From Rikenellaceae bacterium (GTDB taxonomy: Bacteria > Bacteroidota > Bacteroidia > Bacteroidales > Rikenellaceae), in the NCBI GenBank assembly GCA_021201795.1, contig JAJQEF010000020.1, forward strand, positions 154,357 to 218,356: a DNA stretch of 64,000 bases, in the 5' to 3' direction. The notes beneath the pieces were generated by a model. That model was not told the DNA's origin. It saw only the letters and a list, made by a program, of their open reading frames with translations, and ran no database searches. A program made the translations under genes and the position numbers. Of the stretch, positions 1 through 64,000 are shown one piece after another (within the stretch, counting starts at the first letter, position 1; every line of letters begins with the position of its first letter).

Positions 1-126
1 CGGAGTAATGTCAGGTTAATGAAACAGGGAGAATATAGGGTTAAGTTCAATCATCTGTTGCCGGAAACTGAAGTCAGCGGTATATCCGGTTTGGGTGTCA
101 AAGTTAAGGATAATGGGAAAGAATAA
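1..126 (+). CDS. C-terminal end of an unidentified protein (GldH-like?)
   Basis: An open frame runs in from the left edge and stops at TAA 124-126, overlapping the start of trmB by 14 bases. The visible 41 residues contain GISGLGVKVKDNGKE near the end. The pattern of a beta strand, then L-P, then G-I-x-x-[LI]-G-[LV]-x-[IV], resembles the tail of gliding-motility lipoprotein GldH of Bacteroidota, but the piece is too short for a firm assignment. The overlap suggests translational coupling with trmB. Confidence 0.45.
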   Translation, partial: RSNVRLMKQGEYRVKFNHLLPETEVSGISGLGVKVKDNGKE

Positions 127-817
127 ATTTAAAAGATTTAAAGAAAATGAAACGTTCGGTTGCCTGTTGCAGCCCGAATTCGACGATATTTTCAGGAAGG
201 ATCATTATATAAAAGGTGCGTGGAGAAAAGAATTTTTCAGGAACGATAATCCGGTTTGCCTTGAACTCGGATGCGGAAGAGGGGAGTATACAGTGGGTCT
301 GGGAGTGAGGAATCCGGAAACAAATTACATCGGAATAGACATAAAAGGCGCTCGCATGTGGAGAGGGGCTAAAACCGCAACCGAAAATCAAATGAATAAT
401 ATAGGTTTTTTACGTACCAGAATAGAATTTATAAACTCGTTTTTTACAAAGGATGAAATAGATGAAATATGGATTACCTTCCCTGATCCGCAGCTCAAGA
501 AAGGACGAGAGAAAAAACGCCTGACCTCATCTGTCTTCTTATCGATGTATGCGGAATTTTTAAAACCAAATGGATTAATTCATCTTAAAACGGATTGTCG
601 AGAACTGCATGATTATACAAAAGAGGTAATCCGTGTGAATGGTTTGGAACTTGTCGAGCAAAATACTGATATATACGGTATGGAATTTGCGGATGAAATA
701 CTGTCCGTGAAGACTACTTATGAAGAATTTTATTTGAAACAAGGAGTGCCGATAACTTACGTAAGTTTCAGATTGAACGGCAAAAAGGAATTTATATCAC
801 CGGAAATGCCGGAATAA
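113..817 (+). CDS. trmB: tRNA (guanine-N7-)-methyltransferase TrmB
   Basis: TrmB methylates N7 of G46 in the variable loop of tRNAs, using S-adenosylmethionine. The Rossmann-type SAM motif LELGCGRGEY lies near residues 50-60, followed by GIDIKGARMWRGA, the ribose/adenine-contact strand. The family signature ITFPDPQLKKGREKKRLTS sits mid-protein, with the Pro-Asp-Pro and Lys/Arg-rich tRNA-binding segment. I chose the ATG at 113 (234 residues): it follows a short AAGG-like ribosome site, and the protein then begins MGKNKFKRF as in relatives. An in-frame GTG at 95 would add six residues. The gene overlaps the upstream frame and is followed by an independently promoted tRNA gene. Confidence 0.93.
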   Translation: MGKNKFKRFKENETFGCLLQPEFDDIFRKDHYIKGAWRKEFFRNDNPVCLELGCGRGEYTVGLGVRNPETNYIGIDIKGARMWRGAKTATENQMNNIGFLRTRIEFINSFFTKDEIDEIWITFPDPQLKKGREKKRLTSSVFLSMYAEFLKPNGLIHLKTDCRELHDYTKEVIRVNGLELVEQNTDIYGMEFADEILSVKTTYEEFYLKQGVPITYVSFRLNGKKEFISPEMPE

Positions 818-839
818 AACGATATTTTTTAAGAAATTA

Positions 840-871
840 TTTGCAGAAATAAAAAACACGTTATATATTTG
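840..871 (+). promoter_or_regulatory. Bacteroidota-type promoter of tRNA-Asn
   Basis: TTTG at 840-843 and TATATTTG at 864-871 are separated by 20 bases, matching the -33 TTTG / -7 TAnnTTTG promoter of Bacteroidota. Transcription would begin about 25-30 bases before the mature tRNA. Confidence 0.75.
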
Positions 872-907
872 CACTCGCAATCGGGAAATAACAGTACCGC
901 ACAACAC

Positions 908-981
908 TCCTCAATAGCTCAGTTGGTTAGAGCACCTGACTGTTAATCAGGGGGTCCTAGGTTCAAGTCCTAGTTGAGGAG
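908..981 (+). tRNA. tRNA-Asn (anticodon GTT)
   Basis: A 74-base cloverleaf. The acceptor stem TCCTCAA (908-914) pairs with TTGAGGA (974-980), and G981 is the discriminator base. The D arm contains AGCTCAGTTGGTTAGAGC, the anticodon stem-loop CTGACTGTTAATCAG carries GTT, and the T arm contains GGTTCAAGTCC. CCA is not encoded. Its 3' half is the attachment site of the genomic island that follows, and the tRNA itself is intact. Confidence 0.97.
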
Positions 982-988
982 CCTGAAA
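940..988 (+). repeat. Left attachment repeat (attL) in tRNA-Asn
   Basis: This 49-base segment, from the anticodon stem to seven bases past the tRNA end, recurs at 7412-7460 in the same orientation with two mismatches. Direct duplication of a tRNA 3' half is the usual mark of site-specific integration by a tyrosine recombinase. Confidence 0.85.
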
Positions 989-991
989 ATG

Positions 992-1026
992 AAAGAGTTA
1001 CGATTTATAATCGTAACTCTTTTTTG
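992..1026 (+). terminator. Rho-independent terminator after tRNA-Asn
   Basis: A perfect stem AGAGTTACGATT / AATCGTAACTCT with a TAT loop, followed by TTTTTT. At the second repeat copy this hairpin is not conserved, so the terminator came with the element or the far-side sequence has diverged. Confidence 0.9.
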
Positions 1027-1116
1027 TTCCATAAAAAATTTTAAATCAATGGATTAAACTGGGATTTTTCGACCAAAAACCGATGGTAATTCAGAAAAGT
1101 AATTAAACGAACAGGG

Positions 1117-1323
1117 ATGTTGGGCTTTAATTTATTTAAATCAATAGGAATCATTGCAGGTTGGATATTTATCAACCTAATTAATATTTTTCGAAGAAAG
1201 CCATATATCAAAATCTGGAAAGGAAGGAAGACAAGAGACGGGCAATATTACCATATGTATGATGCATATTTCTGTCTTTTAGGTTTTATTATTTTTCTCA
1301 TTATCGTCGCCTTAACGATCTGA
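1117..1323 (+). CDS. Two-helix small membrane protein, possible partner of the FtsZ-like fusion
   Basis: A 68-residue protein of unknown family. It has two hydrophobic segments, at about residues 8-25 and 48-67, joined by a strongly basic loop containing RRKPYIKIWKGRKTRDG. The positive-inside rule places that loop in the cytoplasm. It ends 64 bases before the FtsZ/TIR-like gene on the same strand, with no terminator between, so the two are probably co-transcribed. Small two-helix proteins encoded beside a sensor are common as membrane anchors or pore-forming effectors in bacterial defence modules. Here that role is only an inference from position and topology. Confidence 0.6.
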   Translation: MLGFNLFKSIGIIAGWIFINLINIFRRKPYIKIWKGRKTRDGQYYHMYDAYFCLLGFIIFLIIVALTI

Positions 1324-1387
1324 ATACATCTGATGGTAAATCAGTTGAAATTGTTAAATTTACAATATTAAATCAACACTAAGAATC

Positions 1388-2845
1388 ATGATTTTAGCTA
1401 TTTGTGTCGGAGGGGGAAGTTATGCAGCTGCCAGAAAACTGTATAATTCAAATTTGGTTAGTAAGGAAAATATATTGGTTATTGATACAGATATTAGTAG
1501 TCTTGAAAGACTTAAATTGCCAAGACAGAATAAATTACCGATTGGTGATGGATCCGGCGCAAAACACGATCCTAAAGTGGGTAGAAGTTTTGCGATTGAA
1601 AGTTATGATCTCATTCATAACACTCTAAGCCAAAGAAGGTTCTCCAGTATTTTTATTTTGTCTTGTCTTGGCGGTGGGACGGGAACAGGAGCGACTCCGG
1701 TTATTGCCGATCTATGCAGGAAAGAATTCGGAAAAGTAACTGTGACGATTGCCTCTCTTCCCTATGCTATGGAGGGCGTAAGAAGGCAGGAAATTGCAAC
1801 GAATTCTATCTCCGAACTCAAGGCGAATACAGATTCTCTGATTTTACTTTCAAACGACTCTATTTCCTCCAATAATCCATTAATGACCATTTCAGAAGCG
1901 TTTGAAATTTCTAGTAATTATCTGATTTCCCCGATAGAAATTATCAATTCTATTATTACCTCAAATGGTTTCGTAAATTTAGATTTTGCCGATGTAAGTG
2001 AAATTTTAAAGATGTCCGGTCTTTCTGTCGTTACCGATATATTTCTACATAAAGACGGCCTTGAGAATTTAAAATCCCAATTAAAAGCATCTCCTTTCAT
2101 TTCTGATAACGATCTGAAAAGATCGAAAAATGCATTGGTGCAAATATCGACAAAAAGGGAAATCTCTTCAGAAATAATGACTACTATCCTTAATGACATA
2201 CAAACTATTGCCCAATTAAAGGTCGATATTATGTTTGGGATAGGGATAGATGAACAGTTATCGGATAATACCATCAAGGTCAGCATCATCTTATCCGGAA
2301 TCAACGAAGAGGAATATATCGAAATTTCTTCTCTGAACCCACTGGAATTGAAGCGGGAGATACCGACTGAAGTTGCCCATATAGTTGACAAAATCCGGAA
2401 GGACCATGAGGGAAAGAAGATCGCATTTATGATAATGCGGTTCGGCTCCTTACCCATTTATAATAAAACCGTAGATATCCTAAGAGCATGCCTCGCCAAG
2501 AGGGGTATTGTATTACTAAGAGCGGACGATAGAGAATATACCGATGATTTGTACTACAACATCATTGCGCATCTGCATGCTTGCGATTTCGCAATCGCAC
2601 TCTTCGAGAATTACGAAGGTGTAAGCGTCAATGCTAATGTTAGTTTCGAGGTAGGATATATGTACGGGATACGGAAGGATGTTTGTCTGTTAAAAGACAG
2701 GTCTCTTCCTCGACTGCACACCGATATAATCGGTAAGATATATAAGGAATACGATTCTTATCAGATAGATGAAACTTTGCCGTCCGCTTTTAATAAATGG
2801 CTGGATAATAAAGGTCATAACGTAATTAATCCGTATTTTTCTTAG
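1388..2845 (+). CDS. FtsZ/tubulin-like GTPase fused to a TIR/deoxyribosyltransferase-like domain
   Basis: This 485-residue fusion has two parts. Residues 1-320 are FtsZ-like: a glycine-rich N-terminal loop (ICVGGGSYAAARKLY), the tubulin signature GGGTGTGATP at 95-104, a NTDSLILLSND segment as in FtsZ, and a T7 catalytic loop NLDFAD at 197-202 that keeps the asparagine and both aspartates. GTP-dependent polymerisation therefore looks possible. Residues about 342-470 form a nucleotide-processing fold of the TIR / nucleoside deoxyribosyltransferase kind: the strand KIAFMIMRFG, later ANVSFEVGYMYG with the likely catalytic Glu421, then CLLKDRSLP and a Trp near the end. Such C-terminal domains act as NAD- or nucleotide-degrading effectors in many anti-phage proteins. 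There is no FtsA/ZipA-binding tail, so this is not the cell-division FtsZ. The inferred role is a polymerising sensor driving a nucleotide-hydrolase effector. No known named system is recognised. Confidence 0.75.
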   Translation: MILAICVGGGSYAAARKLYNSNLVSKENILVIDTDISSLERLKLPRQNKLPIGDGSGAKHDPKVGRSFAIESYDLIHNTLSQRRFSSIFILSCLGGGTGTGATPVIADLCRKEFGKVTVTIASLPYAMEGVRRQEIATNSISELKANTDSLILLSNDSISSNNPLMTISEAFEISSNYLISPIEIINSIITSNGFVNLDFADVSEILKMSGLSVVTDIFLHKDGLENLKSQLKASPFISDNDLKRSKNALVQISTKREISSEIMTTILNDIQTIAQLKVDIMFGIGIDEQLSDNTIKVSIILSGINEEEYIEISSLNPLELKREIPTEVAHIVDKIRKDHEGKKIAFMIMRFGSLPIYNKTVDILRACLAKRGIVLLRADDREYTDDLYYNIIAHLHACDFAIALFENYEGVSVNANVSFEVGYMYGIRKDVCLLKDRSLPRLHTDIIGKIYKEYDSYQIDETLPSAFNKWLDNKGHNVINPYFS

Positions 2846-2869
2846 TCCAGAAGAAACAGAAATAACATT

Positions 2870-3653
2870 AGTGTTTTGGGTGTGTCGTGTGGAGTCAATG
2901 ATAGTCATTTGTTTTTCGATAGCAACCCCTATATCACGTCTGTATTCCGTTTCTTCATCCAAACCTTTGGCATCCCGTACCCTGAGTATTTCTTCTTTTT
3001 TGAGGGGCTTTTTTATGTTCTTTCCTCTGCGGATCTCATACTTCATTTTGGATTCGCTTGCCAAAAGGATAATCGTCTCGTTTAAAAAATTGATATGGAT
3101 CAATCGCAAGGTTTATAATGCTTTTTAACGCTCTCTGATATATGGAGACGGTTGTAATACTGCACCCTCGGTCAAGCATCCATCTTTCATATTGATAGAG
3201 AAAATCCGGTGTGATATCCTTAAACCTAATGTCTGGTTTAAACCGAAGGAAGCTCTTCTTGGCTACTTGCATGGAATCGTGATTGCCGATCCTGCCCTCT
3301 TTGAAGTTCTGTTTCAATACATTGTCCCAAAGCTCCATGAGTTCTTTTTTCTTTCTCCGTTGTTTGGAATTCGGAGAGTTTTGAGTAGTCTGATAATTTG
3401 GTTTTGTGGTTATTTTAATTTCTTCCTGCTGGCTTTCTTTCTGCCTATGAGGGAACATCAACCGCTCGAACTCTTTATCCGTAAATTTATTTCCTAATCT
3501 CTTGATTGTTTTTTCGGCCTTAAGGATCTGATCGTTCATATAACTACGGATCTCAATGAGTCGGGAATCTGTGAGTCGGATTGTTTTATCTGTTAGTCTA
3601 TTCCAATCATCCTCGGTAAGAAAAACCTTCTCATCGAAATGGTAGCGTTTATT
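2870..3653 (-). pseudogene. Decayed tyrosine integrase (phage integrase SAM-like), N-terminal part only
   Basis: Reading the minus strand from 3653, the frame opens after a TAA with an arm-type DNA-binding region (RYHFDEKVFLTEDDWNRL). It continues through FTDKEFERLMF and the SAM-like core-binding region (FKDITPDFLYQYERWML, ITTVSIYQRALKSIINLAI), then reaches YPFGKRIQN and shifts frame near 3044-3055. The other frame resumes with MKYEIRRGKNIKKPLKKEEI, then homology fades by about 2900. The start and the whole catalytic domain (Arg-His-Arg-Tyr) are missing. This is the typical Bacteroidota integrase layout, so it probably inserted the island originally. It is now inactive by 5' truncation, frameshift and 3' loss. 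Confidence 0.8.
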
Positions 3654-3656
3654 TTA

Positions 3657-4073
3657 CCCGATCATAATACAGGATCAGCTTTACCGAATAAGTCTTATCT
3701 TTAGAATCCTACTACTCTTACGTTTCTCATTTGTTTTATGGTTTTTATTTTATTTGCTTTGGACGCAATACTATAAAACACATTCGAGACCGCAAGTTTT
3801 ATGTCGCAGTATATCAATTCATTAACGCAAAATAAATGAGATTAACAGTAAATAACATGACAGTGATAATAAGAAAAAACACTTTGCACTTATTGTTTTT
3901 ATTTTAAAATTTGAATGATTGTTTGACAATTTCGGGATAATTTATGTACAATATTTTTTTTTAATTAGGCAAAAAATATTATTTCATTTCCTTATAGTTA
4001 TATTAAATATAATTTTTAAATTTGATATTCAATATTTTGATTCTTAACTGTGTAAATATAGGACTTGTTCAAT
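3657..4073. other. AT-rich intergenic stretch inside the island
   Basis: About 420 bases of very AT-rich sequence with no credible reading frame. It separates the dead integrase from the nuclease gene and probably carries the promoter of the latter, but I cannot point to a convincing -33/-7 pair. Confidence 0.5.
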
Positions 4074-5929
4074 ATGAAATTAGAGAAAATTTTAGATATG
4101 CTTAATTCTTTCGAAAAGAATTCTTTCTTGAAAATTGTGAATAATCTTATCGCTAACAAAAAAGATACAGAAGAAATAGATAAGATATTGGATAATAGTA
4201 TTAATTTAAAAAATTACGATAGTGTGCAGATCGCACAGGTTTTTTATCTTTTAGAAAGTGATTTTGCCGAATACATTAAAGCTGATTTCTCTAAAGCCTG
4301 TTCACAATTAGATTTATTGATTGACTTGATTTCAAGAGACGGGAACGGAATAATGAAACAAGAATGGTTTTCCCGTTTATATGAATCCGAACTGGAAAAA
4401 GTGACACACACCATAAATGGGTTTCAAGCGGATTTAGAAAACGAAAAGTCCGATATTCCTCCGGAGAGAAAAAGAGACTACCGCATCTATTTGGAGTGTG
4501 TCAAAATGGCTTACCATAATGATGCTGTGAATAATTCCGATTTAAAGATTACGAGCGATGAACAATCTATACTGGACACTCTTGCTGGATTATTGGAGTT
4601 ATCTCAGGAGGAAAAGGTATTGATAAAATACAACGTTTACCTATTTGTGTGCAGACAATTGACAATGTTATTTCTGACCTGAAAGATAAAGGAGTGATAT
4701 TCTACTCTAAAAAGAATAACTGCATTTACGTGGCTGATGAGATTGTCGCCATACTGCGAAAAATCAGAGGTAAAGAAATTGCGGATAAATATTTCAGACG
4801 GGTTCTTAAACAACTCCGGGAACCGCAGATTAACCTCATTTGCCGGAAGCATAATATTGACCGTTCAAAATCCTATCAGGAAAAAATCGAGGAAATTATT
4901 TCGAATGGAATATCCTTTAGTGGAATTTTAAAAGAGGACATTCATAAACCGGATACTAAACTACTAGATAAACGAAAAATCATTACTGATCTCTGCGATA
5001 TCAACCTAAAGATCTCGCCTTCTATTAAAGGAACCAATCTGGATGAAAAAATCACGAACCTCATTAGTCATTTCGAAGAATTAGAAAAAGATGACCGTGT
5101 AAACATTTCTCATGACGGTTACCAGAAATTACTTTTTGAATTAGGTGAGGCGATTCCGGAGTTAAACCAAATGATAAAAAATGCCTTCCTTTTACAGGAG
5201 GATAATGTTCTACTCGGCAATTTACTTTTAGACTACAATCTAAAACCCCGTGATATTCTAGAAGTAATTCCGGAAGAGACATTGGAAGAATACTGCAAGT
5301 CGAAATCCATTAAGACACGGGGAGATATTATTTCCAATTTGCTCGATGCGTATAAGGATTCTGAGAATATTTATATTGAAAATTACGTGAATATAGGATG
5401 CAGAAATCTAAATGCGTTAAAGGAAAATGGATTATTAATAAAAGAGGCTGACCTCGGGGCAAAATTCGAAGAGGTGACAAAATCTATTCTTGAGAAATTA
5501 GGATTTACTATTGACGAGAAATTACGCAAAGGAATAAATACGGCAAAAGACAAAATCGACATTATTGTGAATTTGGGGAATAATGACCTTATATTGATCG
5601 AATGCAAAACCCTGAAAGAAAGCGGATATAATAAATTTAGTTCGATAACCCGCCAGATCAAAGCATACAAAAATTTAATCGAGAGTCACAAAGATGGTTA
5701 CAGAATAGCTAAGATTTTAATTGTTGCTCCTGAATTCTCGGATGACTTTATCAATGATTGCAGTGAAGATTTCGAGCTCAATATGTCTTTGTTAAGTGCC
5801 TCCACTTTAATGAGTATCTTCGAATGTTTTAAGAAAACAACCCTCAAAGAATTTCCGCACAATCTTCTAATGAAAGATGTGCTGATTCAGGAAGAGCGAA
5901 TCGTGAAGACATTAAGTAAATGGTATTAA
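4074..5929 (+). pseudogene. PD-(D/E)XK (Mrr-like) nuclease gene with TerB-like and SAP-like regions, split by a frameshift
   Basis: Two overlapping frames look like one gene of about 618 residues. Frame 1 (4074-4682) begins MKLEKILDMLNSFEK and reaches a TerB-like helical segment (DEQSILDTLAGLLELSQEE). It then runs into junk (VYLFVCRQLTMLFLT) and stops. Frame 2 is open before its GTG at 4649 and continues LPICVQTIDNVISDLKDKG, a winged-helix-like segment. Next come a SAP-like region (INLICRKHNI...) and, near the end, a restriction-endonuclease core: GAKFEEVTKSILEKLGF, then DKIDIIVNL and LIECKTLKES, giving the Asp and Glu-x-Lys of PD-(D/E)XK. Adding one T to the TTT at 4636-4638 joins the frames as KYNVLPICVQT. 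Without that base the nuclease half would lack its N-terminal partner, unless made separately from the overlapping GTG. A DNA-defence role is inferred. Confidence 0.65.
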
Positions 5930-6252
5930 TCACATAAATACTCACACATAGAAGTATTATATTTTGAACTTACCTGGTCGTTCTCTTATCTCCAGATTTT
6001 TCAGTATGACTTTTTCTACGGCATATTTTAAATCGCGACTGGCAGTAGGTGCGTAGATAACCTTTATTGTGTGGCGAAGATAGTCCGTATGTGAAAATAA
6101 CCGGCACATCCATAAAATCGAAAGAAGAGTGACTGCATCCAAAACGACGAGACGCAAACAAGAGGAATGGATGGTTTTAAATTATACGGTTTAAGAGAAG
6201 AGAAATAAATCATTCCGTGTTTTTTATTACTTTTGATAAAATTCATTAATAA
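5930..6252. other. Intergenic region with degenerate coding traces
   Basis: There is no intact gene. On the minus strand two short overlapping frames (6157 to 5957 and 6161 to 5970) have protein-like stretches such as YAPTASRDLKYAVEKVILK and SSFDFMDVPVIFTYGLS in different phases, which suggests an eroded gene of about 65 residues or more. I do not recognise the family. Confidence 0.3.
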
Positions 6253-7182
6253 ATGATAATCAGCGCAAGCAGGAGAACGGATATACCTGCGTTCCATTCG
6301 GAGTGGTTTCTAAACCGTCTCGAGGAGGGTTTTGTCCTGGTAAGCCATAGTGGAAAAAGCCGGAAGCTCTACAGGATTCCTTTAAATCCGGACGTGGGCG
6401 ACTGCTTTGCTTTCAGGACAAAGAATCCTGTTTCAATGATGAACAAATTGGATCGGTTAAACGGATATAACTATTTCTTTAACATTACCATGAATCCCTA
6501 CGGACAGGAAATGGAATCCAATCTGCCAGATTTACGGGACAGAATATCGGTTTTCAAGCAACTCTCGGAGAAGATTGGACCTTTAAGAATGGTCTGGAGA
6601 TATGATCCGGTTTTTATAAGTCCGAAATACAATATAGATTTTCATACAAGAGCCTTTAACTATTTATGTAAAGAATTGCAAGGCAAAGCCTATAAATGTA
6701 TGATCGGGTTTATTATCCATCATCCTTTTGTTGCAAACCGGATAAATCCGTTGAATATCGAAAGAAAATCTGATAATAATGTCCGGGCGATAGGAGAATT
6801 ATTTTCGGAAATATCTAAAAAATACGGAATACCATTAGAGACTTGTGCTGAAAAAATAGATATCGATGAGTTCGGGGTCAAGCATGGGGCCTGCGTAGAA
6901 CGTTCACAGATAGAACAGATAACCGGGTATAATTTCGGCAACGTCAAGGAAAAATATCTACGTCCGCATTGTAACTGCATGGAGTCTGTTGATATCGGAC
7001 ATTATTCGACATGCGACAATGGATGCCTTTATTGTTACGCCACACCGATAGCTCCTAATATGAACACTCCTCCGTCATCTCCATCGCTGGACCCGGAATT
7101 CGACGAGAGTTATTACGACAAATATGAAATCGAAACAATGGAAGCCACATCCCTTAAAAATCTTCAGCAATCATTGTTCTAA
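6253..7182 (+). CDS. DUF1848 family protein with C-terminal cysteine cluster
   Basis: A 309-residue protein starting MIISASRRTDIPAFHSEWF, the hallmark N-terminus of DUF1848. It continues with FRTKNPVSMMNKLDRL and a central MVWRYDPVFIS segment, also typical of the family. The C-terminal CNCMESVDIGHYSTCDNGC followed by YCYA forms a Cys-x-Cys plus Cys-x3-Cys-x2-Cys-like cluster, likely an iron-sulfur or zinc site. The fold is TIM-barrel-like and recalls radical-SAM/spore-photoproduct-lyase relatives, but the activity of the family is unknown. It is the last gene before the right attachment repeat, a common place for passenger genes. A DNA or nucleotide repair role is a guess only. Confidence 0.85.
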   Translation: MIISASRRTDIPAFHSEWFLNRLEEGFVLVSHSGKSRKLYRIPLNPDVGDCFAFRTKNPVSMMNKLDRLNGYNYFFNITMNPYGQEMESNLPDLRDRISVFKQLSEKIGPLRMVWRYDPVFISPKYNIDFHTRAFNYLCKELQGKAYKCMIGFIIHHPFVANRINPLNIERKSDNNVRAIGELFSEISKKYGIPLETCAEKIDIDEFGVKHGACVERSQIEQITGYNFGNVKEKYLRPHCNCMESVDIGHYSTCDNGCLYCYATPIAPNMNTPPSSPSLDPEFDESYYDKYEIETMEATSLKNLQQSLF

Positions 7183-7411
7183 GTGAATTCACTATTTAAA
7201 TGAAGTTAGCAAAAATTAACTGTATGGTCGCTCAGATGTGATCCTGAAAGAATACCGAAATTTGCCACTATGTTTGCCATGCATTTTGCCATTTGGGGCA
7301 CAAACTATTCGAAATTAACACAATAACTATATGTGTAAAGTGAGTCACAAGACGTTCATACCATTACACATATGCATGTAAACGCAAGATAACCAGATAG
7401 TTGATTTAGGG

Positions 7412-7460
7412 CTGTTAATCAGGGGGGCATAGGTTCAAGTCCTAGTTGAGGAGCCTGAAA
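7412..7460 (+). repeat. Right attachment repeat (attR), copy of tRNA-Asn 3' half
   Basis: Matches 940-988 at 47 of 49 positions, covering half of the anticodon stem, the variable loop, the T arm, the acceptor 3' strand and the first bases after the tRNA. The two changes (955 T to G, 957 C to A in repeat register) fall in the variable/T-stem region. No 5' half of a tRNA precedes it, so it is not a functional gene. It marks the far end of the island. Confidence 0.85.
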
Positions 7461-7991
7461 TAAAAGAATTACAACGAAAGATGGAGCTCTTTTTTGTGTT
7501 CTGAAAATTAGCCATGCAGAATATAATCGGCAAAATGAAAAGTACACTTTTTTGCCTCCATATTTCAAGGTTTCCGCTTGTAATTCTGCAAAACAAACTC
7601 AATGATTTAAAAGATAAGATCAAGAATAAACTTAAAGAACGTCTAATTGGGTTTCCATGCTCGCCAATGAAGATGAAATATACAACCTGTGTCCGAAGAT
7701 AATCTATTGAAAAATTCTTAGGAAGGTTAAAATCATCAGTTTCTGGTGATTCTAGGGATATTCCTTCCTCATAGTATTAGACAGATTGATATTATCATTC
7801 ATTAATGATATTACAAATATTGCTCTGTCGTATTATTCTAAATTATAAAAGTTCATACTTATTAAGATCATATAAGAATGGCCCGTGTGGCAAAGATTTA
7901 TGAGCCTTTTAGCAAAGAATATGATAATCTTCCGCACTACCTTTGCTAAAAATAAGAATCTACAAATTATTAATTTAAACGTAACGTAATA
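7461..7991. other. Long non-coding stretch beyond the island
   Basis: About 530 bases with no gene I can support. A short frame at 7514-7702 is low-complexity and has no recognisable features. The only structure is the nested hairpin described at 7720-7769. The promoter for the alcohol dehydrogenase operon should lie just before 7992. Confidence 0.5.
7720..7769. other. Nested inverted repeat (hairpin)
   Basis: The outer arms AGGAAGG (7720-7726) and CCTTCCT (7763-7769) enclose an inner stem AATCATCAG (7731-7739) / CTGGTGATT (7743-7751). There is no U tract, so it is not a standard terminator. It could be an operator, a small structured RNA or a recombination scar. Confidence 0.45.
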
Positions 7992-9149
7992 GTGAGAAAA
8001 ATTTTCAGTATGATAATGACCTTTGCAATGGGTCTTACGATGAATTATGCCCAGCATGAATCCGTACATCACGGCCATGCTCATGCACATGGAGAGCGAG
8101 TTAAGGCCAAAGGTATGGCTGCTATGAATAACAGCGGGAAATTTGCACCATATGAATTTACCCGTCATGAAGTCGGAGATAACGACATACTTATAGAGAT
8201 CATGTATTCCGGGATCTGCCATAGCGATATCCACCATGTTTACGAGGATTGGAAAACTGAAGTTTATCCATTGGTTCCGGGACATGAAATCGTAGGACGT
8301 GTTATACAAACAGGTAAAAATGTTACGAAATTTAAAGTCGGGGATTATGCCGGAGTTGGGTGTCTGGTGAACTCATGTCGAGAGTGCCGATACTGCGAGG
8401 CTAACGAGGAACAATATTGTGAAACAGCACGTGTACTAACTTATGGTTCTTCGAATGTTTTTCATGACGGCGAAATGACCCAGGGAGGATACGCCGATAA
8501 TATCGTAGTTGATGAAGATTTCGCTATCTCGATTCCCGAAAATGCCGATATGGAAAAAGTAGCTCCGCTTCTTTGCGCTGGCATTACTACCTACTCACCT
8601 CTTCTGCATGTCGGATTGAAATCAGGTGATAAAGTCGGTGTGGCCGGCTTTGGTGGATTGGGCCACATGGCTGTTCAGTATGCTGTAGCAATGGGTGCGG
8701 AAGTGACTGTTTTCGATATTACCGAAGATAAGCGTCAGTTTGCTTTTGACATGGGAGTTTCGAATTATGTGAATGTAAATACGGAGGAACTGGATGAATG
8801 GAGGAACACGTTTAATATCATTATCAGTACCGTTCCTGCGAACTACGAAGTCAAGGCCTATGTAAATATGCTCGCTATCGACGGTAATCTTATCTTCGTA
8901 GGACTTCCGGCAAATAGAGACGTTCCGAATATAGATATTGCTACTCTGATCTTTCAGGGACGGCGCAATCTTTTCGGATCGCAGATAGGAGGAATAAAAG
9001 AGACTCAGGAGATGCTCGATTATTCGGTAGCCAATAATATTTATCCTATGGTGGAGATAATCGAACCGTGCCGGATAGAACAGGCATATAAAGATGTTAT
9101 CGACGGTAAGGTGCATTTCCGGTACGTTATAGATATGTCGAAACTTTGA
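7992..9149 (+). CDS. Exported zinc-dependent alcohol dehydrogenase with His-rich leader
   Basis: A medium-chain zinc alcohol dehydrogenase of the YahK/cinnamyl-alcohol type, 385 residues from a GTG start. The catalytic zinc ligands are Cys76 (GICHSD), His98-Glu99 (VPGHE) and a later Cys. The structural zinc is held by Cys129, 132, 135 and 143 with the usual spacing. The nucleotide-binding glycine motif is VAGFGGLGHMA. Unusually, residues 1-20 look like a signal peptide (IFSMIMTFAMGLTMNYA) followed by a His-rich linker HESVHHGHAHAHGE. The normal cytosolic protein would begin near residue 37 (KAKGMAAMNN). Export would separate it from cytosolic NAD(P)H, so the substrate and redox partner are unclear. 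It leads a same-strand run with two more exported proteins, the next gene starting 15 bases after its stop. Confidence 0.9.
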   Translation: MRKIFSMIMTFAMGLTMNYAQHESVHHGHAHAHGERVKAKGMAAMNNSGKFAPYEFTRHEVGDNDILIEIMYSGICHSDIHHVYEDWKTEVYPLVPGHEIVGRVIQTGKNVTKFKVGDYAGVGCLVNSCRECRYCEANEEQYCETARVLTYGSSNVFHDGEMTQGGYADNIVVDEDFAISIPENADMEKVAPLLCAGITTYSPLLHVGLKSGDKVGVAGFGGLGHMAVQYAVAMGAEVTVFDITEDKRQFAFDMGVSNYVNVNTEELDEWRNTFNIIISTVPANYEVKAYVNMLAIDGNLIFVGLPANRDVPNIDIATLIFQGRRNLFGSQIGGIKETQEMLDYSVANNIYPMVEIIEPCRIEQAYKDVIDGKVHFRYVIDMSKL

Positions 9150-9164
9150 TTAAAATTATTGTTT

Positions 9165-9653
9165 ATGAAAAGAAAAATATTAATCTCCGCAATTCTTGTT
9201 TCAGTAATAGCGATAAGCGGAATAAAAGCACAGAATATGGGAAATGTAAAATCCGACAAAATTGAAGTTACAGATAAAATGCAACCTGTCAACCCCGAAT
9301 GGTTTACCGGAAACGGGTGGCTGGAGTCTATGATGAGCGACACGGAAACCTTCGGGGTTTCGATCAGTAATGTCGTGTTCGAACCCGGCTGCCGCAACCA
9401 TTGGCACAAGCATCCCGGCGGACAGTTACTGATAGTTACCGAAGGTACAGGGTACTACCAGGAACGTGGTAAACCCGTGCAGATTCTTCACAAGGGTGAT
9501 GTAATTGCTATATATCCGTATGTAGAACATTGGCACGGAGCCACTCCTGAAAATTGGTTCGCACATATGGCACTCGGAACAAACCCCGATGCAGGTCCGG
9601 CAGAATGGCTTGAACCTGTTTCGGATGAAGAATATTATAATCTGGAAAAATAA
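9165..9653 (+). CDS. Exported cupin-domain protein
   Basis: A 162-residue protein with an N-terminal signal peptide (MKRKILISAILVSVIAISG, cleavage near KAQ) and one cupin barrel. Cupin motif 1 is CRNHWHKHPGGQLLIVTEG and motif 2 is YPYVEHWHGATPENW, with His residues placed to hold one metal. Cupins of this kind are found beside carboxymuconolactone decarboxylase-like proteins. I chose the ATG at 9165; the TTG two codons earlier is less likely. It lies 15 bases after the dehydrogenase and 8 before the next gene, so the three are probably one operon. The reaction is unknown. Confidence 0.85.
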   Translation: MKRKILISAILVSVIAISGIKAQNMGNVKSDKIEVTDKMQPVNPEWFTGNGWLESMMSDTETFGVSISNVVFEPGCRNHWHKHPGGQLLIVTEGTGYYQERGKPVQILHKGDVIAIYPYVEHWHGATPENWFAHMALGTNPDAGPAEWLEPVSDEEYYNLEK

Positions 9654-9661
9654 TTGTCACG

Positions 9662-10495
9662 ATGAAAAAAATAAAAATTATTATTGTCGTCGCTATGTCT
9701 TTAATGATGACAGTTAGTATCGTAAAATCAGAGCCTATGGAACCGAGATTAACAGAAGCCGCAATCCGTAATTATGAAGAATTATTCCCTGACTATATTT
9801 CGAAAATAAGATACACCGATCCGGAACTGATCGAAGTTTTCGATAACTTTGCTTTCGATGAAGTTCTGCAATACGGCGATCTGGATGTAAAAACCCGTGT
9901 CATGGCGATACTTGCCTCTACCATTGCCTGCCAGGCTTTGAGTGAATATAAAATCATGCTGAACGGCGGCCTGAACGTAGGACTCACTCCCCTGGAAGCC
10001 AAAGAGATACTTTATCAGGCTGTTCCTTACGTGGGAATGTCTAAAGTTCTGGATTTTATCGCTGCAACTAACGAGATACTTACGGAGAAAGGTGTAGAAC
10101 TTCCGTTGGAAGGACAGTCCTCCAGTTCACCGGAAACACGGTTCGAAACAGGTCTCGGTGTGCAGAAAGAAATATTCGGCGAAAGGATCGAGAATAATCA
10201 TCGTTCAGCGCCGGAAAATCAGAAACATATTCAGAATTATTTATCTGCAAATTGTTTCGGAGACTATGTGGCGCGCCGGGGATTGGATTTGAAAACACGT
10301 GAAATGCTTACTTTTTCCATGTTGTTATCTATAGGAGGATGTGAACCTCAGCTCAAAGGACATATACAGGGAAACGTAAATATGGGAAACGATAAAGAAT
10401 TTCTGTTAGCCGTGGTTACACAACTTATACCTTATGTTGGTTACCCTCGCGCTTTGAATGCAATAGCATGTCTTAATGAAGTTATTCCGGAGTAA
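9662..10495 (+). CDS. Exported carboxymuconolactone decarboxylase (AhpD-like) protein, two domains
   Basis: A 277-residue protein with a signal peptide (residues 1-23, ending near VKSEP) and two tandem AhpD/CMD-type helical domains. Domain one has KTRVMAILASTIACQALSEY and PYVGMSKVLDF. Domain two has KTREMLTFSMLLSIGGCEPQ and PYVGYPRALNAI. The classical AhpD Cys-x2-Cys pair is absent; a single Cys remains in each domain. The family includes gamma-carboxymuconolactone decarboxylases and peroxiredoxin-linked reductases, but aromatic degradation is unlikely in this anaerobe, so a periplasmic redox role with the cupin and dehydrogenase is more plausible. It is the third gene of the operon. Confidence 0.88.
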   Translation: MKKIKIIIVVAMSLMMTVSIVKSEPMEPRLTEAAIRNYEELFPDYISKIRYTDPELIEVFDNFAFDEVLQYGDLDVKTRVMAILASTIACQALSEYKIMLNGGLNVGLTPLEAKEILYQAVPYVGMSKVLDFIAATNEILTEKGVELPLEGQSSSSPETRFETGLGVQKEIFGERIENNHRSAPENQKHIQNYLSANCFGDYVARRGLDLKTREMLTFSMLLSIGGCEPQLKGHIQGNVNMGNDKEFLLAVVTQLIPYVGYPRALNAIACLNEVIPE

Positions 10496-10605
10496 GTTCA
10501 CATGAAAATCTTACAAAAAGAACTTTTTAACAAATTATTTATTTTTCAGGAAAGGCGTAATACCGGTACTTTATGTTAAATTTGTTACAGTAAATAATAT
10601 AATTT

Positions 10606-11331
10606 ATGCGACCGAAAATTGTTTGCCATATGATGAGTTCCGTAGACGGACGACTGCTTACCGACCGTTATACGGAATCTTTCGATGGACGACGAAAGGA
10701 AGATTTTTACGATATCTATTTCCGTATAAGCCGTGACTTCCATGCCGACGGTTGGATCGTGGGAAGAAAAACCGTCCAGGAAAGTGATTTCACCAAAACT
10801 TTCGAATATGATAAATATCCTCCTGCGGAGATAACCGAAACATGGCACGGAAAATATGAATCGGAACGTTATGCGATTGTGATCGACCCAAAAGGAAAAA
10901 TTATCTATGAAGACGACAGGTTCGACGGCGATAATATAATCACCATATTAGGGGAAGGAGTGTCGCAGGAATATTTAAATCATCTTCGTGATATGGGAAT
11001 TTCTTATCTTTTTGCCGGCCCTCATGGCAGTGATCTGAATATCGCCGTGGAAACTTTACGTAACGAGTTCGGCATCGAAAAGCTATTGCTCGAAGGCGGA
11101 GGTATAATAAACGGAAAATTTCTGAAGGAAGGCCTGATCGATGAACTCAGTCTGCTGGTTTATCCGGGAATCGACGGTCTTGCAGGAATTCCTACGATAT
11201 TCGAGTATTTTGGGAAACAGAATGAACTCCCGGCACAGGGTCAATCTCTTGAATTGACGGAAGTACGACAACTGGATCCGGGACTGGTATGGCTCCGGTA
11301 TAAATTCCATGTTAAGCAAACTTCAAAATAA
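10606..11331 (+). CDS. RibD C-terminal/dihydrofolate reductase-like oxidoreductase
   Basis: A 241-residue soluble protein of the RibD reductase domain family, related in fold to DHFR. Features are VCHMMSSVDGRLLTDRY at the N-terminus (substrate strand), WIVGRKTVQES (NADPH site), and LLLEGGGIINGKFL with the Gly-rich loop near residue 165, followed by DELSLLVYPGIDG. It lacks the deaminase domain of RibD, so it is a stand-alone NADPH-dependent reductase of unknown substrate rather than the riboflavin enzyme. A TAAATTTG box at 10577-10584 may be its -7 element, which would give it a promoter of its own. Confidence 0.85.
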   Translation: MRPKIVCHMMSSVDGRLLTDRYTESFDGRRKEDFYDIYFRISRDFHADGWIVGRKTVQESDFTKTFEYDKYPPAEITETWHGKYESERYAIVIDPKGKIIYEDDRFDGDNIITILGEGVSQEYLNHLRDMGISYLFAGPHGSDLNIAVETLRNEFGIEKLLLEGGGIINGKFLKEGLIDELSLLVYPGIDGLAGIPTIFEYFGKQNELPAQGQSLELTEVRQLDPGLVWLRYKFHVKQTSK

Positions 11332-11333
11332 TA

Positions 11334-12308
11334 ATGAAAATGAAAAAGATATTTTTTATCGTAATCTTTATGTCCGTATTAACCTCGACAATCGGATGCA
11401 AGGCATCTGAAACGAAAAAAATTAAAGAAGGAGATTTGTCCGAAACTCCTGTAGTTTATATGACTAAGGATATAAGTCCCGGGAGTATAATCAAAATGTA
11501 CGAATTGCTGGGACGTGAAGCGCACGGGAAAGTCGCTATCAAACTGAGCATGGGCGAACCGGGAGGAGACAACTATCTGAAGCCGGAACTTATAAATGAT
11601 TTCGTCCATAAAGTAAACGGCACTTTTATAGATGCCAATACTGCTTACGGAGGTAAGCGTGCAAGTACGGAGGCGCATCTCCAGACTGCCCGCGACCATG
11701 GTTTTGCAGCCATTGCTCCGGTAGATATTTTGGATGCGGAGAGCGAAGTCGACCTTCCCGTCTCCGGAGGGACCCATATAACCAGGGATATCGTAGGAAA
11801 AAATTTTCTGGATTATGATTTTACAGTAATTCTTTCCCATTTCAAAGGTCATGCTATGGGTGGATTCGGTGGAGCCATCAAAAATATGTCGATCGGAATA
11901 GCTTCTTCTAACGGGAAGCGTCTGATACATTCCGGAGGAGCGAGCACCACCAGTTGGGGCAGCCCTTCTCAGGAGCAGTTTCTCGAAACGATGGCCGAAG
12001 CTGCTAAGGCTATTGCGGACCATTGCGGAGAGAATATAATTTATATCAGCGTTATGAATAACCTTTCCGTGGACTGCGACTGCGATTCTAATCCTGCGGA
12101 TCCACAGATGGGTGATATCGGAATTCTTGCTTCGCTGTATCCTGTGGCGCTCGATAAGGCTTGTGTCGATCAAGTGTATGCTTCGGAGGACCATGGGAAA
12201 ATACATCTGATAGAACGAATGGAATCCATGAAAGGTGTTCATACTTTGGTACATGCCGAAAAAATCGGAATAGGGACGCAGGATTATAAGTTGGTAATTA
12301 TAGATTGA
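11334..12308 (+). CDS. DUF362 domain lipoprotein
   Basis: A 324-residue DUF362 protein that starts 2 bases after the previous stop. The N-terminus is a lipoprotein signal (SVLTSTIGCKA, Cys near residue 23), so it is probably membrane-anchored outside the cytoplasm. DUF362 features are GREAHGKVAIKLSMGEPG, DANTAYGGKRASTEAHL, VILSHFKGHAMGGFGGAIKN and the ALDKACVDQVY segment. Many DUF362 proteins carry two 4Fe-4S ferredoxin motifs. Those are missing here; only a small VDCDCDSN cysteine cluster is present. The role is unknown, though the family is repeatedly linked to iron-sulfur and redox chemistry, in keeping with the neighbouring oxidoreductases. Confidence 0.85.
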   Translation: MKMKKIFFIVIFMSVLTSTIGCKASETKKIKEGDLSETPVVYMTKDISPGSIIKMYELLGREAHGKVAIKLSMGEPGGDNYLKPELINDFVHKVNGTFIDANTAYGGKRASTEAHLQTARDHGFAAIAPVDILDAESEVDLPVSGGTHITRDIVGKNFLDYDFTVILSHFKGHAMGGFGGAIKNMSIGIASSNGKRLIHSGGASTTSWGSPSQEQFLETMAEAAKAIADHCGENIIYISVMNNLSVDCDCDSNPADPQMGDIGILASLYPVALDKACVDQVYASEDHGKIHLIERMESMKGVHTLVHAEKIGIGTQDYKLVIID

Positions 12309-12332
12309 TTTTAAAATTTTAAAAGCGGAAAA

Positions 12333-13154
12333 ATGAACCTGTCCAGGAGCGAACATCTTGTATTTAATTATTCGGATGTATTTTTCAGCTTCCATCTGAG
12401 CGAAGATAAGCGGTGCAGCAGCATGGCTCACGACCATTATATGGTATATATATATTCCGGCGAATATCATATTGTAGAAGGGAAAAAAAGAACGGTAATA
12501 AGACCTGGCGAATGTGTCTTCGTAAGACGCGACAATAGGGTCAATATGGAAAAACTCTCCAAAGGGGATGAACCGTTCCGGGGGATTTTTATGATGCTCA
12601 AACGTCCGTTCCTTCGTGAAATGTTCCAGAAGATCGAAAAGAAAAATCTTCCCGACAGTACCTGCAAGTTTAAGCAGAGTGCGATCAAATTACCGGATAC
12701 TCCGGATATAACAGGGTTATTCCTGTCCCTTACGCCTTATTTAGACAGGTCGGTGAAACCGTCGGAAGAAATGATAAAACTTAAACAGATCGAAGGGATA
12801 TATTCACTTCTTAATATCGATAACAGTTTTTATCCAACTTTGTTCGATTTTACGGAGCCTTGGAAAATAGACTTGCTTGAATTTATGGAACAAAATTATA
12901 TGTAAGACTTAACCATGGAGGAGATCGCTTCTTTCACAGGTAGGAGCCTCTCTACGTTTAAGCGTGATTTCAAAAAAATAAGCGACCTGCCTCCCCAGAA
13001 GTGGCTGATACAGCGAAGGCTCAGGGCTGCGTATGAGAAAATTAAGGAAGACGGAAAACGTGTTTCCGACGTTTATATGGAGGTCGGTTTTAAAAATCTG
13101 TCGCATTTTTCCGTCGCATTTAAAAAACAGTACGGATTTTCTCCAGGCAAATAA
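12333..13154 (+). pseudogene. AraC-family transcriptional regulator interrupted by an in-frame TAA
   Basis: Codons 12333-12902 encode a cupin-like sensor region (DHYMVYIYSGEYHIVEGKK and RPGECVFVRRDNRVNM) typical of AraC regulators. The frame meets TAA at 12903-12905 after EFMEQNYM and goes on in the same phase as DLTMEEIASFTGRSLSTFKR..., two helix-turn-helix motifs ending SHFSVAFKKQYGFSPGK. Relatives read through this point without a gap, so a sense codon has become a stop. As written, the sensor and DNA-binding halves are separate (190 and, from ATG 12915, 79 residues). Unless the base is a sequencing error, the regulator is inactive or the HTH half acts alone. It probably controlled the adjacent oxidoreductase genes. 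Confidence 0.85.
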
Positions 13155-13180
13155 CAGAACTTTACAGTAAATAAAATTGG

Positions 13181-13206
13181 ACCGCAGAACAAATCTCTTC
13201 TGCGGT
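13181..13206 (+). terminator. Probable terminator after the AraC gene
   Basis: The stem GACCGCAGAA / TTCTGCGGTTC with an 8-base loop is followed by only a weak T-rich tail. It separates the redox cluster from the aldo/keto reductase gene. Confidence 0.6.
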
Positions 13207-13265
13207 TCTTGCATTAATTTTGTTGAAGGGTTGTTTTATTAAATTAATACGAAAATCAAATAAAT

Positions 13266-14105
13266 ATGGAAACAGTAAAACTCAATAATGGTGTTGAAAT
13301 GCCGGTACTCGGTTTCGGAGTATACCAGATCGATGATGCAAAACAGTGCGAGAAGGCCGTGTCCGATGCTCTTGAAGCAGGATACAGATCCATAGACACT
13401 GCAGCCATATATGGTAATGAGGAAGCCGTAGGCGCTGCCGTCAGGAAAAGCGGTATTCCGCGGAAAGAACTGTTTATAACGACAAAACTTTGGATAAGCG
13501 ATGCAGGAGAAGAAAGGGCATTAAGGGCATTCGATCTGTCTATGGATAAACTCGGGTTGGATTATCTCGATCTTTATCTTATACACCAACCCTATGGAGA
13601 TGTATACGGTTCATGGAGGGTTATGGAGAAGCTATATAAGGAAGGGAAAATCCGGGCTATCGGTGTCTCCAATTTCCAGCCGGATAGAATTATGGATTTG
13701 ATTTTACACAATGAAATTACTCCTGCCGTCAATCAGATCGAAACACATCCGTTCCACCAGCAGGTTGAAACACAGGAATTTTTAAAACAAAATAATGTTC
13801 AAATCGAGTCTTGGGGACCGTTTGCTGAAGGGCGCAATGATCTATTTCAGAATGAATTTCTGAAAACAATAGGTGATAAATACGGGAAGTCGATCCCTCA
13901 GATTGTACTCCGCTGGCTGATTCAGCGTAATGTAGTAGCTATTCCCAAATCGGTAAATAAAGACAGGATCGTTGAAAATTTCAATATATTCGATTTCGAG
14001 TTGACACAGGATGATATGAATGCGATTCGAACGCTCGATATGAATAAAAGCTCGTTCTTCGATCATCGCGACCCGGAGATGGTAAAATGGCTCAGCGACC
14101 TGTAA
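13266..14105 (+). CDS. Aldo/keto reductase
   Basis: A 279-residue cytosolic NADPH-dependent reductase of the AKR5-like group that reduces aldehydes and ketones (2,5-diketo-gluconate reductase type). The catalytic tetrad is complete: Asp44 ([10 protein letters not shown]), Tyr49, Lys74 (TTKLW) and His107 (LIHQPY). The cofactor phosphate site near the C-terminus is visible as [18 protein letters not shown]. The length is normal. It stands alone after a terminator but, with the upstream RibD-like reductase and alcohol dehydrogenase, forms a carbonyl-reduction neighbourhood once guarded by the AraC regulator. Confidence 0.93.
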
Positions 14106-14340
14106 GACGAAGCCGTTAAAATCAGGATATATTTAATATTTATTTACAGTAAAAGGGAGCTTGATAGATGCACTTCGGTACTGGTTCGAACAAATACACA
14201 GGTGCGTTTTTTCTGGAAAATTTCGGTATATTAAAACATTAGATGGTTATTAAATAATTTTAAAAATAGATGTTAAATCTGAAAATATATCTATTTTTGA
14301 GAACGCAGAACTATTACATAACAAAACTAACTAACCATTC

Positions 14341-16281
14341 ATGAAAAGATTCTGGATTTTCTATGCGCTGTTTTTTTGCTTTACTCCTTTGCTGGCGCAG
14401 CAGGCTGCGGTCTCCGGACCTGACAATAATTTAAAAGTAGATATTTTCGTTAAATCAGGTGTTCCCGTTTATGCCGTTACCTATAACGGTAAAAAAATGC
14501 TGGAAGATTCCCAGTTGGGCTTCGTTGCCAACGTAGGCGATTTCAGTAAAGGTATATCTTATGTCAAACACGAGGAAGATAAGATAGATAAAACTTACGA
14601 ACAGGATCGTATCAAGAAATCTGTAATTACTTATAAGGCCAATACACTGAGGATAACTTTTTCCAATGCCGATAATCAACAGTTCGACGTCGTTTTTTGG
14701 GTAAGCGATAATGACATTGCACTGCGTTACGAACTGCCTAAATACGGAGAGACAGGTAGTGTTATGATTAATCAAGAGGCAACAGGATTCCGTTTCCCCT
14801 CCCGGACGACTACTTTTCTAACCCCGCAGAGCGATGCGATGATAGGATGGAAGCGCACAAAACCGAGCTATGAAGAAGAATATACTGTGGATGCTTCGAT
14901 GAATGAACGTTCTCAATATGGGCATGGATATACCTTCCCATGCTTATTCAAAGTAGGCGGTGACGGATGGGTGTTGATAAGCGAAACGGGCGTGGATAGT
15001 CGTTACTGTGCTTCACGTCTGAGAGATGCAGTCGATGGATTGTATACTATAGGATTCCCTATGGCTGAGGAGAATAACGGCAATGGGACTGTCGAACCGG
15101 CTTTTGCACTGACGGGAGCTACCGCCTGGCGTACGATCACTGTCGGTGAAACCCTTAAACCGATAGTGGAAACGACGATTCCGTGGGATGTTGTGGAACC
15201 GCTGTATACCACTGAACACGATTATAAGTTCGGACGCGGAACATGGAGCTGGATCATGTGGCAGGATAACAGTATAAACTTTGTCGATCAGGTCCGTTAT
15301 ATCGACTTCGCAGCTGCTATGGGCTATGAATATGTACTCGTAGATAACTGGTGGAACACGCGTATCGGACGAAGCCGCATACCGGAGCTTATAAATTATG
15401 CTAACGGCAAAGGTGTCGACATCTTCTTATGGTACAGCTCGAGCGGCTACTGGAACGACATCGTACAGGGGCCGACTAATTTTATGGATAATCCTATCAT
15501 ACGTAAACGAGAAATGCGCTGGCTCCAGAGCTTGGGCGTTAAAGGGATAAAAGTAGACTTCTTCGGAGGTGACAAACAGGAGACTATAAGGCTGTACGAA
15601 GCAATATTAAGCGATGCGGACGATCACGGACTGATGGTGATATTCCATGGATGCACCATTCCTCGCGGATGGGAGCGCATGTATCCTAATTATGTCGGCA
15701 GTGAGGCAGTACTCGCTTCTGAGAATCTTTATTTTAACCAGCATTTCTGTGATTACGAGGCCTTCAATGCGACCATCCATCCGTTTGTCCGCAACACGGT
15801 CGGTTGCATGGACTTCGGAGGAGTGGTTCTTAACAAGCGTTTGCACCGTGATAATAAAGGCGGTAGAATAAGGCGCACGAGCGATATCTTCCAATTGGCG
15901 ACCTCCGTGCTATTCCAGAATCCTATACAGTTTTTTGCGATGACCCCAAATAATCTGGAAGATGCACCGGAAATTTGTATAGATTTTATGAAGCAGATCC
16001 CAACTACATGGGACGAGACCCGCTTTATCGACGGCTACCCGGGTAAATACGTTGTGCTTGCGCGCCGTCACGGGGAAATGTGGTATGTGGCTGCGGTTAA
16101 TGCCACAGCGGAACCGCTTAAACTTAAGCTCGATCTGCCTATGTTTGCCGGCGGTACAGTTCGATATTACACCGACAATAAAAAACAGGAACCGGAATTA
16201 TCCTCGGTTAAGGTAAAAACAGACGGCGCTGTTCAGATAACTATCCAGCCTCAGGGAGGAGTCGTACTGGTGGAAAAATAA
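14341..16281 (+). CDS. Glycoside hydrolase family 97 protein (alpha-galactosidase/glucosidase)
   Basis: A 646-residue exported GH97 enzyme with signal peptide (FWIFYALFFCFTPLLAQQ). It has an N-terminal beta-sandwich, a central (beta/alpha)8 barrel beginning about residue 285 (FGRGTWSWIMWQDNSINF) and a C-terminal beta domain. GH97 has inverting members (SusB type, glutamate base) and retaining members with an Asp nucleophile. Here GIKVDFFGG supplies Asp406 and the segment AVLASENLYF supplies Glu461 as likely acid/base, which favours the retaining, alpha-galactosidase-like group. GH97 enzymes need calcium and act in the periplasm. There is no SusC/SusD pair nearby, so it appears as a lone hydrolase. 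A bidirectional terminator follows. Confidence 0.93.
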   Translation: MKRFWIFYALFFCFTPLLAQQAAVSGPDNNLKVDIFVKSGVPVYAVTYNGKKMLEDSQLGFVANVGDFSKGISYVKHEEDKIDKTYEQDRIKKSVITYKANTLRITFSNADNQQFDVVFWVSDNDIALRYELPKYGETGSVMINQEATGFRFPSRTTTFLTPQSDAMIGWKRTKPSYEEEYTVDASMNERSQYGHGYTFPCLFKVGGDGWVLISETGVDSRYCASRLRDAVDGLYTIGFPMAEENNGNGTVEPAFALTGATAWRTITVGETLKPIVETTIPWDVVEPLYTTEHDYKFGRGTWSWIMWQDNSINFVDQVRYIDFAAAMGYEYVLVDNWWNTRIGRSRIPELINYANGKGVDIFLWYSSSGYWNDIVQGPTNFMDNPIIRKREMRWLQSLGVKGIKVDFFGGDKQETIRLYEAILSDADDHGLMVIFHGCTIPRGWERMYPNYVGSEAVLASENLYFNQHFCDYEAFNATIHPFVRNTVGCMDFGGVVLNKRLHRDNKGGRIRRTSDIFQLATSVLFQNPIQFFAMTPNNLEDAPEICIDFMKQIPTTWDETRFIDGYPGKYVVLARRHGEMWYVAAVNATAEPLKLKLDLPMFAGGTVRYYTDNKKQEPELSSVKVKTDGAVQITIQPQGGVVLVEK

Positions 16282-16318
16282 TTTTTAGCAATATAATTCT
16301 TCGGGGAGAAAATATGAA

Positions 16319-16351
16319 AAAGAGTTATGGGAATACCGTAACTCTTTTTTT
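16319..16351. terminator. Bidirectional terminator between GH97 and the B12 operon
   Basis: AGAGTTA (16321-16327) pairs with TAACTCT (16339-16345), with A and T tracts on either side. It would stop transcripts arriving from both strands. Confidence 0.85.
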
Positions 16352-16379
16352 GACAAATATTACTGCCTTAGTGTTACGG

Positions 16380-16709
16380 TTAATAAATCTCCACCATGAA
16401 TGATGCGGTTTGTCCGAATCTGTCTGTTATGGTTACCGCTGCGCTTCCGCCAGCCGTATTTCCTGTGACCTGCACCTGTGTGCCGTTTATGATCTCTGCC
16501 GTCGCAACGGTTTCATTGTCCGATTCAGCTGTATAGAATCCCCCACCGGTAATGATGTCGAGAGTATTTGTCAGTCCAGTTCCGACATAAATCAATTCAG
16601 CGGATAAGGTTATCTCGTAGACGCTCAGTATAAGCTCTTCGGCAGATACGAGGGAGGGAAGCTCGGACTCTGTTGTGTAATTCCAGCTACCGGAAAATAT
16701 TGTATAAAA
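16380..16709 (-). pseudogene. Fragment of an Ig-like surface protein
   Basis: An open minus-strand frame follows btuB by 11 bases. It reads like a bacterial Ig-like domain (ETVATAEIINGTQVQVTG, GSAAVTITDRFGQTASF). It has no ATG: it begins just after an in-frame TAA at 16710-16712, and the only candidate start is TTG at 16595, which would cut the domain in half. It looks like the C-terminal remnant of a secreted protein, perhaps once the last member of the surface operon. Confidence 0.5.
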
Positions 16710-16720
16710 TTAATAAAATA

Positions 16721-18811
16721 TTACAATCTGTTTTGGGAGCGTTGTTTAGTTATTCTTTTCCTGAATTTAGGTTTTATATCTATGAAGAACTGCCAGTTAG
16801 CGGTAGGCATGGGACGGGATAATACGGATTCGTACTCCTCGTTGAATATATTATTGACTACTCCTTTAACGGATAAATTCGCCCATTTTAAGGAAAAATG
16901 TTTTTCCAGGGAGACGTCGCTCATATAATACGGCAGCAGTCGTCCGATCCGTGTAGCCGTTTCGTTGCTCGAAGTGGTATATCTTTCTGAGTAATAACAC
17001 CATTTATAAGTTAAAACCCAAGTCTTCCAATATAATTTTCCGGTGAAGGCTCCGGAATATTTAGGGATATAGACTAACTGTTTGCCGATCGATTTGTCCG
17101 CCCAATTGATTGGATCGCCGTAATTTATCGATGGCGTCCATGCGAAATTTCCGTCGAAGCCGAACTTCCAGTCGGAATCGATGTTCCAGAATCCCCCGGC
17201 CTTAAACTCTATGCCGTAGGCGTGTACTTTTTTGACGTTCACCGGGGACCAGAAGCCCTTGAAAGTAGGAAGCCATAATATCCAGTCGTTTATATACGAG
17301 TCGAACCCGGTCAGCTCCGCCTTTAACGATAGTTTTTCGTTTCGCGGCATTATGTATTCCAGCCCGGCATCATAAGTAAAACCTTTTTCTGTTTTAAGGC
17401 CTGGATTTCCCCCGGGGAGGAAATAGAGATCATTAAGGGTGGGGTAGCGGTAGTTCCTCGATATAGAGGCTTTGGCAGTGAGACTGCCTTTTTTGTCGAT
17501 GCTGAAATCGATAAAACCTGCCGGAATCACAGGCGTGAATTTATCACCATACATATCGTCTCGAAGCGCGAGTGATATTCCGAGACGCTCCACCGGCCTC
17601 CATTTCGCTGAGATGTAGGCGGATAGTTCCGTACGCCCCTTGTTATAACCGACGATGGCTTTGTGTCCGTCCTGACTGATGATATTTTTATCCCGGCTCA
17701 GTACGGTATATTGGTGCATGGATAGGTTTGCGGTGAACATCCATTTGTCGCCTACGTAAAAATCCGATTCGAAGAGTCCGTAATAAGTGTTCACATAACT
17801 ACGCGAGTCGATCATTTCCGCCCATGAACCGTTGCCAAGATCTCGTTTGTATTCATATCCGAGAGATGTGTAGGTATATCCGGCTTTGACTGCAAGCTTA
17901 TATTTCTTAGTGTACATATCCCACGATACCACTCCGCGGAATGTCTTCTCTGTTTGTTCGTTTACATATTCGGAGTCGTCCTTATAATCCACATTCAACA
18001 TAGGAACGCCTCTTACCGAATTGACGTACCATGCCGAGAATCCCAGCCTGCTGCCGTTATGGAGGTCGTAATATGCTTCCTGTAATAAATGGAGGTCGTT
18101 GAACTGGCCGCTTTTATTTTTTTCCATAGGGTAGTCGTACGATATAAGGTTACGGTCGTCGTCCCATACCATGTTCTCCATTTTATTGTAATTACGGTAT
18201 TTGAATTTGTTCGGGGAAGAGCTGTAAACGGCTCGGGTGGATATCTGCCATTTTTTATCTCCATAGGTCAATCTCAGGTATTCGTCGAAGGTGTGGAACG
18301 AGCCCACGCCCTGAATGTACTGTAGCCCTATTCCGTTCTGGTTGAGTGGTTTCGTAGAGAGGTTTATCGCTCCTCCGAGTCCTCCTCCGGTTTGTGTGAC
18401 GGACGATGTCCCATGCAGAAGCGATACTTCGTCGATGAAATAAGCCGGTATCATCGAAAAATCCACCATTCCCAGCATCGGGGAATTCATTTTCATACCG
18501 TTCCACACTACCTGTGTGTGGGATGGCGAAGTTCCTCTGAAAGATGCTGTGGATAATGTGGCCCGTCCGTAGCTTTTAATAAAAATAGTGCTGTGCTGGG
18601 TCAGGATGTCAGCAAGCGAAAGGGATATGTTGTCGTGAAGGATTGCTGTGTCCAGTTTAGTTCTCTGTACACCTATATCGCTCAACGGTCTGCCAGCGAA
18701 TACTTCAGCAGTAGGCACAGCATAGGTCCAAGTTGTATCGAGCCTGAATTCCTGTGCGGACAATAAATTCGGTAAAATCAAAAATATGATAAATAAAAGG
18801 TATTGTTTCAT
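16721..18811 (-). CDS. btuB: TonB-dependent outer membrane cobalamin transporter (BtuB)
   Basis: A 696-residue outer membrane receptor with signal peptide (LLFIIFLILPNLLSAQ). The plug domain spans about residues 50-170 (LADILTQHSTIFIKSYGRAT, SHTQVVWNGMKMNSPMLG, GGGLGGAINL), followed by a beta barrel ending near VVNNIFNEEYESVLSRPMP. It imports cobalamins using TonB energy. The assignment to BtuB rather than a sugar or siderophore receptor rests on the BtuG homologue in the same operon and on the cobalamin riboswitch at its head. Its start overlaps the upstream stop by one base (TAATG), so translation is coupled. It is the last intact gene of the seven-gene operon. Confidence 0.9.
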   Translation of the reverse strand: MKQYLLFIIFLILPNLLSAQEFRLDTTWTYAVPTAEVFAGRPLSDIGVQRTKLDTAILHDNISLSLADILTQHSTIFIKSYGRATLSTASFRGTSPSHTQVVWNGMKMNSPMLGMVDFSMIPAYFIDEVSLLHGTSSVTQTGGGLGGAINLSTKPLNQNGIGLQYIQGVGSFHTFDEYLRLTYGDKKWQISTRAVYSSSPNKFKYRNYNKMENMVWDDDRNLISYDYPMEKNKSGQFNDLHLLQEAYYDLHNGSRLGFSAWYVNSVRGVPMLNVDYKDDSEYVNEQTEKTFRGVVSWDMYTKKYKLAVKAGYTYTSLGYEYKRDLGNGSWAEMIDSRSYVNTYYGLFESDFYVGDKWMFTANLSMHQYTVLSRDKNIISQDGHKAIVGYNKGRTELSAYISAKWRPVERLGISLALRDDMYGDKFTPVIPAGFIDFSIDKKGSLTAKASISRNYRYPTLNDLYFLPGGNPGLKTEKGFTYDAGLEYIMPRNEKLSLKAELTGFDSYINDWILWLPTFKGFWSPVNVKKVHAYGIEFKAGGFWNIDSDWKFGFDGNFAWTPSINYGDPINWADKSIGKQLVYIPKYSGAFTGKLYWKTWVLTYKWCYYSERYTTSSNETATRIGRLLPYYMSDVSLEKHFSLKWANLSVKGVVNNIFNEEYESVLSRPMPTANWQFFIDIKPKFRKRITKQRSQNRL

Positions 18812-20928
18812 TATAATTCAGTGTATTTACCGTCAAGCATATTCTGGTAAGTGGGGTTATATCCGCATCCGCTTATCCTCCATTTCGAATTGCTCATAAC
18901 CGGTATTACCGAAGCGAACGATTCAAAGTCGTAAAGTTGTCTGAACCCCATTATTTCGATTCTGTTCGCGGCCGCTAAGTTAGTAAAATCCAACCCGGTA
19001 ACCGTTTGATTATTGTTATTTGCGGAGACTCCTATCGTGAGTGATCCTGAAACGGTCTCCAGAAGTGGAGCGGATATGGTTTTACAGGTTATGCTGCGAT
19101 AGGAATAATATGTTATGATGAAATTGCCGTTAACCGTTTTAAGCGATGGTAAGGCCATTTCTTCCGCAACTTCATGTATGTTAATAAATAAACAGTCCGT
19201 CGTCCCGGAAAGAGACCCGTCGCCGACCTGTCTGAGCATGGGAAGCGAATTCGAAACCCCGTAGAATACAGCTTGTTTGTCTACATTGATCAGGTTCGGC
19301 AGGCTGAGTTCGCTTCCCGACCACATCGTAAAAGTACCTACGCTGACAAGTTTCTCCATGATGACCCTCTGCGATTGTGGAATAAGGCATTCGCCATGTA
19401 TTACCTCGATGAAGTCCACAATGCACGGTACACCGGTAAAATAGAAACTTCCGACATCCTTAAATCCTTCGATAGCGAATTCAAGTTTATCTGCTTCGTA
19501 ATTCGTTGAGGATTGAATACTGAGTTGTCCCGGAAGGTATTCCGGTCCTATAATCTTCAGGAGCGAGGTATTGTCGTTGTCCTGACTCAGACGCATAAGA
19601 ACGCCTTTGTCGCCTAATGTAAGCAGGCTTATATCCAGTGTGGTCGTGACAGAAGCCGCGGCCGTAAATTCCAGACCGCCTGCGTAATTAATGGAATTAT
19701 GTATTGAAAGAGCGTCGATATCGACCTTCCACGTACCTTCGATAGTTTCCAGCAAGGGTGCATCGAGATTCTCCGCATTGCCTCCTACGAATTTCAGCAA
19801 AGGACATACGGCATTCTTTATGTCGCCTCCTATATATTCCAGACACGGCAATTCTAATGTCGTATTCGCATGCGACAGTGAACCGTCTATTCTTGCCAGT
19901 AACGGACAATACGGATCGCTGTTTGCAGTGGTAATGCTTCCTGCTTTTACAAGTTCAGGGAAGTCGATCGTGTAAGCTGAGATGTTTATTATTCCCGCTT
20001 CTTCCAGTATCGGGAATGCGACAGCGTCCGTTACCCGCGGTATGGAGATGTCGTTGCAGTATTCCAGCATGCCGAATATTAGGGTGCGTTCGTTGTCGAT
20101 TGTTTTCGCACCTCCGTAAATGTATAATTCGGTGCCGCATTTATGGATATTTTCGAGTTCAAGTTCGAACGGGTTTATGGAGTGCAGTTGAAGCCTTCCT
20201 GATACCGTTTCCAGATTCGGAAGGATAACATTCTCCAGATTTTCAGCGTAAACGGAAATATCTTTATTTACTGTTTTGAGCGACGGGAGATGAATTTCTT
20301 CGAGCGTGGATTCGAAAATATTCTCTTTTGTGCCGATTATCAGGCTTCCTGTTTGTTCGATATTCTCCAGTCCGGAGAGGTTTTTTCCAGAGAAGGTCCT
20401 CTTTATTTCGATCCTTCCCGTAATATTTTTCAGGTTTGTCAATCCTTTTAGGTTATCTATCGAGTCTTTTGTAAGATCGTTTCCTATTATAAGGTCACCG
20501 TCTATGTTGGCGATCCCAGTGTGAACAAAATTATCGATCTCATCCTGACTATTGAGGACGATATCTCCATTATGAAATATCTCAGTAAATGTGACGGAGT
20601 AATTATACGAATCGCTTCTCCCAGAATATGAAGTTACTGTAAAAATTTGAGGTGCGGACCAGTCGTTAATGTCTGCCGGATCAGGGAAGATAACCGCTTT
20701 TTCCGCAAGTTCGATATAGGCTTTTGCGCCCTCGAGTGGAGTTCCAGCAGGTACAGAAACGCGTATTTCTCCGCCGGAGATATTGGCGCGATACTCGTTT
20801 TTCCCAATATGAAGGATAAAGGAATATATGTAATTATCGGTGCCCTCGAAAGGATCTATGTAGCTCTGTTTATCACTGCAAGAGAATAAAGAGAGGGATA
20901 TTGTAAAATATAAAATTAATCTTCTCAT
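18811..20928 (-). CDS. Surface lipoprotein, DUF5018-like domain plus receptor L-domain-like repeats
   Basis: A lipoprotein of about 705 residues. I start it at the ATG at 20928 (MRRLILYFTISLSLFSCSD, lipobox Cys), not the longer frame at 20979, which would overlap the upstream gene. After the lipid anchor comes a DUF5018-like sandwich (NEYRANISGGEIRVSVPAGT). About 550 residues of receptor-L/leucine-rich-type repeats follow, with LKNITGRIEI, LKTVNKDISVYAENL and LNAANRIEI-like strands. It is a paralogue of the next upstream gene, and both end with the same motif (ISGCGYNPTYQNMLDGKY here). It is presumably surface-exposed. A role in B12 capture or as an adhesin is inferred only from its place between btuG and btuB. 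Confidence 0.75.
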   Translation of the reverse strand: MRRLILYFTISLSLFSCSDKQSYIDPFEGTDNYIYSFILHIGKNEYRANISGGEIRVSVPAGTPLEGAKAYIELAEKAVIFPDPADINDWSAPQIFTVTSYSGRSDSYNYSVTFTEIFHNGDIVLNSQDEIDNFVHTGIANIDGDLIIGNDLTKDSIDNLKGLTNLKNITGRIEIKRTFSGKNLSGLENIEQTGSLIIGTKENIFESTLEEIHLPSLKTVNKDISVYAENLENVILPNLETVSGRLQLHSINPFELELENIHKCGTELYIYGGAKTIDNERTLIFGMLEYCNDISIPRVTDAVAFPILEEAGIINISAYTIDFPELVKAGSITTANSDPYCPLLARIDGSLSHANTTLELPCLEYIGGDIKNAVCPLLKFVGGNAENLDAPLLETIEGTWKVDIDALSIHNSINYAGGLEFTAAASVTTTLDISLLTLGDKGVLMRLSQDNDNTSLLKIIGPEYLPGQLSIQSSTNYEADKLEFAIEGFKDVGSFYFTGVPCIVDFIEVIHGECLIPQSQRVIMEKLVSVGTFTMWSGSELSLPNLINVDKQAVFYGVSNSLPMLRQVGDGSLSGTTDCLFINIHEVAEEMALPSLKTVNGNFIITYYSYRSITCKTISAPLLETVSGSLTIGVSANNNNQTVTGLDFTNLAAANRIEIMGFRQLYDFESFASVIPVMSNSKWRISGCGYNPTYQNMLDGKYTEL

Positions 20929-20936
20929 TACGGTAT

Positions 20937-22607
20937 TTATTGATTTAGAGAATAATTTCCGTGGAGCATATCCGTCCATGAGGGATTATATCCGCAGTTG
21001 GTGATTACCCAGGATTCGTCATCCAGTCTGTCCGGTGTCAGTGCGCGGAATGTCGTGAAATCGGTAAGCTGGGAATTATTTGATATTTCGACCTTGTCGA
21101 CATTTTTAAGATTGGAAAAATCCAGATTAACAATGTTATCCGCCCGGTAATTCGAGCCTATGTAAAGGGAACCGTCGATCGCTTCAAGTGCCGGACATAA
21201 TATGTTCTCGGTCTTCAGATAATCGAATGTATCGTTGCGGAACTGTACGTTGCCATACACATGATTTAGCCGCGGAAAACAGATATCCGTGTTTGGGCCG
21301 CAGAAAATATGAAGAATGCCATAGTTGTTCCAGATTCCGCTGTCGTCGAAACCGTTTTCTCCTATCGATTCGAGAATAGGGAAGTTCAGCTCATGTCGTG
21401 CTGACAACCGTCCGCCTATGGTACGTAGAGAAGGAAAATCGAGGAATATGGAATATTCCATCCCGTAGGACGCACCTGCATCCATGTGCATACTGCCAGT
21501 GACCGTATGGAGAGCAGGACAGGAAAACTCGCTCATTCTCGGAACATAGCTTCCGGGAAATGCAGTGTTGTCTACCCATCCCAGAGTCATTTCCAGCGAT
21601 CCTGCAACTCTGAGTTCCGGAAGTTTGAAACATTCCACATAACCGCACTCGTAGAGAGATATCCTTCCGGCTTCGATTAATTCCGGAAAATCCAGCAAAC
21701 TCAGGGAATACCAGTTTTTGAGGATAACATCTCCGCACTTTTCCAGACCGTTAAAGAGCATTTCACGGAGTGTTGCTTTGTCTCCGGAGTTGTTTGTGCC
21801 GGTCATCAGTATATCTCCGGAATATTTAAGGTTGTCTATCTTAAAATAGGAGAGGTTGGATGATGTAATTTCTATTTTGCCTTTTACCTGTATAAGTTCC
21901 GGCAGATACAGGTCTTCCAGTTTATCGCTCTCTATCCGCATATCTCCGTGGACATATTTTAATTTAGGGAGGGATATATTTGACACGGAACATAGGTTTT
22001 GCTGCTGGGTTATCGTAATGCTGCCCGCGGACTCCAGGTTGGACAATCCGTTGAGGTCCGCGCCCTGGAAAGTAGGCAGAAATATTATATCCCCGCGAAC
22101 GATTTGAAGCGAGGACATTGCGGACAGGTCGTCGATAACTTCGTTCCCCCCTGCTCTTCCTATTATGAGGTTGCCTGTAACGGTGACGGTATTATTATAT
22201 GCGAAAAGATCCACCTCCTCCTGTGTGCCGAGAATAACATTTTCTACCGTTTCGGATGCTTTGTAAGTTAGTTTAAAGTGGTATATTCTTTCCGACTCGC
22301 TGTATGACAACAATAGGAACCTGTGTTCCTCATCCCAATTGGAAATGGAATTAGGATCAGGCTGGATAGTACTGTTTTCACTGATAGAATACTCTACGGC
22401 TGCGTTCTTCATCGATGTTCCTTCAGGAACAGTTATAACTATGGAATCGCTGAAAATATCTGCTTCGTATTTTTCTCCGTTCGTGCTGGTAAGAGAGAAC
22501 GAATATATATGGTTATCTCCGTTAAAACCGGTTTTTATGAACTCTTTTTCGTCACTGCACGAAAAAAGGAGGAACGAGCATAATAATGAATATATCGTTT
22601 TTTTCAT
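20937..22607 (-). CDS. Surface lipoprotein, DUF5018-like domain plus receptor L-domain-like repeats (paralogue)
   Basis: A 556-residue lipoprotein (SLLCSFLLFSCSDEK, lipobox Cys near residue 17). It shares the architecture of its downstream paralogue: a DUF5018-like N-domain (EKYEADIFSDSIVITVPEGT), then L-domain-like repeats (LQIVRGDIIFLPTFQGA, LKYVHGDMRIESDKLEDL), ending ITNCGYNPSWTDMLHGNY. It is 8 bases from the next gene on each side. Tandem duplication followed by divergence is likely. Such solvent-exposed solenoids usually bind ligands or partner proteins. Within a B12-controlled operon it may assist capture of B12 or of B12-carrying proteins, but there is no direct evidence. Confidence 0.75.
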   Translation of the reverse strand: MKKTIYSLLCSFLLFSCSDEKEFIKTGFNGDNHIYSFSLTSTNGEKYEADIFSDSIVITVPEGTSMKNAAVEYSISENSTIQPDPNSISNWDEEHRFLLLSYSESERIYHFKLTYKASETVENVILGTQEEVDLFAYNNTVTVTGNLIIGRAGGNEVIDDLSAMSSLQIVRGDIIFLPTFQGADLNGLSNLESAGSITITQQQNLCSVSNISLPKLKYVHGDMRIESDKLEDLYLPELIQVKGKIEITSSNLSYFKIDNLKYSGDILMTGTNNSGDKATLREMLFNGLEKCGDVILKNWYSLSLLDFPELIEAGRISLYECGYVECFKLPELRVAGSLEMTLGWVDNTAFPGSYVPRMSEFSCPALHTVTGSMHMDAGASYGMEYSIFLDFPSLRTIGGRLSARHELNFPILESIGENGFDDSGIWNNYGILHIFCGPNTDICFPRLNHVYGNVQFRNDTFDYLKTENILCPALEAIDGSLYIGSNYRADNIVNLDFSNLKNVDKVEISNNSQLTDFTTFRALTPDRLDDESWVITNCGYNPSWTDMLHGNYSLNQ

Positions 22608-22615
22608 TTCGCAGG

Positions 22616-24430
22616 CTATTCCGTTTTATTAATATTTTCATCGTTGAATCCGAATACTTCGGTTGATGCTTCACCCAGCCATCCGCTCTTTGTGTTCAGT
22701 GCATTCTGGACCTTAATGAAATCGGCATACTGTAGATTCGCCGGACTGCCGTCAAGGTTGACCGCATTGGCGATCTCGAATCCCACCCAATTTGTTCCGT
22801 TGATCCGGTCGCTTCCGCAGTTATCCGCATAGCCCCATTCATAGCTCGGATTTATCCAGTACTGTCCGCTTCCGGCCGAAGCTGCTTTATCCGGATCGAG
22901 GTAGTTACGGGCTTCGAGACATGGTCCGTAAAGGGTATAGGAATTGTTTTCGATCCATTCCGGGTAGTAATAAAATTGTTTATGGTATTCGATAAGATAG
23001 TCTACACATCCGGCGTTGCCATAAATATCTACCCACGGAGTATCCATCCTGGTCCCTTCCGGCCGATAATAGGTTACTGCATAAAATTGCCGTGTACAGT
23101 CCAGACCGTATTCAGAACCTTTGAGTTCGTACCATTCGTCGTCTGGCAATCCGTTGTTGTTCGTATCCTGGCTGACCCATACGATTCCAGGTTCCGAGCT
23201 TCCTTCGAACTGGTTGCCGAGGATAGAGAAATTATACTGCCCATGGATATTGTCGATGCTGTGATCCATCTTTACAATAACGTATCCTCCGAATCCTCCG
23301 AGAGATATATATGTTCCGTTGGTAAGGCATTCCAGTGCGTAGCTGTTAGCTTCCGGAATAGTGCTTGCCGTATAATATTCGTTAACGAACTGTCCCGGTG
23401 CAGCTACGAATTCGAGGACGTCCGTAACTCCGCTGGCGCTGAAATTATCTGCCTGACGGTAATTGCTCCCTTCTTCGTCGCAGCAAACGACGGTAATCTC
23501 GATGCTTGTTTCCGTTTCCCCGGAACTTGTTATGTTCCTGGATATGGATTTCACATTGTCTTGTACTTCCGGATCGAAATCCGTTACGGTAAATATGAGT
23601 TTTGTTTCCCCTTTTTTATCCGGTGTGAATCCGTACAATAAGTTTATGGCGTCAGGGATATTTTCCCCTTCAGCGGTCTTCCATTGATAGGACGGTGATT
23701 TTGCATTGAAAATATAAGGTCTCAGCCATATCGTACGACCGAGCGGTATGTATTTTATTATCTTCTCGTCGTACAGTCCGTACATTGGTTCATGGAATTT
23801 TATTTCAACCGGAATTTTGTCGATTACGTTGACACTGATATTTTTCATAGCGGTACCGTCTTGGTTCTCAGCGAACAGAACCAGCTCATATACTCCGATT
23901 TCATTTTTTAGGAACGTATAATTCTTTGTATTGCCGACGACTTCTCCGTTTAGTTTCCATTTATATACGGCTTCATCTCCGTTCTGTACGTCAGGAGAGA
24001 ACTCGTATTTTCTTCCTGCCTCCACATAAAGTCCCGTAGGCGGAACGACCAGGGATATGACCGGAGGTGCGAGTTCCGATACTTCGACCTTGAGTTCATC
24101 TGAGTTACTGCCGTGTTTCGTGGTTACCTGAATGGTAAAATAATATTCGTCCATTCCGTTATAAGTATCATTTATCTCGTCGAATTTATAAGTGATCGAA
24201 GGATCGGTAGATATCACCTGTCCGTCGAGCTTCCATGTGTAGATTGCATTCTCTGCATTTGTGTAGGTGGGGTTTATGGTGAATTCGGTTCCTACCTTTA
24301 CCGCATATATGGCTGTTTCGCTGTCCAGTTCTATTCCGGGTATTTGCGGATTTTCCACCGTAATATCATCGTCTTTCGTACATGCAAATAATACGAAAAC
24401 TGAAATAAAAATATGTATGAATTTTCTCAT
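22616..24430 (-). CDS. PKD-like cell-surface lipoprotein of the B12 locus
   Basis: A 604-residue lipoprotein (FIHIFISVFVLFACTKDDD). Three PKD/Ig-like modules span about residues 30-310, each with a Y-x-W-K-L type strand (YTWKLDGQVI, YKWKLNGEVV, YQWKTAEGENI). The C-terminal half, about 330-600, has FVAAPGQFVNEYY, SLGGFGGYVIVKMDHSI, a Ca-binding-like DTNNNGLPDDEWYEL and a tail WLGEASTEVFGF. Proteins of this layout sit beside btuG in Bacteroides B12 loci, where several surface lipoproteins bind cobalamin. It is probably an accessory B12-binding or scaffold protein. It lies 18 bases from btuG, in the same operon. Confidence 0.8.
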   Translation of the reverse strand: MRKFIHIFISVFVLFACTKDDDITVENPQIPGIELDSETAIYAVKVGTEFTINPTYTNAENAIYTWKLDGQVISTDPSITYKFDEINDTYNGMDEYYFTIQVTTKHGSNSDELKVEVSELAPPVISLVVPPTGLYVEAGRKYEFSPDVQNGDEAVYKWKLNGEVVGNTKNYTFLKNEIGVYELVLFAENQDGTAMKNISVNVIDKIPVEIKFHEPMYGLYDEKIIKYIPLGRTIWLRPYIFNAKSPSYQWKTAEGENIPDAINLLYGFTPDKKGETKLIFTVTDFDPEVQDNVKSISRNITSSGETETSIEITVVCCDEEGSNYRQADNFSASGVTDVLEFVAAPGQFVNEYYTASTIPEANSYALECLTNGTYISLGGFGGYVIVKMDHSIDNIHGQYNFSILGNQFEGSSEPGIVWVSQDTNNNGLPDDEWYELKGSEYGLDCTRQFYAVTYYRPEGTRMDTPWVDIYGNAGCVDYLIEYHKQFYYYPEWIENNSYTLYGPCLEARNYLDPDKAASAGSGQYWINPSYEWGYADNCGSDRINGTNWVGFEIANAVNLDGSPANLQYADFIKVQNALNTKSGWLGEASTEVFGFNDENINKTE

Positions 24431-24448
24431 CGTATTCTTGGTTTATTA

Positions 24449-25528
24449 TTATCTCCAGCAGAATGCTCCGGGAGTTATTCCGACTTTGAACTCGTCCAGA
24501 AGTTCACCTTCCGCGGAATAGCGCAGGATAACTCCGGGCTGGACGTAATCGATAGCGTCCGCTACGTAAACTTCGGAATTCACGGGATTAACCGTGAGTC
24601 CGTAAAACATCGTTTCTTTATACTTGATGAACGGTCTTACGGGGAAGCGGTCGGCCGTTACAGGCAGCCGCCAGATATCGTAATTGATAAAATAAAGTGT
24701 GTCGCGCGTTCCGTTCAATTCTACTTCCGAAGGGAAGTCGCCGTTTTTGAAGGTGAATTGTTTTTCTATTTTTCTGGTCTCCGCATCGATGCAGTAAAGG
24801 GACGGAACCTCTTCGCCGTAAGGACTGCCGGAATACCCTCCGTCCGTGACTGTCCATATTTTGTTGTTGCAGTCCAGTACCATCGACGTAGGCTGGATCC
24901 CTACTTTTATTTCGTCCACAACTTCATCTATCACGGTGTCTATAACGAGTATACGGTCGTTGTAGCTCCAGCAGTTCGTAAATACGTACTTACCGTACTG
25001 TACCATTTGTTCGGTAGATTCGCTTCCCGCGACCATTTCTGTATGGATATATCCTGTGATTTCGAATGTTTGCGGATTTACGACGCAGATCCTCTCATCC
25101 CATAGCTGTGTTACATAGGCCTTGTCTTCACTAAGGAAGTGCATGTAGCGCGGAGACGTGAATCCGGTTATTTTACCTATCATTTTGAATGTATTTATAT
25201 CGATGGCGAAAATAACTCCGGAATTATTGACCACGACCCACCCTATGCCGTTGTGGATGACCATCGACTGTGCAACATCTCCCAGCTTGATCCCGTTCGC
25301 ACGGTAAAAAATTTCGTTCTGAACCGTCTTCCTTTCAGGATCGTAGTAGGACAGCGATGCATTGCCGTACATGAAGTTGCCCTCATTGGTTATGAACAAA
25401 CCTTTGCCCGTAACTACTTCCGGATCCAGTGAAACATAAAAATCTTCCATGTCGCCAGGGCCGTATTTCATGCAGGAAGGCAACCCTATGGTTGCCGTTA
25501 AAAAAATCGCTAAAATTATTTTCTTCAC
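24449..25528 (-). CDS. btuG: BtuG, surface B12-binding beta-propeller lipoprotein
   Basis: A 359-residue lipoprotein (LAIFLTATIGLPSCMKY). It is a YncE-like seven-bladed beta-propeller and closely resembles BtuG of Bacteroides thetaiotaomicron. GLFITNEGNFMYGNASLSYY opens the first blade, followed by KLGDVAQSMVIHNGIGW, GFTSPRYMHFLSEDKAYVTQ, IQPTSMVLD and the end GITPGAFCWR. BtuG binds cobalamin with extremely high affinity on the cell surface and caps BtuB, passing the vitamin on. Here btuB lies four genes downstream rather than next door. A 26-base palindrome precedes the gene. The identification rests on remembered similarity and the operon context. Confidence 0.9.
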   Translation of the reverse strand: MKKIILAIFLTATIGLPSCMKYGPGDMEDFYVSLDPEVVTGKGLFITNEGNFMYGNASLSYYDPERKTVQNEIFYRANGIKLGDVAQSMVIHNGIGWVVVNNSGVIFAIDINTFKMIGKITGFTSPRYMHFLSEDKAYVTQLWDERICVVNPQTFEITGYIHTEMVAGSESTEQMVQYGKYVFTNCWSYNDRILVIDTVIDEVVDEIKVGIQPTSMVLDCNNKIWTVTDGGYSGSPYGEEVPSLYCIDAETRKIEKQFTFKNGDFPSEVELNGTRDTLYFINYDIWRLPVTADRFPVRPFIKYKETMFYGLTVNPVNSEVYVADAIDYVQPGVILRYSAEGELLDEFKVGITPGAFCWR

Positions 25529-25546
25529 AGAATTATTTTTTTAGCA

Positions 25547-25572
25547 AAGGTAAGGCTCGAGAGCCTTACCTT
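25547..25572. other. Perfect 26-base palindrome between lrr gene and btuG
   Basis: AAGGTAAGGCT, then CGAG, then AGCCTTACCTT. On the operon strand it is not followed by a U tract, so it is not a classical terminator. It may block 3' exonucleases or mark a processing site that sets different mRNA levels for the two genes on either side. Confidence 0.7.
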
Positions 25573-25582
25573 AAAATATTAT

Positions 25583-27181
25583 TTATTCAATTTCAATTTC
25601 GCTCAATGGCCTGATATCGTAATTCGACCAATAAGATTCTTCTTTGTAATCCTGTACGCTTCCGTCAGGAACGTATATGATGCAGTCCGAAGGTACGCTC
25701 TCGAAATCCGACCATCCGTTCATTACGGAATTCATGTAGGGAGGTGCTGCAACACGGCAGATTATCCGTTTAAGGTTGGAACACCCGTAGAAGAAATATG
25801 TTCCGGTTGTTCCGATCCCCCAATCCGTTACCGTAGAAGGTATTACGATCTCTTCGATAGCCGGTTCCCCGCCGAATTCCCCGTATCCCATCATTCCGAA
25901 ATAATAGAACATCATTTTTCCGAGAACTTCTGTTCCTTCGGGGAACTCCACCTTCTTTAGCGAAGTGGTTCCCGCAAAACAGTTCCATCCGATCTTTTTG
26001 ATACCTGTCGGGAAAACTACGGAAGATAGCGCGATATTATTCTGAAAGCCCGCTTCGTTTGCGATCTCTTCGATATTACGCGGAAGGGAGATAGAAGTAA
26101 GTTTGCTATCTGAACCGTAACCCATAACATTATAGGATCGGAACACTGTCGATTCGTAATCCGCTTGGCTTAAATCGAGCGCGTAACTTACTGCTGAATT
26201 ATGTATATAGTCCAGAATCTCTTTAGTTACTACTGCTCCGCCGACGGACCTGACTGCCAATTTGGAAAAGGAACCCGGAAGGACTTCAGTCCAATCCTGC
26301 CCGTCAGCGGAGTATAGAACCGCAGGCGCCACGATTTCAACATGGAGTTTTGCGATGCAGGTAGTGGTATTACCTATCGCAACAATGCTGATAGCACCGG
26401 AAATTTCTGCAAAAGTATTGTCCTGTACTGGAGCGGTCACGGTCAGAATATTTTCCTCGATAATAACCTTCCAGCCGTCCGGTTTAGAAAAGCTGTAAGA
26501 TTCCATTCCTGAAATCGTCAGTTTAAAATCGAGAGTTTGTCCGTATGCGAAATCGACTTTTTCATCCGAACCCTCGATTTCGAATACTACCGTTTCCAGT
26601 TTTGGCAGGGTGATAACGGTACCGTCCGATAATGTCAGTATTACCGAAGTGTCGGTTTGCTCGATATCTGCAAAGATCGAATCACCGTTCTCACCGGCAG
26701 CTTTTACCGGAGTGCCGGACCCGTCCGTAACGATATTGCCGTTTACCGTCCAGAAGCCTTCGGAGTTTATACCGACCTGCGGAGCTTCACCCGTAACAGG
26801 AAGAGGACCGTCTGAGCTTTCGATAATAATGCCGTTGAGCGTCCAATAATAAATTCCGGCCACTTCTTCGATTCCGATCACCGGAGCGTTAGAGCCCGCA
26901 GCACCTTCGGAACCGTGGTGGATATCTACATAAGTATCGTCGCTGAAAGTCAGGCGGTAGCCGTTGCCTTCCGTTAAATCGGAAACGGATTTGATCGATT
27001 TGCCTGAATTCAGTGCATTAATAATAGTCTGCAAAGAACTTATCTCGGAATTCATCTGTGCGATCCGGTTTTTAAGGATGTTGAGTTCTTCCCATATCGC
27101 CGAATCGTCATAATCGTCCGAACAACTCCATGTCAGAGAAGTGAAAACAAAGAGGGTTAGTAATAAAAAAAGTTTTCTCAT
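25583..27181 (-). CDS. DUF4988 and BspA-type leucine-rich repeat lipoprotein
   Basis: A 532-residue lipoprotein (FLLLTLFVFTSLTWSCSDD). Residues 30-60 form a coiled coil (LNILKNRIAQMNSEISSLQ). A DUF4988 region about 60-200 carries two WTLNG/WTVNG-type repeats (GIYYWTLNGIIIESSDG, GINSEGFWTVNGNIV). After a BACON-like domain, the C-terminal 170 residues hold BspA/TpLRR-type repeats (SISLPRNIEEIANEAGF, VVFPTGIKKIGWNCFAG, KVEFPEGTEVLGKMM). These repeats often mediate binding to proteins or polysaccharides at the cell surface. It lies 23 bases after the first gene of the riboswitch operon. Its contribution to B12 uptake is unknown. Confidence 0.8.
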   Translation of the reverse strand: MRKLFLLLTLFVFTSLTWSCSDDYDDSAIWEELNILKNRIAQMNSEISSLQTIINALNSGKSIKSVSDLTEGNGYRLTFSDDTYVDIHHGSEGAAGSNAPVIGIEEVAGIYYWTLNGIIIESSDGPLPVTGEAPQVGINSEGFWTVNGNIVTDGSGTPVKAAGENGDSIFADIEQTDTSVILTLSDGTVITLPKLETVVFEIEGSDEKVDFAYGQTLDFKLTISGMESYSFSKPDGWKVIIEENILTVTAPVQDNTFAEISGAISIVAIGNTTTCIAKLHVEIVAPAVLYSADGQDWTEVLPGSFSKLAVRSVGGAVVTKEILDYIHNSAVSYALDLSQADYESTVFRSYNVMGYGSDSKLTSISLPRNIEEIANEAGFQNNIALSSVVFPTGIKKIGWNCFAGTTSLKKVEFPEGTEVLGKMMFYYFGMMGYGEFGGEPAIEEIVIPSTVTDWGIGTTGTYFFYGCSNLKRIICRVAAPPYMNSVMNGWSDFESVPSDCIIYVPDGSVQDYKEESYWSNYDIRPLSEIEIE

Positions 27182-27204
27182 TGTAGAAATTGAAGGTTTA
27201 TGAA

Positions 27205-28488
27205 TTAACGTGAGCCGTATTTAGGTACTTCTTCGACGTAATCGAACTTAGCGGTCCCTACCGTAGCGTTGAAGTTTTGAGGAAAGAAAACACCTGCTGT
27301 GAAACGTTCGTCTCCTGCGATAGTTGCCGTACGTGTGAATGCTCCGTTTTTAACATCGAATACGTTGAGGGCGTTTACGTCGGTATAAGTATTGCCGTAA
27401 GTTGTTGTCGCACCGTACAGATAGCCCGTTCCCGGATCGACGGCAACGCCGTTATACATTACACTTCCGATAATTGCAGTGGACGCTCCTGTAGTAATGC
27501 TTCCCAGGCTCTTGTTTTGTCCCGTGGAGATGTCGAACGAATAAACCGCTCCGCCTGCATTCGCATAGAAAAGATAATTTTCATAGTAGCTTATCTGTGC
27601 GGAATTTGACCACGATGAAATAGTTGCGGATAACGTTCCCCTCGGATCGGTAGACGCAGGTATATCGAGTATGCCGTTTACAGTGCTGATTTCATAGATA
27701 GTTCCGTTGCGGTAGATATATACGAAATTGCCGTCAGTACTTTTAACCAATGAATATGTACCGCTTCCGTATTCAATCAACGTATTAAAAATGCCGGTAG
27801 AAGCGTTATAAACCCTTACTCCGTCTGAGTGGCAAACGAATAAATAACCGTTCGATATGGTCATGGGAGTAGCTCTCGTAGGATTAGCCTGTTCGCCATT
27901 GCCATTCAAAGCGGTAACTTGTCCGGAATAAGGGTTGTACTTGTAAACGCCGTAATTACTGCTGCCTCCTACGAAGTCGCTTCCTGAAGCACGGATGTAA
28001 ATGGTGTTCTCATCATAAACCGCTATATGTGTAGGATTGGATATGCTTGTAGAGAAATCGTTGCCGTAAATTCCTGCTGTCGTGAAGTCGTCCGCATTAA
28101 GAACGAAGAGCCTTCCCGGTTCCGCAGGAGGATCGCCGCCAGCTATGTTCTGGCAGATTATGTAAATCTCGCCGTCGTGGATATAAAGATCCTGTGCCAC
28201 GCTTCCGAGGCGGCTGCCGCCCACGATCGTGTAATACGTTGCAGGATTGCTGTTGTCCAGATAATTAAGGAACCCGTCTTCAGTAGTCATGTTGCCTTCC
28301 TGCAATACCAGTACGCCTGTGGAGCTGCTGTTGTTCAGATAAGTGTTCTCAATTGTAAACTGAGAAGCTTCCGATAGGGAATATTTGCCTTCCTCAGAAG
28401 TGTAATCGTCTGCGTCCTTTGAACAGGATGCCAGAGTGAAGACCGCAATGAATACGGCCAGAATGGACCAAAGTGAGATTTTTTTCAT
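27205..28488 (-). CDS. YncE/DUF5074-like beta-propeller lipoprotein, first gene of B12 operon
   Basis: A 427-residue lipoprotein (LAVFIAVFTLASCSKDADD). After a linker it forms a propeller of the BtuG/DUF5074 superfamily: VLVLQEGNMTTEDGFLNYLD, SRLGSVAQDLYIHDGEIYI, ISNPTHIAVYDENTIYI, ending FTAGVFFPQNF. It matches btuG in the LGSVAQ/LGDVAQ motif and blade layout but diverges elsewhere, so it may bind a different corrinoid or another ligand. It is directly controlled by the cobalamin riboswitch and terminator just upstream. Confidence 0.82.
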   Translation of the reverse strand: MKKISLWSILAVFIAVFTLASCSKDADDYTSEEGKYSLSEASQFTIENTYLNNSSSTGVLVLQEGNMTTEDGFLNYLDNSNPATYYTIVGGSRLGSVAQDLYIHDGEIYIICQNIAGGDPPAEPGRLFVLNADDFTTAGIYGNDFSTSISNPTHIAVYDENTIYIRASGSDFVGGSSNYGVYKYNPYSGQVTALNGNGEQANPTRATPMTISNGYLFVCHSDGVRVYNASTGIFNTLIEYGSGTYSLVKSTDGNFVYIYRNGTIYEISTVNGILDIPASTDPRGTLSATISSWSNSAQISYYENYLFYANAGGAVYSFDISTGQNKSLGSITTGASTAIIGSVMYNGVAVDPGTGYLYGATTTYGNTYTDVNALNVFDVKNGAFTRTATIAGDERFTAGVFFPQNFNATVGTAKFDYVEEVPKYGSR

Positions 28489-28542
28489 AATAAAAATAAA
28501 TTTAAGTTAAACACAGTTATGTATTTCATAACATTCTAACAT

Positions 28543-28580
28543 AAAAAACGCTCCGGTAACAAAGTTACCGAAGCGGAGCA
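28543..28580 (-). terminator. Terminator of the first cobalamin riboswitch (expression platform)
   Basis: On the minus strand GCTCCG...CGGTAAC / GTTACCGGAGC is followed by GTTTTTT, 55 bases before the first gene of the operon and about 120 bases after the riboswitch core. B12 binding would favour this hairpin and stop transcription of the uptake operon. Confidence 0.85.
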
Positions 28581-28703
28581 TGGATTTCACTGCATTAATA
28601 ACAAAGCAGTAAAATGGACGTACAATCAAATAAAAAATAACAGTCTGGTCATTCTTCGTTTGATTTCTTCCCGAGCCCCGCAGGAGTAAATCTAAAATCA
28701 TAA

Positions 28704-28888
28704 AGGCAGGTCTTCTGACTCGTTCCGGTTTTGACGCCTTCCCGTTCTTCTCAGAACAGTGGCAAAGAATGTCAAATTTTTTATGCCATCTTTGGATGAC
28801 AGGAACTTACAGCAACGGGTATTGTTGCCGGATTACACGGCATTCCCTATTAATTCCGTTCACCTGCATGAGGTGATTGGAAACCTTT
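28704..28888 (-). promoter_or_regulatory. Cobalamin riboswitch upstream of the B12 capture operon
   Basis: Minus strand, 5' to 3': the core shows GGTTTCC, GGGAATGCCGTGTAATCCGG, GCTGTAA, GCCACTG, GGGAAGGCGTC and, last, the B12 box AGTCAGAAGACCTGCC. All conserved blocks of the adenosylcobalamin aptamer are present in order. It should switch off the seven-gene surface operon when intracellular B12 is sufficient. Confidence 0.96.
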
Positions 28889-28894
28889 ACGGCA

Positions 28895-28902
28895 CAAATG
28901 TA
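28895..28902 (-). promoter_or_regulatory. Probable -7 box of the B12 operon promoter
   Basis: TACATTTG on the minus strand matches TAnnTTTG and places the start of transcription right at the riboswitch 5' end. I cannot see a clear -33 TTTG. Confidence 0.55.
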
Positions 28903-29000
28903 AAAATATTTTTATATTTTATAACTTTATTTGGAAATTCTTATGTTAAGTTTAAGTTATTCCGTGTAGTTTTGCATCGTTACCGGTTTATTTTTTCGAT

Positions 29001-29558
29001 ATGAAAAGGGTTTTACTTCATAGCTGTTGTGCTCCGTGCTCTGCTCCAATTATGGAATGGATGGTGGAAAATGGATTTGCGCCTACCATATTTTTTTACA
29101 ATCCCAATATTTTTCCATCCGAAGAATATCTCAAAAGAAAAGAAGAGTGCATGCGTTATGCACGGTTGCTGGATGTGGAATTTATCGACGGAGACTACGA
29201 CCACGATATCTGGCGGAAGAAAATATCCGGATTGGAGACGGAGCCGGAAAGGGGACTGCGGTGTATGCAGTGTTTCAGGTTGAGGCTGGGAGCGACTGCG
29301 GTTATTGCTTCGGAGAAAGGGTTCCCGGTTATTACGACTACTCTCGCAGGTTCCCGCTGGAAGGATTTCCAGCAGATTACCGAAGCAGGCAATATGGCTG
29401 CATCATTGGTTGAAGATGTTGTTTATTGGGATAAGGATTGGAAAAAAGGCGGGCTTACAGAGAGACGCCGGATTCTACTTAAAGAGAATAATTTCTATAA
29501 CCAGCAGTACTGCGGATGCGAATTCAGCATGCGTCCCGATCTGTCCGGAATTCTGTAA
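29001..29558 (+). CDS. queH: Epoxyqueuosine reductase QueH
   Basis: A 185-residue QueH (DUF208) protein, the non-cobalamin enzyme that reduces epoxyqueuosine to queuosine in tRNA using an iron-sulfur cluster. The diagnostic cysteines are present: HSCCAPCS at residues 7-14 (Cys9-Cys10), GLRCMQCFRLRL, and YCGCEFS near the C-terminus. The more common QueG needs cobalamin, while QueH does not, so its place between two cobalamin riboswitches is notable. It is transcribed divergently from the B12 operon and ends one base before the nrdG stop, so it converges with nrdDG. Confidence 0.93.
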   Translation: MKRVLLHSCCAPCSAPIMEWMVENGFAPTIFFYNPNIFPSEEYLKRKEECMRYARLLDVEFIDGDYDHDIWRKKISGLETEPERGLRCMQCFRLRLGATAVIASEKGFPVITTTLAGSRWKDFQQITEAGNMAASLVEDVVYWDKDWKKGGLTERRRILLKENNFYNQQYCGCEFSMRPDLSGIL

Positions 29559-29559
29559 A

Positions 29560-30024
29560 TTAAGCCTGAAAAATTTCGGTTATATCCACCATTATACCGC
29601 TCTCGATTTTATAAAACCTTTGATTGGTGTCCGGAGATTTTAAACCGCCGGATTTCTCTATATACGGTCCGAGTTTAATAAAATCGAAATTACTGATGTC
29701 CAACTCTTCCGGCACGCTTTGTCTTCCGGAGTACCAGCCTGTTTTCAATTTTCTCTCCGTGGCTTCACGGATAAAGACCGACAGTTTTTGAACTTCATGC
29801 GGATTAGCATCCCCGCCCATAAAACATACGCAGGTGACCGTACTTCCGTAACTGTCCAGCAATTCGCCGAGCATCGCTTCGTCCAGAGCTTCGCCCGCAT
29901 CTTCCTGTAAATGCGGGCTGTGGCATCCAGGACATCCGTTGGGACATCCGGAGATGTTAAGCGCCAGCGTAACTTCTCCTGGTATCTCCTGGAATACTAT
30001 ATCATAACTGGCCAGGCGCAGCAT
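29560..30024 (-). CDS. nrdG: Anaerobic ribonucleoside-triphosphate reductase activating protein
   Basis: A 154-residue radical-SAM activase that installs the glycyl radical in NrdD. The Cys-x3-Cys-x2-Cys cluster is Cys27, Cys31 and Cys34 (ISGCPNGCPGCHSPH). FMGGDANPHE is the glycine-rich SAM-binding segment. It has the size of the short NrdG form. It overlaps the 3' end of nrdD by 23 bases, indicating coupled translation. Confidence 0.95.
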   Translation of the reverse strand: MLRLASYDIVFQEIPGEVTLALNISGCPNGCPGCHSPHLQEDAGEALDEAMLGELLDSYGSTVTCVCFMGGDANPHEVQKLSVFIREATERKLKTGWYSGRQSVPEELDISNFDFIKLGPYIEKSGGLKSPDTNQRFYKIESGIMVDITEIFQA

Positions 30025-32092
30025 AATGGCGGACTGCCGCTTCCTTCTGGCGGGCCTGTGAGAAATTGCTTACACGTTTCATATAACCGATAATACGCGT
30101 CAGATAGTCGAGGTTATGGCCGGAGCATTTCGGACATTCTTTCAGATTGCGTTTATCTATATGGCCGCAGTCATTGCAAACGGTATTCGGAATGTTGAAG
30201 GTAAAATAATTACATCCTTCCTGTGTCGCTACCCTTATCAGGTGCTGGTATTGTTCCTTGCTGAGATGCTCGTCGAGATTCATGTGCAGCGCGGAACCTC
30301 CGGTCAGATGTTCTATATATTTGCGTCCGTGCATACGGAACTTATCGATAATATTTGTTTTTTCGTCCTCGACGATATAAAAATAGCTGTTGTAGCAATC
30401 CCTGTTTACTTTGTATCCGTCCTTCTTGTCCCATTTCGCATGTTTTACACCCACATTCTCCGCAGGGATCATTTTGCAGTTGAACATTGCATCCTTGGTA
30501 CGATATTTTTTATTATAGTCCTCGATCAACCCCAATATTTGTTGGACGAATTGTTCGTAGCCCGGATTGTCCGTAATTTCCAGACCGAGAAATTCCGCAG
30601 CCTCCACAAGACCGTTAACACCTATAGTGAGGTATTGGCGTCCGATATTTATATAGCCCGAATCGAATAAAGGCAGCATGCCCTTATCCAACATGTCCTT
30701 AAGATTTTCATTGTATGCCATCTGGACTTTATGTACAAGGTCCACTACCTCTTCGAGAAAAAACTGGTAAGCTATACCTTGCCTTACCGCATACTGGATA
30801 CAGCGGTTCAGATTTATGGTGAGCACGCTCTTGGAACCTGTAGATACACCTCCTGCGCCGAGAGTATAGCTGAAACCGTTATCCTGTATCTCGTTGCGCA
30901 AACGACAGCAGCTGCTTAACGAATCTGCATTATCACTAATGTAAGTAAAGAAAGAATGTCCCTCTGAATACATCTCCGCGGTAAAATCCCCGTATTCTTT
31001 GTCTTTGGGCTCTCCGTTCTCGGTAAGAAGCGCCATAGTTTCTACAGGGAACGTAAGTACGGTACGCGTACGTTCCGCATTGAACCATTTCATGAATCTT
31101 TTCTGTAGCCAGCTTAGCGAGTCCCAGTCTGGTTTGTTCCCGTCCGGAAATACGAACTCTCCGAAGAGGCTTTCGAAATAATATTTGTCGTAATAGGATA
31201 TGTTCCAGAATACGGCCTGAAAGTTTCTTGCTCCGGTGGGCTGGTTTATAGAGTAAACTATCTGTTCGAAATAATCCGTTATTACCTTATCGAGCGTTCT
31301 CTGTTTTTTGGAAAGATCGACCACCTTGTCAACTTCTTTATAATAATCTTTGCCGTATTCCAGACCTATGAAATAATTCATGTACATAAGGAACTCAGGA
31401 GTGGCGCATGCTCCGCTCAGCATGCTGGATACCATGAACACCATATTGATAAAGCCTCCTGCAAAGGATTTCAGGTTAGTAGGAGCCTTTGAGTTGCCGC
31501 CTATGGACGTAGTTCCCGCTATGAGCCAGGGGTACATAGTTATGCTTGCGCAGTAATTGGCAAGGCTTGTCTCGTCGTTTTTATAAATAAAATGTCCGTT
31601 AAGCAATTCGATATATTTGTCCGCAAGTTCTTTGCCGTACATCTCCTTTATACGGTCGGTGAGCATGCGCCTGTTTAACCGTATAAAATTCGATTTGGGC
31701 AGTTCGCCGATAAGAGTTGCGAGATTTTTATTCTCGACGTTTGCGTTCGAATCGTATTTACTGCCGGAGGCAGCATTCGTGGCGTCGCAGTAATCCATCA
31801 GGAACTTCAGTTTCTCCGCGACTTCGCGGTCCTCCATATGTTTCTGGCGGTATAACATATATGCTTTGGCTACGGTATAATAACGTTCTGCCATGAGTGC
31901 GACTTCCACCTGGTTTTGTATGTCTTCGACCGTGGTACCGGACGTAACGCTTACGCGGCTCATTATATTCGTTATAACATCCTGCGTTGCGAAACTGCCA
32001 ACCGACAGGAACGCCTTCGATATGGCCCGTTGTATTTTATCGACAGAAAAAACCTCCCGGCTGCCGTCGCGCTTGATAATAAATGTTTCCAT
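30002..32092 (-). CDS. nrdD: Anaerobic (class III) ribonucleoside-triphosphate reductase
   Basis: A 696-residue glycyl-radical enzyme that makes deoxyribonucleoside triphosphates without oxygen. An ATP-cone domain occupies about residues 1-90 (IIKRDGSREVFSVDKIQRAI). The catalytic barrel includes GNSKAPTNLKSFAGGFINM and NLNRCIQYAV. A zinc ribbon uses Cys639, 642, 653 and 656 (CNDCGHIDKRNLKECPKC), and the glycyl radical site is Gly669 in RIIGYMKRVSNF. It is preceded by a cobalamin riboswitch, so B12 should repress it. This makes sense if the genome also has a B12-dependent class II reductase, which I cannot see in this window. Confidence 0.97.
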   Translation of the reverse strand: METFIIKRDGSREVFSVDKIQRAISKAFLSVGSFATQDVITNIMSRVSVTSGTTVEDIQNQVEVALMAERYYTVAKAYMLYRQKHMEDREVAEKLKFLMDYCDATNAASGSKYDSNANVENKNLATLIGELPKSNFIRLNRRMLTDRIKEMYGKELADKYIELLNGHFIYKNDETSLANYCASITMYPWLIAGTTSIGGNSKAPTNLKSFAGGFINMVFMVSSMLSGACATPEFLMYMNYFIGLEYGKDYYKEVDKVVDLSKKQRTLDKVITDYFEQIVYSINQPTGARNFQAVFWNISYYDKYYFESLFGEFVFPDGNKPDWDSLSWLQKRFMKWFNAERTRTVLTFPVETMALLTENGEPKDKEYGDFTAEMYSEGHSFFTYISDNADSLSSCCRLRNEIQDNGFSYTLGAGGVSTGSKSVLTINLNRCIQYAVRQGIAYQFFLEEVVDLVHKVQMAYNENLKDMLDKGMLPLFDSGYINIGRQYLTIGVNGLVEAAEFLGLEITDNPGYEQFVQQILGLIEDYNKKYRTKDAMFNCKMIPAENVGVKHAKWDKKDGYKVNRDCYNSYFYIVEDEKTNIIDKFRMHGRKYIEHLTGGSALHMNLDEHLSKEQYQHLIRVATQEGCNYFTFNIPNTVCNDCGHIDKRNLKECPKCSGHNLDYLTRIIGYMKRVSNFSQARQKEAAVRHYAAPGQL

Positions 32093-32141
32093 AACTATGT
32101 TTATATTTTATATTACTCTTACAGCATAACCGGATAAATCG

Positions 32142-32200
32142 TAAAAACATCCTGCCGCCTTTCTCCCGAAAGCTGCGGACTTTACCCGGTACGGCAGGTC
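32142..32200 (-). terminator. Riboswitch-controlled terminator before nrdD
   Basis: On the minus strand CCTGCCG at the end of the B12 box can pair with CGGCAGG about 40 bases later, followed by ATGTTTTT. An inner CTTTCGGGAGAAAG hairpin lies between. The stem shares bases with the aptamer, so ligand state and termination are mutually linked. Confidence 0.7.
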
Positions 32201-32376
32201 TTCTGACTTATTCCTAGCCTGCCGCCTTCCCGTTCCGGTGCGGAACAGTGGCAGAGAATGACAGGCATTCCGCCCTTTAAAGGACAGAAATTTACAGCTA
32301 CGGGGATAGTTCCTGACTTTCACAGGATTCCCTTTTCATCCCTCCGGATAATTTACTCCGTTATGGGGAACCGTAC
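32192..32376 (-). promoter_or_regulatory. Cobalamin riboswitch controlling nrdDG
   Basis: On the minus strand the blocks occur in order: GGTTCCCC, GGGAATCCTGTG, GTAGCTGTAA, GCCACTGTTCC, GGGAAGGCGGC and the B12 box AGTCAGAAGACCTGCC. TATTTTTG at 32389-32382 (minus) fits a -7 box just before the RNA. Confidence 0.95.
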
Positions 32377-32598
32377 CATTACAAAAATATCCATAAGCGG
32401 AAGATATAAAAATTATTTTGGCAATAAGTTATTAACAAATTGTTAGTAACTTCATTAACAGTCGGATAGAGTTGCATCAGGCCGGTTTATCCATAGACAA
32501 TTTTTTTGCTGATTTTTTTGTGGAGGTTTCTTGTTTGCGTCGAATATTTAAAAAAGTTAATTTGTGCAATAAAAAAATATTGATTTAAAATTAACGGT

Positions 32599-33279
32599 AT
32601 GGATAATTCGATTGCATTTAAAAAACCGGAGGTGTTATTTTTTGATATTAATGAAACCATTCTTGATACGTATTCTTTAAGGGCAAAAATAAACGGCTTT
32701 TTCGAGGCGGATGTATACGATCTCTGGTTTACAAAGCTGCTGCATTATTCTCTTGTCCACTCTGCTGCCGGTTCCTTCAGTGGTTTTAGCCATTTGGCGG
32801 AGAATGCATTGTATGCAGTTTCAAGTATAATAGGGAAAGATATGCCGGATTCGTTTCTGTTGGAAATAACGGGTGTTTTGTCTTCACTCCCCGCTCTTCC
32901 CGATGTTGTTTCGTCCCTCGAGATATTAAATAAAAAAGGTTATTCGATTGTCGCCCTGTCTAATTCTTCGGAAGCTCTTTTAGCTGAACAACTATCGAAT
33001 GCAGATATAAGTTATTTGGTTGACAGACGGATAAGCGCAGAGCATTTCGGAAAGTATAAACCGCATCCGGAGGTATATACCGGTGCGGCTAAATTGATGG
33101 GTTTTAAGAATGAGGACTGTATGCTGGCCGCAGTCCATGATTGGGATGTATTCGGTGCAATATCCGCAGGATTAAAAGGTGCGTATATAACGAGAGGAAC
33201 GCAGAATAAGTATTATAATTTCCTTATCAAACCGGATGTTGTCGCACGGGATTTAATAAGTTTGTCTGAAAGACTTTAG
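32599..33279 (+). CDS. HAD-superfamily hydrolase, haloacid dehalogenase type II-like
   Basis: A 226-residue cytosolic HAD hydrolase. Motif I is LFFDINETILDTYS with nucleophile Asp16 and Asn instead of the second Asp, the signature of type II (S)-2-haloacid dehalogenases rather than phosphatases. Motif II is VALSNSS and motif III/IV is KYKPHPEVY with AAVHDWDVFGA. The length matches the family. The real substrate is uncertain, because many proteins of this subgroup are annotated as dehalogenases without proof. It is a single gene ended by a strong hairpin. Confidence 0.88.
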   Translation: MDNSIAFKKPEVLFFDINETILDTYSLRAKINGFFEADVYDLWFTKLLHYSLVHSAAGSFSGFSHLAENALYAVSSIIGKDMPDSFLLEITGVLSSLPALPDVVSSLEILNKKGYSIVALSNSSEALLAEQLSNADISYLVDRRISAEHFGKYKPHPEVYTGAAKLMGFKNEDCMLAAVHDWDVFGAISAGLKGAYITRGTQNKYYNFLIKPDVVARDLISLSERL

Positions 33280-33306
33280 GGAACTCCGGGTGAATAAATA
33301 AAAAAC

Positions 33307-33332
33307 AGAGCTGGGAATTTCCCAGCTCTCCC
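33307..33332. terminator. Bidirectional terminator
   Basis: The perfect inverted repeat GAGCTGGGAA / TTCCCAGCTC lies between two convergent genes, with an A tract on the left side. It serves the HAD gene and the PepSY-like gene. Confidence 0.75.
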
Positions 33333-33338
33333 TGAAGT

Positions 33339-34247
33339 CTAATATGGCCCGATAATGGATAAGATTCCATTAACATCTATTTTTAATTCCACATCCTTAT
33401 TTCCAGTTTCCAGTTCGAAGATATAGTATGACACCGACGGTGTTTCTATATGGTTTATATAATCTATCCGGTAGTTTCCGTATTCGGTCTCCATTAAAGC
33501 AGATGTTACGACCGTCGGTATTTCGTTTAAAAACACTTCTGAGGTTGTAGATATCCAGCCGCCGTAGTTATCGAATAAAATTTCTTTTTTACGTCCGCCA
33601 TCCAATATATCCACTTCGATTTTGATGTTATCTGGATCGATATTGATGATGGTTCCTGCCGGATGGTTTTTAGAAATATAATCATCGATTCCTATTAATA
33701 TAACGGCATCCGTCAGGGTTGGTTTGCTTTGTTTCTTTCCGGATGCTTTTATCAGTTCTCCGCTTTGACTGAAAACCAGATGCGCTTCGTTATTCCCGGT
33801 TTCCACTTCGATAATGTATACGGTTTCGACGCCGTTCCGTTCTATTTTGTCGCAGTCGTCTATATTCCATACTGCCCATTCGCTAAGGTTAAAGGAGTTT
33901 TTAACAGGCTGTGGTAATTCCCGGAATGCAAGATCGGTAACGGTCATGTACCATTTGCCGTTTTGGTCGAACCACGCTTCCGTATCGTTGCCCGATAACC
34001 TGAAGTCAGCAACGTAATATCCGTTGGATATTTCCCATTCCTTATCGCGTGCATTCGGATACATGGAATTGAAAGTTCTTTCAACCTCTTGATTGCCTGG
34101 TCTTTCATCGTAATCGTCATCCCTGTCGCACATTACAAATGCAATTATCCCTACAATAACGACTGCTGAAATTTGTCTATAATTTTTCCTGAAGTATTTT
34201 AAGAATCTCTTCCTTATCCGGATCGACAGCCAGTATTTTTCCGTCAC
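33339..34247 (-). CDS. PepSY-like (DUF2874-type) exported protein, two repeats
   Basis: A 302-residue protein. A basic N-terminus and hydrophobic stretch (ISAVVIVGIIAFVMC) end in a cysteine that may be a lipobox. Two PepSY-like units follow (about 50-160 and 180-300), with RTFNSMYPNARDKEWEISNG, YYVADFRLSGNDTEAWFDQ, LNEIPTVVTSALMETEY and YYIFELETGNKDVELKIDV. Such periplasmic domains are common in Bacteroidota and may be inhibitor or folding modules. The only ATG start overlaps the upstream gene by 71 bases, which is unusual. A later non-ATG start is possible but none is obvious. Confidence 0.7.
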   Translation of the reverse strand: MTEKYWLSIRIRKRFLKYFRKNYRQISAVVIVGIIAFVMCDRDDDYDERPGNQEVERTFNSMYPNARDKEWEISNGYYVADFRLSGNDTEAWFDQNGKWYMTVTDLAFRELPQPVKNSFNLSEWAVWNIDDCDKIERNGVETVYIIEVETGNNEAHLVFSQSGELIKASGKKQSKPTLTDAVILIGIDDYISKNHPAGTIINIDPDNIKIEVDILDGGRKKEILFDNYGGWISTTSEVFLNEIPTVVTSALMETEYGNYRIDYINHIETPSVSYYIFELETGNKDVELKIDVNGILSIIGPY

Positions 34248-35424
34248 GGTCTATCAGGAAGATCCCGCCGCCTGAGAACGGGATGCCGTATTTTGCCCAG
34301 ATGTCCGCATTGTCGTTAAGTTCGAGCAGGTTTATCCATGTATAACCGTCATTCTCTATAGCTTTGACCATATTTTTTTCATTGGTCTCGCGTGCGACTC
34401 CCACTACTGTAAGTCCTTTATCCTTATATTCTTCATATACTGGTATCAATTCTTTACCTTTGCGCCTGCAAGGTCCGCACCATGAAGCCCAGAGATTGAG
34501 AATCGCTATATTGCCTTCGATAATTTCCGATAAAGTATGTGTTTTGCCATCGGAATCTGGTAATGAAAAATCGATGTATGTGCCGCCGGGACGTATCGAG
34601 AATAGGGTTTTGATCATGATATCGCCGAGTTCAGTGTAACAGTGGTTGGGAAATATTGCTGCATAACGCACGTATTGGTCGCACCATTCCTGTTTGGGTT
34701 CCTCTTTATTGGATACGGCCTGCATAAGGTTTTCAATAATGAGGCTATACGCGAATACCGATTTATTTTTACGTGCATATTCCAATGCAAAATCCTTCCG
34801 GTTTTCAAAAACTTCGTTCCAGCGGTTTATCAGTTTCAGATATTCGGGAACAAACTTTTTTTCGTCAGGCAATGCGTTAATCTCCCTGATTAACCTTGAG
34901 AATTCTGCATTATCTGAGATAGTGTCCGACCTTTCGTACATTGCTCTTACTTTTTAGGTATTCTTTTTCCTTCCTGCAAATTTAACCATCTCTTCCTGGA
35001 TGGAGATTAAGTCGAATTTTTCATTTGTTTTCTTGAGGAAGAGGTCGTGTTCTATATTTACTTTTCCACCGTCCACGATAAAAATAACATCTTCATCGTC
35101 AGGGAATATCTTTACATGGACACGTCCGGGTTCCGAATAAAAATGCCTATGTACCCATCCCTTATTGTAATTCTCTTCCATGATAAGCTCGTATTTTTTT
35201 ATGTCGTCATGGGTGAAAGTGTATTCGAAACGGCCGTCGGTTATTTCTATATTGATTCCGCCCGATATCCGGCAATCGTCCTCAAGCGGCGAAAGGATAA
35301 CGTAGGAACTGTTAGAGAAGCCTGTTACCTCACCTGTCAAAGTAGTCGTGTAAGGGACTTCTTCTACGTTGTTGCAACAGGCAAAATAAACGACAAATGT
35401 CAAGAGTAATAATAATTTTTTCAT
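34177..35424 (-). pseudogene. DUF4369-TlpA thiol-disulfide oxidoreductase interrupted by an in-frame TAA
   Basis: The N-terminal part (35424-34954) is a lipoprotein signal (LLLTFVVYFACCNN) plus a DUF4369 domain (TLTGEVTGFSNSSYVILSP). It ends at TAA 34956-34954 after AGRKKNT. The same frame goes on as KVRAMYERSDT..., reaching a thioredoxin-like AhpC/TSA domain with LWASWCGPCRRKGKEL. DUF4369 followed by a helical linker and a TlpA domain is a standard single protein of Bacteroidota that reduces disulfides in the periplasm. The C-terminal half alone lacks a signal peptide, so as written the enzyme is broken. Alternatively the TAA is a sequencing error. Confidence 0.82.
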
Positions 35425-35949
35425 AATTAAGAGTTTTAGGTTGTTAAATATAGTGTTTTTTTAAAACTGCTAAATTCCAAAGATTTGACTTTATTGAATA
35501 TTAGCATGCATGGCGCGATAATTTCCCGAGCATCGTTTATATAATAGGATTGATTGGTACTCTCGGTATCTCTTCGGTGACTGCCGCGGTTTTCCTGATA
35601 ATGGTGTTTAGTTTCCTTGTATTTTATCTGGTAATAATTAAAGGTGCTCAGGGATTGCATGTTACCGGTAATTCGCGCAGAGGTTCCGGTTACTCTGGCG
35701 ATATACAGCACGACATCAATAAGCTATAAAACCAGATTAAATCCGGAATTATAGATTCACAGGTAGGATGTGAAAGACTCGACGCGCTTCGCAGGCGCCG
35801 CGCCGGAAACAGATAAATTTATAGCGTGTAGTTATGTTGATCTTCAAATTAATATCGTATATATGCTTTGTTTTTTATGTAATTTATGCATGAATTATTT
35901 GCTGTAATGAATTAAATATATTATATTTACAATATGTTTAATCAAAAAA
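35425..35949. other. Region without an intact gene; trace of a membrane peptide
   Basis: One plus-strand frame (35505-35729), open but without ATG, encodes SIVYIIGLIGTLGISS, a second hydrophobic stretch and a tail ending GYSGDIQHDINKL. It reads as the C-terminal end of a two-helix membrane protein. The rest, to 35949, holds no gene and probably contains the promoter of the following lipoprotein. Confidence 0.35.
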
Positions 35950-36529
35950 ATGTACTATAAAAAAACTATTTTACTCATTATTGGTAATTGCCCTGGCATT
36001 AACTTCATGCAGCAAGGGAATCGATGAAGTCAATGTTTCGGAAGAGACGCAGAACAGAGCGGAATTGAGAGACACGGACACAAGGCTTACTGTAAATTTA
36101 AGTATGACCAACAATACGGGAGAATACTGTGTATTGGTATATGAACTTGAGGACATCATGGTAGGGAATAACTATCCGGAAACGTTGGCGATACCGGGAA
36201 ATATGAGCGGAACATTTCCGTCGGTAAGTGGAACAAGGACTTTTCAGGTCTATAATAACATGGGGTATTGGCTTCAGGGAGGTCCCAGTGCTCCGATTAC
36301 GCTTAATTTCAAGAAACTTGAAGACTCCCTTAACGATTATGATATGATAGGATTCACTATTAATGTTACGGTAAAAGATCACAACGATGTCGTGTTGGGA
36401 ACCAGTAAAACAAGTTATATCTATGAGAAATGGAACAGAGGCGTGACTGTAGTTGTTCCTTTCGGAGCGAGCGCAAGATGCGTAGTTGATGTCGATATTG
36501 TTGCTACCGGTAAGGGATCCCTTTGGTAG
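35950..36529 (+). pseudogene. Small lipoprotein with frameshift in an A7 tract at its start
   Basis: From 35981 on, the frame encodes the rest of a signal peptide (LVIALALTSCSKGI, lipobox Cys) and a 170-residue beta-rich protein (RLTVNLSMTNNTGEYCVLVY ... VVPFGASARCVVDVDI). Its only upstream ATG (35950, MYYKK) is one base out of frame. Removing one A from the seven at 35959-35965 gives a perfect start MYYKKLFYSLLVIALALTSC. It is therefore a frameshifted gene, a slippage-prone phase-variable gene, or an assembly error. The family is not recognised. Confidence 0.65.
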
Positions 36530-36556
36530 GAGGTGATTTTTAAAGGTTATTTAGGT

Positions 36557-36587
36557 AAAAGGTCCAGGCTGTCAGCCGGGACCTTTT
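36557..36587 (+). terminator. Rho-independent terminator
   Basis: AAAAGGTCC pairs with GGGACCTTTT around a 13-base loop. It closes the preceding lipoprotein gene. Confidence 0.85.
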
Positions 36588-36599
36588 ATATTTATATAA

Positions 36600-37070
36600 T
36601 TTATTTCGATAGTTTTCAGCATTCCCTTCCTGCGTTGTAAGCGTTCAGGCAGTCTGCCGGAAACTGATTTTTCTTGTAACGACTATTTTTTTAAGGAAGA
36701 GGATAAATCTGTTTCTCCGGATAACAAACCCGCTCCGCCACGGAAAGTAAAGGATAAAAGTCCAAATTCCAGGTTAAGAGTCACCTTTGATGATGGAACT
36801 ATAATTGATAATTTTTATGCCAACTACACCTTTGCGGAGGCGATCAGAAAAATAGGTGTGAATAAAGTCATGAAACTGGGTATAAGAAGGTGCCGTATTC
36901 CTTTGGGGGGAGATCAGGTAAGTGAAAAATATCGTGGAGCCCAGATTGAAGTGGAAAAAGGAATTTACGTTCTGACCCAAAGTTCAACCAATAGTAAGAA
37001 AAAAATTCTTGATCTTATCGCGGATAATCTCGGTATCCCCTTGAAAGTTGAGATTATCAAGCCGGAATAA
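36600..37070 (+). pseudogene. Orphan C-terminal domain, gene start missing
   Basis: A 156-codon frame open from just after a TAA, without ATG until 36858. It encodes a linker (DKSVSPDNKPAPPRKVKD) and a compact domain: SRLRVTFDDGTIID, TFAEAIRKIGVNKVMKLGI, GIYVLTQSSTNSKKKILDL, ending LKVEIIKPE. I recognise this as a domain that Bacteroidota proteins often carry at the C-terminus, usually behind a nuclease or another accessory module. Here the main protein is absent, so it looks like a truncated remnant. It could be expressed from 36858 as a 70-residue piece, but that would cut the domain. Confidence 0.5.
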
Positions 37071-37122
37071 TTGCACGATTTTAGATAAAGGTATTCATTT
37101 GTTAATTAAAGACATTTGAAAT

Positions 37123-37536
37123 ATGAAAAAAGAATCTTTATCTAAAAGCATAGCAAGAATCGCATTGGGTACTTTTTTAGCATTCGCCGGTACGAGTCAT
37201 CTTACATTTGCCCGCAGGGACTTTAAAGCACAGGTTCCCGATTGGGTCCCGTTCGATAAGGACACCACTGTCGTATTGTCGGGAGAAGCGGAAATATCTT
37301 TAGGTCTGGCTCTGATCTTGCTGGCGAAAGAAAAAAAAGATATGGGATGGATCTCGGCATTGTTTTTTCTTATGGTGTTCCCGGGAAATATTTCCCAATA
37401 TACTCATAGAAGAAGTGCATTCGGATTAAATACGGACAGGCGCAGATTTATCCGTTTGTTTTTTCAACCATTACTGATCGCATGGGCGTTGTGGGCTACT
37501 TCGGCTTGTGATAAACAATTGAAACTCGATAAATAA
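37123..37536 (+). CDS. DoxX-like integral membrane protein
   Basis: A 137-residue DoxX-family protein with four hydrophobic segments. The family motif is seen as ARIALGTFLAFAGTSHLTF, followed by a polar loop (QVPDWVPFDKDTTVV), a GEAEISLGLALILL helix, WISALFFLMVFPGNISQ and a last helix LIAWALWAT. The function of DoxX proteins is mostly unknown; some take part in redox or quinone-linked processes. It is a single gene with its own terminator. Confidence 0.82.
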   Translation: MKKESLSKSIARIALGTFLAFAGTSHLTFARRDFKAQVPDWVPFDKDTTVVLSGEAEISLGLALILLAKEKKDMGWISALFFLMVFPGNISQYTHRRSAFGLNTDRRRFIRLFFQPLLIAWALWATSACDKQLKLDK

Positions 37537-37563
37537 AAATTTCGATTATTTTTTTCGGTATGA

Positions 37564-37604
37564 AAAAATGAGCTGACGATAATAAGAAGGCTCATTTTTT
37601 TATT
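37564..37604 (+). terminator. Rho-independent terminator after the DoxX gene
   Basis: AAAAAATGAGC pairs with GCTCATTTTTTT across a 16-base loop. Confidence 0.85.
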
Positions 37605-37659
37605 AAGTAAATAATAATATATATCTTTCTTGTTTCAAATTTCAGTTTATCGGAAAGAA

Positions 37660-37839
37660 ATGAGTAGATTCTGCATTCTGGTAGTGTTTGCCGCAATTGC
37701 ATTTACTTGTTTATGCAAAGGAGAAACGCGCCTTCGGAAGAGAGGACAGGATGATATTATTTAAGTGTCGAATGTGCAATTTGCCGGTAAGAATAGGCGC
37801 AAGATTATGCGGAGGCTCGAAAAGCGCAAAGGTGTGTAA
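37660..37839 (+). pseudogene. Small exported basic peptide with in-frame TAA
   Basis: ATG 37660 starts a 34-residue peptide with a signal-like segment (FCILVVFAAIAFTCLCKG) that stops at TAA 37762-37764. The same frame continues with VSNVQFAGKNRRKIMRRLEK to TAA at 37837-37839, giving a plausible basic peptide of about 59 residues if read through. No family is recognised, and it may not be a real gene. Confidence 0.35.
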
Positions 37840-37927
37840 GAGGCTATCTTCCCGCATTAGGGGAGAAGCCATTGTGAACCCTTATAAAGTTTTACTCCTA
37901 TAAATTAAATGAAAAACTCAAAAAACT

Positions 37928-38437
37928 ATGAAAAAAAACCTGCTGTTTTGGTTTTTACTGTTGATTACCTTTATGAGTTCCGGTAAGGGAAAAAAGGAAT
38001 TTCCCCGTGCTGAATTGGTAGGCGACCATCGTTTTGTTGTCGATGCGGATTCTGCTGCGGTAACTATTTACGTGCAGTTCCCGAAGGAATTGTTTAATAA
38101 GCAGGTCTATCATTCTATCAAAGTATTTGTACTGAGTGCAAATGATTATAAGGATCAGATCTATGTTTCTAATATAAAATTGACCGGAGATGCACGTGAC
38201 AGAAAAATAGAGCGTGAGCGCAGACGTAACGGAGAGGAACCGGCATCGATTCAGTGGACAAAAAAATATAAACGTAAAAAGATCCCGGATACCATGGAAA
38301 TGACGGTTAAAGCGCCGTACCGGCAGTGGATGGACGATGATGTTCTGATTTATATCGAACAGTCCCATTCCCCGCGGAAAAAAATTCCGGAGGACGAATT
38401 CCCTTATGAACTATTTACTCCGGTGCGCGAGGAGTAA
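37928..38437 (+). CDS. Exported protein of unknown function
   Basis: A 169-residue protein with signal peptide (LLFWFLLLITFMSSG). The body is strand-rich and ends in a charged segment: HRFVVDADSAAVTIYVQFP, VYHSIKVFVLSANDYKDQI, then a highly basic stretch (DARDRKIERERRRNGEE) and YRQWMDDDVLIYIEQSHSP. I recognise no domain. It lies alone between a small frame and the convergent HIUase gene, with no clear operon. Confidence 0.65.
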   Translation: MKKNLLFWFLLLITFMSSGKGKKEFPRAELVGDHRFVVDADSAAVTIYVQFPKELFNKQVYHSIKVFVLSANDYKDQIYVSNIKLTGDARDRKIERERRRNGEEPASIQWTKKYKRKKIPDTMEMTVKAPYRQWMDDDVLIYIEQSHSPRKKIPEDEFPYELFTPVREE

Positions 38438-38489
38438 ATTCGTTCCCTGTATCCATAATTTCACAGGTAAGGTCGTGGTCGTTGGTATG

Positions 38490-38906
38490 CTAATTTCCCC
38501 TGTATGTCGAATATCCATTGGCTGAAACCGTTATAGGAATATGGTAATGCACGGTATCTTCGATCTTAAATGCGACCTCTATATACGGATATATGCTGTG
38601 AAGGTTCCGACTTTTAAAATATTCTTCGGTTTCGAATCTTAACTTATAAGCTCCGTAGTTCTTTTGTCCGTAGGGAAGGAACTCTCCGACCCGTCCGTTT
38701 TTACCGGTGAGGGCCTTATCCACCAATTCCCAATCCAGATTTTCGAAATCATATTTGTATAATGATACGATCACGTTTTCAGCAGGCGCACCCTCGGAGA
38801 TATCCAGAATATGCGTGCTTAATTGATAATTCCCGGATTCTTCCGCAAAAACTCCCGTATTTAATAAGGAAGTTAAGATAACGATAATTAACTTTTTCAT
38901 ATTCAA
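38490..38906 (-). CDS. Exported 5-hydroxyisourate hydrolase (transthyretin-like)
   Basis: A 138-residue transthyretin-related protein with a signal peptide (LIIVILTSLLNTGVFAEES). HIUase motifs are present: LSTHILDISEGAPA, TGKNGRVGEFLPYGQ and the C-terminal HIPITVSANGYSTYRGN, which in the family ends YRG[ST]. The enzyme hydrolyses 5-hydroxyisourate formed from urate, and it forms tetramers. Export to the periplasm has been noted for some bacterial versions. No other urate gene is near, so the substrate in this anaerobe is uncertain. Confidence 0.88.
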   Translation of the reverse strand: MNMKKLIIVILTSLLNTGVFAEESGNYQLSTHILDISEGAPAENVIVSLYKYDFENLDWELVDKALTGKNGRVGEFLPYGQKNYGAYKLRFETEEYFKSRNLHSIYPYIEVAFKIEDTVHYHIPITVSANGYSTYRGN

Positions 38907-39012
38907 AATTTTATTGGATAAGGCAAAAGGGATACCATATATAAAAAATATTAATAAATTTGTCAGTCAAAAATTGTCCGACCGGACTTGTTTAACCATA
39001 TTATTAGACGAT

Positions 39013-40569
39013 ATGACACAGGAAGAACTTTTTAAGAAACTTATTGCCCACAGTAAAGAGTATGGATTTATATTTCCATCGAGTGAGATATATGACGGAC
39101 TCAGTGCCGTATACGATTACGGGCAAATAGGGGCGGAGCTTAAGAACAATATAAAACGTTATTGGTGGGACGTTATGGTTAAACTCAACGAAAATATCGT
39201 TGGTATCGATTCAGCCATATTCATGCACCCTAAGATATGGGAGGCTTCCGGACATGTCGGAGCATTCAATGATCCGCTTATAGATAATAAGGATTCGAAA
39301 AAAAGATACCGTGCGGACGTACTTATAGAGGAATGGATTGCCAAACAGGATGAGAAAATCGAAAAGGAAGTAGCGAAGGCCCGCAAGAGATTCGGTGAAA
39401 GTTTTGATGAAGCAATGTTTCTCGAAACCAATCCACGAATTCAGGATATTCGTGAAAAAAAGGATAAAGTCCTCGAGCGCATGGTGAAATCGCTTAATGA
39501 CAGCGATCTCGAAGAAGTACGCAATATCATTCTTGACTGCGAGATAGTATGCCCTATTTCCGGAACAAGGAACTGGACCGAAGTGCGTCAGTTCAACCTG
39601 ATGTTCGAAACTAAAATCGGGTCTGTGGCGGAAGGGGCAAACACCATATATCTTCGTCCCGAAACTGCACAGGGTATTTTCGTGAATTTCCTCAATGTTC
39701 AGAAAACAGGACGAATGAAAATTCCTTTCGGTATCGCGCAAATAGGTAAAGCGTTCCGTAATGAAATAGTTGCGCGTCAGTTCATATTCCGTATGAGAGA
39801 ATTCGAACAAATGGAAATGCAGTTCTTCGTTAGACCCGGAGAAGAGATGAAGTGGTATGAATACTGGAAAAAGTTCCGTATGAGCTGGCATCAGGCACTT
39901 GGCTTCGGAGCGGAAAATTACCGTTTCCACGATCATGACAAACTCGCACATTATGCCAACGCGGCTGCCGACGTCGAGTATAAGTTCCCGTTCGGATTCA
40001 AAGAGGTTGAGGGAATACACTCGCGTACGGACTTCGATCTTGGAAACCATCAGAAATTCTCCGGAAGAAAAATACAGTACTACGATCCTGAGACAGGTGA
40101 AAGCTATGTTCCTTATGTAGTTGAAACGTCCATAGGTGTGGACCGCATGGTTTTACAGGTATTGTCAGCTTCTTATGCCGAAGAAAAAATAGCAAAAGAA
40201 GACGGATCGTCCGACGAACGTGTGGTTATGAAGTTTCCTGCGGCTATTGCTCCTGTGAAAGTCGCCGTGCTTCCTTTGGTTAAAAAGGACGGACTTCCGG
40301 AATTCGCGAGGAAGATCATCGACAACCTGAAATACGACCATGTCTGCCAGTACGATGAAAAGGATAGCATCGGTAAACGCTATCGTCGTCAGGATGCAAT
40401 AGGCACCCCGTTCTGCGTTACTGTCGATCATCAGTCTCTGGAGGATGGAATGGTTACCATAAGACATAGGGATAGCATGGAACAGGAAAGAGTTCCTGCG
40501 GATAAACTGCCTGGAATTATTTCAGAAGCTGTAGGATTCAGACCTTTATTTGAAAAGATCGAAAAATAA
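39013..40569 (+). CDS. glyS: Glycyl-tRNA synthetase (class II, dimeric type)
   Basis: A 518-residue alpha2-type glycyl-tRNA synthetase that charges tRNA-Gly. I chose ATG 39013 (MTQEELFKKLIAHSKEYGF) because relatives begin there; the frame is open 99 bases further up, with no conserved residues. The class II motifs are RPETAQGIFVNFLNV (motif 2 region), GKAFRNEIVARQFIFRMREF and GVDRMVLQVL (motif 3). The anticodon-binding domain is C-terminal (APVKVAVLPLVKKDG). It is six bases from the Crp/Fnr gene. Confidence 0.97.
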   Translation: MTQEELFKKLIAHSKEYGFIFPSSEIYDGLSAVYDYGQIGAELKNNIKRYWWDVMVKLNENIVGIDSAIFMHPKIWEASGHVGAFNDPLIDNKDSKKRYRADVLIEEWIAKQDEKIEKEVAKARKRFGESFDEAMFLETNPRIQDIREKKDKVLERMVKSLNDSDLEEVRNIILDCEIVCPISGTRNWTEVRQFNLMFETKIGSVAEGANTIYLRPETAQGIFVNFLNVQKTGRMKIPFGIAQIGKAFRNEIVARQFIFRMREFEQMEMQFFVRPGEEMKWYEYWKKFRMSWHQALGFGAENYRFHDHDKLAHYANAAADVEYKFPFGFKEVEGIHSRTDFDLGNHQKFSGRKIQYYDPETGESYVPYVVETSIGVDRMVLQVLSASYAEEKIAKEDGSSDERVVMKFPAAIAPVKVAVLPLVKKDGLPEFARKIIDNLKYDHVCQYDEKDSIGKRYRRQDAIGTPFCVTVDHQSLEDGMVTIRHRDSMEQERVPADKLPGIISEAVGFRPLFEKIEK

Positions 40570-40575
40570 AACTTT

Positions 40576-41277
40576 ATGGAAGAGGGGATAAGTGTTGCCG
40601 AAGAAACGCTGGAGCGGCTTTTTTCACTTTTCCCTTTCATTGACGAGGATTGCAGACAGCTGGTGCGGTTAAATACCACCGTTGTACAGGTCAAAAAAGG
40701 GAATTACATATATAGGGAAGATGATAGTCCCATAGGGTTTATCTGCCTTCTGGAGGGTAATGCGAAAGTAGTAAAAACCGGCATCAACGGTCGTGGTAAT
40801 ATTGTACGCTTGGTCAGGCCTATGGGACTACTGGGGTACAGGGCATTGTTTGCGGAAGAGAATTACAGATCGGGAGCGTTGACACTGGACGATAGTGTGA
40901 TCGCCATAATCGATAAGGACGCCTTCTTTAAAGTCATGCGATCTAATGCGGATCTTTCACTGCATATACTGAAACTCATTGCCAGCGAGCTCGGCGACTC
41001 TCATTTGAGAATGGTTACGCTTACCCAAAAATATCTCAGAGGAAGACTTGCCGATGCCATATTGTCCCTTGTGGAGATATATGGTTTCGACTCAGATGGG
41101 AAAACAATTCCTGTTACTCTGTCACGTGCTGATCTGGCCCAGCTCTCTTCTATGACTACATCCAATGCGATACGCACTTTTTCCGCCTTTGTTTCCGAAG
41201 GCCTTGTGTCAAATATAAATAAAAGAATAGCAGTCCTTGATCTTCAAGGACTGCATAAAGTAAGCGAACTCGGATAA
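40576..41277 (+). CDS. Crp/Fnr family transcriptional regulator
   Basis: A 233-residue regulator. The N-terminal cyclic-nucleotide-binding-like barrel covers about residues 20-140 (VVQVKKGNYIYREDDSPIGF, RPMGLLGYRALFAEE), then a dimer helix (LHILKLIASELGDSHLRM). The winged HTH is LSRADLAQLSSMTTSNAIRT at about 180-210. It has no Fnr-type N-terminal cysteine cluster, and the Arg/Glu cAMP contacts of Crp are not evident, so the ligand is unknown. It is probably co-transcribed with glyS. Confidence 0.92.
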   Translation: MEEGISVAEETLERLFSLFPFIDEDCRQLVRLNTTVVQVKKGNYIYREDDSPIGFICLLEGNAKVVKTGINGRGNIVRLVRPMGLLGYRALFAEENYRSGALTLDDSVIAIIDKDAFFKVMRSNADLSLHILKLIASELGDSHLRMVTLTQKYLRGRLADAILSLVEIYGFDSDGKTIPVTLSRADLAQLSSMTTSNAIRTFSAFVSEGLVSNINKRIAVLDLQGLHKVSELG

Positions 41278-41278
41278 A

Positions 41279-41755
41279 CTACTGTTTTACAAGAGTTAAT
41301 TTTTCATACATGTATTCCATATTTCTTTCGATAACGAGCCGGGGTGAAGTAAATTCCAGAACATTATACTGATAAGTTTCATAATTCTGTGAAGAGTTAT
41401 AAAAATTCAATGTTAATTTACTGTTCTTACGTTCATAGGAATACGTTCCGTTACCTTCTCTTTCTGCTGCTTCCCCTGTATCATCATCCAATATATATTA
41501 TTGATATCTGCCGTCACTTTGAAATGTAAAGTACCAGTCGCCACGGTTGTAACTATCTATAAAATCTGTGTTGGTTCCGTCAGCGTCGATCTCGTATCCT
41601 GCTGCCGAAACAACATGCCAGGTGCCGACTAACTGTGATTGCGTTCCAAGTCCGCTTCCGTTATTATTATTGTCGTCATCGTCGGAACATCCGGTAAAGA
41701 TAACTGCACAGCATATTATTATAGCCGGAAGAATGAAATACTTAAATTTATTCAT
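41279..41755 (-). pseudogene. Lipocalin-like lipoprotein interrupted by an in-frame TAA
   Basis: ATG 41755 starts a lipoprotein (ILPAIIICCAVIFTGCSDD) whose domain begins LVGTWHVVSAAGYEIDADG and WYFTFQSDGRYQ. It then meets TAA at 41500-41498. The same frame continues YILDDDTGEAAEREGNGTYS to the last strand ending MEYMYEKLTLVKQ. The whole (158 codons) has the layout of the lipocalin-like domain common in Bacteroidota (GTW...G.Y...L). As written the barrel is cut in half. The gene converges with the Crp/Fnr gene, whose stop is one base away. Confidence 0.78.
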
Positions 41756-41868
41756 AATTTAAAAATTTTATCCTGTTTTACCTTCATTCACAGGTGTTAC
41801 CGTATTATTGCGTTGAAGGTGCGCATACGGTATTTTTACAAATACTGTGCAGTTTTTATTATAAACCG

Positions 41869-43583
41869 TTAGAAAATGTATTTGTCCGCTGTTCTGTATT
41901 GAAGTTCCGATATTTTTCTATAACCTTTTATACTCAGATGAAGACCGTCCGTGGTGAAGAGATAATTTTTATTCTCCATGCTTGCTGCCCAGTTGGCATT
42001 GCTCCATATATCGCATACCGGTATATGAAGCAGTCCGGACACTGCTTTTATTGCCGATACATAATCGCTCATCGTATAGCCTTTATCGTTAGGTGCCGTA
42101 TCGGATCTTCCATCATAGAATCCGGGGGGGGTGGAGTGCAAACCATAATATTTGCGGTTCCGTATAATTTACTATTCAGGTAATTTATAATGTATTTCAG
42201 ACCTCCGGATATAGTATAGTCTGTCTCTGTATCTGTTGCGGGACTTCCCGGTGTGGTATAATGCCAGTAATCGTTGGTTCCTCCGGAAATTATTACGAGA
42301 TAAGGTTCTTCCGCGATTATTTTATCCAGCAGTTCCGTTTGGGTAAGTGATTCCCCCTGAAATCCCGTGCCGCTGAGCTCGTATCCCGGATATCCATGAA
42401 GGATTATCTGGTCGCTTTCGAATTTCTCCATTAGAATATTCCTGTATGTTCCGGCTTCTACGCCGAATTCAGCAGTGATAGAATCTCCGTAAACCAATAT
42501 TTTTTTATCATGAAATCTTCCCTTATACTGGGGAATGCGGATCACGCTCCTGATGAGCCCTGCAATATTATCCGCCGGTACAAGTATTTCCATATCTTCG
42601 TTGAATGCTGGTTCCGTTATGGTCGGAATATTTTCCAGCATCAATCTGTCGCCGCTCCCCGTAAAAATGATTTTGGAGTGGCCGTCCGGCTCAGGTTCGT
42701 AATAACCTATCGACCTGAAATGTATGTGTTCAGACGATGATTCGCTGCCTACGTCGACCGTTGCGAAGAAACTGAAATCATTACCGTCATAGCTCTCGTA
42801 TATATCGATCTTTGACGATGAAATATCGTAAGTGCAGATTTTTATATACTGCGCATCCGTTCCTTGATCGGATATCGGCGTCCCGTATATTATTTCTTTG
42901 GTATCGCTTGCGAGTATCATTCTTCTTCCGGTTGCCACTTCGAAATACGTCATTTTCGACAGACTGAAGCCGAGAAGTATATGTGTGCAGTTTTTGTATA
43001 TTATTTCCCCGAATATCTCTCCGGAGGATGTCACGGATTTCGTTCCTTCCGGCAGGATCAGTATTCCTTCCACTTTGTCGTAGTTATCGGCTGTCTCCAA
43101 TGAATACGGATAGTAATTTAGAGGAGGTAAAGACGATGCGAAACTTATTGGTGCCGATTTTTTCCTGTATTCCGACATATCGAATCTAAGTTCCTGCGTT
43201 TCCCACCATATTCTGTCCGGAGACCGGAAGAAAACGGTGAGGGAATTGGGGTCGGATATCGATATAGGATCGCCGTTGCGGTCCGTGAAGTGGCTGAATG
43301 TGCCGTTCCCCGTGGCTATATACATTTGCACCTTCTCGGAAGCTGCCGGAATAGTTTAGGTATGTGCGAGTCCGCAGAGGTGTGTCTTTGTTACGGCTCT
43401 TCCCGCACTTATAATTCTGCCATCGGATAACCATAGCCGAAGATCGCCGTCAGCTATAATTTCCGCATGTTCCACAGACGACCCGTCGAGGCCTATCCTG
43501 TCTGCTACGGTTATATCCAGGATCAACGAATCTCCCCCTGTGGCGGAAACCGTATACTCATCATACATTATTTTATTTGCCAT
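41869..43583 (-). pseudogene. SGNH/GDSL hydrolase with phage-tail-like N-terminus, broken by TAA and a C8 frameshift
   Basis: Three pieces form one gene of about 570 codons. 43583-43356 encodes a beta-rich start (YTVSATGGDSLILDITVADR) and stops at TAA 43358-43356. The same frame continues TIPAASEKVQMYIATGNG to the SGNH hydrolase (LVYGDSITAE with the nucleophilic Ser, then VIISGGTNDYW). It shifts frame in a run of eight C (plus-strand G8, 42124-42131). The other frame then gives PPGFYDGRSDTAPNDKGYTM and the Asp-x2-His end (FTTDGLHLS). SGNH domains behind such tail-like N-domains occur in phage tail fibres and deacetylate or de-esterify cell-surface glycans. It is coupled to the small gene upstream. 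Confidence 0.78.
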
Positions 43584-43911
43584 TGTTTATCGATTTTTCG
43601 ATATTACATATTTTAGTTCTCGTTATTGTCCTTGTATTTGTTAGTTTATGAATAAGAGCCAGTTCCATAAAACATTCTCCCTCATCTAGTAGTATGGTTT
43701 TCTCGGGAGGCAAGGAGATTGATATTGTGTAGGTATCGATTACGGTTAAGTGGTCCGATTGTCCTGCATGTATTTTTTCTGAAAGAAGTTTGGTATAAAT
43801 AACAGCCTCTGCGTAATAATCCGAAAGAATAACAGGTTCGCCTGTCGATCCACTGCGGACTTTTATTACTATGCTCATCGAACTGCCTTGATAATAAGTA
43901 CGGTATCTCAT
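43573..43911 (-). CDS. Small protein upstream of the SGNH gene, phage baseplate-like
   Basis: A 112-residue protein overlapping the next gene start by 11 bases. It is strand-rich (SIVIKVRSGSTGEPVILSDY, TYTISISLPPEKTILLDEG) and resembles the short BppU/baseplate-upper-type N-domains that precede receptor-binding proteins in tailed phages. A second Met at residue 12 (MSIVIKV) may be the true start. No other tail genes are nearby, so the pair is an orphan phage-derived unit. Confidence 0.55.
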   Translation of the reverse strand: MRYRTYYQGSSMSIVIKVRSGSTGEPVILSDYYAEAVIYTKLLSEKIHAGQSDHLTVIDTYTISISLPPEKTILLDEGECFMELALIHKLTNTRTITRTKICNIEKSINNGK

Positions 43912-44049
43912 TAAAATTTAGTTTTTGCCAAATTTAATAACAAGGCTGTTTTAAGATTTATACATTTTTTAATCATAATTATCCTCATAAAACGTTTTAT
44001 TATAGATATTCACTAATGCTGTCGATTCGGTTAAAAAACACACATTTAC

Positions 44050-44080
44050 TTTGAATATATAACAAATAGGATTAACTTTG
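44050..44080 (+). promoter_or_regulatory. Bacteroidota-type promoter of the DUF1573 gene
   Basis: TTTG at 44050-44053 and TAACTTTG at 44073-44080 are 19 bases apart, an excellent match to the Bacteroidota consensus. The start of transcription falls shortly after 44080, which rules out the TTG at 44078 as start codon and supports ATG 44102. Confidence 0.85.
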
Positions 44081-44101
44081 CACTACAAAAAAAATTCAGG
44101 T

Positions 44102-45205
44102 ATGGCTTTGAGGCGGCTGGGCGGAAAGATATTTACATTTTTCGCTATTTTTATATTGTGCGGTATAGGTGCTGCTGTAGGACAGGATGTCGTCCGGTTC
44201 GATAAACTTATCCATGACTTCGGTAAAATAAATGAAGTCGATGGCGCCGTTACTTATGTTTTTGAGTTCGAGAACATAGGTATGGTTCCTTATGTTATCG
44301 ACCATGTAGCCGTTTCCTGCGGATGTACCACTCCTGAATATGACAAGGCTCCTGTAATGCCTGGGAAAAAAGGAAAGATTTCCATTACCTATGATCCGGC
44401 AGGCCGTCCCGGAGCATTCAGCAAGGATGTGATAATAACTGCGAATAATAGAAAAGAAAGAACCACACTCGTAATAACCGGCGATGTTGCCGGACGGCCG
44501 AGAACGGTCGAAGAAAATTATCCTATCAGTCTTGCGGCAGGGCTGCGATCCGACAGGAATTCTTTTTTATTTGGATATATGTCGCGCGGAAACTCCGGCA
44601 GCAGAAGTATAGAACTATATAACTCGGGGAAAGATCCTGCAAAAATTTCTTTTGAAACCAAAGGAAATGTTCCGGAATCCGTGTATTCCGTAAAAGTAGT
44701 CCCGGAAGTGATCGGACCCGGAGAGAAAGGTGAGATGATCTTTACATACGATCTTACTAGGGCTGATATTTGGGGATTGGTGTCGACTACTGTCCTTATT
44801 ACGGTGAACGGCAAAAGATCCGCTATGGATTTTACCGCATATTCGACGATAACGGAAGATTTTACGAAACTTACCCAGAAACAAAAAGAGAATGCTCCGT
44901 CAGGAGAATTTTCTTCTCAGTTCCATCATTTCAACGAACTTCCTGAAGGAGTTACGGTCGAACATGAGTTCGTATTGGTAAATAAAGGAAATGATCCCTT
45001 GATAATCCGTAGTGTACTGCCTAATAGCAGTAAAATTACCGCAACGGTAGATCGTACGGAGTTGAAAAAAGGCGAGGGGGCTATCTTTAAGGTTACGTTG
45101 AATACGGCAGGAATGGATGGAAGAGTAAGTGAAAGTGTTACGATTATATTAAATGACCCGTCGCGCCCGATGAGGGAACTTCGTCTGGCAGCTACGGTAA
45201 AATAG
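44102..45205 (+). CDS. DUF1573 exported protein
   Basis: A 367-residue protein with signal peptide (FTFFAIFILCGIGAAVGQ) and tandem DUF1573 immunoglobulin-like domains. The first, about 30-120, has FDKLIHDFGKINEVDG, VSCGCTTPEYDKAPVMPGK and ISITYDPAGRPGAFSK; the last, about 280-365, has GVTVEHEFVLVNKGNDPLII. The Cys-Gly-Cys pair is the family hallmark. The proteins are periplasmic or surface-exposed and of unknown function. It lies 24 bases before nfnA and may be co-transcribed with it. Confidence 0.9.
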   Translation: MALRRLGGKIFTFFAIFILCGIGAAVGQDVVRFDKLIHDFGKINEVDGAVTYVFEFENIGMVPYVIDHVAVSCGCTTPEYDKAPVMPGKKGKISITYDPAGRPGAFSKDVIITANNRKERTTLVITGDVAGRPRTVEENYPISLAAGLRSDRNSFLFGYMSRGNSGSRSIELYNSGKDPAKISFETKGNVPESVYSVKVVPEVIGPGEKGEMIFTYDLTRADIWGLVSTTVLITVNGKRSAMDFTAYSTITEDFTKLTQKQKENAPSGEFSSQFHHFNELPEGVTVEHEFVLVNKGNDPLIIRSVLPNSSKITATVDRTELKKGEGAIFKVTLNTAGMDGRVSESVTIILNDPSRPMRELRLAATVK

Positions 45206-45229
45206 CTGGAAAACCTAAAATTTAAATAA

Positions 45230-46114
45230 ATGTTTGAAATTTTAAAGAAGCAGGAGCTTGCCCAGAATATTATTCTGATGAACGTTAAGGCTCCGAGGGT
45301 TGCTAAAAGTGCGAAACCGGGACAATTTGTGATTGTTAAGGTCGGAGACAAAGGCGAACGAATACCGTTGACTATATCCGATTACAACGCAGAGGAGGGA
45401 TGGGTGACCATCGTGACCCAGATCGTGGGATCTTCTACCGAAAAAATTTGCGCGCTGAACGTAGGCGACAGTTTCTCTGCATTCGTAGGACCTCTCGGAC
45501 ATCCGTCAGAATTTGTTTATGACAATATCGACGAGCTCCGCTCCAAGAATATTCTTTTTATTGCCGGTGGTGTGGGAACTGCTCCTGTATATCCTCAGGT
45601 TAAATGGCTCCATGAACAGGGAGCTCATGCGGATGTAATTATAGGTGCGAAAAATAAAGATCTTCTTATTCTTACCGAGGAGATGAAAGCGGTTGCCGAG
45701 AATCTTTATATCGCTACCGATGACGGAAGTGTCGGATTCAAAGGTCTGGTTACCAATCTTATGAAAGATCTTATCGACAATCAGGGTAAAAAATACGATG
45801 TGGTGGTTGCTATCGGACCAATGATAATGATGAAGTTCGTGGCTCTTGCTACCAAGGAATACGGAATAAAAACGATTGTCAGTCTTAACAGCCTTATGGT
45901 GGACGGGACAGGAATGTGCGGAGCGTGCCGGGTAAGCGTAGGAGGGAAAACATACTTTACTTGCGTGGACGGTCCGGAATTCGATGCACACCAGGTGGAT
46001 TTCGAAGAGGCGATGCGCAGGCAGGGAATGTATAAGACCATCGAGAGCCGCATTGAAAAAATGGAGCAGGAAAAAGCCGCAGGTCACAACTGTAAAATAG
46101 GATTGGATAAATAA
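45230..46114 (+). CDS. nfnA: NfnA/SudB-like FAD, [2Fe-2S] oxidoreductase subunit
   Basis: The 294-residue small subunit of NADH-dependent reduced ferredoxin:NADP oxidoreductase, an electron-bifurcating complex in anaerobes. An FAD domain spans about residues 1-100 (RIPLTISDYNAEEGWVTIV). The NAD domain begins NILFIAGGVGTAPVYPQVKW, and the [2Fe-2S] cysteines lie in GTGMCGACRVSVGGKTYFTC near the end. It is followed after 36 bases by the large subunit. The related dihydroorotate dehydrogenase subunit PyrK is excluded by the partner gene. Confidence 0.92.
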   Translation: MFEILKKQELAQNIILMNVKAPRVAKSAKPGQFVIVKVGDKGERIPLTISDYNAEEGWVTIVTQIVGSSTEKICALNVGDSFSAFVGPLGHPSEFVYDNIDELRSKNILFIAGGVGTAPVYPQVKWLHEQGAHADVIIGAKNKDLLILTEEMKAVAENLYIATDDGSVGFKGLVTNLMKDLIDNQGKKYDVVVAIGPMIMMKFVALATKEYGIKTIVSLNSLMVDGTGMCGACRVSVGGKTYFTCVDGPEFDAHQVDFEEAMRRQGMYKTIESRIEKMEQEKAAGHNCKIGLDK

Positions 46115-46150
46115 CCCACATAGAACAACAGAAAAAACAACAGAAATAAA

Positions 46151-47545
46151 ATGGCAAATAAAATACCGCGCGTACCTGTGCGCGAACAGGATCCGTTAGT
46201 CAGGGCTTCGAATTTTGCGGAAGTATGCTACGGATATAATGTCGAAGAAGCTAAACTCGAGGCATCACGCTGTATAAACTGTAAAAAACCACGCTGTGTG
46301 GACATGTGTCCGGTAAGCGTAAAAATTCCTGATTTCATACAGGAAGTAGCTAACGGTAATTTCGAGACAGCCTCCCGTATAATTGCTGAAGACAGCCTTC
46401 TGCCTTCAGTCTGCGGAAGGGTTTGCCCGCAGGAATCACAGTGCGAAGGGGCTTGCATTCTGGGAATCAAGGGAGAGCCGGTTGCTATCGGCAAACTTGA
46501 ACAATTCGTGGGCGACTGGGGACGTGATAACAATGTAGACCTGTCGGAGGTAGGACCTTCTAACGGACATAAAGTAGCTGTAATAGGTAGCGGACCTGCA
46601 GGATTGGCATGTGCTGCCGACCTTGCAAAGATGGGCTACGAGGTCAAAATCTTCGAAGCTCTTCACAAACCGGGAGGTGTTTTGGAGTACGGTATTCCGG
46701 AGTTCCGCCTTCCGAAAAACGATGTGGTCGCTAAAGAAATCGATAACGTACGCAAACTCGGAGTGGAAATAGAAACCGATGTTGTCGTAGGACGCACCGT
46801 TACGGTCGACGATCTTCTCGATCATGAAGGTTACGATGCCGTATTTATCGGTTCAGGGGCAGGTCTCCCTAAATTTATGGGGATCCCGGGCGAGAACCTT
46901 AACGGGGTAGTATCTGCTAATGAGTTTCTTACTCGTGCGAATCTTATGAAGGCGTTCGATCAGGAATACGATACTCCTATCTACGTAGGTAAAAGCGTAG
47001 CAGTAGTTGGTGGAGGTAACGTAGCGATGGACGCCGTGCGAACAGCTAAAAGGCTTGGCGCTGAGTCGTTCATTATTTACAGACGTTCTGAAAAAGAACT
47101 TCCTGCGAGGGTCGAAGAGGTCCACCATGCTAAGGAAGAAGGAATCATATTCAAAATGCTTACGAATCCTACAGAAGTGCTTGGAGACGAGAACGGATGG
47201 GTTCGTGGACTGAGATGCGTACAAATGGAGCTTGGCGAGCCCGATGCTTCCGGCAGACGTTCGCCGCAGGTAATTCCTGATTCGCAATTCGATATAGAGT
47301 GCGATGTAGTTATTATGGCATTGGGAACTTCTCCGAATCCTCTTATATCGTCTACAACTGAAGGTCTCGATATTAATCGCTGGGGATGTCTGGTTGCGGA
47401 AGATGCGACAGGAGCTACTACCCGCGAAGGGATCTTTGCAGGAGGGGATGCCGTGACCGGAGCGGCTACCGTAATCCTTGCTATGGGTGCGGGACGTGCT
47501 TCAGCAAAAGCGATCGATGAATATATTAAAAGTAAGAAACAGTAA
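46151..47545 (+). CDS. nfnB: NfnB/GltA-like FAD, 4Fe-4S NADPH oxidoreductase subunit
   Basis: The 464-residue large subunit (annotated glutamate synthase small chain-like or SudA). The N-terminal clusters use CINCKKPRCVDMCPVSVKIP and LPSVCGRVCPQESQCEGAC. The FAD site is VAVIGSGPAGLACAADLAKM and the NADPH site is VAVVGGGNVAMDAVRTAKR. With nfnA it couples NADH and ferredoxin oxidation to NADPH production in the cytosol. There is no large glutamate synthase gene beside it, which supports the Nfn role. A terminator follows. Confidence 0.93.
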   Translation: MANKIPRVPVREQDPLVRASNFAEVCYGYNVEEAKLEASRCINCKKPRCVDMCPVSVKIPDFIQEVANGNFETASRIIAEDSLLPSVCGRVCPQESQCEGACILGIKGEPVAIGKLEQFVGDWGRDNNVDLSEVGPSNGHKVAVIGSGPAGLACAADLAKMGYEVKIFEALHKPGGVLEYGIPEFRLPKNDVVAKEIDNVRKLGVEIETDVVVGRTVTVDDLLDHEGYDAVFIGSGAGLPKFMGIPGENLNGVVSANEFLTRANLMKAFDQEYDTPIYVGKSVAVVGGGNVAMDAVRTAKRLGAESFIIYRRSEKELPARVEEVHHAKEEGIIFKMLTNPTEVLGDENGWVRGLRCVQMELGEPDASGRRSPQVIPDSQFDIECDVVIMALGTSPNPLISSTTEGLDINRWGCLVAEDATGATTREGIFAGGDAVTGAATVILAMGAGRASAKAIDEYIKSKKQ

Positions 47546-47561
47546 TTATATTGTTTCAACT

Positions 47562-47591
47562 ATAAAAAACCGCCTTAATGGGCGGTTTTTA
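47562..47591. terminator. Bidirectional terminator between nfnB and mutS
   Basis: AAAAAACCGCC pairs with GGCGGTTTTTAT around TTAAT. It serves both converging genes. Confidence 0.9.
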
Positions 47592-47592
47592 T

Positions 47593-50210
47593 TTATTTAT
47601 CTTTTACTCCTGTCAGTCGTTTTATTTCATGGAGCTTGTTGAGCGCTTCCAGCGGAGTCAGATTGTCTATATCCAGTCCTTCGATCTCATCGCGGATATT
47701 CGCGAGAACAGGATCATCTAACTGAAAAATACTCAACTGCATGTCGCCGGCCTTCGGAAGGTTGGATTTGATATCTCCTATACCGTTGCGGTGTCTGTCT
47801 TCCAAATCTTTAAGTATCTTATTCGCACGTGTGATAATGCTCCGCGGCATTCCTGCCATCTTTGCTACATGGATACCGAAAGAATGTTCGGTTCCACCGC
47901 GAACGAGCTTACGTATAAATACCACATTATTATCTACTTCTTTTACAGAAACATTATAATTCTTAACCCTCTCGTACTGGGTTTCCATTTCATTGAGTTC
48001 GTGGTAATGGGTCGCGAACAGCGTTTTGGCTTTGGCTCTCGGGTGCTCATGGAGATATTCCACCATCGCCCATGCGATAGAGATACCGTCGTACGTACTC
48101 GTCCCGCGCCCTATCTCATCCAATAGTATGAGGCTGCGGTCGGAGATATTGTTCAAAATGCTCGCCGATTCGAGCATCTCTACCATAAAAGTAGATTCTC
48201 CCTGAGAGAGATTGTCCGATGCGCCGACACGGGTGAATATTTTATCCACTATCCCTATCTCCGCACTTTGAGCCGGAACATAACATCCGATCTGAGCCAT
48301 CAGAACTATCAGTGCAGTCTGTCTGAGCAGTGCCGACTTACCCGACATATTTGGTCCCGTTATCATTATTATCTGCTGCTGCTGGTCGTCGAGATAAATA
48401 TCGTTAGGGATGTATTCTTCCCCTATCGGTAAAACCGATTCTATTACCGGATGCCGTCCGTTTTTTATATTGATAACGGTGCCCTCGTTAACGTAGGGTT
48501 TGCAGTACTTCCGCTCTATGGATATTTTGGCAAAAGAAAGAAGACAATCAAGCTTCGAGACTATATTGGCATCTATCTGTAAATTGTGCAGATGCTTTAA
48601 AACCTCGTTGACGAGTTCGTTGAATATCTGCTGCTCGATGATAAGGGTCTTCTCTTCCGCACCAAGAATTTTGTTTTCGTATTCTTTGAGTTCTTCGGTG
48701 ATATATCTCTCTGCACTTACCAGAGTTTGCTTCCTGATCCATTCGGGCGGTACCTTGTCCTTATGAGTGTTGCGTACCTCGATATAATATCCTAAGACAT
48801 TGTTGAAACTTATTTTCAGGGATGGTATTCCTGTTTTTTCACTCTCCCGTTCCTGTATCTCCAAAAGAATATCCTTGCCGTGACGCGCTATCTCCCTCAG
48901 TTCATCCAGTTCGATATTGACTCCATCCGCTATAACTCCGCCCTTCTGTATCTGGTTGGAAGTATCCGGATAAATATGGGAATCGATCATGTTACGGATA
49001 TCGAAACATTCCTTGAGCCGTTCTCCATGAGCCGCAAGAAGATTATTATTGGAATCTATACATAATTTCTTGATTCTTTCGATAGCGAACAAAGCATTTT
49101 TCAATTGTACGATTTCTCTCGGGGTTACCCTTAATGCGGATATCTTTGAAATGATCCTCTCCATATCCCCGACCTGGTCGGTAAGTTCCGATAAACGGTC
49201 GCAGAGATCGGCATCATCCATGAACCGGCCGGTGATGTTCAGTCTTTCGTTGATTTCTTCGATATTTTTCAGGGGAAGCGAGATCCATCTTTTGAGCATA
49301 CGTGCACCCATAGGAGAGACGGTTCTGTCTATTACTCCCGTGAAACTTATATTTTTTTCTGTATTCGAAGAAAAAAGTTCGAGATTGCGTATGGAAAATT
49401 TATCTATCCATACGTATTTATCCTCGTCGATTCGCGAAATGGAAGAGATGTGCCCTGTATTTTTATGTTCTGTGAAATCCAGGTAATACAAAAGTGCACC
49501 TGCTGCTGTGACGGCATTTTCATGCGAACCTAATCCGAATCCGCGCAGGGATTTTACCTGAAGCTGCGTCATTAGTTTCTCACGGTTGCGGTCGGGTGTG
49601 AAGATCCAGTCGTCCAGTTTATATGAATAATAATTCTGGCCGAACATTGATCTGTAATCCGATTCGCGGCTCTTTTGGTATATTATCTCCTTAGGTAAAA
49701 AATTCGCGACCAGTTTGTCGACATATTCCCTTGTTCCCTCCGCGGTATAAAACTCCCCGGTAGAAATATCCAGAAATGCCACTCCTACGGATTTGGCCCC
49801 GAAAAATATTCCTGCAAGGAACGTGTTCTCGTTATGATCGAGTATGTTGTCATGGGAAAAAATTCCCGGGGTTACGAGTTCCGTAACCCCTCTCTTAACG
49901 ATTTTTTTCGTCATTTTGGGATCCTCGAGCTGTTCGCAGATAGCGACTCTTTCGCCGGACGCACCAGTTTAGGAAGATAAGTGTCCAGAGCGTGGTACGG
50001 GAATCCTGCCAGTTCGACGGAAGATGCCTGCCCGTTCGCCCGTTTGGTTAGGGTTATACCTAATATCTTACTCGATTTTATAGCATCGTCGCCGAAGGTC
50101 TCGTAAAAGTCGCCGACCCTGAAAAGCAGTATGGCATCAGGATGTACCGCTTTCACCTCGTAATACTGTTTCATCAACGGGGTTTCGACGTATTTCTTCT
50201 CTTTAGTCAA
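47593..50210 (-). pseudogene. mutS: DNA mismatch repair protein MutS, frameshifted in the N-terminal domain
   Basis: MutS binds mismatches and starts repair with MutL. The frame from TTG 50210 ([20 protein letters not shown]) carries the mismatch-binding FYE motif ([13 protein letters not shown]) and runs to [11 protein letters not shown], then stops at 49911. The next frame reads [20 protein letters not shown] and stays open to the end, with Walker [14 protein letters not shown], Walker [17 protein letters not shown] and [12 protein letters not shown]. The expected join is [13 protein letters not shown]. It is restored by adding one C to CC at 49957-49958 (minus strand), so a C3 run has lost a base. 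As written, the DNA-binding domain I is separated from the rest. An ATG at 49914 could produce a MutS lacking domain I, which would be inactive for mismatch recognition. Confidence 0.9.
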
Positions 50211-50309
50211 GTGCTTGTAGTTTATTATTGAAATTCGTATCAAATTTAAATAAAATAATGATTATTTGTCCTGAAATAGCTATTTTTGTAAATTATTTGT
50301 GCACTCAAG

Positions 50310-51332
50310 ATGAACGTTAAAGATTTATTCAGGAACAATATAAAGAACCTCGCCCCATATTCGACTGCAAGGGATGAATATACGGGCGATATAGGCATCT
50401 ATCTGGATGCCAATGAGAACCCCTATGATAATGGTTACAACCGTTACCCTGATCCTCATCAGAAATCGTTGAAGGAAAAGATATCTGCAATCAAGAATAT
50501 CCCTGCGGAAAAAATATTTATAAGTAACGGAAGCGATGAGCCGATAGACTTGGTTTACCGCATTTTCTGTGAGCCACGTATACATAACGTTGTTTCTATT
50601 GCCCCGACTTACGGGATGTATAAAGTTGCGGCTCAGACGAACGATGTGGAGTTCCGGGAAGTTATGTTGGACGAAAATTTTCGTTTGGACTCCGGAAAAT
50701 TACTCGACGCTGCGGATGAACACACACGGTTGATATTTCTCTGTTCACCGAACAATCCTTCGGGCAACCTCCTTGAAAAGAGCGAGGTTCTGGAACTTCT
50801 TGAAAAATTCAACGGCATAGTGATTATTGACGAAGCGTATATTGATTTTGCAGAAGCCGAAAGTACAACGACGCTTCTTGACCAATATCCGAATCTTATC
50901 GTTCTACAGACTTTGTCTAAGGCATGGGGGCTCGCTGGACTCAGGCTTGGTCTCGCGTTTGCACATCCTGATGTCTCTACCGTTATGGGACGCGTTAAGT
51001 ATCCTTACAATATCAATGTGGTTACGCAGAAAATTGTCAGTCAGGAACTGGAAGTTCCGCGTGATACGCAGATAAAGGAAATTGTAACTGAACGACGGAA
51101 TCTCGAAGAGACTCTTCCTGCAATACCGGTAATTAAAAAGGTGTATCCGAGCGATGCGAATTTTATTCTGGTAAAGGTAGATGAGCCGCGTAACGTGTAT
51201 GAAATACTTATTGAGGAAGGCATTATCGTTCGCGACAGGTCGAAAATTCCCGGCTGCGAAGGTTGCCTGAGAATTACTGTAGGTACACCGGAAGAGAACC
51301 GCAGATTAATTGAAATATTAAACGGATTATAA
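50310..51332 (+). CDS. hisC: Histidinol-phosphate aminotransferase
   Basis: A 340-residue PLP enzyme converting imidazole-acetol phosphate to histidinol phosphate. Features are [19 protein letters not shown] at the N-terminus, [42 protein letters not shown], and the PLP lysine in [15 protein letters not shown]. It starts a tight run hisC-hisB-hisH-hisA-hisF-hisIE-ruvB and ends one base before hisB. Neither hisG nor hisD is in front of it, so those steps must be encoded elsewhere. Confidence 0.96.
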
Positions 51333-51333
51333 A

Positions 51334-52464
51334 ATGGCTCGTAAAAGAGTGTTATTCATAGACAGGGACGGAACCCTTATTATAGAACCTCCTGTAGATT
51401 TTCAGGTAGACAGCCTCGAAAAGCTCGATTATTATCCCGGTGTGTTCGGAGGAATGAGCCGTATCAAAGATCTCGATTATGAACTTGTAATGGTTACCAA
51501 CCAGGACGGTTTGGGAACGAAATCGTTCCCGGAAGATAGCTTCTGGCCTGTACAGAACAGAATGATAAAGACCTTCGAAGGGGAGGGGATTCATTTTAAC
51601 GCGGTACTTATCGATAAATCCTTCACGGACGAGAATAAACCTACCAGAAAACCCGGAACCGGAATGTTGACTTCTTATATGGACGGAAGTTACGACCTGG
51701 AAAATTCTTATGTCATAGGTGACAGGGTGACAGATATCATTCTCGCCCGAAATCTCGGAGCCAAAGGCATCCTGGTTCAGACCCAGGACTGCGGAGAGGA
51801 TATGATTGAAGATATCGGGCTTGAAGGAACGTGCGTACTCATTACCGATGACTGGACGGAGATATACTCGTTTCTGAGATTCGGTGACAGGGTCGCAACC
51901 ATCGAACGAAAGACTCGCGAGACCGATATAAAACTTACCCTCGATCTGGACGGAAGAGGAGAAAATAATATATACACCGGACTGCATTTCTTCGATCATA
52001 TGCTTGAGCAGATAATCCACCATGCAGGAGTTTCTATAAATCTCGATGTCAAAGGCGATCTTCATGTTGATGAGCACCATACGATCGAGGATGTTGCGAT
52101 AGTTCTCGGACAGGCGATCTACCAGTCTCTCGGAAGCAAGCTGGGAATAGAGCGCTACGGTTACTGCCTGCCTATGGACGAATGCGATGCTACAGTTCTA
52201 TTGGACTTCGGAGGAAGGATAGATTTTATGTGGAACGTGGAATTTAAACGAGAAAAGATTGGCGACGTACCTACGGAGATGTTCTGCCATTTCTTCAAAA
52301 GTCTCTGCGAAGCAGCAAAATGCAATCTGCATATCAGCGCTACCGGAGAAAACGAACACCATAAGATTGAAGGCATCTTCAAAGCATTCTCACGTGCATT
52401 GAAAATGGCGATAGCAAGAAATCCGATGAGTTATTCCATCCCGAGCAGTAAAGGAGCATTATGA
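51334..52464 (+). CDS. hisB: Bifunctional histidinol-phosphatase / imidazoleglycerol-phosphate dehydratase
   Basis: A 376-residue fusion. The N-terminal HAD phosphatase, about 1-165, has [15 protein letters not shown] and [14 protein letters not shown], with KPGTGML and GDRVTDI. The C-terminal dehydratase, about 185-376, has [30 protein letters not shown] and [16 protein letters not shown], with His/Glu metal ligands. It carries out steps 6 and 8 of histidine synthesis. Its last four bases overlap hisH (ATGA type). Confidence 0.96.
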
Positions 52465-53042
52465 TAACGATTATAGATTACGGAACAGGGAACCTCGAAT
52501 CGGTTAAGAATGCCCTGAACAGGCTGAATGCCGAATATATCCTCTCTTCCGATCATGAAACGATAAGGAACAGTGAGAGAGTGCTTCTTCCCGGAGTAGG
52601 AGAGGCTTATATGGCTATGGATAAACTTCGTGAACGCGGACTTCCCGAAGTCATAAAATCGCTTACACAACCTGTGCTCGGAATATGTATAGGACTGCAA
52701 TTGTTATGCAGTCACAGCGAAGAGAGCGACACGGAATGTATCGGAGTATTCGAAAACAAAGTAAAGAAGCTCCGATCCGATACGCTGAAAATCCCCCACA
52801 TGGGATGGAACGATATCTACGATCTTCGCAGCCCGTTGTTCAAAGGCGTAGAGGAATATTCGTACGTTTATTATGTCCATTCTTACGCTGCGGAAAAGAA
52901 TGAAAATACGATAGCCGTAACGGATTATGGTATTGAATACAGCGGAGCTTTAAACAGGGACAATTTTTACGGAGTGCAGTTCCACCCTGAAAAAAGTAGC
53001 ACCATAGGAGAAAAAATACTTAAAAACTTTTTGGAATTATGA
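52461..53042 (+). CDS. hisH: Imidazole glycerol phosphate synthase, glutaminase subunit
   Basis: A 193-residue class I glutamine amidotransferase. The nucleophile Cys lies in [18 protein letters not shown], and the His-x-Glu partner in [10 protein letters not shown]. It supplies ammonia to HisF. It overlaps hisB by 4 bases and hisA by 4, so translation is coupled along the operon. Confidence 0.96.
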
Positions 53043-53764
53043 TAACGGTTATTCCTGCCATAGATATAATAGGAGGCGAATGCGTTCGCCTGACACAGGG
53101 TGATTACGACAGGAAAACGACATACTATAAGGACACGCTGGACGCTGCCAAGATGTACGAGGACCTCGGTGTGAGGAGACTGCATCTTGTTGATCTGGAT
53201 GGAGCCAAGAAATCTTACCCTGCAAATCTTGCCACCCTCGAAAAGATTGCCGGCAGGACGCGTCTGTCGGTTCAGTACGGAGGCGGTATAAAGAGCGCGG
53301 AAGCGTTGAAAGACGTATTCGAAAGTGGAGCTTCGCGCGCCATTTGCGGAAGTATCGCGGTCAGTAAACCGGAACTTTTTTCTCGATGGCTCGAATCTTT
53401 CGGACCGGAAAAACTTATCCTCGGTGCGGATGTTAAGAACGGCAAAATCGCTGTTAACGGGTGGCTCGAGAGTGCGGACGAAGGAGTGGACGGCCTGATC
53501 GAAAAATTCCTGACTTACGGTTTATCGCAGGTGATATGTACCGATATATCGAGGGATGGAATGTTGTCCGGACCTAATTTCGAGCTTTATGCTGGATTGC
53601 AGTGTAAATTTCCGACAGTGGATATAACTGTAAGCGGGGGTATTAGCAGTATCGACGATATTTACAAGCTCGATAAAATGGGAATGCGCAGTGTGATAAC
53701 AGGTAAAGCGATCTACGAGAATAAAATATCTCTCGTCGAACTGAAGCAACTTATAAACAACTAA
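53039..53764 (+). CDS. hisA: ProFAR isomerase
   Basis: A 241-residue (beta/alpha)8 isomerase converting ProFAR to PRFAR. The catalytic Asp lies near the start in [19 protein letters not shown], and phosphate-binding loops are seen as [16 protein letters not shown] and [29 protein letters not shown] supplies the second Asp. It overlaps hisH by 4 bases. Confidence 0.96.
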
Positions 53765-53772
53765 TAGTGCAC

Positions 53773-54528
53773 ATGTTAGCTAAAAGAATAATTCCGTGTC
53801 TCGACATTAAAGACGGACAAACGGTTAAAGGCATAAACTTCCTTGAACTCCAGAATGTGGGTGATCCCGTAGAAATGGGTAAACGATACGCAGAAGAGGG
53901 GGCGGACGAACTTGTGTATCTCGATATCAGCGCGACCCTCGAAGGACGAAAAACCTTTGCCGAATTAGTGAAAAGGATCGCAGAAAACATAAATATTCCG
54001 TTCACCGTAGGCGGAGGAATAACTACAGTTGAGGATGCAGGCAGATTATTATTGGCCGGAGCGGATAAAGTTACAGTTAACAGTGCTGCGGTAAGGAACC
54101 CTCAGTTAATCATCGATATCGCTTCGCGCTATGGCCGCCAATTTGTTGTAGTAGCCATCGATGCGAAGATGATTGACGGTAGATGGACCGTGACGACTCA
54201 TGGAGGCAAGCGACCAACTGAACGCGAACTGTTCACATGGGCGCAGGAAGCTCAGGACCGGGGAGCCGGTGAAATATTATTCACTTCGATGGACCACGAC
54301 GGTACGAAGAACGGATATCCGTGCGATACATTCGCTAAATTGTCCGGAATGCTGTCTATTCCGATAGTGGCTTCGGGTGGAGCCGGAAATATCGAACATA
54401 TCGCCGAAGTTTTGACCGACGGTAAGGCGGATGCCGCACTTGCCGCGAGTATATTCCATTACGGGGAGATAAGGATAAACGATTTGAAACAGGCTCTTGC
54501 CGAACAGAACATAAGCGTAAGATTATAA
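53773..54528 (+). CDS. hisF: Imidazole glycerol phosphate synthase, cyclase subunit
   Basis: A 251-residue (beta/alpha)8 cyclase that makes imidazole glycerol phosphate and AICAR from PRFAR and ammonia. The catalytic Asp residues are in [18 protein letters not shown] and [16 protein letters not shown]; phosphate loops are [15 protein letters not shown] and [14 protein letters not shown] chose ATG 53773 ([12 protein letters not shown]); the GTG two codons earlier is less conserved. It lies 8 bases after hisA. Confidence 0.96.
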
Positions 54529-54538
54529 ATTATAGACC

Positions 54539-55141
54539 ATGATAAAATTCAGCGAACTCGATTCTGCGAAAAATGCGGACGGATTGATCCCGGCTGTGAT
54601 CCAGGACGACAACACTCTTCAGGTACTCATGTTGGGCTACATGAACGAAGAGGCTTATAATAAAACCATTGAAGAAGGTAGGGTTACCTTCTTCAGCCGC
54701 ACTAAAAGCAGGCTATGGACCAAAGGTGAAACCAGCGGAAACTTTCTAAACGTTAAAAGTATTCACAAAGACTGCGATAACGATACCCTTCTTATCAGGG
54801 TGGTACCGGTGGGACCAGTGTGCCATACAGGAAGTCATAACTGTTTCGATACACGCGAGAGTGAAGGATTTATCGGTGAACTGGAATATGTTATCCAGGG
54901 ACGTAAAGAAACCATGCCGGAAGGATCGTATACAACCAAACTTTTCAATAAAGGCACTTGTAAAATAGCTCAGAAAGTTGGGGAAGAAGCTGTGGAAACA
55001 GTGATCGAAGCCGTGGATAATAACGACGAAAGAATGATCTACGAGGCAGCAGATCTGATGTACCACTATCTGGTGTTATTGACGCACAAGGGTTTTAGCC
55101 TGAAAGACATCGAAGAGGAACTGGTAAAAAGGCACAAATAA
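54539..55141 (+). CDS. hisI: Bifunctional phosphoribosyl-AMP cyclohydrolase / phosphoribosyl-ATP pyrophosphatase
   Basis: A 200-residue HisIE fusion catalysing steps 2 and 3 of histidine synthesis. The N-terminal cyclohydrolase has [35 protein letters not shown] and the zinc cysteine motif [11 protein letters not shown]...GPVCHTG. The C-terminal pyrophosphatase has [20 protein letters not shown] and [14 protein letters not shown]. It lies 4 bases before ruvB. Confidence 0.96.
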
Positions 55142-55145
55142 GCCG

Positions 55146-56150
55146 ATGAGTGATTTCAGGAACATAGATTCAGATCCGGATTACGAAACTACGATCCGTC
55201 CACAGGATCTCGATACGTTCTCCGGACAGGAAAAGATCGTGGATAATCTTACGGTTTTTATCAAAGCCGCCCTGATGAGAGGTGAAGCTCTGGATCATGT
55301 TCTTCTGCACGGACCTCCGGGTTTGGGTAAAACAACCCTTGCCAATATCATCAGCCGTGAGCTTGGAGTCGGGTTGAAGGTCACTTCCGGACCTGTGCTC
55401 GATAAGCCTGGCGACTTGGCGGGATTGCTTACCAATCTGGAAAAGGGGGACGTGCTGTTTATAGACGAGATCCACCGTTTGAGCCCGGTCGTCGAAGAAT
55501 ATCTATATTCGGCTATGGAGGATTATAAAATAGATATCCTGCTCGATAAAGGACCGAGTGCGCGTTCTATACAAATAGAGCTTATGCCGTTCACCCTGAT
55601 CGGAGCTACTACCCGCAGCGGACTGCTGACAAGTCCTCTAAGGGCGAGGTTCGGGATTCAGTGTCATCTGGAATATTACGACTCCGAAACACTTAAAAGA
55701 ATTATAAAAAGATCTGCTGGAATTCTCGGCATGTCGATAGATGAAAACGCAGCTGTCGAGATATCCATGCGCAGTCGAGGTACTCCGCGTATTGCCAATT
55801 CCCTGCTAAGGCGGGTTCGGGATTTTGCGATGGTTAAAGGCGAAGGGATTATAGATATTGCTGTGACGCGTCTTTCACTCGATGCTCTTAATATCGATAC
55901 CCGAGGCCTTGATATAATGGATAATAAAATACTGTCGACTATTATAAATAAGTTTTCAGGCGGTCCTGTAGGGCTTAATACGATCGCTACCGCTGTCGGT
56001 GAGGATTCGGGTACGATCGAAGAGGTGTATGAGCCGTTTCTGATAAAAGAGGGTTTTATAAAACGGACGCCAAGAGGAAGGGAAGTTACAGAACTGGCGT
56101 ATTCTCATTTAGGTCTTCAAAAAAGTTACAACGATCAATCTTTATTTTAA
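55146..56150 (+). CDS. ruvB: Holliday junction branch migration helicase RuvB
   Basis: A 334-residue AAA+ motor that drives branch migration with RuvA. Walker A is [16 protein letters not shown], Walker B is [18 protein letters not shown], sensor 1 is [20 protein letters not shown], and the C-terminal winged helix has [20 protein letters not shown]. Its place at the end of the his operon implies transcription with it. The stop lies inside the convergent Lrp gene by 9 bases. Confidence 0.97.
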
Positions 56151-56639
56151 ACTCGACTCTATAAGTTCTTTAACCGGAATTTCAGTATTTATATCTCTTT
56201 CGAATATTTTATCGAGAACCATAAAGGTCTCTGTGTAGGAAACACCGTCTATCTTTAAAATTTTGTTGAACAGCATATGCATAAAATGATCGTTGTCTGC
56301 ACAGAAAACTTTAATGAAAAGATTGTATTTGCCCGTGATAAAATAGGCTGCTACCACTTCCGGAATATTACGCATTGCATTTTTGACAGAGTCGTGCTTA
56401 GAAGGATAGGAGATTTTGACACCGAGAAAAGCACAAACATTGTAACCGAGAAGTTTCTGATTCACATTTATTTTCGAACCGGTAATTACCTGCGCATCTT
56501 CCAACTTTTTAATGCGTTGGTGGATTGCCGCACCTGAAATGCCGAATTCTCTCGCTATTTCCAGATATGAGATTCGGGCATTCGACATAAGAAATGTCAA
56601 TATCTTATAGTCGGTTTTGGTAATAGGATTTTTAGCCAT
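56142..56639 (-). CDS. Lrp/AsnC-family transcriptional regulator
   Basis: A 165-residue regulator. The N-terminal HTH (about 8-60) is [20 protein letters not shown] followed by [20 protein letters not shown]. The C-terminal RAM/AsnC effector domain (about 70-150) includes [20 protein letters not shown] and [18 protein letters not shown]. It probably senses an amino acid. A minus-strand TATATTTG at 56675-56668 fits a -7 box. It lies between two plus-strand operons and its 3' end overlaps ruvB. Confidence 0.92.
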
Positions 56640-56850
56640 TGAAATAAAATTTTAATTTGTTATTTGACAAATATAAAAAAATGTAAGATACAAATCAATT
56701 ACAGTCCTTTAAAATGTTGTAATTTGTCCGTTGCTTGTATAATTCCTGATAAAATCAGTGCTATTGTTTTTATCTTATAAATTTAATAAATTTGAAGCTC
56801 ATTTCGTTATTACATTTTTGTATTGTTTAACATATAAAATAATCGATATT

Positions 56851-58110
56851 ATGCAATCTATTGACAGCTACGATTTTAAAGGTAAAAAGGCCATAATCCG
56901 CGTGGATTTCAACGTGCCTTTGAACGAGAATTTCGAAGTAACGGACGACACCCGCATCAGGGCTGCGATTCCTACTATTAAAAAAGTTCTCGAAGGAGGC
57001 GGATCGGCAATTTTAATGTCCCATCTGGGAAGACCTAAGAAAAATACCGATCCTAAGTTCTCTCTCAAGCACATTATACCTGCGGTTGAAAAAAATCTCG
57101 GTCTTAAAATAGATTTTGCAAACGACTGTATGGGAGACGAGGCGAAAGAAAAATCGGACGCTATCAAGCCGGGGCAGGTTCTTCTACTCGAAAACCTTCG
57201 CTTCTACGCTGAGGAAGAGGGTAAACCGCGCGGTCTTGCGGAAGACGCTAACGACGAAGAAAAATCCGCTGCCAAAAAACTCGTTAAAGAGAGCCAGATA
57301 GAATTCACTAAAAGACTCGCTTCTTACGCGGATTGCTATATTAACGATGCGTTTGGTACTGCTCACAGGGCACACGCTTCTACAGCGCTTATAGCAGAAT
57401 ACTTCCCTAACGATAAGATGTTCGGATACATCATGGAAGGCGAGATTAAAGCTATTGACAAAGTTATGGAGTCTCCTGCGCGTCCGTTCACTGCAATTAT
57501 CGGCGGATCAAAGGTTTCGTCAAAAATTACCATCATCGAGAACCTTCTCGAACGCGTTGATAACCTCATTATCGGCGGCGGTATGACATATACTTTCGTT
57601 GCCGCTGACGGAGGTAAGATAGGAAGTTCGCTTTGCGAACCGGATCAATTCGATGTGGCTCATGCAGTTGTGAAAAAAGCTAAGGAACTCGGAGTAAAAA
57701 TATACCTCGCTACGGACTCTGTTTGTGCCGATGCGTTCAGTGAAACAGCTAACACAAAGGTGTGCCAGTCGGATTCTATCGACGAAGGCTGGATGGGTCT
57801 GGATGCTGGTCCGGAGACTGTTAAAACGTTCGTAGAAGTTATCGAGAGCTCGAAAACGATACTATGGAACGGTCCTGTAGGGGTTTTCGAAATGGAAAAA
57901 TTTGCAGCTGGTTCCAAAGCTGTTGCCGAGGCTATTGCTAAAGCTACTGCCAACGGAGCATTTTCGCTCGTAGGAGGCGGAGACTCAGTTGCTTGCATCA
58001 ACAAATTCGGATTGAGCAAACAGGTTAGCTACGTGTCTACAGGAGGTGGTGCGCTACTCGAATACATGGAAGGCAAAGTTCTTCCGGGAGTTGCCGCTAT
58101 TAGAAAATAA
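56851..58110 (+). CDS. pgk: Phosphoglycerate kinase
   Basis: A 419-residue glycolytic enzyme making ATP from 1,3-bisphosphoglycerate. I start at ATG 56851 ([20 protein letters not shown]); the 31 codons upstream are not conserved. The family signature is [12 protein letters not shown], then [34 protein letters not shown], and the C-terminal nucleotide loop [15 protein letters not shown] with [13 protein letters not shown]. The likely promoter has TAAATTTG at 56787-56794. It is followed by a strong terminator. Confidence 0.97.
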
Positions 58111-58130
58111 GCTCTATGTTATATAACATA

Positions 58131-58163
58131 AAAACGGGGATTCCGCGGAATTTCCGTTTTTTT
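58131..58163 (+). terminator. Rho-independent terminator after pgk
   Basis: AAAACGGGGATTCCG pairs with CGGAATTTCCGTTTT with a minimal loop, followed by TTT. Confidence 0.88.
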
Positions 58164-58537
58164 ATTTCAATTTTTGGTGTATCTGACACAACTCTTTCGT
58201 GATCCTGCTCAACATTTTGAGGAAGCACCATATTAAAAGGGAACAAACGAATGCCCCTATTGAAAATAACCTATGAATTCCCTCCGAACGAATTGAGTCC
58301 TGAATAAAAAAACTATAAACGCTCCGATCTTCCCGCTAAGAAGAATGAGGTTTGCAATAATGTTCGTTATTCTTATCGGAAAATCTTTTAGCTTCGTTTC
58401 CGGTCTGGTGGAATATCCATTGCAGCTTACGCTATTCGCGTGAGTTGTTCGGGAGCCTGGCTTGGGGATTAGCATTGCGGTTGTTCGGACGGATTCTCTG
58501 TTCCACATTCGGAACAATTCCTCTGGGTATCTTTCAT
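58162..58537 (-). pseudogene. Decayed zinc-ribbon small membrane protein gene
   Basis: On the minus strand ATG 58537 starts MKDTQRNCSECGTENPSEQ, a zinc-ribbon N-terminus, then stops at TAA 58471-58469. The following 300 bases carry protein-like pieces in changing frames, ending with FSIGAFVCSLLIWCFLKML and a short basic tail to TAA at 58164-58162. The layout (zinc ribbon, linker, one or two membrane helices, basic end) is a familiar small Bacteroidales protein. Several stops and frameshifts show it is dead. RNA-like element copy A lies 46 bases before its start. Confidence 0.55.
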
Positions 58538-58582
58538 AGCGTAGGTTTTAGTCAGCTCTGCTACCGTAACCGCATCTTATGA

Positions 58583-58654
58583 GACGCGGGCAAAACCTGC
58601 AATTCAAAAAGGCATAGCCAAAACGCCTTGACCATCCACAGATAAAGCCCACGC
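58583..58654 (-). ncRNA. Structured RNA-like element, copy A
   Basis: Read on the minus strand, the outer arms GCGTGGGC and GCCCGCGT close an 8-pair stem with two G-U pairs. Inside are a hairpin around ATCTGTGGAT, a stem AAGGC...GCCTT and a small hairpin GCAGGTTTTGC. Copy B has the same order and outer stem with compensating changes. It sits just upstream of a decayed zinc-ribbon gene and could be a leader RNA or a small mobile repeat. Confidence 0.5.
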
Positions 58655-58883
58655 CAATCGCGAGCATATATCTATTGAATGAATGATCATTGAGATAATT
58701 TGGCGATTTCTTTTGAATCATTACAATAGCTATGCTATAATTATGTTATTTAAATACGAATATATGGAAATTTCCGGAAATATAAAATATTCCGGCGATG
58801 CCGATGTTATTTTCGTGGGCGGAGGTGCACTGAAGGATTTAGTGCACGATTTTAATTAGCACCGTTCCTGTAAATATTTAAAA
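58655..58883. other. Non-coding spacer between the two RNA-like elements
   Basis: There is no credible gene. It contains a perfect inverted repeat GTGCACT / AGTGCAC with a 9-base spacer (about 58826-58848), which is hairpin-capable but lacks a U tract. Confidence 0.4.
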
Positions 58884-58954
58884 GACGCGGGCAATACCTG
58901 CCGGTTAAAAGGGGCTCGCCAGAGGCTTTGTATACGAACAAAAATCCCCGCGTC
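58884..58954 (-). ncRNA. Structured RNA-like element, copy B
   Basis: On the minus strand GACGCGGG pairs perfectly with CCCGCGTC at the other end. Inside lie a TTTGT...ACAAA hairpin and the hairpin GGCAGGTATTGCC. The segment CAGGTATTGCCCGCGTC differs from copy A by one base only, while the middle differs strongly. It lies 23 bases after the stop of the transglutaminase-like gene. Confidence 0.5.
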
Positions 58955-58977
58955 AAATTCCTTAAGCTCCGCGCCGT

Positions 58978-60075
58978 CTACAGCGGAGGTGCGTAAAAAT
59001 CTGTTATGGAGCGGGTATATTCGCACCAGTTGATCTTTATACGGTTCTGGAATATCACAGGCTCCGGAGCGCCGGTGGGCACTAACATAAGATTCGTTTT
59101 ACCGTTTACTTTATGCCGTTCGTCCTTTTTTATATCTTCCCGGTTGTCGAAAGGGGTATCGAAATAGTAGAGGTACGGATAGACCCATGATATGTAATAT
59201 TCTACTGGCGTATCCGGATTAGATGTAAGTATCGTTAATTTTTCGCCGTTGGTTGCCGCCGCCTGAATCTCGACCGCGTTCAAAGGGATGCAGTCCTTCA
59301 GCACAATGGCATCGAACTGCGGATCGACCATTATCCATTTTTGCAGATCATTGAGATAAACTTCCATAACCACATGACCCGCACCCGAGGGTCTGGTCGC
59401 TACATCCTTGGTTTTAAGGGCCAGTACCCGTGCCGGCAATCCAAGCGCTTTAAGGCATGCTGCCGTAACTATACCATATTCCACACACTGGAATTCCGCA
59501 CCCTGTTCGACTTCTTCCAGAATCGACAAGGCGTCGCTCTTTTTGGGTTCGTTGCTTCCGTTATGCTTCCAGAGACGGTTTACCCAGCCGGAAATTGTGA
59601 GAACTTTGTCAAAGTATGTGTGTGCCCGTGCACATAATTTCCCGAGTTTGTATTTTTCACGGAGTGTGGTGAGGTACGGACTGTCAGGATTGGTGTCGTA
59701 TATAATACGGTGTCCGGGATCCCCGGTACCGGTAAACGATATGGCTGTGAGTTCCATCTCATTGGAGAACGTGACGTAATACGGTTCCGCATCCTTTACT
59801 TGAATACTCAAATCGACATGCGATCCTGTAGGAACGGTGATACAGAGAGTGTCGGTGTCGGAATAAATCCTTAAATCTATAGTGTCCGCATGAAGCCGGA
59901 AGTCGAATTTATTATCGTCGATATTTCTTACGAAGGAAAAATCCTGATCGAATTCCGCATCGTTTATACTTAGCCGTAGCACGTCGGATGAAGAGCTAAC
60001 AACATGTATGGTATCCGCTTTAACCGGAAGTCCGACGGCGAAAAATAGAATAACGGAATAAATAATATTTTTCAT
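58978..60075 (-). CDS. Exported transglutaminase-like protein
   Basis: A 365-residue protein with signal peptide (IIYSVILFFAVGLPVKAD). The N-terminal half is beta-rich. The transglutaminase/protease-like core is about residues 190-260: AEFQCVEYGIVTAACLKALG (catalytic Cys), then AGHVVMEVYL (His) and WIMVDPQFDAIV (Asp), so the triad looks complete. Bacterial members act as cysteine peptidases or peptidoglycan/peptide-modifying enzymes in the periplasm. The substrate is unknown. A terminator separates it from the upstream genes. Confidence 0.82.
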   Translation of the reverse strand: MKNIIYSVILFFAVGLPVKADTIHVVSSSSDVLRLSINDAEFDQDFSFVRNIDDNKFDFRLHADTIDLRIYSDTDTLCITVPTGSHVDLSIQVKDAEPYYVTFSNEMELTAISFTGTGDPGHRIIYDTNPDSPYLTTLREKYKLGKLCARAHTYFDKVLTISGWVNRLWKHNGSNEPKKSDALSILEEVEQGAEFQCVEYGIVTAACLKALGLPARVLALKTKDVATRPSGAGHVVMEVYLNDLQKWIMVDPQFDAIVLKDCIPLNAVEIQAAATNGEKLTILTSNPDTPVEYYISWVYPYLYYFDTPFDNREDIKKDERHKVNGKTNLMLVPTGAPEPVIFQNRIKINWCEYTRSITDFYAPPL

Positions 60076-60127
60076 ATTCGTAGTGTTAATAGTTGGTCAT
60101 TTGAAGGTAGAGAAAAAAATCAATAAA

Positions 60128-60156
60128 AAAAGCGCACTTTGAGAGTGCGCTTCCTT
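60128..60156 (-). terminator. Rho-independent terminator of the thrC-cysE-DUF4861 operon
   Basis: On the minus strand AAGCGCACTCTCAAAGTGCGCTT is followed by TTTTT. It lies 21 bases after the DUF4861 stop. Confidence 0.9.
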
Positions 60157-60176
60157 AATTTATATGCGTAATAATA

Positions 60177-61355
60177 TTATTTTACCGTCACTTTCAACGG
60201 ATTATTGATAATACCTGATTGTCTGTTGATCGCCCGTTCCCAGTCATCATCCGTGTTGATAACCAGCTCCTTGGATGTCGCCGCGCCCATATAGTATACG
60301 AGGGGTTCTTCGGGAGCTATCTTTTTAACGGCCATGATGTTCTTCATGTCATTGCCCTTCTTGAAACCATTCATAAGCACCGCAATGTAAATATCGCCGT
60401 CAAGCATGCTCTTCGAGTCCGATGCCGGTTCTGCTATTGCCACATAATCCGGGCCCGATAGGATCCGGCAGCCCGGATGAAGGGCGATTCCTGCTGCGAC
60501 AGGTAGTTTATTGAAGTCACCGGAATAAATATCTGTCATTTTATTAAAGCGTGTATTTGCGTCGAGAGAAATTATTTTCACGAAAGATACAGTGTCTTCG
60601 CCGGCTGCGAACGGAGCGTACGTCAGCTTTACGGTAGTACGGATAGGGCCGTTGTCCAATGTCTCCCAAGATTGGAAGTTGCGGCTCATCCACAGCGAAT
60701 CGTCGATGTAAGGAGCCGATGCACCGCTTCCGAGAGTTACGCCGACTTTATAGCAGTCGCATCCTTCTCCCGAATCGGTATGATAGTCGTTCTCTCTATA
60801 CCATTTATCTATTATAAGCTCCGAAGTGCTCTTGCTCCAGTAATCGATACCGTTTGTTATGAGTTCCTCTTCCAGTGCAGGTCCGTAAATACGGAATGCT
60901 ACAAGGTTGTTCTCCCATGCGTAATCGTCCATTCTTTCCGGTACGAAACGTCCGTAAGCCTGTGATTTATATTCAGGCCGCTGTGCATACTTGATCTCTT
61001 TGCCCGCATTACCCGTAGTTTCTACCGATGTATAATTGTTCCTGATCTTATATTCCGATTTAGATTTAGAGTCTACATCCGCTTGAAATATGAATAATTC
61101 CGGTTGTTTTTCGCTGTTAAAAATCACCTGTGAGGGAATTTCGTTTCCTTCGGATGTCAGCACTATAACGCTATTGTGGTGTATATTCGGATCTGAATTG
61201 ATAATGTCTGTCCACTGTATTTCCACAGTTTCCTTGATTATTTCAAGAGTGCTGTCGTTAGTAACGGTTACGTTTACCGCACTTTCGTCAATGGCGCACG
61301 ATGAACTTAGGATAAGTACTGCCAACAGTAAAAAAATAAAATTTAATTTTTTCAT
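60177..61355 (-). CDS. DUF4861 lipoprotein
   Basis: A 392-residue lipoprotein (IFLLLAVLILSSSCAIDES) of the DUF4861 family. Diagnostic stretches are YGRFVPERMDDYAWENNLVA, AFRIYGPALEEE, GIDYWSKSTSELIIDKWY and VAAGIALHPGC. The family is beta-rich and often found near pectin or rhamnogalacturonan-degrading genes in Bacteroidota, where it may bind or cleave glycans. Here it follows cysE by 4 bases, in an amino-acid operon, an unusual place for it. Activity unknown. Confidence 0.85.
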   Translation of the reverse strand: MKKLNFIFLLLAVLILSSSCAIDESAVNVTVTNDSTLEIIKETVEIQWTDIINSDPNIHHNSVIVLTSEGNEIPSQVIFNSEKQPELFIFQADVDSKSKSEYKIRNNYTSVETTGNAGKEIKYAQRPEYKSQAYGRFVPERMDDYAWENNLVAFRIYGPALEEELITNGIDYWSKSTSELIIDKWYRENDYHTDSGEGCDCYKVGVTLGSGASAPYIDDSLWMSRNFQSWETLDNGPIRTTVKLTYAPFAAGEDTVSFVKIISLDANTRFNKMTDIYSGDFNKLPVAAGIALHPGCRILSGPDYVAIAEPASDSKSMLDGDIYIAVLMNGFKKGNDMKNIMAVKKIAPEEPLVYYMGAATSKELVINTDDDWERAINRQSGIINNPLKVTVK

Positions 61356-61359
61356 GACT

Positions 61360-62181
61360 TTATTTTTTGTTTTTCGATTCCTTAATTACCGTAGTCGGTT
61401 TGTGGTAAATTATCGAATCCGGAGAAACGGATTCCGTGATCCATACATTACCGCCTACAACCGTGTCGTGCCCGATCACCGTGTCGCCTCCGAGGATGGT
61501 AGCACCTGCATAGATGATAACATTGTCTTCGATAGTCGGATGGCGCTTGGTTCCCATAAGAGTTTTGTCGACGAACTGTGCGCCGAGGGTAACGCCTTGG
61601 TACACTTTTACGTTTTTGCCGATTACCGTTGTTTCACCGATAACGATTCCCGTACCGTGGTCTATATAGAAATTAGGTCCTATCGTTGCTCCTGGATGGA
61701 TTTCGATTCCGGTTTGACTGTGGGCATATTCGCATATTACACGCGGGAGTATCGGTACATTCAGCCGGTACAATATATTAGCGAAACGATAAATCATTAC
61801 CGCATAAAATCCCGGATAACAAAGTATAATCTCTTCTTTGCAGTACGAAGCAGGGTCGCACTCGTCATACATATCCGCATCCTTAAGTAGTTGGGTATAG
61901 ACAATCGGTATCTCCAGGAAAAATTTATCAACAACATCGTTGCATCCGAATCCTTCGCAGTCGGCCAAAGGCTGTATGATATCCCTCAGTTTTATCTGGA
62001 GACATTCCCATCTGGCTTCGAGCTGCTTTAGCGTGATGTTATTGTCGTCCCTCATGATGAACAGAGTGTTTACCAATTCATCGATGAAAGCACGGGTTTT
62101 GACCTGTGACGGAACTTTTTTACAAAGTACCTCCGTCATCTTGAACAGTCGTCCCGGAAAATTATCTATAATTTCACTCAT
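61360..62181 (-). CDS. cysE: Serine O-acetyltransferase
   Basis: A 273-residue enzyme acetylating serine with acetyl-CoA, the first step of cysteine synthesis. The helical N-domain spans about 1-165. The left-handed beta-helix C-domain has hexapeptide repeats: GIEIHPGATIGPNFYIDHG, GIVIGETTVIGKNVKVYQG and VIIYAGATILGGDTVIGHD. The catalytic His-Asp pair lies near YIDHGTGIVIGE. The long N-domain matches the EpsC-type form. It lies 6 bases from thrC, so it is co-transcribed. Confidence 0.94.
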   Translation of the reverse strand: MSEIIDNFPGRLFKMTEVLCKKVPSQVKTRAFIDELVNTLFIMRDDNNITLKQLEARWECLQIKLRDIIQPLADCEGFGCNDVVDKFFLEIPIVYTQLLKDADMYDECDPASYCKEEIILCYPGFYAVMIYRFANILYRLNVPILPRVICEYAHSQTGIEIHPGATIGPNFYIDHGTGIVIGETTVIGKNVKVYQGVTLGAQFVDKTLMGTKRHPTIEDNVIIYAGATILGGDTVIGHDTVVGGNVWITESVSPDSIIYHKPTTVIKESKNKK

Positions 62182-62187
62182 TTCTGA

Positions 62188-63495
62188 TTAACGTTTCAAA
62201 AGATATTCTTTAAAGTCATGGAAATCCGAAGACATTCCGATACTTTGTTTTTCGTCCTGCATAAATCTTTCCAGTTTTTCGGGGATCTTTATGTCCGCAC
62301 CTATTATTTCCTCCACTGTTTCCAGGAATTTAGCAGGATGCGCAGTCTCCAGAAAAATTCCTGTTTCTCCTTCTTCAAGCCCTTCCTGTAACGCCTTGTA
62401 TCCACATGCTCCGTGAGGATCGAGGAGGTATCCGGTTTCTTCAAAAGTGGATTTTACCGTTTCCCTTATCTCTTCGTCGGTGTAGCTGCATCCGCTTATT
62501 TCAGCTGTTATCGCTTCATGTGAATTGCCGTAAAGTTCGAGGATCCTTGCAAAATTACTCGGATCGCCGACATCCATGGCATTCGCGATGGTCGCTATCG
62601 ACGGTTTAGGATCGTATTTACCCGATTGCAGGTACTTCATGAATATGTCGTTACGGTTGTTGGCAGCGATAAATCTTTTAACCGGAAGGCCCATACGCTT
62701 AGCGAACAGCCCGGCAGTTATATTTCCGAAATTGCCGCTCGGTACGCTTACCACGATATTTTCAGTTATGCCTTCCTTCCTTTTGAGTTGTGCGAAGGCA
62801 TTGAAATAGTAAAATGCCTGAGGAAGGAACCGCGCGACATTTATCGAGTTCGCAGATGAAAGATTCATTTTTTTGTTAAGTTCCTCATCCATAAATGCGC
62901 TCTTTACCAATCTCTGGCAGTCGTCGAAGGTGCCGTCTATCTCGATAGCTGTTATGTTCTGGCCGAGGGTGGTAAATTGTTTCTCCTGAATTTCACTGAC
63001 TTTGCCCTTCGGATAAAGTACGATCACGTTGATGCCGTCCACCCCGAGGAATCCGTTGGCCACCGCACTACCCGTATCTCCGGAAGTCGCGACCAGCACA
63101 GTTACTTTTTCGTTTCCGCCCTCCTGGGCAATGAAGTAACCGAGCATCCTAGCCATGAACCTCGCTCCAACATCCTTGAAAGCAAGGGTAGGACCGTGGA
63201 ACAATTCGAGAGAGTGTATATTTTCGCTAACCCTGATGAGCGGCGTGTCGAATGAAAGGGTATCATAAACTATCTCTTTTAGTTTGTCTTCCGGTATATC
63301 TTCCCCGAAGAAGGCATCAGCGACTTCGAACGATATCTCCTGGAAATCCAGCTTCTCGATATTTTCGAAAAAACTATCTGGAAGTTTAGATGTTTTTTCA
63401 GGCATATAGAGCCCTTTGTCAGGAGCAAGCCCCTTTATTACCGCATCGGAAAGGGAAGCAGGTGCAGCCGATCCGTTTGTACTGTAATATTTCAT
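62188..63495 (-). CDS. thrC: Threonine synthase
   Basis: A 435-residue PLP enzyme that forms threonine from O-phosphohomoserine. Motifs are YYSTNGSAAPASLSDAVIKG at the start, LFHGPTLAFKDVGARFMARM with the PLP lysine, VATSGDTGSAVANGFLGVDG and SVPSGNFGNITAGLFAKRMG. It lies 4 bases after the ApgM-like gene, an arrangement typical of Bacteroidota where thrA, apgM and thrC form one operon. Confidence 0.96.
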   Translation of the reverse strand: MKYYSTNGSAAPASLSDAVIKGLAPDKGLYMPEKTSKLPDSFFENIEKLDFQEISFEVADAFFGEDIPEDKLKEIVYDTLSFDTPLIRVSENIHSLELFHGPTLAFKDVGARFMARMLGYFIAQEGGNEKVTVLVATSGDTGSAVANGFLGVDGINVIVLYPKGKVSEIQEKQFTTLGQNITAIEIDGTFDDCQRLVKSAFMDEELNKKMNLSSANSINVARFLPQAFYYFNAFAQLKRKEGITENIVVSVPSGNFGNITAGLFAKRMGLPVKRFIAANNRNDIFMKYLQSGKYDPKPSIATIANAMDVGDPSNFARILELYGNSHEAITAEISGCSYTDEEIRETVKSTFEETGYLLDPHGACGYKALQEGLEEGETGIFLETAHPAKFLETVEEIIGADIKIPEKLERFMQDEKQSIGMSSDFHDFKEYLLKR

Positions 63496-63499
63496 TTAT

Positions 63500-64000
63500 T
63501 TAGTCTTTTAAAAATTCTCTGATAAATTCGTCGCCTCTAAGCGTACCGTATGATCCCCGTTCTGCACTTATCTCATCGTATTTCTCCACGATGTCAGCTT
63601 CGTTGCCCGGTTTATATATTATAAAAGGCACTGGTGAACACGTGTGTGTTCTTAGGCTGCAGGGTGTAGGATGATCCGGAAGTACAGCGATGGCGACAGG
63701 CTCGTTCCAGTTTTTAACCTTTTCGAAAATGGGCTTCACTATCCGAAAATCAAGATATTCGATGGTTTTTACTTTCAATTCGTAATCCCCTTCGTGTCCT
63801 GCTTCGTCACTTGCTTCTACGTGTAAGTATACGAAGTCATTATTCCTGAGCGCTTCGATAGCCGCCTGAGCCTTACCCTCGTAATTAGTATTGTAGAGCC
63901 CTGTAACACCTTCTACTTCTATCGGTTGCAGCCCGGCATAAACGCCTATACCTTTAATCAGATCGACTGCTGAGATCACTGCTCCGGATTTGAATCCGAA
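63500..64000 (-). CDS. ApgM-like phosphoglycerate mutase (predicted homoserine kinase), 3' part
   Basis: This is the C-terminal part (166 residues) of a gene that runs off the right edge; the frame is open through FGFKSGAVISAVDLIKGIG. It belongs to the alkaline-phosphatase-like cofactor-independent phosphoglycerate mutases: HVEASDEAGHEGD and LPDHPTPCSLRTHTCSPVPF hold metal ligands. In Bacteroidota this gene lies in the thr operon where thrB is absent and has been proposed to act as a homoserine kinase. The position directly before thrC supports that, but it is inference. Confidence 0.88.
   Translation of the reverse strand, partial: FGFKSGAVISAVDLIKGIGVYAGLQPIEVEGVTGLYNTNYEGKAQAAIEALRNNDFVYLHVEASDEAGHEGDYELKVKTIEYLDFRIVKPIFEKVKNWNEPVAIAVLPDHPTPCSLRTHTCSPVPFIIYKPGNEADIVEKYDEISAERGSYGTLRGDEFIREFLKD

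Follow-up and report, generated by a model that had tools for sequence, protein, structure and literature searches.

Terminator/antiterminator leaders include the classical attenuators, the T-box and many riboswitch expression platforms. The element considered here, found on the minus strand of the window (the whole stretch of 64,000 nucleotides of Rikenellaceae DNA that was analysed) and in related genomes, resembles them in being located in a 5′ leader and in having one strand common to two exclusive helices, the later of which is terminator-like and has a U-run. Unlike these leaders, it comes without an identified leader peptide, tRNA or ligand core, its putative antiterminator is locked by three copy-specific helices, it serves unrelated genes, and strand Z has a third partner near the start codon. 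As for the features of riboswitches, the downstream genes are unrelated and an invariant unpaired core is not obvious from the alignment.

The element is a structured RNA of the same phylum as Flavo-1 and the 6S-type RNAs of Bacteroidetes (Rfam), but cmscan matched none of these in the window or in 28 element loci. The same search gave no match to any family of Rfam 15, with only chance-level, unrelated matches at permissive thresholds. Flavo-1 matches occur both in sense and in antisense (PMC9723704). The candidate palindromic and 5′-UTR structured RNAs of Fremin and Bhatt (2021) include HMP2_4205, a terminator-like Bacteroidetes candidate of 132 bp (PMC8040213). Going by the published description, it resembles the element in length, phylum and predicted terminator, and a fragment of the motif may be listed, without a name, among these candidates. 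No description of the motif was found in the open-access literature outside of supplements.

A leader-like element and its truncated relative

An earlier note on this DNA had described two diverged copies, A (58583–58654) and B (58884–58954), of a structured RNA-like element. Both copies are present at these positions, and their similarity is above chance, with a 44-nt block that is 75% identical in direct orientation, 301 nt apart. The conserved run reported for them is real; GACGCGGGCAAWACCTGC (18 nt) occurs only twice in the window, and only twice in the whole 2.48-Mb genome, with up to three mismatches allowed. The outer stem is likewise found in both copies on the minus strand (A folds at z −4.0, B at z −1.9), and where A relies on G-U pairs, B has A-U or G-C. 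The shared order of inner hairpins was not borne out, as these hairpins differ between the predicted folds of A and B. The boundaries of copy A were also wrong: the noted feature leaves out the partner strands s1, s2, s3 and Y, which are located on its 5′ side, up to 58717. The structure first seen in the two copies corresponds to the 3′ half of the element only, and covers half of just one of its two alternative folds; in its sequence context, the outer stem of A competes with an alternative pairing.

A covariance model built from A and B alone (R1) returned only these two copies in a genome-wide scan, and one R1 match at 23.7 bits lies in a contig of the source genome. Across the order, R1 detected relatives at E from 8e-6 to 0.1, of which two of the weakest, G430 and G290, align poorly and were left out. 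The sequence upstream of the good matches contains s1, s2, s3 and a GCTCACG-like Y that are complementary to strands inside the noted stem-loop, which identifies the noted feature as the 3′ half of a longer element. Strand s2 is usually ATCGCCAA in this first set of sequences, and where it differs, in G182 and G004, the partner differs to match. The 18-nt core was less useful as a search key: in a family search a reversed control pattern also matched in many genomes, of the matches retrieved from other genomes few had even an approximate partner arm, and none had one at the right spacing, so that core matches elsewhere look like chance.

From 5′ to 3′, the order of parts is a promoter box, often a small hairpin, s1, s2, s3, Y, a short loop, X and s3′, then P3 enclosing s2′, s1′, Z, a T-run, a further hairpin and the start codon. 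The corresponding features in the window are:

58576–58717, minus strand: full-length element A, 142 nt, a member of the leader RNA family of intact length, somewhat decayed
58710–58717, minus strand: s1, 5′ strand of the outer variable helix (TTCAAAAG), pairs with 58603–58610
58700–58707, minus strand: s2, conserved strand ATCGCCAA, pairs with loop strand s2′
58679–58689, minus strand: s3, variable strand TGATCATTCAT, 11-bp complement to 58629–58639
58659–58665, minus strand: Y (GCTCGCG), antiterminator-like strand, pairs with X
58647–58655, minus strand: X (GGCGTGGGC), shared strand, with either Y or Z as partner
58629–58639, minus strand: s3′, complement of s3
58611–58627, minus strand: P3 region (GGC..GCC), holds loop strand s2′ at 58614–58621
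58603–58610, minus strand: s1′ (TTTTTGAA), pairs with s1
58583–58591, minus strand: Z (GCCCGCGTC), 3′ arm of the terminator-like stem P1
58469–58537, minus strand: truncated ORF of 22 codons, zinc-ribbon-like, MKDTQRNCSECGTENPSEQPQC, read from the sequence
58884–58954, minus strand: copy B, a 5′-truncated relative with the X to Z part only, abuts the end of the transglutaminase gene
58180–58977, no strand: stretch of about 800 bp with both copies, flanked by pgk and the transglutaminase gene

Element A has all strands of the family defined by R1 and by a second covariance model, R2. Its score with R2 in the genome search (118.6 bits, E 2.3e-24) is partly a matter of construction, A being among the seven sequences used to build that model. 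Several signs of decay are seen. Z is followed by TCATAAG and lacks the U-run typical of the family, s2 has one C-U mismatch, P3 is weak and partly broken, and there is no clear promoter box upstream. The predicted energies of the two folds are nearly balanced, at about −42 kcal/mol for the long hairpin (state 1) and about −44 kcal/mol with P1 forced. Downstream, the 22-codon ORF that had been taken for a zinc-ribbon gene remnant is present, and its ATG, at +180 from the start of element A, has the spacing of the family; the zinc-ribbon assignment itself found no confirmation in Pfam. Element A is best read as a decaying leader relic on a dead, truncated zinc-ribbon-like gene.

Copy B is without the upstream partner strands, and even at E values up to 10 the search of the genome with R2 did not match it. 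Together, the copies are best read as relics of two leader–gene units. The same-genus genome G001 has only about 70–75 nt between pgk and the transglutaminase gene, so the stretch of about 800 bp was either gained here or lost there. No convincing relatives of the whole intergenic stretch were found by DNA similarity in plasmids, phages or 295 genomes of the order. Elsewhere on the minus strand of the window are two cobalamin riboswitches (Rfam RF00174), at 28688–28903 and 32176–32390, with 90.8 and 99 bits.

Distribution and downstream genes

R2 gave 94 matches below 1e-8 among the loci examined; control loci, which came mainly from other phyla and amounted to 753 kb, gave none. Seven matches at E below 0.001 are found in the source genome, the weakest of them partly degenerate. 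At E ≤ 0.01, R2 matched 158 of 393 sampled Bacteroidales genomes; within the family of the window the element is present in 238 of 268 genomes, and in 106 of the 110 of good quality, and a sample across the phylum gave 52 of 395 genomes at E ≤ 0.001. Copies per genome are a lower bound, with 7–11 candidates scored. Two contigs of a viral database (IMG/VR), L326 and L337, carry the element, and MT835758.1, a contig classed as viral, matches one copy at 3030–3188 with 73% DNA identity. Many contigs of fragmented genomes (G276, G300, G499 and others) break off no more than a few hundred bases from an element, which suggests that the leader–gene units are repeated and break assemblies.

The genes that follow the element are very diverse. 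The 97 downstream proteins fall into 83 Pfam families, none of them represented more than three times, and Pfam revealed no function common to these 97 proteins; for this reason, no ligand suggests itself. A simple script found a hydrophobic N-terminus in 60 of 87 downstream ORFs and a lipobox in 23. Other downstream proteins are LytTR regulators, a PD-(D/E)XK protein, an Mrr-type restriction protein and further restriction-like proteins. Eight loci (L293, L297, L298, L303, L305, L306, L307 and L311) carry the element in one genus of another family; the N-terminus of the downstream gene there resembles a SusC/TonB-dependent transporter, and on reading the sequences a short HTH-like gene lies on the opposite strand in seven of the eight. 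At L264 leader and gene form a tandem duplicate (275–419 and 1400–1544, 1125 bp apart) with nearly identical leaders.

Covariation and the selected strand

Comparison between copies shows that both of two exclusive helices are conserved, namely a predicted long hairpin composed of Y:X and three variable helices (state 1), and a predicted terminator-like X:Z hairpin. Because X can base-pair with either Y or Z, the helices Y:X and X:Z are mutually exclusive; in some copies the complementarity extends over as much as about 20 nt. State 1 was scored as 28 pairs over 93 distinct sequences, in which 96.6% of cells are paired compared with 76.1% in shuffles and 37–41% in slid versions. Two-sided changes fill 530 cells (140 in shuffles) and affect 24 of the 28 pairs. 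Since most of state 1 went into the fitting of this alignment, an unfitted test is fairer: with seven sequences aligned by MAFFT without structure, and s1, s2 and Y:X scored, 98.1% of cells are paired, and 28 cells are two-sided against 7.1 in shuffles. The s1 helix is 98.3% paired over the 93 sequences with two-sided changes at all eight pairs, seven pairs of Y:X are 98.9% paired across the family, and in the s3/s4 variable region the own partner pairs far better than a swapped one (z 29). As for state 2, made up of the X:Z stem and P3, these lie outside the R2 model and the alignment is thus not fitted to them; 94.3% of cells are paired, and the 35 two-sided cells (8.3 in shuffles) are reached by 0 of 500 shuffles. 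Helices s1, s2, Y:X and X:Z all covary.

The predicted stabilities of the two states are unequal. State 1 is far more stable in most copies (89 of 95 by MFE), and for four copies from outside the window its energy is −51 to −58 kcal/mol, compared with −32 to −40 kcal/mol when P1 is forced. The terminator-like hairpin encloses about 60 nt, which is longer than usual.

Departures from Watson–Crick pairing in the main helices are G-U in 299 cases and A-C in 14, which indicates that the selected molecule is RNA of the window's minus strand, i.e., the leader sense. This bias bears on a reading of the element as DNA, in which a folded single strand would serve as a recombination or transposition site, attC-like or MITE-like, and spread accessory genes as cassettes. 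Like integron attC sites, the element is a long, imperfect palindrome whose structure is conserved and whose arms vary, and it adjoins diverse accessory genes; tandem leader–gene duplicates such as L264 and the empty site in the sister genome would also fit. Set against this are the wobble bias, which points to selection on a one-strand RNA, the promoter, the terminator-like end with its U-run, and the fixed position 5′ of the gene, where attC lies 3′ of its cassette gene. The attC boxes RYYYAAC/GTTRRRY were not seen in the copies read by eye, and we regard a DNA site as very improbable. We reject a simple MITE or REP repeat on the covariation between differing copies, the clustered start-codon spacing and the G-U bias.

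The earlier note had offered an undescribed leader RNA and a small mobile structured repeat as alternatives. The former has gained support, in that the covariance-model search started from both copies found further copies across Bacteroidales, two-sided changes are extensive, and no Rfam family matches. The latter is at odds with a near-constant distance to the start codon, with covarying helices that are copy-specific, and with departures that are G-U and not A-C.

A proposed switch between two folds

A Bacteroidota −7 box (TAnnTTTG) is present 50–140 nt upstream in 65 of 94 cases, compared with 6.5 ± 2.6 in shuffles, and between this box and s1 there is often a small hairpin, commonly capped by a GUUA tetraloop. 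Of the two exclusive helices the second is followed by a U-run, seen as a T-run of at least five directly after Z in 82 of 95 copies. The start codon is most often 41–68 nt after the element, with a mode of 51, and the gene start is farther away, roughly 220–315 nt or more, in one genus of another family. Minimal ORFs of the form ATG-NNN-stop, such as ATGACATAA, occur 20–90 nt upstream of the element in 42 of 94 cases (17 ± 4 in shuffles), among them L197, L202, L213 and L215; ATGACATAA itself lies 48–53 nt upstream. They are enriched but not universal, and have therefore been kept out of the mechanism.

Promoter box, strong fold and terminator-like end could also belong to a free-standing small RNA of a 6S-like or trans-acting kind, which would stop at a terminator of its own and have the nearby gene as an incidental neighbour; the several hundred nucleotides to the next gene in one genus would agree with this. 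Such an RNA seems unlikely to us given that neither the 6S-type nor any other Rfam families match, that genomes hold many differing copies, and that the clustered distance to the start codon, together with pairing of Z to the region downstream, ties the element to its gene.

On balance, we favour the interpretation that the element represents a Bacteroidota family of cis-acting 5′-leader RNAs with two exclusive folds, probably a transcription attenuator, placed before very diverse accessory genes. Judged from the sequences, transcription would start at a housekeeping promoter upstream of the element, and the Y:X hairpin would form first and let RNA polymerase read through. Within the long hairpin, Y:X would be the antiterminator-like part, locked by the three variable helices s1–s3. 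X:Z would act as an intrinsic terminator and end the transcript before the gene, and a trans factor, an RNA or a ribosome event at s1–s3 or P3 could set the balance between the two. Points that weigh against this interpretation are the lack of a common function among the downstream genes, the remote gene starts in one genus, the unusually long stretch enclosed by X:Z, the predominance of state 1 in the predicted energies, and, in element A, the missing U-run and clear promoter box.

The hairpin downstream of the T-run has a loop complementary to Z (z 11.6 for the own compared with the swapped region). After read-through, Z could pair with this loop near the start codon, and translation may thus be controlled too. 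It is also conceivable that the leader acts mainly on translation or mRNA stability, with a switch of Z between X and the downstream loop gating the start codon, and with the U-run as an inefficient terminator. The near-constant distance to the start codon and the pairing of Z just before the ATG are in line with this, but a U-run directly after the Z arm in 82 of 95 copies is needed by an intrinsic terminator and has no obvious role in translation. We consider an effect mainly at this level to be rather improbable, and less so than an independent small RNA.

Returning to the attenuator, a possible role of the variable lock helices is to prevent cross-pairing between neighbouring leaders. Whether the element amounts to an unnamed, phylum-wide class of bistable leader RNA, which would provide unrelated accessory and surface genes with a common switch after initiation and use copy-specific lock helices to prevent pairing across leaders, appears to us evenly poised. 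The element often occurs in several copies per genome, usually before genes whose products are exported or accessory proteins. Should the switch prove real, it would be among the commoner regulatory RNAs of the phylum, and would constitute an unrecognised layer of control over surface display in gut and environmental bacteria.
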